A stretch of DNA of 64,000 bases from Liolophura sinensis (taxonomy: Eukaryota > Mollusca > Polyplacophora > Chitonida > Chitonidae). The position numbers and the translations under genes are program-made. Of the stretch, positions 1 through 64,000 are shown in pieces (the stretch's first letter is position 1; each line of letters opens with the position of its first letter). The DNA lies in the NCBI RefSeq assembly GCF_032854445.1, contig NC_088301.1, positions 58,726,512-58,790,511 of the forward strand, given 5' to 3'. Under the pieces are notes generated by a model. That model was not told where the DNA came from and ran no database searches. It saw only the letters and a program-made list of their open reading frames with translations.

Positions 1-3000
1 CATATTACTGTTTCCTTAACTTTATTGTTTTCATGTACATTGTTAATGGGTTGATTGCTTTACAAAAGGTAGCTATTACTTCTGTAGTTATAATTCAGTG
101 TAGTCTAGAGATAAAGAATTCCATTTATGTCATAAAGAAAATGCATGTCTTGTACACTGCAATAAACTGTAAATTAGTACTGAAGAATCCTCATGAAAGT
201 TTTAAGTTTAAATCTACATGTTTAAAATGCTCTTCCAGATACCAGTATGATTTAAATAATATAAATGAGATAAAAGGAGAAATTTAGATAAGCATGGAGT
301 AGAGGTACTTGTGTAATGTTTCTGAAACTTTCATACTTATAAGGAAGTCATTTATCAAAGTCGTGTCTGTCCGTTTGTCTGTCAAGTCGGATGCGTGGTA
401 CATGTATGTACTTGTGGCTATGTGTAACCAAACTGTACAGCAGAAAGAGAGATAATGGGGGAATAATAATCTAGGTAAATCATTTGTTCTGTAAGTCTAA
501 ATAGTGTTTATATGTAGGTATTTGTTGTTATACTTATAATCAATTTTCCAAAATAACTTAATGGCATCTACATGAAACTTTCCTCTAAATGCAGTGAAAT
601 GAGTTGGTATTTTTTCCTTTAAGCTATAAGTATACTTTATGTATATATTTGTGTTTTCACCTAATCCCTTTACTCCTCTTGCTTCAAACTGAGGCTATAT
701 GCCAACACCTGCACATGTATATGAAACCACTGTCAATAGAAACATTAGAAAGGGTGCTTGCTAGATGACATATTTATACCTCATATAATATAAAGCTCCA
801 TAAGCCTACCAACTATATTCTGGTATCAATAGTACCCCACTCATTGTAATCCTAATGATGAACCCCCTAAGTCAAAACCACATTGATGCTATCCAACTTT
901 CAATATGACATGAACCTTGGCAGCAGTTTAACAATTATATTTACTCCAACTCCTCAATCTTGTCACATATAAAACACCAACTTTCAATGCAATTTATGCA
1001 CATTTTGAATTTGATTTTGGAGCCAAAATAACATTGGTTGGGTGGATGAATTTAAACCTTCACAAAAGGTATAATGTTATCAGTCAACACAGAGTAATGC
1101 CTTCAGAATATGCTTACACAAACATCTTACAAACATGCAAGAAGGTTGAAGAAGTCATAGTACACTTATTTAAGTGATTAGGAGCAATTACAGCTCCAAG
1201 TACAGTACATTTCTAAAACTAAACCTGTAACATTTCTTGCAGTGTACCACAATTTAATTAATTTTTGCTCCACTCTCCACAGTAAAATGTTCAATGTGTC
1301 AAATACTTAGCTGACCTTTATCCTCCCCTTTCACTACCTCTAGATAACCATTTACTTCAACACAACAAAAATACATTATTATTTAAAGAACTTAGCTATA
1401 GGGGTCACACCTCATTAATGTAGTGCTAATGTACCTGTACATTTATATGCACTGGCACTATGCATATTCTTTTTCCCCAGTAAAATGTAGTAAGCATGAC
1501 AAAAAACATGATGCACATCTTCAAAACATATGCCCATGTGAATGGTATTCAACTAATGTAAGGTTATATGGTGCTTTAGGAAGACACTTAAAAAGAGATT
1601 TTTTTTTTTTAAATTATAAACAATCATAAATCAAGTGATGTTCTTTGGAGTGGAGTTTAACACAGTCAGGAAGACATAGGCATAAAAAGGCATTTCTGCT
1701 ATAAGTTTGTGAAGGTCACTAATTATGGCCATGGTCAACAAAGTATACATAAACAAAAAACCAAAAACAATCTACGGGTACCTTATTGAGAAAAGCAAAT
1801 TTAGCATGAGTTCCTCTCCCACACAGTTGTATACAAAGCATGGCTGATCTGATACTACCAAGTACATATCTGACCAAAGTTTACTTGCATGGCTTACTCC
1901 AGCTACAGAACAAATTACACATTATCAAAGTATTACATCAGTTAGGTTTAGTGTAATATATGGTAAAAGTGTCTAGAGTGAACAGCCAGTTGGTTTGACT
2001 GTAGGGCCTATATTTGTGGGCTTTACTTATGCAGAATTGCAAATCATATGGATGCACGAAGCAATATTCTAGGAGCTAGGCTGGCAACAGAACAGACTAG
2101 GTGATGGTGAATGTGGGATGACAGAAGAGCCAGCAGCAAGCCCACCACCGGGGAACCAGCCAAAAATTAGACATGACTCGAAATCTCCCAAATGGCCAGA
2201 ACTCTTATTGAGCAGATATTGATTTGCCGGACAGCTTGGCACATTTCCAGTTGTATCAGTATGCAGGCTGACCCTTAGAGGTCATCCAGCTACATCTGCT
2301 GATCAACCTCCTCTGTGCCTGTCTCCTTCTCAGTAATTGACACCTTATGTAGATCCTACACCAAGATAACGTCTAGCTTCTCACTTCTCAGTCATGCTTC
2401 TATAGAAACATGTGTACTGAGAATTGCCCAAGCCATGTGATGGGAAGCTTATACAGGATCGATCCATCCATACAAACAGTTTAATTACTTGTATGCCGCA
2501 GTTTGAATCAATCCTAGAAAAATCCTTAAATTCTTATTTTAATTCAGTTTCAACACAAATTTAGGTCAAATATGTTTCTTTTTGTTTTTTAAGAATGTTG
2601 GGGAGGGGGGGGTAGCTTTTTCAGAAGATTAACATTAATGTTATGTAATGCAAGTTTTAAGAGTATGGGTTACATACAATACATAAATTTTTATAAAATA
2701 TGATACACAAGTTCTAAAAATATGCCACTGAAAAAGTAGCTTTCACACACACTTCATTCTAGCATAAAACACAAAAATGTGCTGAAATCTGTGAAGGTCA
2801 GACAATTCTTCCTTATTTTAAGTCATTATCCATTTTTCCATATTTGCTTCACAACTTTCGAATAAATCCACCACTAAATTAAACCGTCAAAGCATAATGT
2901 TTCCTCACTTGGGTTCAAGTTCTAACACAGTAAACTTCATTCCTTGGTGTTTTGATAGCTTTGAAGTTTGATAGCTGCTGAATAGCTTAATATAGTGGAC

Positions 3001-4157
3001 CAAAGTGCCAACTCTAGGAAATGATAATCATTGCATGTCTATTTCTGTGGTGGTTGTGTCATGGAGTTGTGATTTTGGCCTACTTTATATCCATCTATCC
3101 CAAGGATGAATGTTGCACCAGTGGACCAGATTAAATGAGCACAGTTACACACCATACCACAACATATTTGCTTTGTCCTAGAGGATGTTATAATACTGTG
3201 TTTTATACATCTGACTTGACCCCACCATTGTGTTCATGACTTTTACAGCATTTGTAAATATTCCGATACACCCAAATCTTGGCCAACGAATCAACTCTGT
3301 ATCAGATCAGAAATTTGTATCCACAGCTTGAGTTCTGGCGTAGAAATGAAGATGAAAAATCTTTTAATCTAAATTTCACAAATATGCACTGCCATTTAAC
3401 AAATGCCATTTTAAAGTCAAAAGTACTTTGTTCAGCCCAAATCTAATTCTTACATAGACAGTGACTCGATTTTATAAACAAGCCAAGTCTATAATAGGCA
3501 AGTCTACACTACGGTGTCCAGATATGACGTGTCAGTGTCAAGTTAGAGCTATTAAAACATGAAGTGATATTGTATGATATATATGCGACTACATTTCCCT
3601 CCCATCCTCTACAGTTTTTAATTTTACACACCAACAAGCATAATACATTCCTTGGTATGACTCAAACAACATAAAACAGTAAAACATGCAGGTCTTAGAA
3701 TCAGTACATATGTGTCAATGATAACATCTAGCATACTATAACCCACTGTTGATAGAAAACATACAAAGGCCAACTAAACAAAACTTCATTCAAAGATCTA
3801 TATCCTTATTGCATGACCTAACTGTATCAAAATGCAGTGATATTCATTAAATGTATAAACAGATATTTTACAAGAAAAGGATGCAACATTATGGCTTTGC
3901 AAGTATGGTATGGAGCAATATAAAACCTATTGTTTACAAGTTTTTTGTTCGCAGAGGTCCCCTCATGCGCTGGTGATTGCATGGGTATGAGAGTATTGGT
4001 GGTAGAATGTTACATGTACAAAGCCTTCCCAAATATCCCAAACTTCTATAAGTGCTAAATGTAATTCAGGCTGGAGGTGGGGGGATTCAAATTATCTAGA
4101 TCATACACCCCTATTGCTCTGCATATCCATATAAGTGGTTAATTCCATCCTTTGCAG
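1..4157. other. Non-coding stretch, probably intron of the gene ending at 8116
   Basis: AT-rich sequence with no ORF that looks coding and no acceptor-ORF-donor combination I trust. If the plus-strand gene whose exons begin at 4158 is real, this is part of the intron upstream of that exon, because the exon opens at codon position 1 behind an acceptor and so needs a preceding exon outside the window. It contains one copy of the MITE-like repeat (about 955-1155). The short ORFs at 33-287 and 1423-1629 have the Ile/Lys/Asn/Tyr-rich make-up expected of random AT-rich DNA. Confidence 0.5.
955..1155 (+). repeat. MITE-like dispersed repeat, copy 1
   Basis: This stretch aligns with 59317-59536 over nearly its full length. 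Shared blocks include TGCAATTTATGCACAT near the left end, TTTGATTTTGGAG in the middle, CTTCACAAAA, and GCCTTCAGAATATGCTT followed by ACAAACATGC and GGTTGAAGAA at the right end. In the best copy (59.3 kb) the two ends are imperfect inverted repeats. No coding capacity is visible. The family is defined only by comparing copies inside this window, and I cannot assign it to a known family. Confidence 0.6.
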
Positions 4158-7100
4158 GACAGAGAGTTTGTTGAGATGGACCTGACATTCAATGGAGCTC
4201 CAACAGGCCGTCAGAAACCCCTCCACCCTCTCCCTCCCTTCGGTGAGCTCTGTAGACCGCCATCGCAGTGGCTGCTGCGCCCGTAGGTTCAACCCACAAC
4301 GACGCTTCCTGGTGAGTTTATGCCTGCAGTCCTCATCTTGCCTCATCACCTCATCCCATTGACCAGCCTCTCTTCAACCCTTACATGCTAGCTTTTCACT
4401 TTCATTTTCACTATCTGGTTGTACCTTATTATGGCTTGAAATGAAAACCAGTGGCACAAACCACTTCAGTTGAACATAGGTACCGGTTCTTTGTACTGTT
4501 TGTTATTTTCTTAAGGACTGTTTTTGTGTGTGTGATATTGGTCATATACTTTTGGGAATCTGTGGACAACTATTATACATAGCTAACTCTATCACTGCAA
4601 TAAGTGACTGCAATGAGTGCCTGCCCAAGTCCCAACCCACCCCCTCCTTAGCCCAAGCTTCTCCTTAAAACCCTCCCTTCCCCGACACCTGACTACCTAC
4701 ATCCAGCTCTTACTAACACGGCTGATTTTGGCCCTTCCTACAGATTGGGGAAAGCCAGGCTACGATAGAGTCGATGTGGAATTGTCCCCTTCCCCACAGG
4801 TGAGCCCCCTAGTCTGACATGTAGTGGGACAATACATTGTCACCTCTAGTCCAATCCACCCATTTCGAGAAATTCCAATGCATCTCAGGCTCAATTTTAT
4901 AGGTCACCGGAAGGGCACATAAGGTGTGGGATATACAGAAACACAAGGCTCAGGAAAAACAAACAAAGCTGATAAACAAGAATAGACACAATGTAACAGG
5001 TAGCTGTTAGAACAATATTTGCTTATGCAGTGTTGATAACACACTTTGCGATTTTATGGACTGAAATCATCAATTTGATATAAATTAAGAGACAAAGCTG
5101 AGGTTTACGCATATACAACTTCAAAGAATGATATTCTGTTGATATCATCAATGCAAATACATCTACAAATTTATGAGATTCACATAATACATACATTAAC
5201 ACAATTAAGGTTATTTACAATCTAATTAAGAACTCTACAGTCCAACACTGCCATAAGAAAAAAAAATAAGCAGAAAATAGAAGACTTTCTTTTAATAATC
5301 TTTTTCAAATAAAAAATTTCTTGGCCAGCAGGAAATGAGGATAAGAGTCCATGGAAAAGAGGGTGACTTTAGAAAATGCCATGTTGACTGCAGCATTCTG
5401 CACTCCAAACATTTACATTCTTTCTGCCAACAGCTTGAGCAATCAGAAAGCCACGTCTTCAGATCAGCAATTTGTTAATGATTTACCCGGACTCTTCGTT
5501 GCTTCAGCATTTCAATGTAAAAATAACTTCCATGGTTCCACAAAGGCTGTTCCTCCCAGCAGGCTGGAGCAGACAGAATTTATCTAACATTCCACGTACA
5601 GACACTAAATTCATCACAGTTTAACCCAGACATGGCAACCAACCATCCCCAGACAGTTCTTACTTTCTGCCCTGCTGCATATGTATATTTTATGATTTTG
5701 GTCGTCTGAAGGCAGTAAGCCAGGTCTTCTATTCTCTTCTCTTCTAAAACCAACATCATATAGCCAGCTTCAACAATAATAGCCATTTAAGGTGCATTGA
5801 AAGTTCTGAAAAGGTTTGTTGTACACATGTATCTAAACTTTTATAGGCATTTTCCATCAATAAGGGCGATATACCTTTTTTCCTTCAAGTGTAATGATCG
5901 AATTGACAGCATGATATGAATAATCACAAGTGTCAGTTATTAGCTATTAACAAGAAAGGAACAAAAATGTTAGTTAAATGGTATTCCTTTCCCATTAATG
6001 TGATACTCACGGTGGACAAGGTACAATTGCTATAGAGGTTAAATGTTTGACAAGGTCAGAATGATCTTCTTCCAATGCATAGGATATGATACAGGAGATT
6101 CCACTGTAGCAAGCACCCAGTTCTAACTTCATAGCTATTTTTTATCTCTTATTACTTGTTAAATCCTGTTATAGGAGACTTAAAAGTCAACCACGACCCC
6201 AAAAGTCTCCAAAAGCACATCCCGAGAGATGAGTCCATTAATACAAGAGTGAGATTTGTGCCACTGATCTGCAGGAGGCGGATTCATGAATCAGATTTCT
6301 GTTTGCTTCTACTCATCTGCAATAGTTTGTTGCATGTGCGCTTTTAAAACTTTCTAAAATGCTCCCCAATGCATGTTTGCTTCTGCACTGCGCCACAAAT
6401 GTTGTCTGCATGCCCTTGTATCCCAGATTGCTGTTGTCTGCACCAAACACTACTGAATCATGCAATCATAAACTTAGTTCCACAATTTTCTATCTAATAA
6501 CATTATACTTGTAACTCATCTGAATGGCACCATCCTGCAAGGCATTGCTATAACCTATATTTATTTATCACGTGCCTATGAGGATTTTTCTGACAATTTA
6601 TTGGCCTGTATATTTCTTGATCTGACAGGTCAAATTTAGCTGCACTCCAGGCAAATGTGAAGTCTTATTCAGAGTTCCAAGAGCAAAGAACTGCCACCAT
6701 CAGATACAATAGATATGTTTTGTGTTTTGACAATGGATTAGTACGGCAGAGTTATACAGCTGTCTTTGGTCATTTGAAGCAGCTGTCGTGAATCATACCA
6801 GTTCAATTAGTTAGTGAGGTGACATGAGAGCTGATGAACAGGCAGCACTATTTGTCAAATTATCAGGCCAGGCTCTCTGCGTCTATGTACAGACCACATA
6901 CATAATCACATGTTTCACACCCATTGTCAAGAAAATGCCAGGGAGGAAAAGGTAGAGTAGGTCTAGACATTTAGTATGCTGGAGGTAACAGAGGACAATT
7001 CAACAAGAAGCGCTGTTGTAGGGTGATGATTGAATAGCCAGCTGTAAGTTTGTTGGGCTTTGCCATTGTCTGGCTTTCATGTCTATTAATGGGCAGAAGT

Positions 7101-8116
7101 CTAGAAGTAATTACAGGCTTTCAGGAAAGACAATCAAACAACAGCCGTGAGATAAGTGAGTCTCTACCTGGCTCTATGTCAAACCACTTAAATGACAGGC
7201 CCAATTGTCAGCCCCAGAAAGACACAACCCATAGGCCAAAGGCATATTCTGCTATTTCTGTGAGCCCAGCAGTAGACATTGGGTTGTTTAATGATACCAG
7301 GCTTCATCTTGGTATGCACCACTGGGCAAATAGCGGATATGAGCTGCAAATATATTAAACACTGCCATGGCTGCATTTTGATTAAGGACAAATGGACCCT
7401 TTACGCTGATATTACATCCTCTCTGAGCATAACCCATGTTTATCTGGTAGAGCCACACTGCTCAATACAAACATCATCCAATGTTTAAAATACCAATACC
7501 ATACAGAGTAGAATGAATAAAGACACTATATATAAAAGAAACTCTGTACTCCAAATACAGCAATGAATTTTTGGTCAAGCCAATAAAAATGTTTCCTATT
7601 TCTGCAAAATGTAGATTTCAATATAGATGTAACAATTATATTTGTGTTAAATTGTTTGAAACACAGGGAATGTCATTATCATGTGAAGAGACCAAAAACA
7701 AAATGTATCCAGATTGCATGATTTGTGTCATACAACATCTCATGATAACAATGATATAGTGCAAAGTTTTTCTATTTAACATGTACATGTACCTAGATTT
7801 TAATAAAATAAAGACATTACCTAATTTTGACTTTTGCCCTTTTCAGACAAGATCTTCAGGACAGGAATCAGAACAAGAAGAGCTGAATGACATCCAAGTG
7901 AGACCCCCTACCAACAATCGCTCATCGCGATCAAGCCTGAATGCATTTCCTTGCAACCCAAAGTCAAACAACACACAGACTGTGACGACGGCTATAGTTA
8001 CCCTGCCAACCCCAAGCTCCACCTCTGAGACCGAGCCCATGTGTACCCCCGGTCCGAGCACCGCTCTTCTCCCCCACTCACAGAACCCTAACATGGTCAA
8101 GATATCCACCTTATAA
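4158..8116 (+). CDS. Last three coding exons of an unidentified gene; C-terminal tail with PDZ-ligand-like end
   Basis: I chain three exons: 4158-4242, 4744-4799 and 7847-8116 (stop at 8114-8116). Each has a pyrimidine-rich acceptor (TCCTTTGCAG, CTTCCTACAG, CCCTTTTCAG) and the first two end at GTGAGC donors. The phases agree: exon 1 ends after one base of a codon, exon 2 supplies the other two to make Asp, and exon 2 to 3 is in phase 0. The joined 136 residues read as an acidic, Ser/Thr/Pro-rich, low-complexity tail containing PFDWGKPGYDRVDVELSPSP and ending MVKISTL. The final Ser-Thr-Leu fits a class I PDZ ligand, so a membrane or receptor protein's cytoplasmic tail is a reasonable inference. 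GYDRV resembles tyrosine-based SH2 sites, but that is weak. No known domain is present and I do not recognise the family. The first exon opens in phase 0, so upstream exons lie outside the window. An alternative is that one or more exons are chance ORFs, but the phase agreement argues against it. Confidence 0.6.
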
Positions 8117-11100
8117 CACCTTCAGGAAAACTAACCCTAAATCCGCACCTTACTCTCCTGTGACCAGGGGTCTCTTGTAACAGTGCTGAAGGCTGACCTA
8201 ACACTTTGATTGCAATAAGAGAAGAGTGGTCGCTACCAAGAAACAGGCTCCTTGGGATGGGTTGAGATTCCTGGCTGGAGATTTCAAGAAGCAGTGAGAA
8301 CAGGTTATTGCTCCACACTGTGTTCTGGTGTGGACTGTGCTCTCCATCAGTCATGTCTTCCTCCATTGATTTCTGGTGGTGAGAAGCGATGAGACGCAAA
8401 GAAAAGGAGATGTCCCCACCATCCATCAGAAGACTGGTGTATCCATGTGCTTACCCAGATGGAGGAATTACAATCATGTCCTCTCTACATGCCCAAAATA
8501 ACTGGTCTCAACATGAGCAGAAAGTAACAAAACATCAGAGGAAAAAGTTAACTGTCCTGAATTTGTGAACACGCACGGGAGGTATAATGGAACGATCACC
8601 AGCAATACTAGTTACATGAACTCATTTCAGGATGGTGAGCGCGTGACTATTGGAGGATAGCGAGACCCTTTTAACATGATTCCTACACAGGTGTGCAAGG
8701 TGTATAGCTTTTTGCTAGAAAGGTGGTATGTGCAAAAGCTTCCAACAGTCAGAGAAACAAAGGCATAAATTGTCCCTGCACAAAACGGCCAATTAATGCA
8801 CTGCATTGAAGGAACTGTCACCTTCTCATTTCATTTTCAAGGAATTTTGTGTGTGGTAGAGTTACTGAAAGCAGGGAAAGGGTGAGAGATGTATCCATTG
8901 CACAGTTTGTGATAAGGATATCAAAGAAAAGCAAAATACAGCTCTCCAATGCTGCTGTCTTTGCACTGGCTCATGAGGTGAGATTCAAACTGGTGTAGGA
9001 AACCTGAATTACCATGTTTTTACTTATGTTGTACATGTGTATCAGGACCTCAGTAGATCTGGTATTGACAGGAAGCCAGAACTCTGCTTTATTCAAACAT
9101 TTCACAAGCTCCTTAATCAGCACTATTCAGCTTACCACATTTGTTTTCAATTTTATGGTTAGATTAGTATGCAAGAGACTGATCAGTCTAATCATTTCTC
9201 TCTTTGTTATTGAGAATCCATTTTTCGTATCATCGTCTTAACATTTCCACTTAACCATCTGCTTGGTCAGACATTGTTTCTCCACTACAAATAGACAGCA
9301 TGTAGAGTAGTCCTTGAAATATGAATAACATGTTGAGTGATAAGATATTGATACCTCCCAATACTGAAAAGATCTCAGGCAGCGACAATTCCAAAACAAC
9401 CAACTCGTAGTTCCAACAGTGATATTATTTCACAGACAGACCCTTTAGTAATGCTTTACAGTATCACACCCACACAAATACATCTAGTTGTGCTACAGTC
9501 CTATGTATTTCCTCCACATCAGGAATTCTCAAATAGTTCCAATGTGGTCCACTTAGCTTCCTCATACATAATCTACAACCACTGACTTACCACAATAGCT
9601 CAACAGATGTATAATGCAACTTATTTACTGCCCAATTCTGCTTAAAATCTAGACAGTCTGCTTATGAGACTGGAATCCTGATATTAGTGCATGGTTGCTA
9701 TACAATAAATGATCTCACTAGACTGACAATGCCAAAGTGTTGTAAAGGTGAAAACCTCCAACATCTTCTTTTATCCACATCCATACATAATAAAACCATT
9801 TGAAGAAAAACATGACATGTATAAACGTGATGAAAGCCTCTTTGTTGATAAAGCATGCAGCTTTAATGTCTTGGGGCAAATTCTGGTACAATTATCAAGG
9901 GGAGTAACTTTGAATCCAATCAGTATGGAGCATTAGGTAGCCTCCAGATTCCTCTTGACTGTATAATGTATACTTACCTACTCACCCTTCACCAAAGGGG
10001 ATGGGGCACAAGAAAACTTCACCAAAAATAACCATGTGTGACAATACAGCCATGGTCAAATCTATATCCTGGCACAAAAATGTGAGAGCAGAGGGTAGAA
10101 GAAATTCTCTCTGACACTGTGTATTTAATAACACTTGACACAGGTTCTCTCCCTTTCTGGCTATTGTCTTGTAAATATGTGAATATATATATATATAATA
10201 TATTTTTATCTATGTCATATCACACCGCCAAGTTGCAGATGCAGTCTTGACTGCCCAAGCTAGCCTTCTATAAAATCAAACCGACTATGGTACAACTGGA
10301 AAGACTGGAAGGTTACTGTTGGTGTTAACTCCTATCAAAAAAGGACCTCTGGAAACATCCTTTTCTGTGTTAACACTGACTGAATGGGTTGGCTGTAAGT
10401 TATGTTTATGCAAACACAGATAGATCAAGGATTTTTACAAGAAGGCCAATTTGAAGTATTAAATATATGAACTCTCTAAAATCACTTTTCTTCAGGCTTC
10501 CTCTCACATGCATAGGCTTAATCGTATACTTGTACAGTTGTTATAATTTATTTGTATGTGAATCTGTGTGAATGTGTAAAATGTAGACAGTGCATTATTA
10601 AATGCATTACATCATGGCATGGAAAGACTAGAGGATGCATTGGACTAGAAACCCATAGCTCACAGACAGAAAGATATGTTAGGGTGGACAAAACCTAGTA
10701 GGGAAAACTCCAAAGGTTAACCTATAGTAATGTCCTATTGGGAATGAAAGGCAAAGAGGGAATCTTCAAAAATGTTTTTTATGTCAATGCTGCTTTTGTG
10801 CTGGAGATATTCTCTGCTTCCTAGGAAATATGTCACCATATCACAGAGCACAATCCAATGTTAAATTTCAATACTATATTAACATACATATCTGAAATGT
10901 CAACCTATCTCTCAGTAGGCCAATGAATAATCCAAAGGAATAATTGCTCTTGTCATTCATGTATAATTGCTTTCAAAGAAAATTTCAGTACATACATGTA
11001 CATGCAGGCCTACCAAATTAGGGTAATACAGTTGAACAGGTCTACAAGGTGGCATGAAAATCTTACAAATATCCAGGTGCACTTCATGTCTGCTTCATGC

Positions 11101-14100
11101 ACTCCATTTGGCATAGCTCAGATACTACTTTTAAACACACACAGTGTGCGTTAAACTTTGAGTTTTATGGATTATGCTTTCACATTTTCATTTTCACTCA
11201 ATAAAAACATTCATTTGTCCAATTTTCAGTTTTTCACATGAGTAGTCATATAAAATTTTATAACATGTGTACATAAACAGATGTATAGAAAGAAACAATA
11301 ACAACTCCTGTAACCTATTTCAGGTAACTTCAGGTAGAATCACCACATTTAAGACTTTCCAAAAATTACATTTATAATATCTGAAGTTCCTGTGTCAGAT
11401 CTTGTTTAGAATAAACAGAATATAGAAATAGAATTTCAACCAAGATTTGATGTAGCCTTGGTGATAATAATCAGAAGGTAACTGTTGTGCACAAGAAGAA
11501 CTATATTTTCATTTACCTATGATTAACATATTTCTGCAAAAGTCTGTTTGATTGTTTGGTCATACAAATTAACATAAGTAAGAAATGAATACTGAAACAT
11601 ATCAAATCTATAATATAAAACTTATCAAATAAAAATTAAATGAATACCTTAACCTAAGGTCTTGAAAAGCAAACATACTATTTAAGTTTCACTGGCTCAA
11701 CATGTATTTCAGAAAAAAATAAGTTAATGTAAATTTCATTTAGAGCACCTCTCTGTCATTGTGGATTATTTGCATGTGTGAAATGTTGTAAAATGTTCTT
11801 GTTTCCTATAGGACACAAGTCTGCTTTGTCAGGATGGTTTGAGATAGGGATGATATGATTTCAACATGAAATCCTCTCTGTTTTTTATGCATTGCTGAAC
11901 CAAGCATATTAATAATGTTTTTAACATCTGTGATAGCAGCACACTACTAACTCAGACAAAAAGCAATTTTTGTCCCAGTGCCCATTCAACAAGAATGTTT
12001 ACCTTACCCTCGACCAGGTAATAAGACTACCAAGTTAGTTACATCATTATTGTGTTAAGGCAGGTGTTCTTTGTCGAATGGACAACCTTCAGTGATTTAA
12101 TGTCGTGCACCTTCTCTGTACAATTCAGTTTTGCAATAATATCGATTTGTGTACGTAAGTAAAACTTGCTAGCTTCCTGCATTTGATTATTTATTGCAAG
12201 TGTGTTGAGAGAGTCATTGTGATAGAGGAGTTTATAGAGGTATTTGATATAGAGGCTGCTTGACTGTGATAGTGTGTATAAATGAGGAAGTACAGGTATT
12301 ATTGACAGGTGTAAGGGTTAGTGATATGAGTGGAAAGGATATCACCATACACTGTTGTTATTTTAAAAGTTTTTTGTTCTACAACACAAAGCTTACCTGT
12401 TTTACACTTCACATTTTTCTTGTGATAATAATGTATGTTTGATTTGAGTGGATATTAATAATGTAGACTCTAGTTATAATTGTTACAACAATCTTTCACA
12501 ACTTCTATGTGAATTCTTTTACTTTCCTAGGTTTTTAATTGCCACAGAAATCACATTTCTTGAGAATGTCCATATCCAAGCATTTATGAGAAAGATATCC
12601 TGTCTAAAACATATCTCTTCATGGCGTTGCAATCAAATAATATTTTTGTTTTAAGGCGTTTGTTTTTCTTTTTTTTTTTTTTTTGGTCTTTTTGTTATGA
12701 AACATCTTTTCCATTGCAGGCTTTCAACATTGAAACTATGTTTCTCTAATTGTTGTTTACATCATTTCAAATCTTTAACTTCCTGTTTTACGGGTTGAGA
12801 TTTCTTCGTTTATATTCTCACAATACCTGAAGATATACAACAAAACTGTTTTTATTTCTCCTAGATATGTACATATAATCACTGTGTTATATTCATTTTT
12901 ATAATAATAGGCCGCTTGAACAGTTCAAGAACTCATTGGATTGTATCAAACTTGGAGATGCACAATGATGCATGTCTGTATCATATTCCCACAAGTAAGA
13001 CGTTTTTACTTTATAAGGTATGTGTTATGAAGAACACAACGTGCTCCAAAGACAATTAACCTGTTGTGATTTTCTAAGACGTTTATTCTCCCACTGACGC
13101 CTGACATTTGGCAAGGATGCTCCTTACTGGGAGGAAATCAAAAGAGCGGGAGTGCAGGGAATATTCTATTGAGCTATGAAGTGTTGTGTTGGTGAACGTT
13201 GGAGGCACACCTACCCATGTTCTCAGTAGGCTCCACACCTAGCCCTAATTGGCCGAGTAATACCACGGTGTGAGTGTTTGCAATAGAGATGATATGTTAC
13301 CCATTCCATATTGTTCCACTATTTACCAGAGTTATTGTCCTTCATCATGTTTCATTGTTATGGTCTTCTTTTTTAAATCTTGAGAGTATCTAGACCCTGA
13401 GGTAATAGGGTACATGTAGATTATCCCATTGTACCAATCCTATGTATAGTATCACCATGATATTCTGCTAGTATCGGTCCTCATTAAACTTTCTAACACA
13501 CTTTCCTGCACTGCAAGCTACATATGCGACAAGCGCATTTCTATGAAGGAATTTCACTGGTGGAGGACTTGGCAGTTGTCAGCAGATCACAGCCATTTCA
13601 TACCTTTCCAGCTGCTATGCCTCTTTAATAAAATTTCCAGTATTGTGTATAAGAAACTTGTAAGTTTGTACTCATGTTGACTGCACCGCTGCACCTTTGG
13701 CTATGGTCTCAGCATATACTTACCTGTGTCTGACAATCAATTCTGGAGGCATGAACTCCCACTGCTGCAGATATGGCCTGCTTAACACCCTGCTTAATAG
13801 CCAGGGTCATGGCCCACAATCACATTGTGGTTTTATGATTTCACCTCTTGTAGTTCATCATTGTAGTCACTTGTCGACAGGTGTGGCACACCTATATAAA
13901 GCAAGTGGTAGGTAGTAGTCTTGTGAAATTTCAATTTTACAAAATCCATTATATTCCAGTTTAATACTGTTATTTCTGATGGTACATGTAGTCTATTCTT
14001 CCCACTCTTGTTACATCTTGAATTTTTATGTATAACACTGACTGTCATTAAAAACGTATTTCTACTGTCAATGTTGTGTTCCTTTCAATGGTGTGTAATT

Positions 14101-14949
14101 GGCTATATTCTTTATTAAGGCATAGGCATGTATTTATATGTAAGTGAAAAGATGAACTCCAAATTTTCAAATCAATATTTCAATGCCTTCCTTCTCAGTG
14201 AATTGAATGGCATAAGGATGTTTTGCTTTGAAATTGAAATATGGTCGATATATTGTCAAGAGGGCGACAAGCCATAATCATTCATCCTAATGATCACAAA
14301 AAAAAAAGAGCCCCAAGGGCTCTTACGAAAAATATGGGTATTTACCATGAAACAGCCTAAAAACAATATAACTGTTTACAGACTGATAGGTCAGGTTAGT
14401 GCATTTCAGCTTTGATTGCTCACCACAAAATTTGGTTCAAGACCTATTAGCATGACTTAGTTTGAAAGTGTCAACCTCTATAAACACAAAAGCTACAAGT
14501 ACATCTATGCATGCTTACCAGGAATTTAAGTCTCTATTGTAGTTGTCTCAGAGTTAAAAAGTTTCTCTCAGTATGATGGACGGGTGTGTAATTGTAATTA
14601 TAACAGCTCTTTTAGAACGTTTTTGTCCGACTATACTGGTTATAATACACCCGATTCTAAAATGGTCTGCATTGACCCAGAGGGTATCAGTGACATCTCA
14701 TATATATTGTTTGCTGGAAACAGTTCCTATCAAGGTCCATTCAGTGACTGCATTCATAGACATATATGCATATGCATTCTGAATGATGACATCTAGCAGT
14801 CTCAGTGTCTTAATTGGCAAACCCCTGATGTAACATCTCTGGTAACATAACAGTTACAAAAGGCCACTGTAGAACCCAAAGCTTCAAATGTAATTTAATA
14901 GATTGAAAAATTTACAAAAGAAAATCAAACCACTTACTTGGACACCTTT
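8117..14949. other. Gene-free stretch
   Basis: The first few hundred bases are probably the 3' UTR of the gene ending at 8116; no clear AATAAA close to the stop was found. The remainder is AT-rich, with a short (AT)n tract near 10183-10202 and a T-rich tract near 12662-12685. No ORF here has convincing coding character. The small plus-strand ORF at 14572-14799 follows a TTTCTCTCAG acceptor-like sequence and looks protein-like but has no usable donor, so I do not call it a gene. Confidence 0.5.
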
Positions 14950-15096
14950 TCATGGTCTTTCATCTGATATATACTTCATGTGAGTGTTTTCTTTGCCTTT
15001 AAGAAAATCACGCTCTATAGTCACATTTATGTCCTCTAACTCACTACACGAGCAGCTAATTTCCAGCATTACGTTACCATCACTCTCATTCGTCAT
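14950..15096 (-). CDS. Possible small ORF or exon, 48 aa, unidentified
   Basis: A minus-strand ORF starts at ATG (15096) in a reasonable context (GTGGCCATGA) and ends at TGA (14950-14952). The 48 residues are rich in Asp/Glu and charged residues (MTNESDGNVMLEISCSCSEL at the start), unlike the Ile/Lys/Asn/Phe background of random ORFs in this DNA. No signal peptide, membrane segment or domain is visible. It could be the first or only coding exon of a small gene, a fragment of an older gene, or chance. No neighbouring exon on this strand could be joined to it with confidence. Confidence 0.2.
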   Translation of the reverse strand: MTNESDGNVMLEISCSCSELEDINVTIERDFLKGKENTHMKYISDERP

Positions 15097-18000
15097 GGCC
15101 ACGCAGGCAGAAGAGAATGTTGTAAGATAAGTTTTAATTAGTAAATCAAAAACGATTAGTCCAGCCTACAAAATAGACATTTACTCTACCAACAATTAAG
15201 AAAAATCACTTTCCTGCATGTTGGATTAGTGGGGAATATACCCTATAAAACAGAATGTAAAGTATTGTAAAAAACAATTTATTCAAGACTGTAAACCTTC
15301 AGTAAAGATATGGGGAAATTAAACATCAATGAGCAATTCTCTGAGAACTAGAACTGATAACAGAACATCAAAGTACGTTGGATAATAGAGCAATCTGGAC
15401 AGCATACGTAAATGATGAACATTACCACAAAGCCTACTTTTGCACAAGCTGAGTTTCAGACTATATTTTCACTTTAGTGTCTAGGTGATTAAAGTCCATA
15501 TGCACAAGTAAAATGGCAAATGTCCAAATACACACCTATCAAGCAGAAAATAACGGCTGTCCGAGACCTTCAAATTCACTTCTAACAATCTCAAATCTGT
15601 GATCCTCCTGTGCGGTCTTGGACATTCTTCATGAAGTACTGAAAATAAAAATTAATGCACATCAACTTTTCATAATAGCTGAGTGACCACAACTGTGCTC
15701 CCTGATTTGTTAACAGGAAAGATGTGAATAGCTTGGTGTCAAGAGTTGTGTCCCCCTGGACATGAACACATGGGCATTTATACTCCATCGCCTTTCTCAT
15801 TTCCCTGAACACTACATGATTCACTATCGTAAAAATATAAGTACCTGTATTAATTTGATTGATGTTTAATGCCTTACTCAAGAATACTTCCTTAATTGCA
15901 ATGATGGCTAGATTTATTGGAACAGCAGAAAACCTAGCTGTAGTAAAACAACTCCATAGCATCAAGTGCCTGACAAACACAATCTAAAGTGCAAATCAGC
16001 AAAAACCCTATTCTACCAAGCAACATCATTGGTCACAGCTGTGGAAAGAGCAATATTTCATTTGGATGAGCTAGAAGTAATTAATTTCATCCTTTGCACA
16101 AAAATTCATCTGTGCGCTTGGCTGGTTTTAATACACTATTTCAGTCTCATCACAACAGAATGTCCTGATTGAAAATTGGCCAGTCCCACAGCCCTAGAGC
16201 TGCATCAGTGTGGCACAACAAATGAAAGACACCAGACAGTGTCGGGTCTTCACAAAAAGTATATTTTTATCAGTCTGCACAGAATAATGTCTTCAGAATA
16301 TGCTTAAATGAACCCCTCACAAACATGCGAAAAGCTTGAATAATTACTGCTAACCTTTAAAAAATCTGACCAAGATCAAAACAAAATGTGCAACACATTA
16401 ATGGGCGAAATTCTAGTTCATTCACCCTGGTTGATCTTACATATGCATAACAGTAAAATATTTGTTATTCTCACATGCAGTAAGTTTGTTCAGAGACAGA
16501 AGTACTGTGATAATCAAAGAGAAAAAAAGAAAACATGAAATCATTTTGTTTCTAATACCATCAGGGTGACTAGAACCCAAAGAAGAGTTATAACAATTAG
16601 GTTTACCAAGACTTTATTTATATTAGGTGATTTGGATACATCTAAGAATCGGTAGTATAATACCAGTGTGAAAATTGGCGTTCTCATATTCCTTTGATTA
16701 ACTGCCCTTATGCTAGCATCCCTCAAATTAAAGACTGTGTCCAACAGTCCAAGGAAACTGGCCAAGGCTCTAAGGAAAGAAGCTGCACATTAAGAAACTA
16801 AGTTGTATTCCACAATCATGGGGAATGTATACAGGGAATCTGACAACATCCAAACAAAAACTATTTATTATAATGTACAGTATGGCCTAAAAAGCCTTTC
16901 CAGGTAAGTGAATTTAGAACGTAACAAATCAATGTCAGGGAAATATTTTGAGGTATTTCAATGGAAAACAGTTGATATTCTTAACTACATGTACATCTAT
17001 AACTCATTAAAGGCACCATGAAAGTATGCTTGACTTGGTCGTATGCTGTAGTAAACATGACACTGCTTGACTGAAACTGCATGGCAAAAACAGAGGATCA
17101 GCTTTGTGAATCTTGTAATGCGTCGACCCATGCATGGAGGTAACACGATTGTGCTCAACTTGGTTGAATTTTGGTTCCAGGAAATCATAAGACCTTCTCA
17201 ACACAAAGCCATTGCAGTACAAAATTGCAACGGTCCGCCTACTTCAGAAGATATTGTCTTCTGGCGACCACACCTCCTGCCAAACTGAGGGTTAATATAT
17301 TGGTAAGAATACTTTAGGGAACCAAGAGGTCCAGTGCATATAATTAATGATCGAAATTTTACTACTGCAGCATTGGTATGAAGATATATAATACATGTAT
17401 CTATGGTTCATGGATATGATCCAACGAGAATTTTGTGGTAACAGATATTGGAAACCAATGGCTTCCAGGAACAGATCAAAATATATTCCAGACTTTGCAC
17501 AATCAACATATCCATTTCATAAGGATGGGTTCCACCAATAAGATATTGATATTTGCTGGACTGGTATCCCAGATTATGACTTACAAAAACTTCAAACAGG
17601 TAGAGACTGAGGAAACCAAATTGCCTTGTAAGTACCTAACAAAGTTCAACCCTTACATTTCTTGAGAGCTGGGTGTTAACCTGCATCCATATTAGAGATA
17701 GCTAGTAGGCTTAAGGACAATCACATACTAATTTAAAGCTCATCATTATTACTTTTGTTGCTGAAACTTACACTTTTCCAAGCAAACATCAAAACACCTA
17801 GGCAAGATCAAAAGAATTCTCATAACCTGACAAACTGAGCAATGCAGTTGTGGGCAAAGTTTTAGGTCCATGACAGTATATCCTCTTGTTCAAGTACTTC
17901 ATCACATGGTTGCACAATGAACTTCTTAGCACTTGTATAAACATACTTAAATCATGAAACGGTGTTTAGTTTAATTCTGAATTTCTCCACAGCTACATAC

Positions 18001-19710
18001 AATACAGTTTATAGAAAGACCAATGTCTGAAAACAACTTTATATGATGTATTTGGTTTATTTTATTTGTGTGCTTTTTGCTCAGTCTAATGACTTGATGG
18101 TTTAGTTTAGCAAAAAGGCTGTTTATTAAGAAAGCAATTAGTGTTGAACAAAGGTATAATGGGTCTGGCATAAGCAATACCAACAATCTGCACTTCAAGC
18201 TCTAGCACTGGGTATGCCAGGGGCTCCCTAGTTTGTTTATTTCTGCATCCAATTCTTATGTCGTTGGGCATTAAAAACTTGTCCAGTAAAGTAGCAAGTG
18301 CATTTACATATGAAGTACATGTACTATAAAATTTGAAATGAAGAGTGCTGTGGTCAACAGCCAAAAAAACAGTGTCATTAACTGGTCTGATTGTCTAAAA
18401 TTCATGTGGAAAATCTGTCAAAGGTTAATTAAGTACCAGTTTGCCTGGTTTTGTCAACTTACAAGAGGGAAACATTTAAAACTTAAAAGAAAAAATGGTG
18501 TTAGTCTACAGCAAATCACCTAAAATTTCCTGGAATTTTTCACCAACTTACATGTATATTTGTCTAAAACTGTGTTAACTGTGAAAGTGAAAATTCTAAT
18601 TGTAATTAAAACATGCTTCAAAATAAGCTGTTTTCCCTGCCACTGTTTTCTGTACATTTTCTTCAGAATTCTCTGTTTAGTCTTTTCAACGGCTAAAGTT
18701 TGTCTATAAATGAACACTTTAGAACACAATTAAGTGGCTCTGACTGTTAGCAGTCAGAAGACAGGTGGCAAAGATACAAAACTGTATGTCTATTATATTT
18801 ATAAGTTTGCAATGATAAGCACCACACACTTTTCAGTTACAATCCTGTGTATTGCATCTGTCTTTACATTTTCAGAAACATGAAAAGGTAAATTAAAATG
18901 AAGAAAATGTATTGTGACCTTCATGTTGTATCAGTGATTCACCATTTGACGTTTTGCGCAATAGTAATATTTCACGTATCTAGTTGTGCAGACAGTTGTG
19001 CAAAATGTAAATGTATGTATTTAATACCTGTATCTCCCAATCTTCAAAGCGTAAAATATCCAAAAGTGCAATTTTCTGCGGAAAAATTCAGGGAATTCAT
19101 CGCAAACTGACCTTATCAATGGTAAAAGCAAATGTTTGCAAATTACATTTTCCTGACTGAACTGTCTTACCCCTGATCCAGTCTGACAATGAAATAAGCT
19201 TAACATTTATTTCTGTTTCAAATTTATTTAAATTTGGGCATTTATTATACTCATTATGCTGACAGCTTATACCGATGTATCACTTTGCTTAATGTCTGCT
19301 ACAATGGTATAAACATAAATTTAATATCACAAAACCACATGCATTTGATTTATGCAAGAAGACAAAAACCTAGGTGTAGTCATAGTTTTTCCTTCTTGAG
19401 AGTTGGACAAAGAATATACTGTATTTCATCTAGAGAATGGTATATTCAGAAGCATATAAAGGCCTTAAAATGTTACTTTTGCCAACAAGTTGCTTTTCCT
19501 TAACTATAAGAAATTGATCACGCTATACAGGACACTTACAATAACTCTTTAAGATGTATGAATCAATCAAAATCACTTGAAAAATGCTAAATTTTAGGAG
19601 AAACACAGTAAGTATATCCAATTACTGATAATTAAGATAATTAAACATAACTGCCACTGAGACTAACCTTCCAGCATTTCAATTAACCATGTTAACATTT
19701 AACCATACAG
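15097..19710. other. Gene-free stretch
   Basis: AT-rich non-coding DNA with a truncated copy of the MITE-like repeat (16247-16347). The longest ORFs (minus strand 15591-15980; plus strand 17067-17288 with overlapping minus-strand ORFs) have no recognisable domain. At 17600-17627 a short open segment lies between a CAAACAG acceptor and a GTAAGT donor and could be a microexon, but nothing supports its use. Confidence 0.45.
16247..16347 (+). repeat. MITE-like dispersed repeat, copy 2 (right half)
   Basis: It matches the right half of the copies at 0.96 and 59.3 kb: TCTTCACAAAAAGT, then CTTCAGAATATGCTTAAAT, then ACAAACATGCGAAAAGCTTG. The left half of the element is absent, so this copy is truncated at its 5' side. 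The end carries the same CATGCGAAAA terminal motif that pairs with the left terminus of the full copy. Confidence 0.55.
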
Positions 19711-19866
19711 GTATATGTGGAAGGAGGAACAACTCAGACTCTTCAAAGTGTTCAATGTATGATACCGACGCAGCAGGATTTGGGAATAATGATGATAGCA
19801 TGACTGAACGGATGTCAGACCACTTTGATTCACTTATTGCAGCAGAAGAAATTGGCAATTGTGTTG
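19711..19866 (+). CDS. Candidate isolated internal exon, unidentified
   Basis: An open segment of 156 nt lies between an acceptor (AACCATACAG) and a GTAATA donor. It is symmetric (phase 1 at both ends) and encodes about 52 acidic, Asn/Asp/Ser-rich residues, including YDTDAAGFGNNDD and DHFDSLIAAEEIGNCV, a composition unlike random AT-rich ORFs. A possible following exon begins at 20036 behind a strong pyrimidine tract (TTTTTTTTCGTTTTAACAG) and would add eight residues and a stop in the right phase. No upstream partner was found and no domain is recognised. It may be an exon of a gene with long introns, a remnant, or chance. Confidence 0.3.
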
Positions 19867-21081
19867 GTAATATCATGTTTAAAAGCAAATAACACCCATA
19901 AACAAAAACATGCTTGCATTGAATTGAAACATAGTGAAATGTTTCACCATGTTGTTCACATCACGTTTGAATTTCACCTTCATTTTCAACAAACTTACAG
20001 CCAAAGTTTTTGTCCATTTTTTTTCGTTTTAACAGTTGTCCACACTATTCAAACGTATTAATTGTACTGAATGACTGCTTGGTTACTATTCAACATGTCA
20101 CCAACTTACGCCTGCCCGTTATTTCTTGTCCACGGTATATGTATGCCTTTGTAAATGGCCCTTTGGGACTATCCAGTATGGTGTGCCGCATGTAGTGTCT
20201 ATACACGTCCCAAAATTTTACCCTCGATGGGTTTTAGTATTCTTATGTAGGAAACTGCGTGCATATATATAGCCTGTTTATATATCACATGTTACAAGTG
20301 TGAACGGCATTCCTGCCCGAGTACAGTTGGATTTGGCCGCTGGAAAATGTGATTTTGTGGAACTCAAACATGATCAATTTTGGATAGTTTTGATATATGT
20401 CCATGTATTTCAATTTCAAATGGGCATTTTCTCAATTTACAATCATCGGTTTAAAAAAATTGAGCTCTCAGGCCCGTAACCCATCAGCAACAGGTAAATC
20501 GCACACACTAATGCTAACTGGAAAACATTAATTATTTTATCATATTAAGCCCATTCGAAAGTAGCGAAAAAATAGAAATGTTCCATCGACTGAATAAATA
20601 GCACTGTCCCATACAAACTGTATCTTCCCGTGCAGTGGTCGTGTAGATGTGATTAAAATGATCACTTAGAATCATTTGGAGAATGTGCGCACAATTTGGA
20701 GGACGTTTCTGCGCATGTTGGAATACTTTTCCTATCATTCACCCTGTCTGGAAAATTTCATTCAGAGCAGAGAGGCAAAGCCGGAAATGTCTGGCCAGAT
20801 AGCTGGGCTGACTGGGTGAGTTGTTCCTCCTTCCATATATATGTCCATGATTTAAACAAGATAATAACCAAGATAGACATTATTATAATGAGACATTTTC
20901 ATAGAGAATTTCATGGTCATAACTAATGTACATAAAGATTAAAGTCTTTTTGAACACAATCCATTGTGAGATGTCACCCAAATGGTCTAAATAAATTTAC
21001 TATCACCAACTGTTTTCACTTCATGGGTGTGAATAACACAGCCAGTCTCTGCAAAAGCACCTATCAAGCACATTTGTGAAT
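19867..21081. other. Gene-free stretch and likely 3' flank of CCDC51 copy A
   Basis: The right-hand part will include the 3' UTR of the minus-strand CCDC51 gene that stops at 21082. No AATAAA on the minus strand was found close to that stop. Around 20787-20815 an ATG-initiated open segment of 29 nt ends at a good GTGAGT donor on the plus strand; I could not connect it to anything downstream. Confidence 0.4.
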
Positions 21082-24000
21082 TTAAGAGCCTTTAAATAAA
21101 CTGGATATTACAGCAACACCCAGGGCTACACCGGCATAAACAGCTGTGACTGTGGCCAAGGAGCCAAGCTTAATTCGCCAGGACAAGTTGTCTTGGGTTT
21201 CTTTAAGAAGTCCTTGAACCTGTGGTCCAACATACACCACAGTTGCCTCCCCTTGTCGAGCTCTCTCTGTGGCCAGCAGCTCTTTGATTTCCCTCATTTC
21301 TGCCTCCACGGCACTGTCCTGCCGAGAAACTATGTCCAGAATCTCCTTAGTCTGTTTTTCCAACATGACTGATGACTGAGAGATGTTTGGGTTTTGAGAT
21401 GTTGCTTTCTTAAGCGATGTCTGTCCTGTGGATCCCAACGTGGATCGAAGTTCTGCTAGAAACTCCTCCATTCTATTGAACTGTGTTTTGGTTGTTGTGG
21501 CTAATTCTGCAGCTAAAACACGAAAATCGGTTCTCTGTTCAGCAGATTCTTTTATTATACCTCTCAGCTCTCTTACACGAAAGTAGTTGTTCACGGAAGT
21601 CCCTAATATGCCAATCGTAGCACCAATAACTGAGCCAATGAGAGACCAGTATTTTGTACGTTCAGCCCTCGCTCTTTCTCTCTCATGACTTTCTCTTACC
21701 GCTGAAGACAAAATATTAAACTTGTCCCTTTCTGACTTATCAATACTGGCTATCTCTTGCTCCAAGGCCTGTTCCTGCTTGATCATGTTGTGTTCTTGGG
21801 TGACAAGGTCTAAGTAAAGCTGTTCACCCCTGTTTGCTTTTTCTCTCTTATTACCAATAGACCGGAGCTCAGCCTGGATTTCTGACAGCAAAGTCTGCCT
21901 TTCTCTCCTTAGCGTCTGTGCCATCAAAAACTCCTTTTCTGCCTACAAGACAAAAACAAAATTGATCAAAAATTATAACCAACTTTTGCACATATATGTA
22001 TTTTTGCAAAGTTGAAACTCAGTGAATGGCAAATGATTTACTAAACACCTACATGTACATCCATACTTAAATTTATACATTTACTGGATTGTTTATCATC
22101 ACGTGTAATAAGGTTTATGCATATAGATGAGTTTCTAATACATGTATCCACACTCATCAACATTCCACATGTGAAAGAGCAACGTTCAGAGTTATTTATG
22201 CACCTTTTAAATTTGATTTTGGAGACAAAACTAGACTTTAGCACGTTGTACTCACGAATATCTCACATGATGATGACCAGCATTATGGTGGAAGGAAACC
22301 GAACAGAGCCCGTTGGAAATCCATGACCATGCAGACATTCCCAAGTATGACTTCACAGCCATGGCATTGGTGAGAGGCTCATGGGTCATTTCAGAATGGA
22401 AGCTTAGCAGTAGACTTTCCACAGAATGGTACTTTGACATTTCAAAGCACTTTTTACATGTGTTGATTATATTTCCTATAACTGTTTTGAATATCAGAGA
22501 AAATTTCGGCTCTATATTCAAGAAATTACTGAACTACTGTTGACCTAAAGTACATAAATTGTCAAGGATCATTTTGTACTTTTTTCCTCTAACCTGACTT
22601 TGACTCCCACAATGCACCATGCATTAAGGCAGTCACATTATGCAACAGAATTTAGTGTATGAAAGGAATCAAGACAGACACATACTGTATTTATTTCTTT
22701 ATTTATTTATAATATTTCACTGTTGTCTAATGCAACATTCAAGAATGTTTCACTTATCTGTGGGTAGTTTTGTGGGTGATGGAAACCAGAGTGCCTGGCT
22801 TAAACTACTGACCTTTGGTAAGTTACTAACAAACTTTCCCACATGTGATATATAAATATGCGCCATCCTTACTGTCACCTATTTACAAGTTCCCTGTCCA
22901 AGGCCAGTTGTCAGCAATGGGAAACAGTAGAACCCATCGTTTCCTTTTGTGACGCTGGAGTGCATGTCTACTTCATAGATGTTTTATGAGCACAATTACA
23001 ACAAGTGAGTTCGAGTGCTTAGGGTTTAATGTCATACTTTACAATTTTTCAGCCATATGAACACATAAGAGTCCTTAGAGTGCATATGTCTCCTTGTTGT
23101 AAGATAGATTTCCACCGCTTTTTAACTAGTGCTGCTTGACTGAGATGTCTTACCAAAGGCAAGTAAGTTTCCCCACCCGAACCAGTACACTAATACATGG
23201 TCAACCCGTCGTTGCACTATCCCCATTATGCTGAAGGCCAAGCGAGGAAGCTACAACTTCCTCTTTTAAGGTCTTAAGTGTGACCCAACCCAGTACTGAC
23301 AATGGATCAATTGCACATACACCAATAATTGTGACGTAATAAAGGAAAGAACAGCTTTGAATCGTCTTGATAGTGGCGGGATGGAATTTTACATGTTCCC
23401 CATTGAAAGGCAAGCATGTTAAGCAAATAGACCACTGCTGATTTGATACAGGGTTAATTCAAGATATTTCCCTCATATGACAGTCACAGTGGTCAGCTTT
23501 ATGAGTGGAGAAAACTGAAGTGCCTAAAGACTCAGCTGAGCCAGAAAGCACCCCTGAGACAATAATAGAACTTTTAGAGCCCCCCTGAGGTCCATGGACA
23601 ATATAGACTGCAAACCAGAAACTTTGAACTGGCTGTTCTATCAAACATTATACAGAAGGGGTAAGTACATGGGCAGGATAGAAAATCATAGCAAGTAGTT
23701 GCAGAGATGACCACCAGAAACTAGATCACCCAACTAATTATATATCAATGTTTTATCCCATATATCTCAGATTTAACCTAGTCTGCTGTCCTGCACAGGT
23801 TTATGGGTGCAAGGCGGCCAGTGCTCAAGACGACACTTGAAGGGGCACACTCGGGTGGGGAGGTAAGTGGTGGTGGGCTGCTGAGGGGGCCTCGACCTGG
23901 CCTCTTATCCTATTACTTCAACTGATTGCTGATATGGTTTATGGCTATTTGAACCTACCGTTACATATTTTGGACTTCAAGCCTAGGTTTATAACATGCC

Positions 24001-24303
24001 ACCCCTTTCGGAAAGGGTACAGGACGGTACGGTTTGGTTTGTTACTGTGATTATGTCGCATACTCACAACCCGTAATGTAGTCAGTGCCGGCTACCTACC
24101 TTGATGACATTTTCTTGTGCATCGCGTACTTCAGAAAGTCCAACAATGTCCTCATAAGCTTGCAAAAGGCGATTGATTTTCTCATTCGCTACAGTACTAG
24201 CTGTTGTTATGGATTTTTGATTTGCCAAATGTCTCTTAATTATACAATTTGGTGATAACCATGTGTTCATCCTTCGAAACACATGTCTACTGGTGACCGC
24301 CAT
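21082..24303 (-). CDS. CCDC51: CCDC51/MITOK-like mitochondrial inner-membrane protein, copy A
   Basis: Two coding exons on the minus strand: 24303-24100 (68 codons, GTAGGT donor) and 21942-21082 (TTGTAG acceptor, phase 0), giving 354 aa. CCDC51 is the pore-forming subunit proposed for the mitochondrial ATP-sensitive potassium channel, working with ABCB8. The N-terminus is Arg/Ser/Thr-rich and free of acidic residues for about 40 residues, as expected of a mitochondrial presequence. Next come the family motif YEDIVGLSEVRDAQ (human CCDC51 has YEEFVGLNEVREAQ), a long charged coiled coil (about residues 69-160) with the hallmark SSAVRESHERERARAERTK, a first membrane helix (about 166-185, YWSLIGSVIGATIGILGTS), a second coiled coil, and a second membrane helix near the C-terminus (about 331-350). 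Length is close to that of the human protein (411 aa). The ATG context (AAAGATGGC) is good. Copy B lies directly upstream on the same strand. The 2.2-kb intron holds a SINE remnant and a MITE-like fragment. Confidence 0.9.
22161..22240 (+). repeat. MITE-like dispersed repeat, copy 4 (left part)
   Basis: It matches the left portion of the 59.3-kb copy: CACATGTGAAAGAGCAACGTTC, then TTATTTATGCACC, then AAATTTGATTTTGGAGACAA, with the same spacing. The right half is missing. It sits in the intron of CCDC51 copy A and is followed within about 10 bp by a degenerate SINE. Confidence 0.5.
22250..22395 (-). mobile_element. Degenerate tRNA-derived SINE fragment
   Basis: Recognisable from the blocks CTCACGAATATCTCAC, CCAGCATTATGGTGG, GGAAACCGAACAGAGCC and GCATTGGTGAGAGGCTC, which match the intact copies at 29.2 and 61.7 kb. 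There is an internal deletion between the CATGCAGAC and GACTTCACAGCC blocks and the tRNA-like end is lost. It lies in the CCDC51 copy A intron and is older than the intact copies. Confidence 0.75.
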
Positions 24304-24505
24304 CTTTGTATTTTCCGAAACGGAGTATTGTCCCCTGGTCTGCCTACCACACAATATATGAAAAATAAACATTATGTAATCGTGCATTGCAGACTTCTTG
24401 TGGGCCTTAACAATGATGATCGGTGGGCTTTGAAAGGGAAACTTCCCAAAAATTAGAATAAAAAATAAACTGAATTACTCAAAAGTGCAGAAACGTGATT
24501 AATGC
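24304..24505. promoter_or_regulatory. Short spacer holding the presumed CCDC51-A promoter
   Basis: Only about 200 bp separate the copy A start codon from the poly(A) signal of copy B upstream on the same strand. The copy A promoter and 5' UTR must lie here or overlap the end of copy B. No TATA box in a convincing position was seen. The placement is inferred from spacing only. Confidence 0.35.
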
Positions 24506-24511
24506 TTTATT
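24506..24511 (-). terminator. Poly(A) signal of CCDC51 copy B
   Basis: A canonical AATAAA on the minus strand (TTTATT on the plus strand), about 400 nt after the copy B stop codon. It is the first such hexamer I see downstream, and lies just before the presumed promoter of copy A. An A/T homopolymer region at about 24711-24736 falls inside this 3' UTR. Confidence 0.5.
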
Positions 24512-24908
24512 TATAAACTGAACAGGGAAAATATATATGTCTAAATTGTGGGTATGTTTGTTCTTTTTTTCATTTGAGCAGAGTGAAGAAACTATTAAAA
24601 TATGCAAGTTGCTCAAAACCTTCAAAACAAGGTTTAGTCTGCGTGGATGATTTAATAGCTGATAAGATATGACATAACTGTAAGCAAATATACAAATATA
24701 GGAAAGTATAAAAAAAAAAAAAATAAAAAAAAAAAGATGTTACTGCCAGAGTGCATTCAATGCAAACTGTCAAGTTCATAAACATAATTGAATAAATTGA
24801 AGAAACAATATAATTACCGATATATCAATTGCATACAATTAACCAACAATGATAAACCACGTAGTACTTAAACAGTATTGTCTCAAGTTTGCCATATCAT
24901 AAAAGAAC

Positions 24909-26152
24909 TCATGTTTTTTTAAAGATGGCAAGCACAGCTGCCAAAATAAATGATACTCCAACACAAACAGCAGTGGCAGTCACTATGGATTTTGCAGAAG
25001 TCTCCTTTGTGTCAGCTTCTAGAATACTTCCATGATGTTTCACAATATCTAAGATTTCCTTGGTATGTTTTTCTGTGACAGTTGCCGAGCTGTGCGTTTT
25101 AGAATGGAGTTCACCTAACTGCTCTTCAATTCTAGTAATCTGTGCTTTTGTTTTGTGTGAATGGCTTGATTCCATTTCTCGCAACGCATTTCCCTGATCA
25201 GCTGAATCTTTTATCATTGCACGGAGTTCTTGCATTCTCCTGTAGTCATTTGCAGATGTACCAATAATACCAACAGTAGCACCAATGGCAGAGCCAATAA
25301 TAGACCAGTACCGAGTCCGTTTAGCTTTTTCTCTCTCTTTGTCATGACTAACACGCACTGCTACGGATAGCATGGCAAACTTGTCCTTTTCTGATTGCTC
25401 AGTCTGTGCTATCTGCTGTTCAAGACACCGAATCTGCCCAAGTAAGTTGCTTTCTTGTCTGAGTAGTTTTAAACATTGTTGTTCTTCATTTACTGCTTTT
25501 TCGCGTTCCTTAATGACATCCCGTAATCGTGTCTGCTTCTCATTTAACGAATGTTGCTTTGATCGCCTGTTTTCCTGCACCTCCACAAATTCTTCTTCAG
25601 CCTGCATGAATAAAACATGATCAGTTACAACTACAAATAAACCTGCTTCATTTTGTCACATTCTCAACAAACTTAATAACCTTAGTTGTTTTATGAAATG
25701 TGTACTATTTACTAATATGTGTGGCTGAATTTCAGTTTGGCAAAACTAAATACTGGTATGGTAAGTAAATCATAAAGAAACCCTGGAGGCCTTGCAAACC
25801 TACAGTATACTGTTTGTTGATTCCAGTAACACACAATGTAGCCAACAGGGCGTTGGAACTCCCTCTCCTTTTCCATCGCAGAAGGTTATGTATTAATATG
25901 TGCAGAGAAACTATGAAGAGACAATATTCAAATGACCAACCAAACCTGTATGACGTTTTCTTGTGCCACACGTACTTCGGAAACACCAACAATATCTTCG
26001 TAAACTTGAAGTATTCGACTAGCTTTGCGATTACTATATGTTTTAACTTTAGCCTGTAGTTTGCCACGACAAAACAAGTGCCTATGAACACTATAACTGG
26101 GCTGCAAATTTGTACAAATCTCGCGCCGCAAACGCCGATTGGCTGTCGCCAT
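24909..26152 (-). CDS. CCDC51: CCDC51/MITOK-like mitochondrial inner-membrane protein, copy B (shortened)
   Basis: Two coding exons: 26152-25946 (69 codons, ending at CATACAG before GTTTGG) and 25601-24909 (TTCATGCAG acceptor), together 299 aa. The exon structure and the phase-0 intron position are the same as in copy A, so this is a tandem duplicate. Shared features: an Arg-rich presequence-like N-terminus, YEDIVGVSEVRVAQENVI, a coiled coil, AKRTRYWSIIGSAIGATVG with the first membrane helix, the block TKEILDIV, and a C-terminal membrane helix (SIVTATAVCVGVSFILAAVL). Compared with copy A it lacks about 17 residues before TKEILDIV and about 30-40 residues just before the second helix, and pairwise divergence is considerable. 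Both helices and the coiled coil remain, so it is probably functional. It lies 5' of copy A on the same strand and diverges from PARP3. Confidence 0.88.
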
Positions 26153-27381
26153 TTTAACTTTTCCAATGACTCGTACACTGCTTGTCTGTCAAGCATCTAT
26201 GACAGGTACGAATGCTGCTAAAGTAAGACACAGTTATGTCCCTTTGACCACTAAAACACGTTGCCACCTACGCGGCTTACAATCTTAAAGCGCGACGTAA
26301 CACCACAACCAACCCATCATCGTTCATTTTAAAATGCAAATAGTCAGATATATATATGTATATATATACTGAAAATTGTTCCAAATTTTTTACTGCAGGA
26401 AAAAAACAAAAACAACAGAAACATGTACACGGGGAAACAAGACTGAACATGTACGTGTATCGATTGTTGAACATGTCCAAGCAAAACAAATACGTCAGCA
26501 AGAGGTTGTGATTTGATTGGATATGACCACTTCCGCGTGGAGCATTTAGTAAGGCCGGGCGCAGATGGTTTGACAGACATAGGTCTGCAGAGTACAAGTA
26601 CACGCTGTGTTTGTGTTTGGCAAGGGCTGCAGGTAAATGGAAACAGATAACTCGCAAACACAGAACAAATCTGGATTCTTGGGGTAACAAATTATACGTT
26701 AATGCAGCAATCAAACAGTGACATCGCACAGAACGGTTTAAAATCGAACACCCTGTCATCCCTCCACACTGGATGGCGTGGGAGTATTCTAGTAATCGAA
26801 TATGATGTTTACCTTCTCTGTCCGGTTGAAAGCAGCATTTAGGCCAGCCCGCATATGGTTTGCCTTGGGACCATGGGCGGGGTCCATTAGAGTTCTCCAC
26901 AAAAGCCAGGAATATAGCCATAACATACCCTCCTATATATGCATGTTTCATTAAGTCTGAAGATATCGGCCCTCCTGTAGTACTTTATACTGGTATAGCT
27001 AGTTCTATAGATTTATATTGTAGAGTTAGGGATTGGGTTAATAATGATAATTTGGCCTCGCCTATTGTTTTTTTAATATTCCATGATTGGGTCACTCAGA
27101 CTACAAGAAATTAGCCGAAAAATGTAAAGACATGAATAAATGCCTTCTCATTTGCTGATCTCATTTATGTTTATACCCGTTCATCACCTAATTGGGTAGC
27201 ATTTGAGATTGCATGTGCCAGGATATGATTCTTGTACGCTATAAGCCTGTGTTGCCCCTCTGTTGCGGGAAGGTGCAGTAGATCTCTAAACTAGTCTGTA
27301 CAGTTTTTTAGTTACTGTACAGGCCTCTTAGTTAATTTGTATGTAATTTTGATTTTGTTTCTTTTAGGAGCTGTCTGAAAG
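26153..27381. promoter_or_regulatory. Divergent intergenic region between CCDC51-B and PARP3
   Basis: About 1.2 kb between two divergent start codons, presumably holding both promoters. The PARP3 start codon is preceded by 15 nt of 5' UTR behind an acceptor-like TTTCTTTTAG (ending 27368), so PARP3 probably has an upstream non-coding exon in this interval. A minus-strand ORF of 224 codons (26277-26951) crosses the region but resembles no family I know and reads into (TA)n-derived Tyr/Ile repeats. Two similar 20-mers (GGCCGGGCGCAGATGGTTTG at 26553 and a close variant at 26843) are present. Confidence 0.45.
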
Positions 27382-30300
27382 ATGCCACCTAAAAGGAAAG
27401 GTGCTGCTGCAAAGGCAAAGGCTGGTGGGAAGCGTGCTAAAGCTGATGCTGCTAAGGGTGACCAGGCAAAACCTGCTACTGTGCAGGATGCAATTAGTCA
27501 CCTGAAGGCAGTGGACAAGAACAGAGTGAAGAAAGCCAAGCCTGATGAGATTTGTCCCATAGCCAGCACAGCAAGTGTATGTGATTCTATAGGTGTTTCA
27601 CTACTAACTGGCCATCATAGTTTCATGCCTGTCTACCTGGTGACGTGGAATTGGAAATAATGCTTAATGGCTGGAAATGTTTTTTTCATAGCTAGGCGTA
27701 CTATTTTATGCACTTCTCAATAGGATAGGTTAATGTATGCGTAGAGTCATTTTCTTCTGTTTTGAAAGTTGGGAAGATGAAGTTCAGCAGTTTGGATACA
27801 GCACTGATGGACAGTTCACTGCGAGTAGCCATGTTCTAGAAGCCCTTCTGAGCTTGGCCAATCACTAGCATTTCTTTCCTTAGCAAAATCAGATTTATTA
27901 TGAAAATATCTTCCCATTATCTGAAAGAAAGGGTCTGTTATCATTCAGAGGGTCCTGCTATGTTAGGTCAATTCCCTGATGTCGGTTCAGCCAGCTAAGC
28001 CAAATGCTTACACCCATGTAGGGAAGACGAGCAGGTCTGCTAAAACACGATGCTTGAGTGCACGAACATCATCCTGGCCGAGCGCCAAACTAAAACATCG
28101 GCCCTTTGAACATGGAACAGAGCTGATAGTTTTTGGTAGGGTATCAGGCATTTTTGTTTTTCTTTTCTCATTGTCAGATTGTTTAATGCTGATGGTACGA
28201 GAGAGCTCCTAGGTTTTGTGGCGTCACTCCAAATAGCTCTAACATGGCAAAATGGCGTCACCAAATGAGTGACCAGGTACTGACGATTGTGTGCTATTTG
28301 CTTTGTTGATAAGGGGTGTAGAATTTTTTTAATATTTTTAGAACATTTCTGGAGTACTACATGTACTTTATTTACTTTAATTGGGCTGGCTTTTTGTTCA
28401 CTTTAATACTGCATTCACATATGACAGGTTTTCAAAGGTCAGACAAGATGTGTTCAAAAGTATGCATGTATATACTATTAAAGTATTGTCTCTTAATATT
28501 ATTGATTTGATAGATGTTTGTACCTTCTTCTCTTCTGATAGGTTTATGAAGATTATGACTGCATGTTGAACCAGACAAACATTGGGCAAAACAACAACAA
28601 GTTTTATATTATCCAAGTCCTGCACAACCTAGGAAACAGTTATTACACATGGAACAGATGGGGCCGAGTGGTGAGTTACCTATTTTTGGATAACATCACC
28701 TAATCTTGTTTGTGTTTGTATAAAAATGTGTACTACAGTTAGATCCTATATGGTCAAGGTACTAATCATAGCAGGTAGGGTTAACTGAGAAGGATATGAG
28801 GAAATATGAGGATTACTAGGGACTGGTTTGCACACTCTAGGCTCCGTTAACTCTGTAGTGCTTCCAGAATTTGTTAGAGTGTACACCAATGTCAGCAGTA
28901 TAGCACTCCCAGTATTTCTCACAGTGTACACCAGTATAAACAGTGTAGCGATCGCAGAATTGGTTACAGTATACTTCAATTTAAACACTACAAACACTAA
29001 TGTAGACTTAGTGTATAATGCGTCCAGAAACTTTGCACCAGCGTACATTGTAACAAAGTCTTACAGTTTACAAGGAGGGAAATTGTAACACTCCAAAGCA
29101 CTATACAGTTTACACTCCTGTACATTGTAACACAGTCTGGGAGCACTAATCTGTATACACTGGTGTACAATGTAACATTCTGGGAACACTACATATTTAC
29201 ACTAAGGTACATTGTAACACAGTCTGGGAACACTACACAGTTTACATTTATTTATTTATTTATTTGATTGGTGTTTTACGCCGTACTCAAGAATATTTCA
29301 CTTTTACGACGGCGGCCAGCATTATGGTGGGAGGAAACCGGGCAGAGCCTGGGGGAAACCCACGACCATCCGCAGGTTGCTGGCAGACCTTCCCACTTAC
29401 GGCTGGATAGGAAGCCAGCATGAGCTGGACTTGAACTCACAGCGACCGCATTGGTGAGAGGCTTCCAGGTCATTACGCTGCGCTAGCGCGCTAACCGACT
29501 GAGCCACGGAGGCCCCACACAGTTTACACTCCCAGGCTACAATGTACACAAATGTATACTGTGTAGCAATGTTTTAATATTCATTTTTTCAGCAATTATT
29601 ATTCAGCATTTTTTCAAGTCATTGTCTCAGGAATGAACAAGTTGCTTTTATTAATTATTAGGGTGAAAGCGGTATGAACAAGTTAACAGGACCGATGGAT
29701 GTAGACTGCGCCATCAAGGATTTCAAAAAGAAATTTCAAGACAAGACGAAGAACAAATGGGAAACAAAAGACAAGTTTGAACCTGTGCCAGGAAAATACA
29801 CTCTGATAGAAATGGATGCAGGAGATGATGATGTTGACGCCGGTCCCTCCAAAGTGGTACGTACCGTTACTTAAAAAAGTCTCCTCCTGTAACAGCATGC
29901 AAGAAGCAACATGGAAGTTGTAATCGATTGGATGGGAGAAAACAGGCAAAAGCTGTAAAGGAACATAGTATTCTAAATATATGTTTGATTGTATGTCACA
30001 GTTAATATGCAATGCAGGTATTATCAGTGATTAGTAGTAGTAAAAATTAATTTTATAAATTCTTAAAAAGGTAAATTCCTCTTCCATGGAGTATTTTCTC
30101 CCATTTTCAGGAGCTTTCCATTAATTCAGGAGACACAGGAGCCTCCCCCCAATGCTGTCGGTGTGACTTGTTGTTGACGTGTGACTTCAGCTCATGTTGG
30201 GGTCTGCTCGGTTTCCTCCCACCATAATTTTGGTCTCTGTCATATTGAGTCAAATCAAATATATAAACAAATATAAATTCAGGATGATGTTGGAAAATAT

Positions 30301-33300
30301 CAAATACTTACATCATATACTCTCAAAAGTTGTCACAGACAATTTTATACAACTTTTAAGCATATAGATTACAGATTAAGATATATTTAGCGTTGATCTT
30401 CTTCATTTTTTTTCCTTATATGTGTGTGTTGCCGTTCTGACAACATTCTAAAACATTGTTGCAATATTTATTGTTGTAGACAATTACTTCTGCTGATGGA
30501 CAAAAAACAGCTAAATGCAGGCTTGACAAACCCACTCAAGATTTGGTAAAGATGATCTTTGACAATGACATGTTCAAAGATGCCATGGCAACCCTCAACA
30601 TAGGTAACTTGTCTGAAACATATTTGTGTTGGTGGTTTTCACACGTATTTATTTTCCCTAATTTTCATCTAAATAAGAAATTGTTGCCCAAATGTATGTT
30701 TTTCTGAGTGTGCCTTTTCTTATTTAGCTAATGAGCTATTATTATGTGGTTGTTATTTTTTTTTTAATAAAGATGTGAAGAAAATGCCTCTTGGGAAGCT
30801 GAGCAAGTCTCAAATAGCTAAAGGATTTGAGGTTTTGGAGGAAATAGAGGCAGCTGTTAAGGGCAACAAACCAGTAAGCACTCTGAATACTCTCTCATCC
30901 AAGTTTTACACTCTGATTCCTCATGCCTTTGGGAGAACTGTGCCTCCAGCAATCAAGGACTTGGAAACGGTGCGACAAAAGATGGACATGCTCCTGGTAA
31001 GTTGTTATTCATCTTAATTTTGAAATGTTGGACTTGGGAGGGAGTATTTCATTTGGTTTGTATTTTACGCCATACTCAAGAATATTTCACTTATACGACC
31101 GCATCCAGCATTATGGTGGGAGGAAAATGGGTTGAGTCTGGGCAGGGGGAAACCCATGACCATCTTTAGGTTGGCAAATCTTCCCACATACAACTGGAGA
31201 GAAAGCCAGCATGAGCTGGTCTTGAACTAGCTCTGACCACATTGGCAAGAGGCCCCTGGGACATTGCACTGCACTGGCACTCTAACTACCCCAGGAGGGT
31301 GTAGGTGTACTATTTTTGGTGTCTCAGGTGGGAATAACAGTGCTCCTAGGATGGCTTTTAGGTGATCTCATACGTTGGAGAACATTTGGCTTTCACCAGT
31401 ACGGTATAAACGTTTGACAAAATCTGTGTGAATAAGGAGGAAAAGTCCCTCATTTACCTACCAAAGGTCGTGGTTTAGCAAACCAATGGATGGCCAGTGG
31501 TAAAACACCAGTGGCCTAGTTGGTGTCTAGTGCATAGTTTGCCTTTTAAGAGCTATCACCCTGGCCTGTACATAATATCCAAGTTTATTATTTAAAGCAA
31601 ATTTCCATCGCATGACAAGATTATATTAAGAATGTACATGGCTGTAAAATAGCCATGTCTTATAGGCTACATGGGTAGCCATTGATTGACATTACATATG
31701 TATTTTATGTGGACTGTTTTTCAGGTTCTGGGAGATATTGAGTTGACCTTAAGTTTGCAGAAAGATCAAGACAAGCAGTCAGCTGCAAAGGTAAATTATA
31801 ACTTCTGCCTTAAAAATATAAAGCTCTAACATTTCACAGATATGAAAGTTTGTCTGTTTATTCTAAACGAAAAACTCCTTCAAGATTAACAAATTAAAAA
31901 CGGTCTTTATAATTTATTTATTGAGATATATAAAAGCATTCTTCCGAGGATTTTGGTTGTAAGCTTCTGAATATTAACCCTTATAGGCCTGGCAGCAGTG
32001 CTTTTGGTAACTTTAGATCTGTTTATGTTATGTTTCAGACAGGGGATGAAGCGCCCCACCCACTGGATTCGCAGTACAACCTGCTAAAGTGTGGCCTAGA
32101 GCATGTAAAACCCCAAGCCAAAGACTACCAGGTATGGGAAGTTATATGATGAGTTTTACAAAGTGTGTTGTACACTTTTGAATTTATAACAGTCTGCTCA
32201 GGTGAAAGTTGTAGAATTTGTGCTGTCATGTTTGTATAATTAAGTAGATAATTCGAGGTTTAACATTATGATGAAAGGTTTTGCCACACTTTTGTATAGA
32301 GTTACGCTGCGGGGTTGTTTTTTTGTATATGGGTTATTTGACTTCTGTGTAATTTATTTTGTTTTTGTGACTTTAATCGTGTAGGTCATAAACAATTACC
32401 TGAATGCCACCAAAGGATTCAACAGAGGTACACAAATCCTGGATGTGTGGAAAGTTAACAGAGATGGGGAGGTATGGCAATACACCAGCCACTCTGCCTG
32501 TATCATTCAAGACATGATAGAGAAAATAAACCTAAGCCTGATATACGTATAGGTAGAAAGCAGGGCAATGGTTTGCCTGAAAGGTTTGATTCTAACTCCT
32601 GTAACCATTTTTACACATGAAAATACTTCCACTTTAAAAACTAGAACTTGTAAGAAGATACTTTTCCCATTTCAAAATAAGGGTGAAATGATAATCTGGA
32701 CCTCGGTCCTAAATTGTAACCAGTTCACCAGGTATCAGTGCCTTAATTCCACTGCTGCATGAACTGTAAACACAAATGATGCTGCCTAAGCACTTCTGAT
32801 ATTCAGTAAAATTACCATAAGTACCGGTAACATCATTTTAGTCAACAAAAACGCTTAACTAACTGTAGTACATAACATGTTTGATCTTGCTATAGCATTG
32901 CGATTTGACTTTTTTAAAGACCCAGTCTGTAATGAATATTTATCGATATATGAACTTGTAATGTATACCTGGAATTAAGTTCCTACTGACAAGATATCAA
33001 AGAAATAACCTTTGTGAAAAATTTTTCTTAAGTTGTAGTCAAGGGGTTTTGATACCCTGTATATTTCTGACACTAAATATGTATGTCTTTAATCCAGGCT
33101 GGACGCTTCGCTAGCCATGATACCATCAAAAACAGGAAGCTCCTGTGGCATGGGACAAATGTTGCTGTAGTGGCAGCCATCTTGAAAAGTGGACTAAGGA
33201 TCATGCCCCACAGTGGAGGCAGAGTCGGGAAGGGCATATACTTTGCATCGGAGAATGGAAAATCAGCCGGATATGGTGAGCTTTTGATGCCAGTTCACTG

Positions 33301-34439
33301 CTCTACTAAAATCATTTCAAGTTAGATAAACATTTATTATAAATGCTGAAATTAATTGTGTGGTGAGGAGATCTAATGTAACATTTTGCAATGTTATTTA
33401 AGATTTGCTGCTGAAATTGATATAATGTTTTGCTGCTGTGTTTCCCAATTGCACAGATGAAGAGTTAGACCAGTCTTTCTTTTTTAGCATTATTTGAAGA
33501 TTTGTTTGGTGCAATTGTTCAAAAATGTAGTAAAAGTTACGCCTGATATTAACTATGTCTGGACCAAAGTGCCAGTAGTGTTGTATTAGTTGTGGTAGAC
33601 TGGTACCAAGATTTAGTCCTGGCTGAAAAGTGAACACACTTTTGAACAGTTGGTTCTGTACTTTTATCCTAAAGTTCTGCCCAATTCCTGTTTGCAGTGG
33701 GAACCACTAGTGATGGTATTGGGGTCATGTTTCTAAATGAGGTAGCCCTAGGAAAGGAGAAAGACCTGTTACATGATGACCATACTCTGACATCACCACC
33801 TAATGGATATGACAGTATTGTCGCCCGAGGGAGAACTGAACCAGGTGTGTAACATTGCTCAGAAGACGCTATCCCACACATGACAGTAGCTGTGCGGTAA
33901 ATTACGTCAAATTTTGCAGGAAAATGTGTGCTTTCAGAGGCAAATGCATGCCATAAAATATGACCTTTGTTGCTGAAGTCTTCTACATTTGCCCAGTAGG
34001 ATTTCATCCTACCTTCTAAGCACACTTCATAACACTTTTATCAGTAGAAATCTGACTTTCAGGAATTGGTACTTGTAATGGTTCTATATGTCTTGCTAAA
34101 GATACCAAACTGTCCATAGTAAATATGGCTGTGGTTAGTACCTGCCGGCCCATATGTGGTGGACGACCAGAATTTCACAGATGCAAGTCAGATTATAGTG
34201 AGCTTCTACAGAGCTTATTGACTATTTTTTGTTTCTTTCCTTTAAAAACTTGCCATTCATGTTTTTTGCTTGCAGATCCTAAATTTGATACGACCATAAA
34301 ACTTGATGGGAAGCCTATCACTGTTCCTCAAGGAAAACCTATATCAACAAAATTTTCGGGAAGTTTTAGTCAAAGTGAATACCTCGTTTACAGAGAGGAC
34401 CAGTGCCGCATTCGTTACCTTCTTAAGATGAAGTTTTAG
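27382..34439 (+). CDS. PARP3: Poly(ADP-ribose) polymerase 3 (mono-ADP-ribosyltransferase), complete
   Basis: Eleven coding exons with consistent phases: 27382-27576, 28542-28670, 29662-29856, 30480-30603, 30773-30996, 31725-31790, 32039-32131, 32385-32471, 33098-33275, 33698-33844 and 34276-34439. The sum is 1602 nt, or 533 aa, the same as the usual human isoform. PARP3 is a nuclear DNA-break-activated ADP-ribosyltransferase acting in double-strand-break repair and chromatin marking. Visible parts: a short Lys/Ala-rich basic N-terminus (1-45) instead of the zinc fingers of PARP1; a WGR domain (about 66-170) with VYEDYDCMLNQTNI, NNNKFYIIQVL and WNRWGRVGE; a helical regulatory domain (about 195-340) with DVKKMPLGKLSKSQIAKGFE; and an ART domain with the H-Y-E triad intact: His389 in LLWHGT, Tyr419 in GKGIYFAS and Glu514 in SQSEYLVY. 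The LLWHGTN.AVVAAIL.SGLRIMP run and the short N-terminus separate it from PARP1/2. Introns carry SINEs and a minisatellite. The N-terminal exon has the start in a fair context (GAAAGATGCC). Confidence 0.95.
28826..29234 (+). repeat. Diverged minisatellite, roughly 60-bp period
   Basis: Tandem blocks recur with the core TGTACATTGTAACACAGTC, TCTGGGAACACTAC and ACAGTTTACACTC, most regular at about 29040-29234 and more diverged to the left. The array resumes after an inserted SINE at 29529-29570. It lies in PARP3's second intron, between exons 2 and 3. Because the period tolerates open frames on both strands, it creates spurious ORFs of 86-100 codons. Confidence 0.65.
29247..29516 (-). mobile_element. 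Intact tRNA-derived SINE with 12-bp target-site duplication
   Basis: Read on the minus strand, the element starts GGGGCCTCCGTGGCTCAGTC and has a box A (TGGCTCAGTCGG) and a box B-like GAGTTCAAGTCC at tRNA spacing or slightly wider. It continues through a conserved body (CCTCCCACCATAATGCTGGC; CTTGAGTACGGCGTAAAACA) and ends in an ATAAATAAATAAA tail. The flanks are a perfect 12-bp duplication, ACACAGTTTACA, at 29235-29246 and 29517-29528, which shows retrotransposition. It inserted into the minisatellite, so it is younger than that array. This SINE type is familiar from bivalve and gastropod sequence; I do not assign a superfamily name. Confidence 0.92.
30206..30262 (+). mobile_element. SINE body fragment, opposite orientation
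   Basis: GCTCGGTTTCCTCCCACCAT through ATTGAGTCAAATCAAAT is the reverse complement of the body-to-tail segment of the copies at 29.2 and 61.7 kb, with an internal deletion. It lies in PARP3's third intron, in the opposite orientation to the other copies. Confidence 0.6.
31050..31303 (-). mobile_element. Diverged tRNA-derived SINE
   Basis: Full-length but diverged copy: TTTTACGCCATACTCAAGAA, ATTTCACTTATACGAC, CCAGCATTATGGTGGGAGGA, CAGCATGAGCTGG and the tRNA-like end near 31255-31303 are recognisable in the same order as in the intact copies. Box A is eroded (CTCTAACTACCCCAGGAGG on the plus strand), so it is likely silent. It sits in the PARP3 intron after 30996. Confidence 0.85.
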
Positions 34440-36424
34440 TTGTACCCTGGGCCTGCTGCTGAATGAATCTGCTACAGAAGATAAAACACAATGTTACAGA
34501 AAAATGTCATTACCAATTTTTATACTCATAGTTGACATTTTACCGTACGTTAAGTGGCTATGCAGGTTACCTGTCAGGCAAACTTCATGCTGTGTAATCT
34601 TTCTGTAAGGTTAACAGGCTATATTTACTCTGACCCAGTCCTATTAAGCTACTTTTTAAGACGTGTTAACTATGTTTAGGCAAACATTTTAGTATAGTTT
34701 GTATGAAACTTGTATTTCATAGAACATTTTATGTTTATGAGAACATGTATTTATATCATGTTTAGGTTTGTTTCAGGTTTTTATGCATTTTTGGACATTT
34801 TTATTGTTCATAGTTTTACTGCCATATTTATACACTTTATGAGTGTGAGAAAAACACGTATGTTATACGGAGTCAGGTAAATATTATGGTATATTTAGTG
34901 CTCATGAGTTGTAAGGAAGAATCAATTCTTCCCAGATGTAGACTTTATTCAGTGATTAACCTACAAGTGATAAAGCAGCGTAAACCAAACATAATGTACT
35001 GATGTGCCTTCGGCTGACTTAAATGGTAGCACACATGCAGGAGGTTTTGATGGTTCGTTTTAGTGGAAAATTCGTTATTAAATTAAAAAGTTATTAAATA
35101 TACAACTCTAACATAAAAACAACTATTGGTGCATGAGCATTTGTATTTGCAGGCTATATATTTGTGATGACCATACTTGTATTGTGAAATCTGACCACAT
35201 GTTGTTGTTGTGAAGCAGAATGTATTTATATCATGCATTAACGAGAGCAAAATTTAGTCCGTTTTAAATGTTTTTGTGTGTTTTTGTATTGGTCCTGACT
35301 GATAAGTGGTTTTAGTTGTAGTATAGCTACATCTGATTATACATCTATGATTTTAGAAACATTAATGAATCAATCTATTTACTGAGTAGATTCTAGTTTT
35401 ATATGCATCTGTTTATTGGTACCATTGTATACCAAGGTTGAACTTTGTTGATGTAATGTACTTATTGACTGAGAAAGCTTTCAGTGGAGAATCTTACTCT
35501 GCATATTCTTCGTCGGCGTACATGTATACACACGCACCTGTGCTTTAGACCTCATCTGTCACATTTGTTGTTTTTCCTGTTAATGACTTTTGATAATGTT
35601 TAATGTGTGTCGATTCCATGCTAGGTCTCAAAGATAACCTTGCATGGAGAGACATACCTGTTTATCATATTTTGCAACTTCTAGATAAATCAGTGATTTC
35701 TCTACATAGAGTTTTATAATCATGTGTTTGTTCAAATATATATGTCACCATAGTTGACCAACATTTATCATGTTGACAATACTGATATATAACAGATAGT
35801 GATTCACTCCTAGTGTGTTCAATTAAATGTTTTCGTGTGGAATACGTAGTTCGCTGTTGTCCTTAAAGTGTAAAGGTAGTGTTGGCATACTTTAAGACTT
35901 TTGTTGCTTTTGTATGTTTTATTCGCCCAAATACCGCGAACGTTGGCTTCTGCGTTGTTAGGATGTTATCGTTGAAGACTGTTGAGCCTGTTGGTTCAGG
36001 GGCCTTCGTCTTTTTCACTTCTAGGACAAGCTTATAAGATGGCTTCCTTTGTCCGGTTTTGGCTATGGCTTACCTCGACCGAAATGAGAGTAACAAGGAG
36101 CGTAAAACCCACCTGTTGCTTCATAGTTAACATAGTACATACGGGCAACATTAGGGTCACTTGAATCCACGGTAGAAGGCGGTGGTTGTTAACGTGTTTG
36201 CTTTCCGGCCCCAATGTGCATCCACCTTTGAGGGAAGGGTGATATGAATGGGAGTTGTATTTGCAGGGTACCGATATAAAAACCCAGGCTATAGGACCTT
36301 CTACCCACTGCCCCATGCGTGTATCCGTCATTGGGAATTGCTGGACTGTATTCCCGGATATTATGAACATACCTGCACGGGTGCTCTGTTTACATGTACA
36401 TATCTCTAATAAATGTAGTTTCAA

Positions 36425-36456
36425 TGGGCCTCTGTGGCCTAGTGGTTATCAGACAA
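36425..36456 (+). mobile_element. tRNA-like SINE head fragment
   Basis: GGGCCTCTGTGGCCTAGTGG followed by TTATCAGAC resembles a tRNA 5' half with box A (TGGCCTAGTGG). No box B follows at the expected spacing, so it is at most the head of a truncated SINE and not a tRNA gene. The same TGGCCTAGTGGTT head occurs on the minus strand at 60.57 kb. Confidence 0.35.
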
Positions 36457-37185
36457 GAAGGAAGTGCCCATTTTTCAGCTCTTAATGGCTGCACGAAAAG
36501 CCATTGCAAAGGTTTCACTTTCAGTACATCTGGCAGTCCAGATGCATGCTCTGGCTTGTCCATATACATGTAGCTGCTAATAAAGGACTTACAGTGCTTC
36601 CAAATGCAAGAAAAATGCACATGTTCAGTTACATGTAAACAAAGGAAGAAGACAAAAAAGCTTGACCTGTTGTAATATTATACTCCGGAAATGCGGATGG
36701 CATTCAGAGTGACCATCAGATCCCACTATTCCCATCTACAATACAATATCACACGTTGTGGTTTTCACGTGATGTACTTGTCACGGCCATCTTAACGAAT
36801 GCACATAGTGTTCGTATATATCTTTCGGAAAGCCCTGCAGTAGCTTTGATAAGAAGACAAAATTCTGACAAACAGAATTGAGTTGTTATTCTACTATGGT
36901 AATCTTAACTTGGTTGGTTGACAATTGTGTACTATTATATAACATGCAACAAATAGCGTCTATTACTCTGTGGCGATATTTATTCATTTCAGAATCTCAT
37001 TGTAACAATTCCGTGGTAAACTCTAGAAGCTAAGTGCGAATACAAGCAGAAACATTCAGGTAAAGCATCTGCATCTGATGTATACAAATGTACATATCTC
37101 TGGCGCTCTGCTTCATGATTGTGTCTAATTCAGCATAACCCAGGGCGAGGGTATATTCATCGTGTTGAATTAGATTTCGACGTTG

Positions 37186-37475
37186 GATATATGAACAGTT
37201 GCAATCCAAGCGCAATTGAGATACATATTTTGTTATCGACAACTTATATTCTAGCATAGTACACGATTTGAATACTGATTTCACTCAGTCGCCTAGAACA
37301 TACCTTGCGTCTTTTCAACATCATTGAAAACTGTTCACCGCTTCTCTTTGCATGATTCCGTCCTGTTTTCGTACTTTCTTAGTTCTTTGGTGGTTTGTGT
37401 TATACGTCGTTTTGGGAATTGGCCTTGTGATTATCGACCCGCAACATTCTTATTGGTTGACGGCTGGTATACCTG
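37186..37475 (+). repeat. Mosaic repeat, modules A and B (left arm of an inverted repeat)
   Basis: Module A (about 37186-37260, with ATGAACAGTTGCAATCCAAG) and module B (about 37265-37474, with TCTTTGGTGGTTTGTGTTAT and TTTTGGGAATTGGCCTTG). Module B is repeated in reverse at 38499-38719 with high similarity, making arms of roughly 210 bp around about 1 kb. A and B recur together at 40215-40500 (+) and 53870-54082 (-). No transposase or reverse-transcriptase coding is visible. Confidence 0.75.
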
Positions 37476-37557
37476 TAAGGATAAATTACATAATAATTAT
37501 CAATAAGCCTTCGGTTATACGGTGTATTTTACTCTTGAGGTGTTGCAAGCATATCAC

Positions 37558-37775
37558 CTAAGTCGAAGGGCACACAGGTTTCCTTGTTCCCAGCATTCAT
37601 GTATGTGAGCAAAAAGCATATTGGTGGACACTCATTTTTTTTTCAAGCAGCCGTGGTTAAAATCGTACTTGTTACAGAGACATAAATTTAAATAATGGAC
37701 GTTCTAAAACTAAAACGTACAACACAGAACTAAGGAAGTATATATATTAAGAAATTAGAACGGAAAGAGAAGTCA
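37558..37775 (+). repeat. Mosaic repeat, module E copy 1
   Basis: This segment starts GGGCACACAGGTTTCCTTGT and contains AAGCAGCCGTGGTTA and CTAAGGAAGTATAT. It aligns over more than 200 bp with 48832-49065, in the same orientation. It lies between the arms of the 37.3/38.7-kb inverted repeat. Confidence 0.75.
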
Positions 37776-37889
37776 ATGGTGTCCAATGATCACGGATGGC
37801 GCATTGAAAACAAAGACTTTTGAGCTGAATTTTTTTTTTTTTTTCGTTTTAGATATTTCAGTTTACTAACCAACGCAGGTATATATATA

Positions 37890-38235
37890 AGGTTAACAGG
37901 AGCGAGCTCGTGTATGATTGCATGCATGAACAAGGATTCTGCTGGTTTACTAAGTGAGGTCTGACTCCTTTGCATTCATTTCGTGTTTGTGTTTATTAAA
38001 ATTTTTGATAGCACAATATTTGAGTAATTTTAGGCCAATGACGTCCAGCAAAATGTAATCACCATGCTGCATGGTATATATGGTGGTATAAGCGACATGT
38101 ACGTTGCTTTTTTCCCGCTCCAGTTAGAATAAACCTTTAGCAGAGCTAAACTTATAAGAGGCCGCATTTAACCGGTTAGGTATGAGTATATGCTAACTGT
38201 CACATTATCGATGGTGTAGTCTTATAGTATGAGTT
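37890..38235 (+). repeat. Mosaic repeat, modules C and D copy 1
   Basis: Module C (about 37925-38095) includes AAGGATTCTGCTGGTTTACT and CCTTTGCATTCAT; module D (about 38115-38235) includes CAGTTAGAATAAACC, TTTAACCGGTTAGGT and GTCACATTATCGA. In the 40.5-kb copy the order is D then C, so the modules are shuffled between copies. Confidence 0.65.
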
Positions 38236-38498
38236 TAATTGCTGTTTATCAGCTTTGGCACGGACGAAGGTCCATGGAACGTTCATTGCTGGATTCCATA
38301 TTTATATATGTGAATAAATAATTTCTCAATAAGGGCAGCAATTCTACCCGTTATATTACAATATACAATATAGAAAACATACATCGGCTTTTTGTACTCA
38401 TGGAATGCATCGATGTGAAATTAGTGAAGAACCATGCGATAATTTATTAGAGATAGTATATATACACAATATACAATTTAATCTATGCGTCGAAACAT

Positions 38499-38719
38499 TG
38501 GTATACCAGACGTAAACCACCAGGGACGTTCCAGGTCAGCATTTGCAAGGCCAATTCCCAAAACGATGTATAACACAAACCACCAAAGAAGTAAGCAAAG
38601 CATACAAAGTACGAAAATAGGCTGGAATCATGAACAGAGAAGTAATCAACGGTTTTCTATGATGTTGGACAATTGCAAGATGTGTTCTAGGCGACTGAGT
38701 GAAATCAGTATTCAAAACA
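38499..38719 (-). repeat. Mosaic repeat, module B in reverse (right arm of inverted repeat)
   Basis: It is the reverse complement of 37265-37474: on the minus strand it reads TTGAATACTGATTTCACTCA, later TTCTTTGGTGGTTTGTGTTA and TTTTGGGAATTGGCCTTGCA, and ends at GGTATACC. The pairing could form a foldback hairpin with about 1 kb of loop. Confidence 0.75.
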
Positions 38720-39484
38720 GACATAACAGACAAAAAACAGCCACACAGTAACCGATGAAATCCGGGCTCTTGTCTTTGGAATAGAACTGTCCAGCAAAGC
38801 ATTGCCTGGGCATTTATATCAGTTAGAGTTTTATTCTAACTCTTCATGTAAGCCTTTAAGCAGGAGCAGAATAAGGTAAACACAAAATGCGGTGATATCA
38901 ATATTTCAGATTTCAGATGTCACTGCTGTAGAATCCTAAGAAAGGTTCACTTATTTAAGCATATAGGCGCCTTCTTCAGCAGATGTGTTTTATGGGGTAA
39001 TAATAACCAATGATGCCCCTCTTCCTGCTTACATAACTTAGATATGGTGGCCTTGTGTTGTGAGGCGAAGTGGCTACATCATACATTCAACAAGAATCTT
39101 CAGAGTGCATTCCCAAGTGAATGGGTGGGCGTGTCGGATGAGGGGCCATTGAACAAGATAATGATCACCGCATCTTTGATCCGCGCTCATTGTCAATTTA
39201 TGATCGTTATTTGGCACGAGGCCTGAGGATTTAAGCAGCCAGCTGAGTGACGTAGGGACGGTTTATTTCACCGAGGACGCTCAAGTAAATGTTAAATTGC
39301 TTCTAGAATATATACCCGCAATGCTATAAACCATGTATGCGAGGAATCTGTTCGATCCTTAAACCACAAAGCATTGTTCAACCGCAAACCTATAATTACA
39401 GCCATCAGGCGCGTATTGAGAAATTATCAGAATCGCAAGGAAAAATAATTGCACAGGACATGCAAAGATACCGCACAAACTTAT

Positions 39485-39600
39485 ACTGTATGTGGTTAAG
39501 GCGTGCTTCAGTGAAAACATAGGGTACAAGCGTGACTCATAACAACCAGGGACACGAGTTGTGGGTTCAATCCCGGTCTTGGATAGGGAATTTATAGACT
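39485..39600 (+). mobile_element. Second tRNA-like SINE family, copy 1
   Basis: A degenerate box A-like stretch (GTATGTGGTTAAGGCGTG) is followed about 70 bp later by a good box B (GTGGGTTCAATCCCGG). The wide spacing and lack of a foldable anticodon arm rule out a functional tRNA gene. It is probably a SINE head with a small insertion. It is distinct in sequence from the SINE at 29.2 kb. Confidence 0.4.
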
Positions 39601-40214
39601 TCCTTGGTGACAAAGGGCGGCTCACAGTTTTTTTTAGAGGTGCTTCCACGGCCTTGTGTCTGGACATCACTAGCAGAAAGTTAGTCAACCGAATGCAATT
39701 CTACTTATGAGTAGCTAAAAGGAACATACCTGAGGATTTTGTTGGGTGAAAATTCATGTTGCTTCTCAGTTATTATATGTATTATAATGGCATGCAAAAT
39801 GGTATCGCCAAACACATAGGGGTAAGCAAAAAAAGTATTTGATGTTGTTGACGTTGAAAGTAAATTTGCCATTCTTCTAGAGGGAAAAGCTCCTAATAAT
39901 TTAGTCTGTACTGGCAAAAATTGTTACTATATAAATTTTTTGACAGAGAAGTTAAATTCATGTTCATCATCACCCGCGTATACTGTTGCCACATGTACAC
40001 AAACACAAAGGTAAGCCTTTCTTACGAAAACACCTGTATAAAACGGGAGGATTTCAAGTTTCATCACAAGTCATTGATTAACAGCTAGTGTCAAGGAAAG
40101 TCTATCAAATCTACAGTGAGTACTCTTGATGGGCAAGATGGCCGGAGTGTTCAGGAACTCTGGTGATCTGGGCCATGGTTTTTTCAAATTACGATTGACC
40201 TGTGGTTAAGCATG

Positions 40215-40865
40215 ATGTTTTTATGAACAGTTGCAATCAAAGCGCAACTGAAATACCTACAATTTATTCGACTTGGAAATTATCCACGGATTACAAGATT
40301 TAAATTTGAATTCGATATCTTGCCAAGAAAATCTACTATCTTCCCGGAGTCATTGAATACTCATGACTGCTTCTATGTTCTACGAACTGTGTTTACTAAT
40401 TACATATTATTTCTTACACATTTCCTTAGGGACTTGTGGTATATGCTGCTTTTGGAAATGGATCTTCCGATTATCTTGCGATCATGGTGTTTGGGGTAGT
40501 GTAAATTGCTAACATTTATTCACCTACATAAACAGTTAGAATAAAACCGTGACAGAGGTAACATGACAAGAGGATGTATTTTACCGGTTACGTGTGACCA
40601 TTTGGCAGCTATCACACTATCGTCGATTCTCTGGTTTACTCTCTTAGTTCTACATCTTTAACTATATTGTATTCCTGCTTAAACCAGGATTCTGCTGGTG
40701 GACTAAGCATCCCCGAGGCCTGGTCCCTTTGCATTGTTTTCATGTGCTTGTATATTAAATGTTATGACAACACAGCATTTTTAGTCATTCTAGACCTGAG
40801 ACGTCTAATATGCTGTATAATATATTCTATAGGAACTCCCCTCCATGGTTTATGGTGGCAAACGA
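40215..40865 (+). repeat. Mosaic repeat, modules A-B-D-C copy 2
   Basis: A (ATGAACAGTTGCAATCAAAG, about 40219), diverged B (about 40370-40500, GGACTTGTGGTATATGCTGC), D (about 40530-40640, TTTTACCGGTTACGTGTGAC) and C (about 40660-40860, AACCAGGATTCTGCTGGTGG; CCTTTGCATTGTTTTCATG) occur in this order. Module E is absent between B and D. The same D-C pair appears in reverse at 49245-49430. Confidence 0.65.
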
Positions 40866-43800
40866 ATGTCGGACATGGCGCTTAGATTCCTAAAATAAAT
40901 ACTGCAGCGGTAATGGTCAATCAAAGTTGTCAATACTTGTCCTTGAGTAAATCACAAATATTTCGTTTTAGTCCAGTACTTATATTTACCTACCAGTATC
41001 CGCATGTTATAACTTCCAACGGGCAATTTAGCAATTCAACTGTATGCAGAAATCAATACCTATATAGGCCTATACTTAAAGCTGGAAAACTCCTTGCATA
41101 AAATGAGATAGACTGTTACGTTGGAAACATCTAAAAAAAAAACAAGGGTATCAATCTGAAGTTGAGTATCACAGAACGCGCACAACGACGAAGAAAAAAC
41201 TGTTATTGTAACTGTTCAGTGGAAATCGCTCTTAATGGCAACGCCTCGAACATATTCACGAAAGGCTCATTTTGGATGACCTCTGTTTTCTTTTTCTTTT
41301 TACAGTCTTTGTGTTCGTACATTATCGGTGCCATTTGTTTCTCGTCCATATCATATCTGATTTCTGAAGCCGATTATTATCGCCAGAGGGCGGTCTCATT
41401 TAGCCTGGTTGTCGACGAGAGTGGGAACGTCTGCACGTGCTGGATCTCGCTGGGCTATCTATAATAATTTGATTTTAATAGCCTAATCAACTACTGTGCC
41501 CCAAAGATCGCCACACAATAGGGCCTGTCCGCGTAAATTGATGACTTGCTTCATCATATATTCATAACAAGAGGGGCCTTTTTATCGGTTGGGACGTGTG
41601 GTTCGGCCATCGTATACCACTTCCGAACACCTTGCACTGAGTCTTGGCTCAGCCGCCCGCGGACCATTCCTTTGATGCCATTTAAAACAGTCATTTATAA
41701 GTTTATGCTTAAAATTGCTTGATATGCTTAAAATTGCTTGATATGCTCAATTAAAAAGAACAATCTGCTTTAGAAACAATGATCAACGTTAAAGATATTT
41801 CGAAAATGAAACTTCACTCGTCCAAATGGAAGGCATGTCAAACCATTGTTTACATCTTTTGAGCATTTAACAGGATACACTCCTGATATTAAACATTGTT
41901 AACTTCTTGGAAAAAGAGTTATTATAGCATACATACATCGCTGTACCTACATTTTCTTTTATTGCTTTCTTCGTTTCTCAGAAACTAATTATACATTTTA
42001 CACGCTTCTGTATTTACATAAAAAAACAGCAACGACACTGTATCATCATCGTGTGCAAATCAAATTTCAAATTCGCAAGATAGTTAGAACTTTTTATTTA
42101 ACTGTGTGCAAGACTGTGATGCAACAGTCTCCTGTACAATACGCTTCATCGCTCACGATATTCCCAGTGCTTCAATTCCCACATCTTACAAGAGCTTTCA
42201 TTTAAATGAATTCGAAGTTAGTCTGATCCAGAATGGCTAAATGTGCTGCACATTAGCGACGTCACCACAACCTTGGCGAAAAACTGTCTGAGCGGAGTTG
42301 CCAATATGGAGCCGATTATCACCTTCCCTTATCGGTCGAATTTTCGATCAGCTAGAGTTCTGTACACGGCCACAGGCCTAATCTTTTGGCTGCCCAGTGT
42401 TGGGCCAGCCTCTTGTCGATTTGAGCGGTCACGGGTGACTGGTCCATTTTGTCGACAGGCGACAAAGACGGAGAAGTTGGTGGAAAGTGTTTGGAGTCAG
42501 GGGAACCGGAGAGCCGGGTCACTGGCTGAAGGAAGTGCCCACCATCTCTACAGATTAAATACTCCCCGGTTTAAGCATTTTAACGGACAGGCACTTATCA
42601 CGGGTCGCTGATGTGCTCATGTTTTGACAGGAGGCGGGGCACGCGGCGTCTACAACAGGGTCCGCTCTTCAAACTAACAACATATGATTAGATACAAAGT
42701 AGTATCTCATTAAAACGTATTGGGATTGACAAATAAAACATCTATCAAAGGAAACAGTTTTTCTCATTATTATCCCAGCATAAACAGGGTATACAGAGAG
42801 CCAATTTATCAAAGTTGATAAAGAATAATGACGGGTGTATGTATATTAAAGGAAAGCGTCCTTATTAATTATATTTGTATATCCTTAAGCAGGCTTATAA
42901 TTTTCATTTCTAGTTTTTATAAACTTTGTCTTATTTACTTCTTCACAGCTATTACATACCTGGGATTAAATCACAGCAACTTATTGAACAGTCTCTTAAC
43001 AATCACAATGTTTTAAATTTTTCTGATTTTAATACCTTTTTATTGCTCTTCGGGTGTAATCTGCTGTATATAATGCATTCTCATTGTTATCTAATATGTA
43101 TATCTTATCACCACAATATAATAAAACCTTTTATATATGGCATACATCGACAATAATTCATTTTTGTTAATTTCGGTGGGTAAATTAAAACAGAGTTTAT
43201 TTTATTTGTTAAAATTCTCGTTAAGGCACAATTCATGAACATATAACACATGAAATCACTTAAATTCCCTGAAACCCTCCATCTTCTCCTGCCCTAATTT
43301 CATATTTTTTGCATTTTTAAGTATATTTGCATGAATATATATATGTACATATAATTTTTGAATTTTTTTTTCAAAGAACGTATTCCACAAGAAGTTGTCG
43401 TTGTTAATATTACATGCTTGTCAGAAAGATTCTCACTTCTTGGGAGATCTTGTGGTTTCCTTTGGCAACCAAGCGTTCATGGACGTGGCTAGGGTAGATG
43501 AGAACTGGAAAGGACAAACTGAAAACAAGTAAAAGCAGGAAATCGAAGAAAATTGCTGGATGTGCGAGAGGTGTTAGTCAAACTTTAGGAAGAGTCGGAG
43601 AAAGTAAGGAGATGAATGGCTGCGATCAATGATCGGAAATTAGCCACTCGCCGGCTTACAAAGCAGAACTAACAGCCAGGAGCGCATGTGCATGACTTGA
43701 AGCCTGAACTTACCAGCGCGTCCTTAACAAATTGACGGCGGGCGGAAATCACCCCCCTAGCTAAAACGTTGCTTTCTTTTCCTCTCGCGCGATCGGATAA

Positions 43801-44459
43801 CTGCTAATAAATACGGAAAATAAACTAGTTAAGTTGTTCTAATTTCACACCGAGGGGAACAAACGGACGGTTTTTTAAAGCCCACTAAACTCCGAACTGA
43901 GGTGTACATGTTTGACGTCTTTCAGCGAGTTGGACATTGTTAACAAAGATAACGGGATTAGCCCGTCAGTGGCGTGAATGAGGCAGCTGCCCCACACACG
44001 TAACCGCTTGTCCCCCGCCATCGTGCGTGGTCTGTCCAGAAACTCTCAGAGATCTGTCCATTCGTAGATGTGACCAGATAACACCCATTCTCACGTATGA
44101 CTTCGAACCAGAACAATAACAGACCGGTACTTCTAATTAAAGCCATTCATCTGAGGAAAGTCAGCAATTTCCATCCTCCAGAAACTAACAAACAATGGAA
44201 CCACATCAACAAATACCCAGATATAATTATCACATCACTGCCAGCTTTTTTGGATCATAATGAACGTATCGCAAACTTTACCATGTTCACGTTTTGGAAA
44301 AAGTACATTGGAAAATTCGGCGGCGAATTCATTTCCGCTTTGAGTTGAAAAAGGCAATACTTAAGAGATAAAAAAAGCAGGTTGTCTCTTTGTGGGGGTA
44401 TATTAGTCGGTTTGTATATGGTCGTCTTCTGGGCGCTTGTCGTTTACCGGTGAATAGCG

Positions 44460-44855
44460 TGATTGATTCTAATAGTTGCTGGCCGTCCGCGCAGATGTTG
44501 ACGGGGCCGTTCACCCATTCGTCTTTCCTCGCCGCGTCCAAAGGACAGGGGCTAAATGATTCAATCACAGTTCAGTTAAAAATTCATGAGCGTAGAAAAG
44601 AAATATAAGTGTCTAATCTGGAAACGGATGTCCGTCTCATTTCCTCGCTTGCTGAAAATCCTTGAAACGCATTGGTTAACGCTACAAATTGACGTTGTTG
44701 GGAGAGCGGTTGATCATTACCGCGTCACAGGTGTACGTTACAGGCGGGCGGCACTTGGTTACACTGGAGCTCACGGTCCAGGCCCACCGTCCCTGACCAG
44801 TCTGCCCCCAAGACCAAGACTCACTCACCCTAGGGACACCCTGCTGCAGAAAACG
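44460..44855 (+). promoter_or_regulatory. GC-rich island with a possible PoxN 5' UTR exon end
   Basis: A strong donor (AAACG before GTAAGT, exon side ending 44855) closes a GC-rich island. The first coding exon of PoxN, 2.2 kb downstream, starts behind an acceptor (TTCTTTTTCAG, ending 47050). Joining the two would give a non-coding first exon. This is inferred from splice-site quality and GC content only; no core promoter motif is clear. Confidence 0.35.
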
Positions 44856-47080
44856 GTAAGTCATATTTCCATGCCTCTTGAATGTGTTCACTTTCAAGGA
44901 GTTTAGTTTGTTCTCAATCATCTGAAAACTTACATCTGACACTGATTTGACTTTGGTCTAACTTTTATGTCAAAAAATATTTCTGTATTTTGACTGGAAT
45001 GAATGACTAAATTTTGCTTCAAGAGTCATTAATCAGCAACAAACTTCCAACACTTAATAGCTATCGCTACTCTCTTTTGTATAAGGACTTGGTTCACTTT
45101 ATTAAGAAAAACAAAGAAACAAAAAACTGGAACTTGACCAAGCGTCAAATAGTAAAAAAGAGGAATAATAAAATTTATTTTTTTAAATTAACACACGTTT
45201 GTAAGATATATATTAAATATATATGCATCAAATGTATATATACAAAAATTGCCAGTAATTAACTGTCAGTTAACGGGATGGAATTGTTTGTAGATAGTGT
45301 ATTTCCAGTTTCGCACTTATTCCTTTCTTTTTAATAAATAGATAGCTTTAGACTTGCCATAGTTTTTATGTAATTTAGTCACAACAAATAGCCTTAGGTG
45401 ATTGGTTTAAATAGGTGTTTTCTTATTTCAGTCAGGACAAAGCTATTATGCCAATTCATATATATATATATATGAAAGACTAAGGCATTTCTTCTAAATG
45501 AAATAAGGAAATAGAATTTTAGAGGTTATTTTCGTTCCATAGAAACTACGGTTTAACCAGCTCATCAACTTCCAATTCCAAAAACTAAGAATGTAATGAC
45601 GAGACTTTAAATTTTGACTTAGTGAGACTTGGCTTTGTGGAATCCGTCCCTGGCCGTAAGTGCTGCATTGGTGTAAAAACTACCACTAGTTTAGAATAAG
45701 AGATAAAACTCCTAATTGCTTCGGTAGGCCTACTTATGTACCATGTATATTAACAATATATAGAGTGTTGTAAACCCAATTTCGTGGTAACAAAGTCAAA
45801 ATAAGAGCCCATACTATAATACATATTCCCATTTAGCTTTTTGTCTCTTGCATGAGATGTAATATTGCATGGAAATTTACATTTGCGCTCCAATCTTGTT
45901 CACAGCTTTCTGTAATATATACATCTGATATGGGATACTAATGCATGAAGAGAATCCTCAGAAAAACTGAGAAAAAGAAACGACAGTAACTGTATGTCAT
46001 TATATGTTCTTCAATATCTCTGAGCCTTACTGATTATGTACTTTGAAAATGTCATCATTGGACTCTTGTTAAAATATGAAATTGGAATATGAAGAAGATA
46101 TAGTATCACCCCTGCGCCTTTTATCTAACAGTCGTTTTTTCTGTCGTTTTTAAAACAGTGTTTTAGCAGCTTATTAGAACACATACCATAGATTACATAA
46201 TCTCGAACGCAAAACCCATACAGTGATGTTTTGGGGGTCAAACCCAAAGCGTTTGCCGCTGTGTTTAACAGCTCTGGATAATTACACGTTATTTCAAACT
46301 GCTGTAATCTGTCCTAACTTAACTTTCCAAAGTGATGACAATGAGAAGATGTAGCCACAGAACGGCGATGTGAAGTACAGACGTTCTCTGTCTTTAATTA
46401 AACACTATAAACTGATGACCACTTTACTATTTGACAACACTGAATAGGAGAAATTGACAAGATAGCTGCTCTCCATGACGCCTTCAGGGGACGCTTTATT
46501 GTTCCCACACGCGAGCGCACGTTCTCTCGTCACAATCGACATGGTGCCACGTGCGAGGGTCGGCTCCCATTGGCCCATTTACCGTCTTTTACGGTTGAGG
46601 AAAAGTCTCAACACCTGTTTACTTGGATTGGACATAATAGCCGAACATGGTGACTCTATTGTAACCTCTTGACATAAATGACTCTGCAATTCAACAGACA
46701 GAGATTTAGATGTTGACCTTTGTCAGAGAATAGCCTGTTTGTGTTAACCCCTGCACATATCTCTACTAGCTTCCTGAGGGTAATGTAGACCAAAGTTCCC
46801 TAAGTGGTTGGGAGGAAAATTTTGGACGTCTTTCATTTGCAGTCGTTACGGCAGTTTTTAAAAAGTAGATCTTAAAATTCAAACAGAGGCTTTATTGATG
46901 ATTTATTGTTTTTTTCGCCAGCTAGTTCATTATCTTGCTCAGTCCATGTTAATCAGTGTTAAGTCCAATTGTAATCTGGCAATAGCAAAGTCTTGGTATA
47001 CAGAGATTATACATATCAGGTACCTATTGTGGAAAATACTTCTTTTTCAGAATCTGTCACGACATAGGCGATCGACCGAA

Positions 47081-48609
47081 ATGCCACACACAGGTAAGTG
47101 TCGTATCTCAGTAATGTTTAATCATTAACATAGAAAAATGGTCACACTTAACCACTGAAATGCAGCCTCTTTTTTGTTCTAACTATATTAACGTAAATGC
47201 TTATATTTAATAGCAACTTATACCTCCCCTAGTACCACAACTTAAGTAGGATTAGGTGAAAAAGATGTAGTATCGTTAATTGCAACTTTTTACACGTCAA
47301 TAGTCTAGAATTACTGAAGAGAGTGTGTTGATATAACATTTACTAAATTAACGGTATAACATGAAAATAACAATTAAAGCAAAGGGACCAAACCTGAGTC
47401 CAACCAACAGAATCAAAGTTTATGAAGGCAGACAATATAAAAAAACTACATCGTGAAGATTATAACTGGATCAACAACAACACCAACCTGATAGTTAACG
47501 AATGGTCACACGTATAATGGATGAAATCTGACCTCATTAATTACTCTTTTACATGGGTATATTTTAAATGTTCATGATGTAATGTAGCAACATACACACT
47601 CCCTGGTGTACAATAATAGTATACAACGACATATTTATGTTTCTGTTGACAATTTGCGAACATTACATGATTGACGGGTAGGTGGGGTGGGGGAGGGGGT
47701 CAAATTCTGATTGTCTTCCAGATAAATCTGTCCTACACATGATGTACTTAATATACATGCCTTAAATGAGAACATTTCTGTAAATCCATACATTTTGTTT
47801 ATTATATTTCTTGGCAAAAAAAAAAACATAAACTGATTATGTATCAGTTAATATCACCCTGCGTGACTGATCACGTGTAAATTTTGGTTTTTGGCAAATG
47901 GCGCAAAAGTAAGAAAATGTACTTTTTAAAATATATTATTTAATACAAAAAATTGGGAGTAAATTATTGATGAGCAGGGCCACCTAAACTGGAGAAGGGT
48001 TTGATCACTCACGACAGTGTAGGAATATAGGCATAATACGTGATTCGGATATCTGCTGTAAAGATTATATAAATATAAAGACTACAACGTAGGGAGTAAA
48101 TCTTGAGCAGCGACGAAAGTGTGATAATTGGCATATGGTTGCACGTAACCGGATAATAGCAGGTAAAAAGGTTTATTGAAAACACGCATTTTCTTTTCTC
48201 ATAGGTCTATATTGGTTCAGACTTGTTATCATGCACAGGTTCTGATTGCAATGTTCCAGTTCTGATGCAAAGTGTGACCATTTACCAGGACTCCGTTGGT
48301 GGAATAAGCATCACAAAGGCCTTGGTTAATGTGCAATGTTTTAAAGCTGGGGAAAACATAAAAAAAATTAGTTATAAATATTATAAATTGGCAATATATA
48401 TAAATATTTTTTTCGATTTGTCTTTCAAGAGAAGAAACACTTGTAAACAATTTCGAATGCTGGGTATTAGGGCCCACCTTTTGGTATACATTGCCTTTTG
48501 CGTAATAATTTTATAGATGAGGATGTAACACATGTTTAATAAATATATATTTGCACTAGAAATTGGTCTCTTCATCTAACAAATGTGTTCAACCTGGATT
48601 TTGATCATA

Positions 48610-48666
<57 letters not shown>

Positions 48667-51600
48667 CATAAATGTTATTATAATTCAAATTAAATGCATG
48701 TATTTTAATATAACATTAACGTTAACATTACTGCATTTTTTTTACCTAATTCAGCTATAGCGAATTGTTCTGTGTAAACGCCGTTTCAGCATCGTCACTT
48801 ATTTTTAACGACTTTTAAAGGCAAATCGCTAATGCCGAGGGGCACACAGGTTTCCTTGTTCCCAGCATGAACATACGTGAGCCAAAAACATATTGGAGGG
48901 CACTCAGGCTTTTTATACAAGCAGCCGTGGTTAGGAACGTCCTTGTTATAAAGACGTAAATCTAAATGTTATGGGCTAAGACAAATTTCCAACACAAAAA
49001 CATTCAACACAGACCTAAGGAAGTATATTAAGTTAGAAATTAGGACGGATTCGCGGAAAGAAAGGCTGTCATCTATTAAATTTGACTTAAGTTTGAATGC
49101 AGATCATACCAATAGTTTTCGTTTTAAATATTTCAATTCACCTAACTTACACATGTATATAAGGTTAACAGGGGCGATCTCGTGAATGTCTGAATGTGAA
49201 AACAGTGCTGCCTTAGTTGCTATTTAATATACCTCACTGGTCTAGAATTCCTCAAATTACTTGGTTGTCATCACATTATAACAATATAAAGGCACCAGGT
49301 CTCAAGGTTATATAGTCCAACAGCAGAATCCTGGTTTATGCTGGAATACAAGATAACAGACTACAAAACAGAAAGTGAAACCAGAGCAGCGACTACAGTG
49401 TAATAGTTCGCAAATGTTGGCAAAAGGCTGCGCCTACCTTTCCACATTTCAGTCATCACAACGATAAGCAGTTGGATGAGAATGAATGCACTAAATGATT
49501 ATTTGTCATTAATCTGTTATTTCTTCACATATATGTGATTACATCTGCGAGAGTACAGTTGGTTTGTGGTGAGGTTTGGGTTATCAACTATGGGAATGCA
49601 TAGTGTTGGGTGTTCTAAATGGTGCTTAGTCAACCACTTCCAGACGAAAAAAGACCATAAAACCTGAACCGCGAAGTGAAGTGAAAGTGTATGTCGAATG
49701 ATCATGTTTGACAGCGTTATCCGAAACCAAAAACTAATAATTTCCCTTTTATTAGTGATCTCCGATTGTTTTGTGTTATTTCAGGTCAAACTGGCGTTAA
49801 TCAGTTGGGAGGGATATTCGTGAACGGCAGACCTCTTCCGGATCATGTGCGCAGGCGCATTGTTGAGCTGGCTCAGATGGGAGTCAGGCCGTGTGACATA
49901 TCACGGCAGCTTTTGGTGTCCCATGGATGTGTTAGTAAGATACTCACACGATATTACGAAACTGGTTCCATCAAACCAGGCTCCATTGGCGGAAGTAAAC
50001 CAAAGGTAAGTCGGTCTGTATTGCACACAAGCCGCCTACTTGTCTAATAACCCTTCTGCATGACAAACGGAAATGTGTAGTAAATGTGTACATTAATAAA
50101 TTAAGATAATACCTAAAGTGTTTTCCGTTTGTGCATTCTCTCGTTACTGCAGTTTATGGAGGATTGAAACTTAATCTTTAATAATGTCTTATGTTGATAC
50201 TGATACAGTGAACAGAGAATTTTTAGAATTTCAGAATTTTCAGAATTTTAGGTATATTAATATTGAAGATGGGAATATTTTAATATTTGCCTCATCGATG
50301 TTATGATTGTTTGTTGTTGCTGTTGTTTTCCTGTGATTAGTGGTGTTTCCATATCTGTTCTCGGTATTTACCATACTGGGATTAGTTCAGGTCACTGTTA
50401 TGTAATTCAACCGTGTCACCTGCAGTCAGCGTATATTCTTATACGACTTCTTTTTTCTTAAATTTCTATAGGTAAACAGATCTATCCCGCCTGTTAATAC
50501 GCAGGTGGCAACTCCACTAGTTGTACGAAAAATTCTTCGGTACAAACAGGAGAACCCGGCGATATTTGCTTGGGAGATTCGTGATCAACTCTTATCTCAG
50601 AGAGTATGTGATGACCAGACCGTTCCAAGCATCAGTTCCATTAACAGAATACTGCGAAACTGCGGCGTCTTGCCTTTCAACACACCAGACCTCAATTCTC
50701 CGCCAGGTGGAACCATACCGGCTTCAATTCCGGCGAATCATTGCCAGCCACTGAATCATCTCATGTCTGGCTTCACAGCCAGTAAGACGCACCTGCCGAT
50801 AGGGGGAGCAGTGATTTCGATGAGTGTACCAGGGTTATCTTATCCCGCGCTAGTTACACCACTGCCGACGGAAGACACAACGTCTGACAAAAGTAGCGAC
50901 GAGAATGGGCGTGAAAAGCTAAAACGAAAAGCGGACACAACAAATGGTAATAACATGTTTGAATACGTAATTTTCCTATATACAAAACAATAGAGTAGAA
51001 AAGAGTCTTAATATGTCATATGAAACAACATTGAAAAGAATTCAGCGTGGACAATTACACTATATACATGCATATAAATGTCTTTCCTATGTATAATGAA
51101 TTTCTCTCCAGTACTTCAGTGGATGTTTTAACACTTACATTGATACCAATGAACTGAAGTTATGGTTAGAATTTTCCAACTCTATGGCAAATAAAAAAGG
51201 TTTCCCCAAGTTTGCCTTAGCCATTAAAAGATTATCGCTTTTTTCTTAAGAAGGTCTACCATTTAGTTGCCCCCCCCCCCCCCAAGAGCCAGTGAATGTT
51301 TGGTCCGAGCGAAACACATTTCAACATTAATCAATCATTTACAACATCTCTTAAGAATACATCCCATAAAGCGACTCTTTATAGTTCACGCAACCTGAAT
51401 GTTGGGCTAGCTGTGCGGTGGCCTGTTGTGGCCGGCCTCACGCGATCACGGGCGGGCAGGTGGTTTACTGGGGCTACCGAGACAAGCCCTTCCTGTGACG
51501 GGAAGCTACGCCTATCCTCTCTACCAAACGCGGAATAATTTCCCCTCTCTCCGTCTCGCCATTGCGTTAATAATTAATTGCAGACCACATGAAATTACCA

Positions 51601-52209
51601 CTATATTGTCTGTGTTGATAGGTTTGCTGTGCTTCCCATTAAATCGGCGGCCCGAACAGTAACAACACATTTGTCGGTGAAGGAAACAAAGAAATTGTCT
51701 CAGGAATTCAGACCTCTCAAGTTCTTCCTAGTTCGTCTTTGTCCTGACACCTGTCCGAAGACCTTCGCAATTAAGCTTTATCTAATACAAAATTGATATG
51801 CACATTTGAATTATTTCATTCTTGTCTTCCTTCATTTTCAGATTATTTGAGGGAAGCTACCGTTATTACCAGCATGTGTGGGCCTCAGAATAACGCGTGC
51901 CGATCACGTGACAGTGCTGACAACAAACAGGAAAAACCATGGGTGTTTGCTAAGCAACAGAGAGTTTGGGAAAGCCAGAGTTTTTCCCCAGTTCACGCAC
52001 AGCCAGAAGTTAACGTTAATAGCTACTGTTACCTGAGCATGTGCGGTTATCCACAAATCTTCCTCCCGGGAATCTATCCTTTCACCGCGGCGATGATGTC
52101 CTCCATAATGCCTGGTCGAATTCCGATGACGTCGCTCGCTCCAAAAGTTTCTCTTCAATCAAATACAAATAGTGTTGTTTCCATGGATACTGACGTGCGG
52201 AAAAAGTAA
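47081..52209 (+). CDS. PoxN: Pox neuro-type paired-domain transcription factor
   Basis: Four coding exons: 47081-47093, 49785-50005, 50472-50946 (or from 50505) and 51842-52209. They total 1077 nt, or 358 aa, with phases 1, 0 and 1 all consistent. Pax proteins are nuclear DNA-binding regulators; in flies PoxN specifies poly-innervated sense organs and some brain and appendage structures. The start MPHTGQ.GVNQLGG matches fly Pox neuro, including a first coding exon of only 13 nt. The PAI half (about 5-78) has [18 protein letters not shown] and [16 protein letters not shown]; the RED half (about 90-143) has [10 protein letters not shown] and [14 protein letters not shown]. The combination [31 protein letters not shown] and [13 protein letters not shown] fits PoxN better than Pax2/5/8 or Pax6. 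No homeodomain and no clear octapeptide are present. The C-terminal 215 residues are Pro/Ser/Thr-rich with a basic patch (KLKRKAD). Between the halves, 11 residues are encoded at 50472-50504 that Pax proteins known to me lack. Confidence 0.93.
48100..48345. repeat. Mosaic repeat, module D (reverse) and module C (forward), copy 3
   Basis: 48100-48160 reads as reversed module D (AGTGTGATAATTGGCATATG; GCACGTAACCGG). 48225-48345 is forward module C (ACCAGGACTCCGTTGGTGGA; TAAGCATCACAAAGGCC). Both lie in PoxN's first intron. The head-to-head arrangement is another sign of rearrangement within this repeat family. Confidence 0.55.
48613..48662 (+). repeat. (TA)n microsatellite
   Basis: About 25 uninterrupted TA/AT dinucleotides in PoxN's first intron. 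It is probably length-polymorphic and a likely site of assembly error. Confidence 0.95.
48832..49065 (+). repeat. Mosaic repeat, module E copy 2
   Basis: It aligns with 37558-37775: GGGCACACAGGTTTCCTTGT, CCCAGCATGAACATACGTGA, AAGCAGCCGTGGTTAGGAAC and CTAAGGAAGTATATTAAG. The alignment resumes near 49157 (AAGGTTAACAGGGGCGATCT against AAGGTTAACAGGAGCGAGCT at 37890). It lies in the first intron of PoxN. Confidence 0.75.
49245..49430 (-). repeat. Mosaic repeat, modules D and C in reverse, copy 4
   Basis: On the minus strand it reads D (AACATTTGCGAACTATTACA region) then C (CAGCATAAACCAGGATTCTG, later GAGACCTGGTGCC and AATTCTAGACCA), matching the D-C order of the forward copy at 40530-40860. It lies about 350 bp upstream of PoxN's main paired-domain exon. 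Confidence 0.65.
51270..51283 (+). repeat. Poly(C) run
   Basis: Fourteen consecutive C in PoxN's third intron. The exact length is uncertain in any assembly. Confidence 0.9.
51390..51570. promoter_or_regulatory. GC-rich island in PoxN intron 3, possible enhancer
   Basis: A compact GC-rich stretch (GTGGCCGGCCTCACGCGATC; TTCCTGTGACGGGAAGC) sits in an AT-rich intron and is followed by a homeodomain-type TTAATAATTAATTGC. There is no splice-compatible ORF. A regulatory role is inferred from composition and location only. Confidence 0.25.
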
Positions 52210-53168
52210 ATTTGCATGACTTCACTGCATGTGTGAACTCCTCGTGCAGCACATGCTGTGTGTGACCCATTCCAGTTGAGCCAACAATAATCAATATGCT
52301 GAACTCGGAAGGAACTTTTTTTTTGCACAGCCTTGTATAAAAACTTATCGAGACAGGACAATTGTGAACGATATCAGAAGGAATTGAACATAAAAATATA
52401 AAGGCTTGTAACCTCTGAGGACAAGTGCTAGACAAGAAGACTCTGAAGTGATCTTAGGGCTGTTCTATAGCAGGCTGGGTAACTGTGCCAAAATAGTTCC
52501 ATCATCTTTCTACAGCCTGTTTATCCCATTGTGCGCGTTTCAATACTATGTCCATTTCAGGGTGTCAGCGGTAAGAGATTTGGTAAAATCCATTTGCAGA
52601 CTATGATACTATATTTGTGAAGTAAAAAGAGAGAAATACTGCCTTTGTTAGGCCTGCAGGTATATGAAATGACGGTACTAATACCATAGGAGTGCATGAT
52701 AAACAAATGTTAGTTATGAAATGAATTGTTTATTAGAAATATTGGATACTTATCCTTTCATGTCCTATATGTTGATGTATTGATGTCAGTATAATTGATG
52801 ACAGACCCTCAATTGTATTAACAAATGTTGAGCGCTTAGTCTCTTAAGTTTTCACGCAGATCATATATTAAAACTATATTATTTGAGAAGTCACATGATA
52901 CAGAGAAGAGGTTTTCTGAAATCCTTCAGTTGAGTAACTTCTGCCTTTTCAAGGCTAGGCCAATTTTTTGATCAGATGATAAAGTGGACAGGTTGCGCGT
53001 ATGGTACCATACCAGTTCCAGTTCTGTGTGGCGATGGACACGGATGTCTTCTGTACTAAATTTCACCTTCAATGGGTGCAATACTGCTTCAATACACGTG
53101 TCACCAATGAACTGTATATAGTATATAGTTAATATATTAGTATTAATATATTGAAATTAAGAAAGAGC

Positions 53169-53174
53169 AATAAA
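53169..53174 (+). terminator. Poly(A) signal of PoxN
   Basis: Canonical AATAAA about 960 nt after the PoxN stop codon, in an AT-rich 3' flank. No earlier AATAAA was seen after the stop. Confidence 0.5.
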
Positions 53175-56100
53175 GTCTTCGAATGTGCAATATGTACTAC
53201 TCTGTGTACCTAAGATAAATTATGTACAACCGTAAAGAAATACACTAAAGAAGCAATTGCTCTACTGAATATGTTTAAACAGGTACTAACACATCCGTAT
53301 TTTTCTTTTGCTGCTACTGCCCCCTCGATCCCGTGCGCAAAGCGATCAAGGTGCGCTGGAATCCTGACGTGTCTTTCATCAATATTGGATTTGATTTGTC
53401 GTTGGGTGTAATCGGGTAGCGAATCGTCAATTTTCCGGCGAAGAGGCAAAAGGCATCTCTTACACATGTTAAATGAACAAACATTCCAACACAGATTCGC
53501 GAGCCTTCTAACCCATGAACCTGTCAAAGATCGAAGCATGATTCATCGTCAACAGTACAGATAGATAAACTGTAGCTTGACATGATTTACATGACTGGTC
53601 TTCGATTCACAGCGTATAAGCAGGATGATGTTTTTTGGGGGGTGGGAAAAGTCAGGAGGGTAACTGACAAACAGTCCCAGGAGTGAATCACAGATATAGG
53701 TGGAATTAGGCAAGTGATCTCAAATTTTATCGAACTTTATGGAGCACTAGAATGACTCTACCAGTTTTGCATGTCGACTGCTTATTTCTACGAGAACAGC
53801 TGAGCCTTGAGTATCTCGGAGATTTCCATAACAAAAACTATAAATATGTTGGAATCAAAACACACATTCGTATACCAATCATGAACCACGATGGACGTTA
53901 GAGGTCAGCAAGACCGATTTCCAAACGAACATTAAACACAAATCACCTAAGAACTGTGAAAGTATATCAGTTAAAAAATCATGACAATTTCGTGTAAAGA
54001 ATACCGACAATATCTTGAAGCATTGAAAGTTGTCCCAAAACAGGTACCGGTATCTCAATTTCGCTTTGATTACAACTTTTCGTATGCATTGTGGCTATCT
54101 TATTCAGCACGATGCATAAGCATCCTCTAATTCCCCGGGTATGCGGAATAAGACATAATTATTAAAAAGGGCGGACATATATTTTCTTGAAAAGAGAACA
54201 CTATTCACTGTAACATTTAAGAAAAACTGTGGGTGAATATAGGCGCCGTAAAACACTAATCGCAACACCCCAGGCTTATGATGTCCTCGACAGAACTGTT
54301 TGTGTACCAGCATCCTCACTTCAGTTTCATATAACCCTGACCCTAACCTATAAAAATGCGCAAGTGGCGGAAGTCATAAATCGCGAGTGGGTCGTAGTAT
54401 CAACTATAGAAAATATCAAGCAACCACCGTGATGAACACATTTTATAAGCCCAGGTGTTAATAGCTAATTGTGTACCTACAAACGTCTTTAAAACAGCTT
54501 TGTTCTCTAATATCAAGACTGAGAAGAACCACCTTATAACGTTGCAAGCGAATTGAGGTCAGATGAAAGAGTCCAAGTTTTATCCCCATCCTTTCTATAA
54601 TCTACGCAGAGATAGACAGAGCAGCGCGTACACGTGTTTTCTTCTTGTTCCTGTTGTCCTTACAGTGAACTGCCGCCCGCCGAGGCATTGTATCTGCCCT
54701 TTATTGTTCTGTAAAGAAGCTGAAGTTCACGAACTTGTACATTTTCTCTGTTAAACAAGATTACACCTATGACTGAGTGCGTGTAGTGTACTATTAACGC
54801 TCAAACGGGTTCAGGTAACAACCTAAGTAAACTACAAGGAGAAAATAAGCACTTCCAATATTCTGACTGGACAAACTGATCTGTTCGGCCACATGACAAA
54901 TCAAAACGGAGGCTACAATCCTGCTGGACTGAATCACTGATGGCCTGATTCTAGATAACATTGCGTTATAAAAGCAAAAACATTAGCAAGTTTAGATGTG
55001 CGCAAATCTTGATCTCTCCACCAGAGGACATGATATAAACTTCTACGGCCTTTCCCTTTAATTTACCTAACTCAAGATCGCTGGCCTACACCCTGCGACT
55101 GTGTGTGATGACAGCGTGGCCCACCGTCACTGCGGTGTAGACAAGGACGTGACCAATCCCCGAGCGAGAAACACTCAGTAAGCGGTCAAACAAACATCGT
55201 GCTGTGACGAAAGCAAACAACGTACACCTTAAAATTCACCATCTCAGACGGGAATGCAGGTCATTATTTGAAAGGAGTCTAGAGCAGCTAATGTACAGGC
55301 GCTATTTACGAACACCTTCCATGCTGATAATTGTTACCAGAAAATTTTTTATAAAATTAACTTAGTTCCCAACATTAATTTATTTCTAAACTTTTGCATC
55401 TTAATATAAATTTGAAACAGAAGGAAAAAGAATTTTGCCTTTATATTATCCAGTAATATCAGGTCCGCTGCTTTTTGCACGCGGCGTCTTTGCATGGCCT
55501 GCAATAAAGTTCCAATCATATTTTTAAATTTAAAAAATCCAAGAATAATTTTTGTTTTATAACTTTCCAATACTTGGGACTGGATCTTACGAGTTTGTCC
55601 GAGATCGTAAACATCATCATGATACCGGCATTACACATGCAGGCCTTCTTTTCTACCTTTGACCCCAATTAACAGCAACAGCAAAGACATTTGAACAGCT
55701 TTGTTCAGAAAGCCTTTGGTCTTCAAGCCTTGATGTGTAGCGTTGCATAGGTAAACTGCTCGAGTGGCCATAGTTTGGTCAGACAAATCGGAGTTAAATA
55801 TCTCACGCGCTTGTTCCTATAGCCCTACATAAGCGGTTCTGTATGACAAGTCATTGCGTTCGTTTTCGCATTCTGGTATGGCCAGTTATCATAGCACATG
55901 CCCTACTGATGCAAAATGCATCAAGGGCGAGGTCGTCAAACGAACGGCCACCGCAGAAGATGTTTTATTCAACGTGGATCTTTATATAGGGATATATTTA
56001 GCGGCTTGAAAACAAAGTAGCAATCCCTTCTGGTGCTTGGCCAGTATAAATTATCCCCGGATTAAGCATACTTGTAGACTACAAGACCAGGGATCTGTAC

Positions 56101-57463
56101 CATAATGATTGAAACGTACAATGCTTTTCAGCTATCTTAAAAGTTTTATTTCACGAGATATGGATAACCTTTTACCATAGGTTAAGTTTTTGCGCCCAGG
56201 AAAAGGAAATAAGAAGAACAGCTTTTATTACCTAGTTAGAGTATTTGGTGGCCATGAATCCCACGCCCTAATGTTTGCCCGGTTGACAATTCGCGTCCTT
56301 GCCCTAATGGTCTTGACCTAAATGACAGGCCTCTTTTCTCCTTCACATGAACATTTCTAAGTTTTGCAGCGCTACATTTTCTGTTCTTTGAATTAAAGGT
56401 CACACATATCGTCAAATGGTCTTTTCATAGCTCCCTGCCCAAAATGTTTTCACGCTTGTCATTACAATCATAACAATTTACAAAGATCTAATACAAGACC
56501 TGGAATTTTACATTTTTCTGTCGAGGACTTAACATAGAGGATACATAAAATAATATCTATCTAGTATGTAGGGCAAATGTACAATTAAATTATGATGTAC
56601 ACATTTTTAAATTACACAATACATGAACATACTCAGTAACAGGCTAAGGAAGGCTTAAAAATCGTTGCTAAAATACACACATATATATACACAAGGTAAC
56701 TATTCATATTGAGATACAAAAAGCATGAATAACGATCGGTAAAATTGATACAAAGCAAATATACAATGCTGAACATTCAAGAATTAAAGGATTATCACAA
56801 CTGGAATGTAAACCATGGATATATGTATTGCTTGTCTGATACACTGACTTGCATTCAAGCGATTTTTACAATGTTATTGTTTTTTGTACCTTTTTTGGAA
56901 CTGACACTATCGAAGCAATGATGCAATTACATACATGTCACATATCTGACAAAAAATGTTACAAAAAATTCATTCATGCTGTTTTGCGAAATTTAGCCCA
57001 GGTAGAGACTAATGTCTATGCCTCAGCAGCTTTTGTGCCTTTTGATGTGCACATAATATGACTTGAGTGTAGAGCGAAAAAAAAGGTCTTAAAAATTCAA
57101 GTTTGTAAATTAAACTAAATTACACTTTTAGTGCAGGAAACTTGATTCATAATTCATTACAAACAAATGTTGTACTACTAAAGTCCTTCAACACAACAGT
57201 ATCCAAAAAGTACTACACATATTATACTAGAAAAATATATAAACATCTATATACAATTTCAAAAATTAAATGGGACAAGAAGTAAGAATCAAAGAATTCC
57301 CTGAACAGGCCTTCAAGGTGATCTACAAATAAAAACCCATGATTCTGTATCAAAAAGTAATGTTTCTATTTCTCAGGGAATTTGCAGTTAAAAAGTCGTC
57401 AACAGTGACCCTGTCCATCTCCTGTGTGTTTCAGAACTTTACTGAGGTGTTTGGATGGCCTGC
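53175..57463. other. Non-coding region between PoxN and the LHFPL gene (convergent 3' ends)
   Basis: It holds a reversed copy of mosaic modules A and B (53870-54082), a moderately GC-rich stretch at about 55060-55210, and the 3' UTR of the minus-strand LHFPL gene at the right. Minus-strand AATAAA hexamers at 56224-56229, 56145-56150 and 55964-55969 are candidates for its poly(A) signal. No ORF looks coding. Confidence 0.45.
53870..54082 (-). repeat. Mosaic repeat, modules A and B in reverse, copy 3
   Basis: On the plus strand, CGTATACCAATCATGAACCA through GGACGTTAGAGGTCAGCAAG, ACACAAATCACCTAAGAA, and near 54052 ATCTCAATTTCGCTTTGATT match the right arm at 38499-38600 and reversed module A (37186, 40219). 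It is more diverged than the 37/38-kb pair. Confidence 0.65.
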
Positions 57464-60400
57464 TCAGTACCTGTGGCTGTGAACAAAAACCGAAAAATCA
57501 GATCAAGAAACATCAGCAGTTTACACTATGATTTATTCACTTATTTATTTGATGCTTTAAGCCATACCAAAAATATTTCACTTATACAAAAGGTGGTCAG
57601 CATTAATGGGGGAGTATACCCAAGATCATCCGCAGGTTGCTGGAAGACCTTCCAAGGTACGGCTGGAGAGGAAGCCAGCATGAGCTGGACTTGAACTCAC
57701 AGAAACCGCATTGGTGAGAGGCTCCTGGGTCATTGCGACATGCTGGCATGCCAACTATTTATAATAGCGGCTCACTGTGGGAAAGCTGAGGTAGTCATAT
57801 GAGCACAAGTAAAGAAATAAGCTACCTACTTATCTATTAAGACTTGTTCCAGATGTTAAATGCTTGAACACTGTGCTGTTACCTATGGCCAGTATATGAT
57901 TACAAGTTATTAGAGGATTTTGGAGGAGATTCTCACCTGTGGCTCTGGGAGTGTTTGGAACGCTCAGAACGATGGGTAGAGTACTCAGAGAAACGGTCCA
58001 TTGTGTGGGACTTGGAGGCATAGGTGTCACTATACCCGTTCAGCTCAGCTGGAAAAAAGGAAGAAATGGTTAGGACTTTTAGTTTGCACAAAATAATTTG
58101 GACATTTACAGAAAGTGGTCAGACTAACATTCAATACTTTTACCAGCAAATCATTGGTCAGACTCTTAGTTACTAAGAACTTAAACCACGGAAGATTGAA
58201 CAAAATGCAGATATTATGTGTCCAATCCCAAGGCAAAACTTTCAATACTTCTTCAATATCAAAATTTTGTTACTGACTATCAAGATACTCATTTAAGTGG
58301 CCAATTTGATTCACATAATACACTTTACCTTCTGTAAATATCAACTGATTAATGTTTTACTGGAAAAAAAGAAATATAGAAGAAGAAGGCCTATCATATT
58401 TGTTTGTTTGGTGAAAAATATGAACACGATATAATTTATTGTCTCAAATTCAGAATTATCTGATTGAATAATTCCAAGCTGAATGTTTTGTTACATCATT
58501 GTCTGCTAAAAATGGTGATGTATTTCAAAGGGCCTTGGCCAATCTGTGTGTACAGTCAGGCATGATTAGTTTTGTCAACATGGGTGGGGATTTCTCCCTC
58601 TCACAAAGGTTACATTTCCATCCACCTGTACAATCAGCCAGGCACAGGTAAGTGCAGCACAAGTTCACCATGACTTCACAGATCGTTCTCCAATCTACCA
58701 GGATCCTGATGGTATTTCCACACGGCAGCCTCAATCTCTAGACAAACAAACCCTACCAGGACTTGTCATCACCCCAAGTCTAACAGTTAATTAAAACTCG
58801 CTCAGCGTCTTTCCTGCTTTCACTTTGATGCGTCATACACACTGGCCATCTTTGTGGATGCAATACCTGACAAAGGTGTTACCACAATAAAACACAGACT
58901 TCCTGCACCGGCTAAAGGTACATACCTCACAATCCCCTATTCAGACATCTCACACATACAGCTGTCTCTTATGTGAATCAACATTTCCTTTCAAACGATT
59001 ATGGAATTTATCACCACCTGAATAATCTTCAAGATGTATTACTCACAAATTATCCACAGGAACTTAAGTCCTCAACTCAGTTCTTGGTATACATAACGAA
59101 ATTTGCAAATTGTTTCTACTTCTTCTGGACAGAACATTTAACTGTTTTTATTCAACATATAATTTAGGACAAATTTGGTCTTTACAACACTGTGTTGTTA
59201 TGTCCTGTACTCTCCTATCCATCTTTGCTCTTTCTAATTCAAAAAGGCATTTGTCTACAATACTGAGACACTTGACAAAGTCTTAATATCATTCTCTATG
59301 ACATTTGATTGAACTTTTAAACCTTTTCGCATATGTAAGAGCAACTTTCATTGCAATTTATGCACATTTGATTTTGGAGACAAAACATCATTTGTTAGAT
59401 TTAAGCCCTACTATCTGTCTACTGTTCAATTAGATGGCTTCACAAAAAGTGAAATTTTAACATTCTATGCAAAATAAAGCCTTCAGAATATGCTTGAATA
59501 AACACCTTGTAAACATGCGAAATGGTTGAAGAATTACAGAATGTAAGTATATACAATTATGATAGACTAGAATACAAAGTTCTGTATATTTTCATGTTAT
59601 GTTAACTATTACTTTGTTCTGTTTATAACCCAGAGATGCTGCTTAAACCAATTTTTAATTGTGATAGCTTTTTTTAATACCCACATTTGTTTAGATTTCC
59701 AATATTAAAGCATATCTGTATGTAGTATCCATATCCAGATCACGGTTGGTATACCAGTGTGTTTCGATGCATAGATTCAGGTTCCTTTCCTAAATCCAAA
59801 CCAAAATTCGATGAAAATGGAATTCCTTGGCCTCCACATTATCTGTGCCTGAACTGAATCACCTGGGCTGCACAATGATGGAATGAAGCGCTGAGTATTG
59901 AGAACTGTAATTTAGATTTCAAACACAATACGAAACTTACATTTTGAGTGATCTCCCTTCTCATACACTTCTGGAAGGAGTTTCATTTGTTTGTATGCAA
60001 GAAGGAAGGCCAAAAGTGCAAGGATGATGGCATCAAAAATCAGGATAATGGACAGAATAAAGGCCCAGCGAAGTCCACAAGACCCTCTGTTGTAGCTGCT
60101 TGTCACTGCATATCCACAAACACTCTTCACTGTGTTATTGTCCCAACCATTGGGGTAGATCACACAGCCAAGGAACATGGACAATGCTGCAAAATACAAA
60201 AGTAAAATGAAGATTATCACATTTGACTGCTGGAGTAAAACAAACGATTACCTACTACTATGATCACCTATGGGTGAATATGCATTTCATGGTAAGGAGC
60301 CAGCAACTGTAGGCTATAATGTGCCTCACACAAGGCATGTATCACACACATATTTCCATCTAATATGACCACCAACTTGACTGACACACTTTAATGCCAC

Positions 60401-63298
60401 AATCATGCTTCACTTACATGATGTCAGTCCATTTTAGGTAAGGGAATGCCTGACGTACACCACCAACCACTAACCAAGGCCCCAAGAATAGTGAGAGCTG
60501 AGGCAATGTACAAATTCCATGTCAAAGGCCTGGATAAAACCCATACCTCGAAAATCAGAAGCGCCTTAAACCACTAGGCCAATACCTGCTCCTACCTATT
60601 TGACTGTTTGGTGGATGATGAATGGGCAGAGCTAAAAATATACCCGATCTCCGAACTGGAGTGAAACCTTAAGTAATCACGTCATGCAATACTCTTTTAT
60701 GACTCAGAGTTCAAGTTATGTAAGCAGAAGATATTCAGTAACCTATCCATATCATTAGGCATTAATATACAGAGTTATGTTCATCAGAAAGCCCACAGAA
60801 CCAAATCAGTCTTCAGACATTCACAACGACTGGTTATACCAATAAATATACCAGAAACAACGTCTCTAATTGATCTCTTGGGTAAAGTAGGTCTGCTAAA
60901 CATGTATGATCAGCAGAAAAAAGAAAACATAAATTTGCAAATGTTTATTATTTTGTGAAGTGCTATTCAAGACATAAGAGTAAAAAACTTATTTTTTATA
61001 AATAGGTTCCAGGCACAAATTTAAAATCATAGTGTGTTTACTAGGATCTGTGTACAAATGCTACCTGGCAAAATGTAGAAAGGCTCTGCTCACTACATAT
61101 TTGTCTCTAACCTGACATCCGTGTCGTGAAGAGCACATTGACATTTAATGAGCTTAAGGTACACCACTTCTGGCTTACTTTTATTCAGGCTGTGACTTTT
61201 TCTAAAAGGCCAGAATTGTCTCCACAGGTTTTCCCTAGGATACAGGTATTATGTACAGTTACATGTAGCTGGATGTCTACATGAACAGGCCTCCCACTAC
61301 CAGTGTCAACAACAAAAAACATCGCTATACATACGACATGAAACTGTAATTTTTTCATTTTTCTTTATTTTCTTCATATTATAAACTCTGCTGAATACCA
61401 AATACCAGAATGACTAGTATTGGTGATGGCCAACTGTTGTTGACAGCCAGGTATTGAAGACAGCCAACTGTTGTTGGTAGCCAGGTATTGGTGACAGCCA
61501 AATATTGATGGCATCCAAGTATTCATGACAGCCAGGTACTGATGACAGCTAGGTATTTGTGATGCCTAGCCAGGTATTTGAGTTCACCAAGTATTGATGA
61601 TGGCCAAGTATTGGTGATGGCCAGGTATTGGTGACAACTAGGTAATTGTGAGAAAGAAGACTGATTTCTTACCAGATAAATTATTTTAAAGATACTTCTT
61701 ATTCTATTTAATTTGATTTGATTTGTGTTGTATGCCATACTCAAGAATATTTCACTTATACGACGGCGGCCAGCATTATGGTGGGAGGAAACCGGGCAGA
61801 GTCCGGGGGAAACCCACGACCATCCGCAGGTTGTTGCCAGACCTTCCCACGTACGGCTGGAGAGGAAGCCAGCATGAGCTGGACTTAAACTCAGAGTGAC
61901 CGCATTGGCGAGAGGCTCCTGGGTCATTGCGCTGTGCTAGCGCGCTAACCGACTGAACCACGGAGGCCCCCCTTCTTATTCTAAGATCTAAAGACAGATA
62001 ATAGAGTTGAAATCTAAAATAACCTTTCTCTTCAATTTAGAAAAGTAGAGATATGGATATGTTGTTCATTAGATTAATTACTAACAATGTAAGAAGAGAG
62101 CACACTAGATGTTCTATAACTTAGAGATGGATTTGTTGCAAAGATTAACATGTAGGACTCTGATACATAAGGTGTGCAGTATTTCTTTGTTCTTGTTATT
62201 TTACATTAAGGTTCAGTGATATGCAACATTCACTACCTTACCCACTTACAGGCACAATTTAAGCATTATTGAGAGTTAGATCTTAACATGTACCTTCAAT
62301 GATTAATAATGAGTGACCTGGATAATGGTTGTCTATACTGCTTGCTGGCCTAGGATGCAACATTTTGCATTTAAATTTATTGATGTATTTCATTGATGTT
62401 TTATGCCATACTGACGAAAATTTCATAGGATAAAACAGCAATATGGTGGGTGTAAACTGGGCTGGGAAACCCATGACAATACACAGGTTGCTGACTGACC
62501 TTCCACACCCAACCACACAAGGAAGCCACCATAAGCTGGGCTTGAACTTTGTGATGACACCAGTGCATTGGTGGCCGCTTGTCCATGAAGCCCCCTTACC
62601 TTTAGCACTATACACAGACAGTTTCACCAGATCATATCAACAAAGTTATAAACATGTGTATAATCAAGATTTAACTGCTTATGCATAGCACGTCCTATTA
62701 GAAACTTTCCTCACAAATCTTGATTTAAACAACAACGTTTACTATAAATGTACGCTTTCATTTTACATGCCTTGACAAGTTATTAATTGTTGTAAGCATA
62801 CTTCCTTTACTGTAATACTGTAAAAATGTATTTACTTTGACAACAATGCTACTATATTAGATTCTAACCAGATTTACCTGATATGGCCTGCATCCACCCG
62901 CAGATCTGGAGGACTGTGGCCGTGTTCAGAATGAAGAAGAGAAGGAAACAGGCGATGCAGATGAGGAAAAGGAGAGCGGAGAAGCCGACGAAGAAGGCAG
63001 CTGCCTGGAAGGAACCGCTCAGGATCGTGCTAAAGTCCGTGAACTCGCCTTCACACTCGTACGTCGATGCCGGACCGTTCCTTATGCAATGGCTGAAGAG
63101 ACCGAAGTACCCTACCTGCGGACTCTCCTCGGTATCTCCAATCCATTGTGGCTGGATAAATGCCACGATATTCAATATTGCGAAGCAGATTGTAAAAATG
63201 CCCCAGATTACAGCTATAGCTCGTGAATTTCGTACGTAATTCAAGTATTGAATACGCATATAACCGTGGTGATGCGACGATCCTGATGTTTGATACAT
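57464..63298 (-). CDS. LHFPL: LHFPL tetraspan protein of the LHFPL3/4/5 group
   Basis: Coding exons on the minus strand: 63298-62878, 60186-59941, 58048-57937 and 57476-57464, together 263 aa. LHFPL proteins are four-pass plasma-membrane proteins of the claudin/tetraspan fold that act as auxiliary subunits; in vertebrates LHFPL4 partners GABA-A receptors and LHFPL5 the hair-cell transduction channel. Here NYVRNSRAIAVIWGIFTICF, FIQPQWIGD, GYFGLFSHCI, EFTDFSTI, NTATV..ICGWMQ and GCVIYPNGWD are the group's signatures. Membrane helices lie at about 27-48, 98-124, 127-151 and 181-204; extracellular Cys71/Cys82 and Cys164/Cys177 are present. The cytosolic tail (205-263) is Ser/His/Arg-rich (KSHTMDRFSEYSTHRSERSK) and not like the vertebrate tails I recall. 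Exon 3 could simply run into TGA (57933-57935), but CACAG/GTGAGA is an excellent donor and an acceptor (GTTTTTGTTCACAG) precedes a 13-nt coding end at 57476. Start context (GCCATGT) is good. Introns hold three SINEs and a minisatellite. Confidence 0.9.
57531..57757 (-). mobile_element. Diverged tRNA-derived SINE
   Basis: Contains ATATTTCACTTATAC, CAAGATCATCCGCAGGTTGC, CCAGCATGAGCTGGACTTGA and CGCATTGGTGAGAGGCTCCT, collinear with the intact copies. The tRNA-like 5' end is truncated (stops near GCATGCCAACTATTT). It lies in the LHFPL intron between the last two coding exons. Confidence 0.88.
59317..59536 (+). repeat. MITE-like dispersed repeat, copy 3 (most complete)
   Basis: It aligns with 955-1155 and with the partial copies at 16.2 and 22.2 kb. 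The left end (AAACCTTTTCGCATATGTAAG) and the reverse complement of the right end (CAACCATTTCGCATGTTTAC) match at most positions, so the element has imperfect terminal inverted repeats of about 20 bp. It is about 220 bp long with no ORF, consistent with a MITE. No clean target-site duplication was seen. It lies in the LHFPL intron after exon 2. Confidence 0.65.
60430..60600 (-). mobile_element. Second tRNA-like SINE family, copy 2
   Basis: On the minus strand, box A (TTGGCCTAGTGGTTTAAGGC) and box B (GGGTTTTATCCAGG) are about 35 bp apart, the geometry of a tRNA-derived promoter. It is followed by a body of unknown type. The same head is seen at 36.4 kb. The arms do not fold into a functional tRNA. 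It lies in the LHFPL intron between exons 1 and 2. Confidence 0.5.
61420..61650 (+). repeat. Minisatellite, roughly 18-bp period
   Basis: More than ten imperfect tandem units of the form GCCAGGTATTGGTGACA occur back to back. Units vary at several positions (GGTACTGATGACAGC, AAGTATTGATGATGGCC). It lies in LHFPL's first intron, just before an intact SINE. Confidence 0.85.
61707..61971 (-). mobile_element. Intact tRNA-derived SINE with 12-bp target-site duplication
   Basis: Nearly identical to the element at 29.2 kb: on the minus strand it begins GGGGCCTCCGTGGTTCAGTC and keeps GGTTAGCGCGCTAGC, the CCTCCCACCATAATGCTGGC body and the TTCTTGAGTATGGC segment. The flanks are a perfect 12-bp duplication, CTTCTTATTCTA, at 61695-61706 and 61972-61983. 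High similarity to the 29.2-kb copy suggests recent activity. Confidence 0.92.
62376..62597 (-). mobile_element. Old, diverged tRNA-derived SINE
   Basis: Recognisable from TTTTATGCCATACTGACGAA, AATATGGTGGGTGTAAACTG, AACCCATGACAATACACAGG, GGAAGCCACCATAAGCTGGG and CATGAAGCCCCC, in the order seen in the intact copies. There are many substitutions and the box A region is eroded. It lies in LHFPL's first intron. Confidence 0.75.
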
Positions 63299-64000
63299 GG
63301 CGAAGTTCAGGTGTAAATTTCACTTACGATGACAGCCGAAATATCCAAAATGTCCCTCAGTCAACAATTCCACACAGATCTTCACCTATGTCATAATCAC
63401 ATCAGGCCATCCAGGTATTTCACTTTTTGTTTCACGAAACTTGATGGGTGAGGCTCTTTTCTGTAATTACCTGTGAAATGAATTCAGGTAACACTGTTTT
63501 GTACCTCCACTGACCGGTGAGTTCCCTCGTCACTGAGGTGTACAGGTGATATATATCTGCCTATTTTAGCAGCAAACCGGTTTGACAACTTATCAGTCCG
63601 ACTGCGGGATTGAGTCTACTGGACCAAAGCCTTCTACCTGTGGTGTGCCCCCCAACTTGTCCACCGCATGACGTCGAGTACACCTTGTACCGTAGTCACA
63701 TCAATTAACTGTGTACAACGTACCTATCCTAACATAATAAATTAAATCCGAACTGTTCGTCCGAAATTAACGTATCTCATTTCGTGCATAGACAAATTAT
63801 GTCCATCTTGCTTAAAGTACGGTAGGCCTGACTAAATCTAATTTTAATGATCTTGGTTTCATTTGATTTTTAAACTGTGAAAACATTGAGCTAAATTCAA
63901 CATCCCTGAATAACAATAAGCCTGCAGAAACTTTGGATAGATTACGGTAGCGGTAGTGGTGTCATTTACCTACCCTTCGATAGGCCGCGGCGTATTTGTT
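63299..64000 (-). promoter_or_regulatory. Upstream region of the LHFPL gene
   Basis: This 700-bp flank contains the presumed 5' UTR and promoter. A GC-richer part is at about 63520-63680. GTGATATATATCTGCC near 63546-63561 is a possible TATA-like element but its orientation and distance are not decisive. No upstream exon is evident before the window ends. Confidence 0.4.

Follow-up and report, generated by a model that had tools for sequence, protein, structure and literature searches.

The PoxN locus

The window analysed here, a stretch of 64,000 nucleotides, is part of contig C7 of the 609-Mb Liolophura sinensis genome and contains a PoxN gene on the + strand. This chiton assembly (632 scaffolds, longest 96,433,062, N50 37,343,639) was first published as Liolophura japonica (PMC11068029) and its species name was later corrected to L. 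sinensis (PMC12441733). The features of the locus are collected in Table 1. The end of exon 1 reads ATGCCACACACAG/GTAAGT and its join to exon 2, which follows the acceptor ATTTCAG at 49784, keeps the frame. Exon 2 ends in a strong donor (CCAAAG/GTAAGT at 50005/50006) and the 3' end of exon 3 (donor ATG/GTAATA) is tentative. Beyond exon 3, on its 3' side, lies a long open frame at 51775-52206 that may be a 3' PoxN exon.

Table 1. Features of the chiton PoxN gene, numbered from the first nucleotide of the window.
Feature	Position	Strand	Content and basis
PoxN coding exon 1	47081..47093	+	MPHT and first base of Gly codon (phase 1)
PoxN exon 2	49785..50005	+	PAI subdomain to GGSKPK; Pfam PAX match of joined protein and genome family search
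Tribasic RRR codons, helix 1 of PAI	49850..49858	+	Read from sequence; signature described in PMC5333810
Intron 2, if the upstream acceptor is used	50006..50471	+	466 nt; pyrimidine tract, yUnAy branch candidate (A at 50441)
33-nt insert, 11 residues	50472..50504	+	Last codon CAG at 50502-50504, its AG being the downstream acceptor
Remainder of exon 3: RED (VATP...RILRN) and region after the paired domain	50505..50946	+	Pfam PAX match, PDB alignments, translation
Match to the molluscan PoxN motif, C-terminal to the paired domain	50826..50855	+	[VI]PGLSYP[KR][IL]V, one mismatch

With either of two possible acceptors for exon 3 the joined protein gives a full-length Pfam PAX match (1-125), so that both the PAI and the RED subdomain are complete, and the paired domain also aligns with the structures of Pax5, Pax8, Pax6 and Prd. 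A 2017 survey of PoxN genes describes as hallmarks a tribasic helix 1 and, in Mollusca, the motif [VI]PGLSYP[KR][IL]V after the paired domain (PMC5333810). The chiton protein carries the tribasic signal in helix 1 of its paired domain (HVRRRIVE, within a 10-residue stretch from 49844), and after the domain nine of ten positions fit the molluscan motif, with A replacing K/R. A phase-0 intron lies directly after KPK, that is at the KPK(Q)VAT junction. By its signature motifs (RRR, VPGLSYP) the gene is PoxN as judged from sequence, and the identification made in the original prediction is upheld by these motifs together with the intron after KPK. The homeodomain motif WFxNRR was found in no frame of the window, where an intron could split one.

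A probable 11-residue insert between PAI and RED

The sequence across the beginning of exon 3 reads ...CGACTTCTTTTTTCTTAAATTTCTATAG/GTAAACAGATCTATCCCGCCTGTTAATACGCAG/GTGGCAACTCCA..., in which the slashes mark two candidate 3' splice sites. Of their AGs, the upstream one ends at 50471 and the downstream one at 50504. Between them lie 33 nt that code for 11 residues, which would stand between GGSKPK and VATP, in the linker that joins PAI to RED; the frame is kept with either acceptor after the exon 2 donor. In alignments with the solved paired domains of Pax5, Pax8, Pax6 and Prd the gap corresponds to exactly these 11 residues. Coordinates, frame and structure alignment thus bear out the original prediction of an insert at this position, as well as its observation that a second in-frame AG, 33 nt further down, would remove the insert. 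The downstream form would restore exactly the canonical linker.

A third AG at 50479, between the two acceptors, is out of frame. The AGs at 50425 and 50429 were ruled out as acceptors, since a stop codon in frame (TAG, 50469-50471) separates them from the coding frame. We also dropped the open frame of the insert as an argument: 47% of local non-coding stretches of 33 nt, about half, are open in a given frame, which makes an open frame weak evidence. The site is single copy: the assembly yielded no further copy, haplotype or retrocopy. A search of viral contigs returned no relatives.

Linker length in other Pax proteins

The other intact Pax linkers of the genome follow the pattern GGSKP[KR]V[AT]TP; their junction has neither an insert nor an intron. 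This comparison covered Pax6, two Pax1/9, two Pax2/5/8, Pax3/7, one Pax-beta-like and one eyegone-like linker, all named by sequence resemblance. The assumption of a fixed linker length in paired domains, from which the original prediction had started, is wrong. PoxN of gastropods, bivalves, cephalopods and annelids has been reported to carry insertions at this same exon 2/exon 3 junction (PMC5333810), and Pax3 and Pax7 exist as Q+/Q- isoforms, in which the mouse genes have one Gln in or out via alternative acceptors at intron 2/exon 3 (PMC5852603, PMC10415112). The presence of this Gln has been reported to affect DNA binding of Pax3 (PMC1657060, PMC5852603). The main text of the PoxN survey gives its insertions without lengths and some of them may be a single Gln only; its sequence set includes a transcriptome-derived Mytilus PoxN (PMC5333810).

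Several other Pax loci were seen in the course of this comparison. Two Pax3/7-like genes, L015:1560-2730 (G000:C9:29265559-29266729, +) and L009:932-1740 (G000:C9:23604631-23605439, +), have a PAI subdomain and, after an unrelated spacer, a Pax-type homeodomain (WFSNRR); motif search identified the homeodomain and recognised no RED. L015 lies about 13 kb from the intact Pax3/7 gene L014, on the opposite strand. The Pax1/9-like genes L003 and L004 (G000:C6:11589510-11641390) are neighbours about 50 kb apart, as are the Pax2/5/8-like genes L010 and L011 (G000:C1:4467982-4519550), which suggests local duplications in the chiton.

Predicted use of the two acceptors

Acceptors were scored with a position matrix spanning -20 to +3. 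Its training set was small, 24 acceptors from the chiton genome: those of 23 PRPF8 introns, fixed against solved PRPF8 sequences, and that of PoxN intron 1. For comparison, 1109 decoy AGs were used. Held-out true acceptors scored between -3.8 and 13.7 bits. The upstream acceptor reached 8.1 bits, the 50th percentile and thus the median of the true sites, a score matched by 1.4% of the decoys, whereas the downstream acceptor reached 1.7 bits, the 8th percentile of true sites, with 14% of the decoys scoring as well. In 2% of bootstrap replicates (P 0.02) the downstream acceptor equalled or exceeded the upstream one. Branch sites were searched as yUnAy at 12-45 nt upstream of an acceptor with no AG in between; such a candidate was present at 15 of 23 true sites versus 12% of decoys. 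For the upstream acceptor a qualifying candidate lies at 30 nt with no AG between, and for the downstream acceptor there is none in the 12-45 nt range. Acceptor calls of this kind can err, as a better-scoring AG was present within 60 nt in 4 of the 23 PRPF8 introns. One PRPF8 intron (L027, G000:C10; reverse-strand 24020-25766 of joined L026-L029) contains a tandem array with a unit of about 50 nt, visible as repeated overlapping open frames.

Because the upstream acceptor is typical and the downstream one is weak and without a branch candidate, the form with the insert is probably the main product. The splice-site prediction in this way favours the earlier argument that the stronger upstream acceptor makes the insert form likelier. 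The second AG had also been taken as a sign of alternative splicing. This AG ends a CAG codon that stands immediately before GTG GCA ACT (VAT), and Drosophila PoxN is given as KPKQVAT at the exon junction (PMC5333810). The chiton codon would align with the Drosophila Gln, at a single alignment position, so that alternative splicing would not be needed to account for the AG, which is thereby a weak sign of it.

These observations bear on the use of both acceptors, which would yield PoxN isoforms with long and with canonical linkers, perhaps regulated by tissue in the manner of Pax3/Pax7 Q+/Q-. In its favour, each AG keeps the frame, use of the downstream one gives exactly the canonical linker, and tandem acceptors have a precedent in the same linker of Pax3 and Pax7 (PMC5852603, PMC10415112, PMC1657060). 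We nonetheless consider such dual use unlikely: the downstream acceptor, besides its low score and missing branch candidate, is preceded by two AGs within 33 nt, its own AG is accounted for by the Gln codon, and an in-frame AG is often found in the 60 nt that follow an acceptor (14 of the 23 PRPF8 exons). That the choice between acceptors 33 nt apart is regulated, so that long and canonical linkers would provide two DNA-binding modes from one gene, appears very improbable. Equally hard to credit is the exclusive use of the downstream acceptor, which would make the 33 nt intronic and the linker an ordinary KPKVATP: the other intact Pax linkers of the genome and every solved paired domain found are canonical at this point, but acceptor strength and branch-site evidence point the other way, a typical strong site would have to be skipped and insertions are reported here for lophotrochozoan PoxN (PMC5333810).

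A possible longer tether between the two halves of the paired domain

We thus regard it as likely that exon 3 of chiton PoxN begins 33 nt before the canonical junction, with the acceptor at 50471 mainly used and the insert present in the protein. Against this reading, the form with the downstream acceptor has exactly the canonical linker and outscores the insert form by 16 bits on the Pax profile. The spliceosome would mainly take this acceptor and so keep the insert, which would consist of ten extra residues and the Gln also found in Drosophila PoxN at the same spot. On this view ten codons would have been added to the exon on its upstream side, ahead of a Gln that was already there, whose AG would need no role in splicing. 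In an AlphaFold2 model of the exon 3 start (insert and RED only) the RED helices are ordered and the insert is disordered, with a mean pLDDT of about 45 over its first ten residues and helix 4 beginning at the P of VATP. The modelled insert is probably flexible. It would then make the PAI-RED tether longer and probably loosen the coupling of the two halves on DNA, and an effect on groove spacing, as originally proposed, is plausible.

Compared with the lophotrochozoan PoxN genes of the survey (PMC5333810), the chiton gene has its probable insert at the same exon 2/exon 3 junction, shares the tribasic helix 1 and fits the motif after the domain at nine of ten positions; it differs in its chiton source and in the A for K/R of that motif. 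With vertebrate Pax3/Pax7 Q+/Q- it has in common that extra residues in the same PAI-RED linker derive from an intron 2/exon 3 acceptor, but there a single Gln is concerned, alternative splicing is proven and the effect on binding has been measured for Pax3, whereas chiton PoxN, of another Pax class, would have 11 residues that are probably constitutive. Short splicing-derived insertions into the paired domain are likewise seen in Pax6(5a), Pax8 and Pax7 GL+, with functional effects in those three; these fall inside PAI or RED, unlike the chiton insert in the linker.

As linker insertions are already reported for lophotrochozoan PoxN, the chiton gene is probably a new example and not a new phenomenon. 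It would extend to chitons a trait that has been reported for lophotrochozoan PoxN but studied very little, the presence of extra linker residues, and is on its own a modest case. The Pax6 linker is described as contacting the minor groove, and mutations in the PAX6 linker are reported to alter binding in a site-dependent way. Since the linker of Pax6 makes this contact and a single Gln alters DNA binding of Pax3, molluscan PoxN would offer a natural test of how far PAI and RED can part and yet act together.
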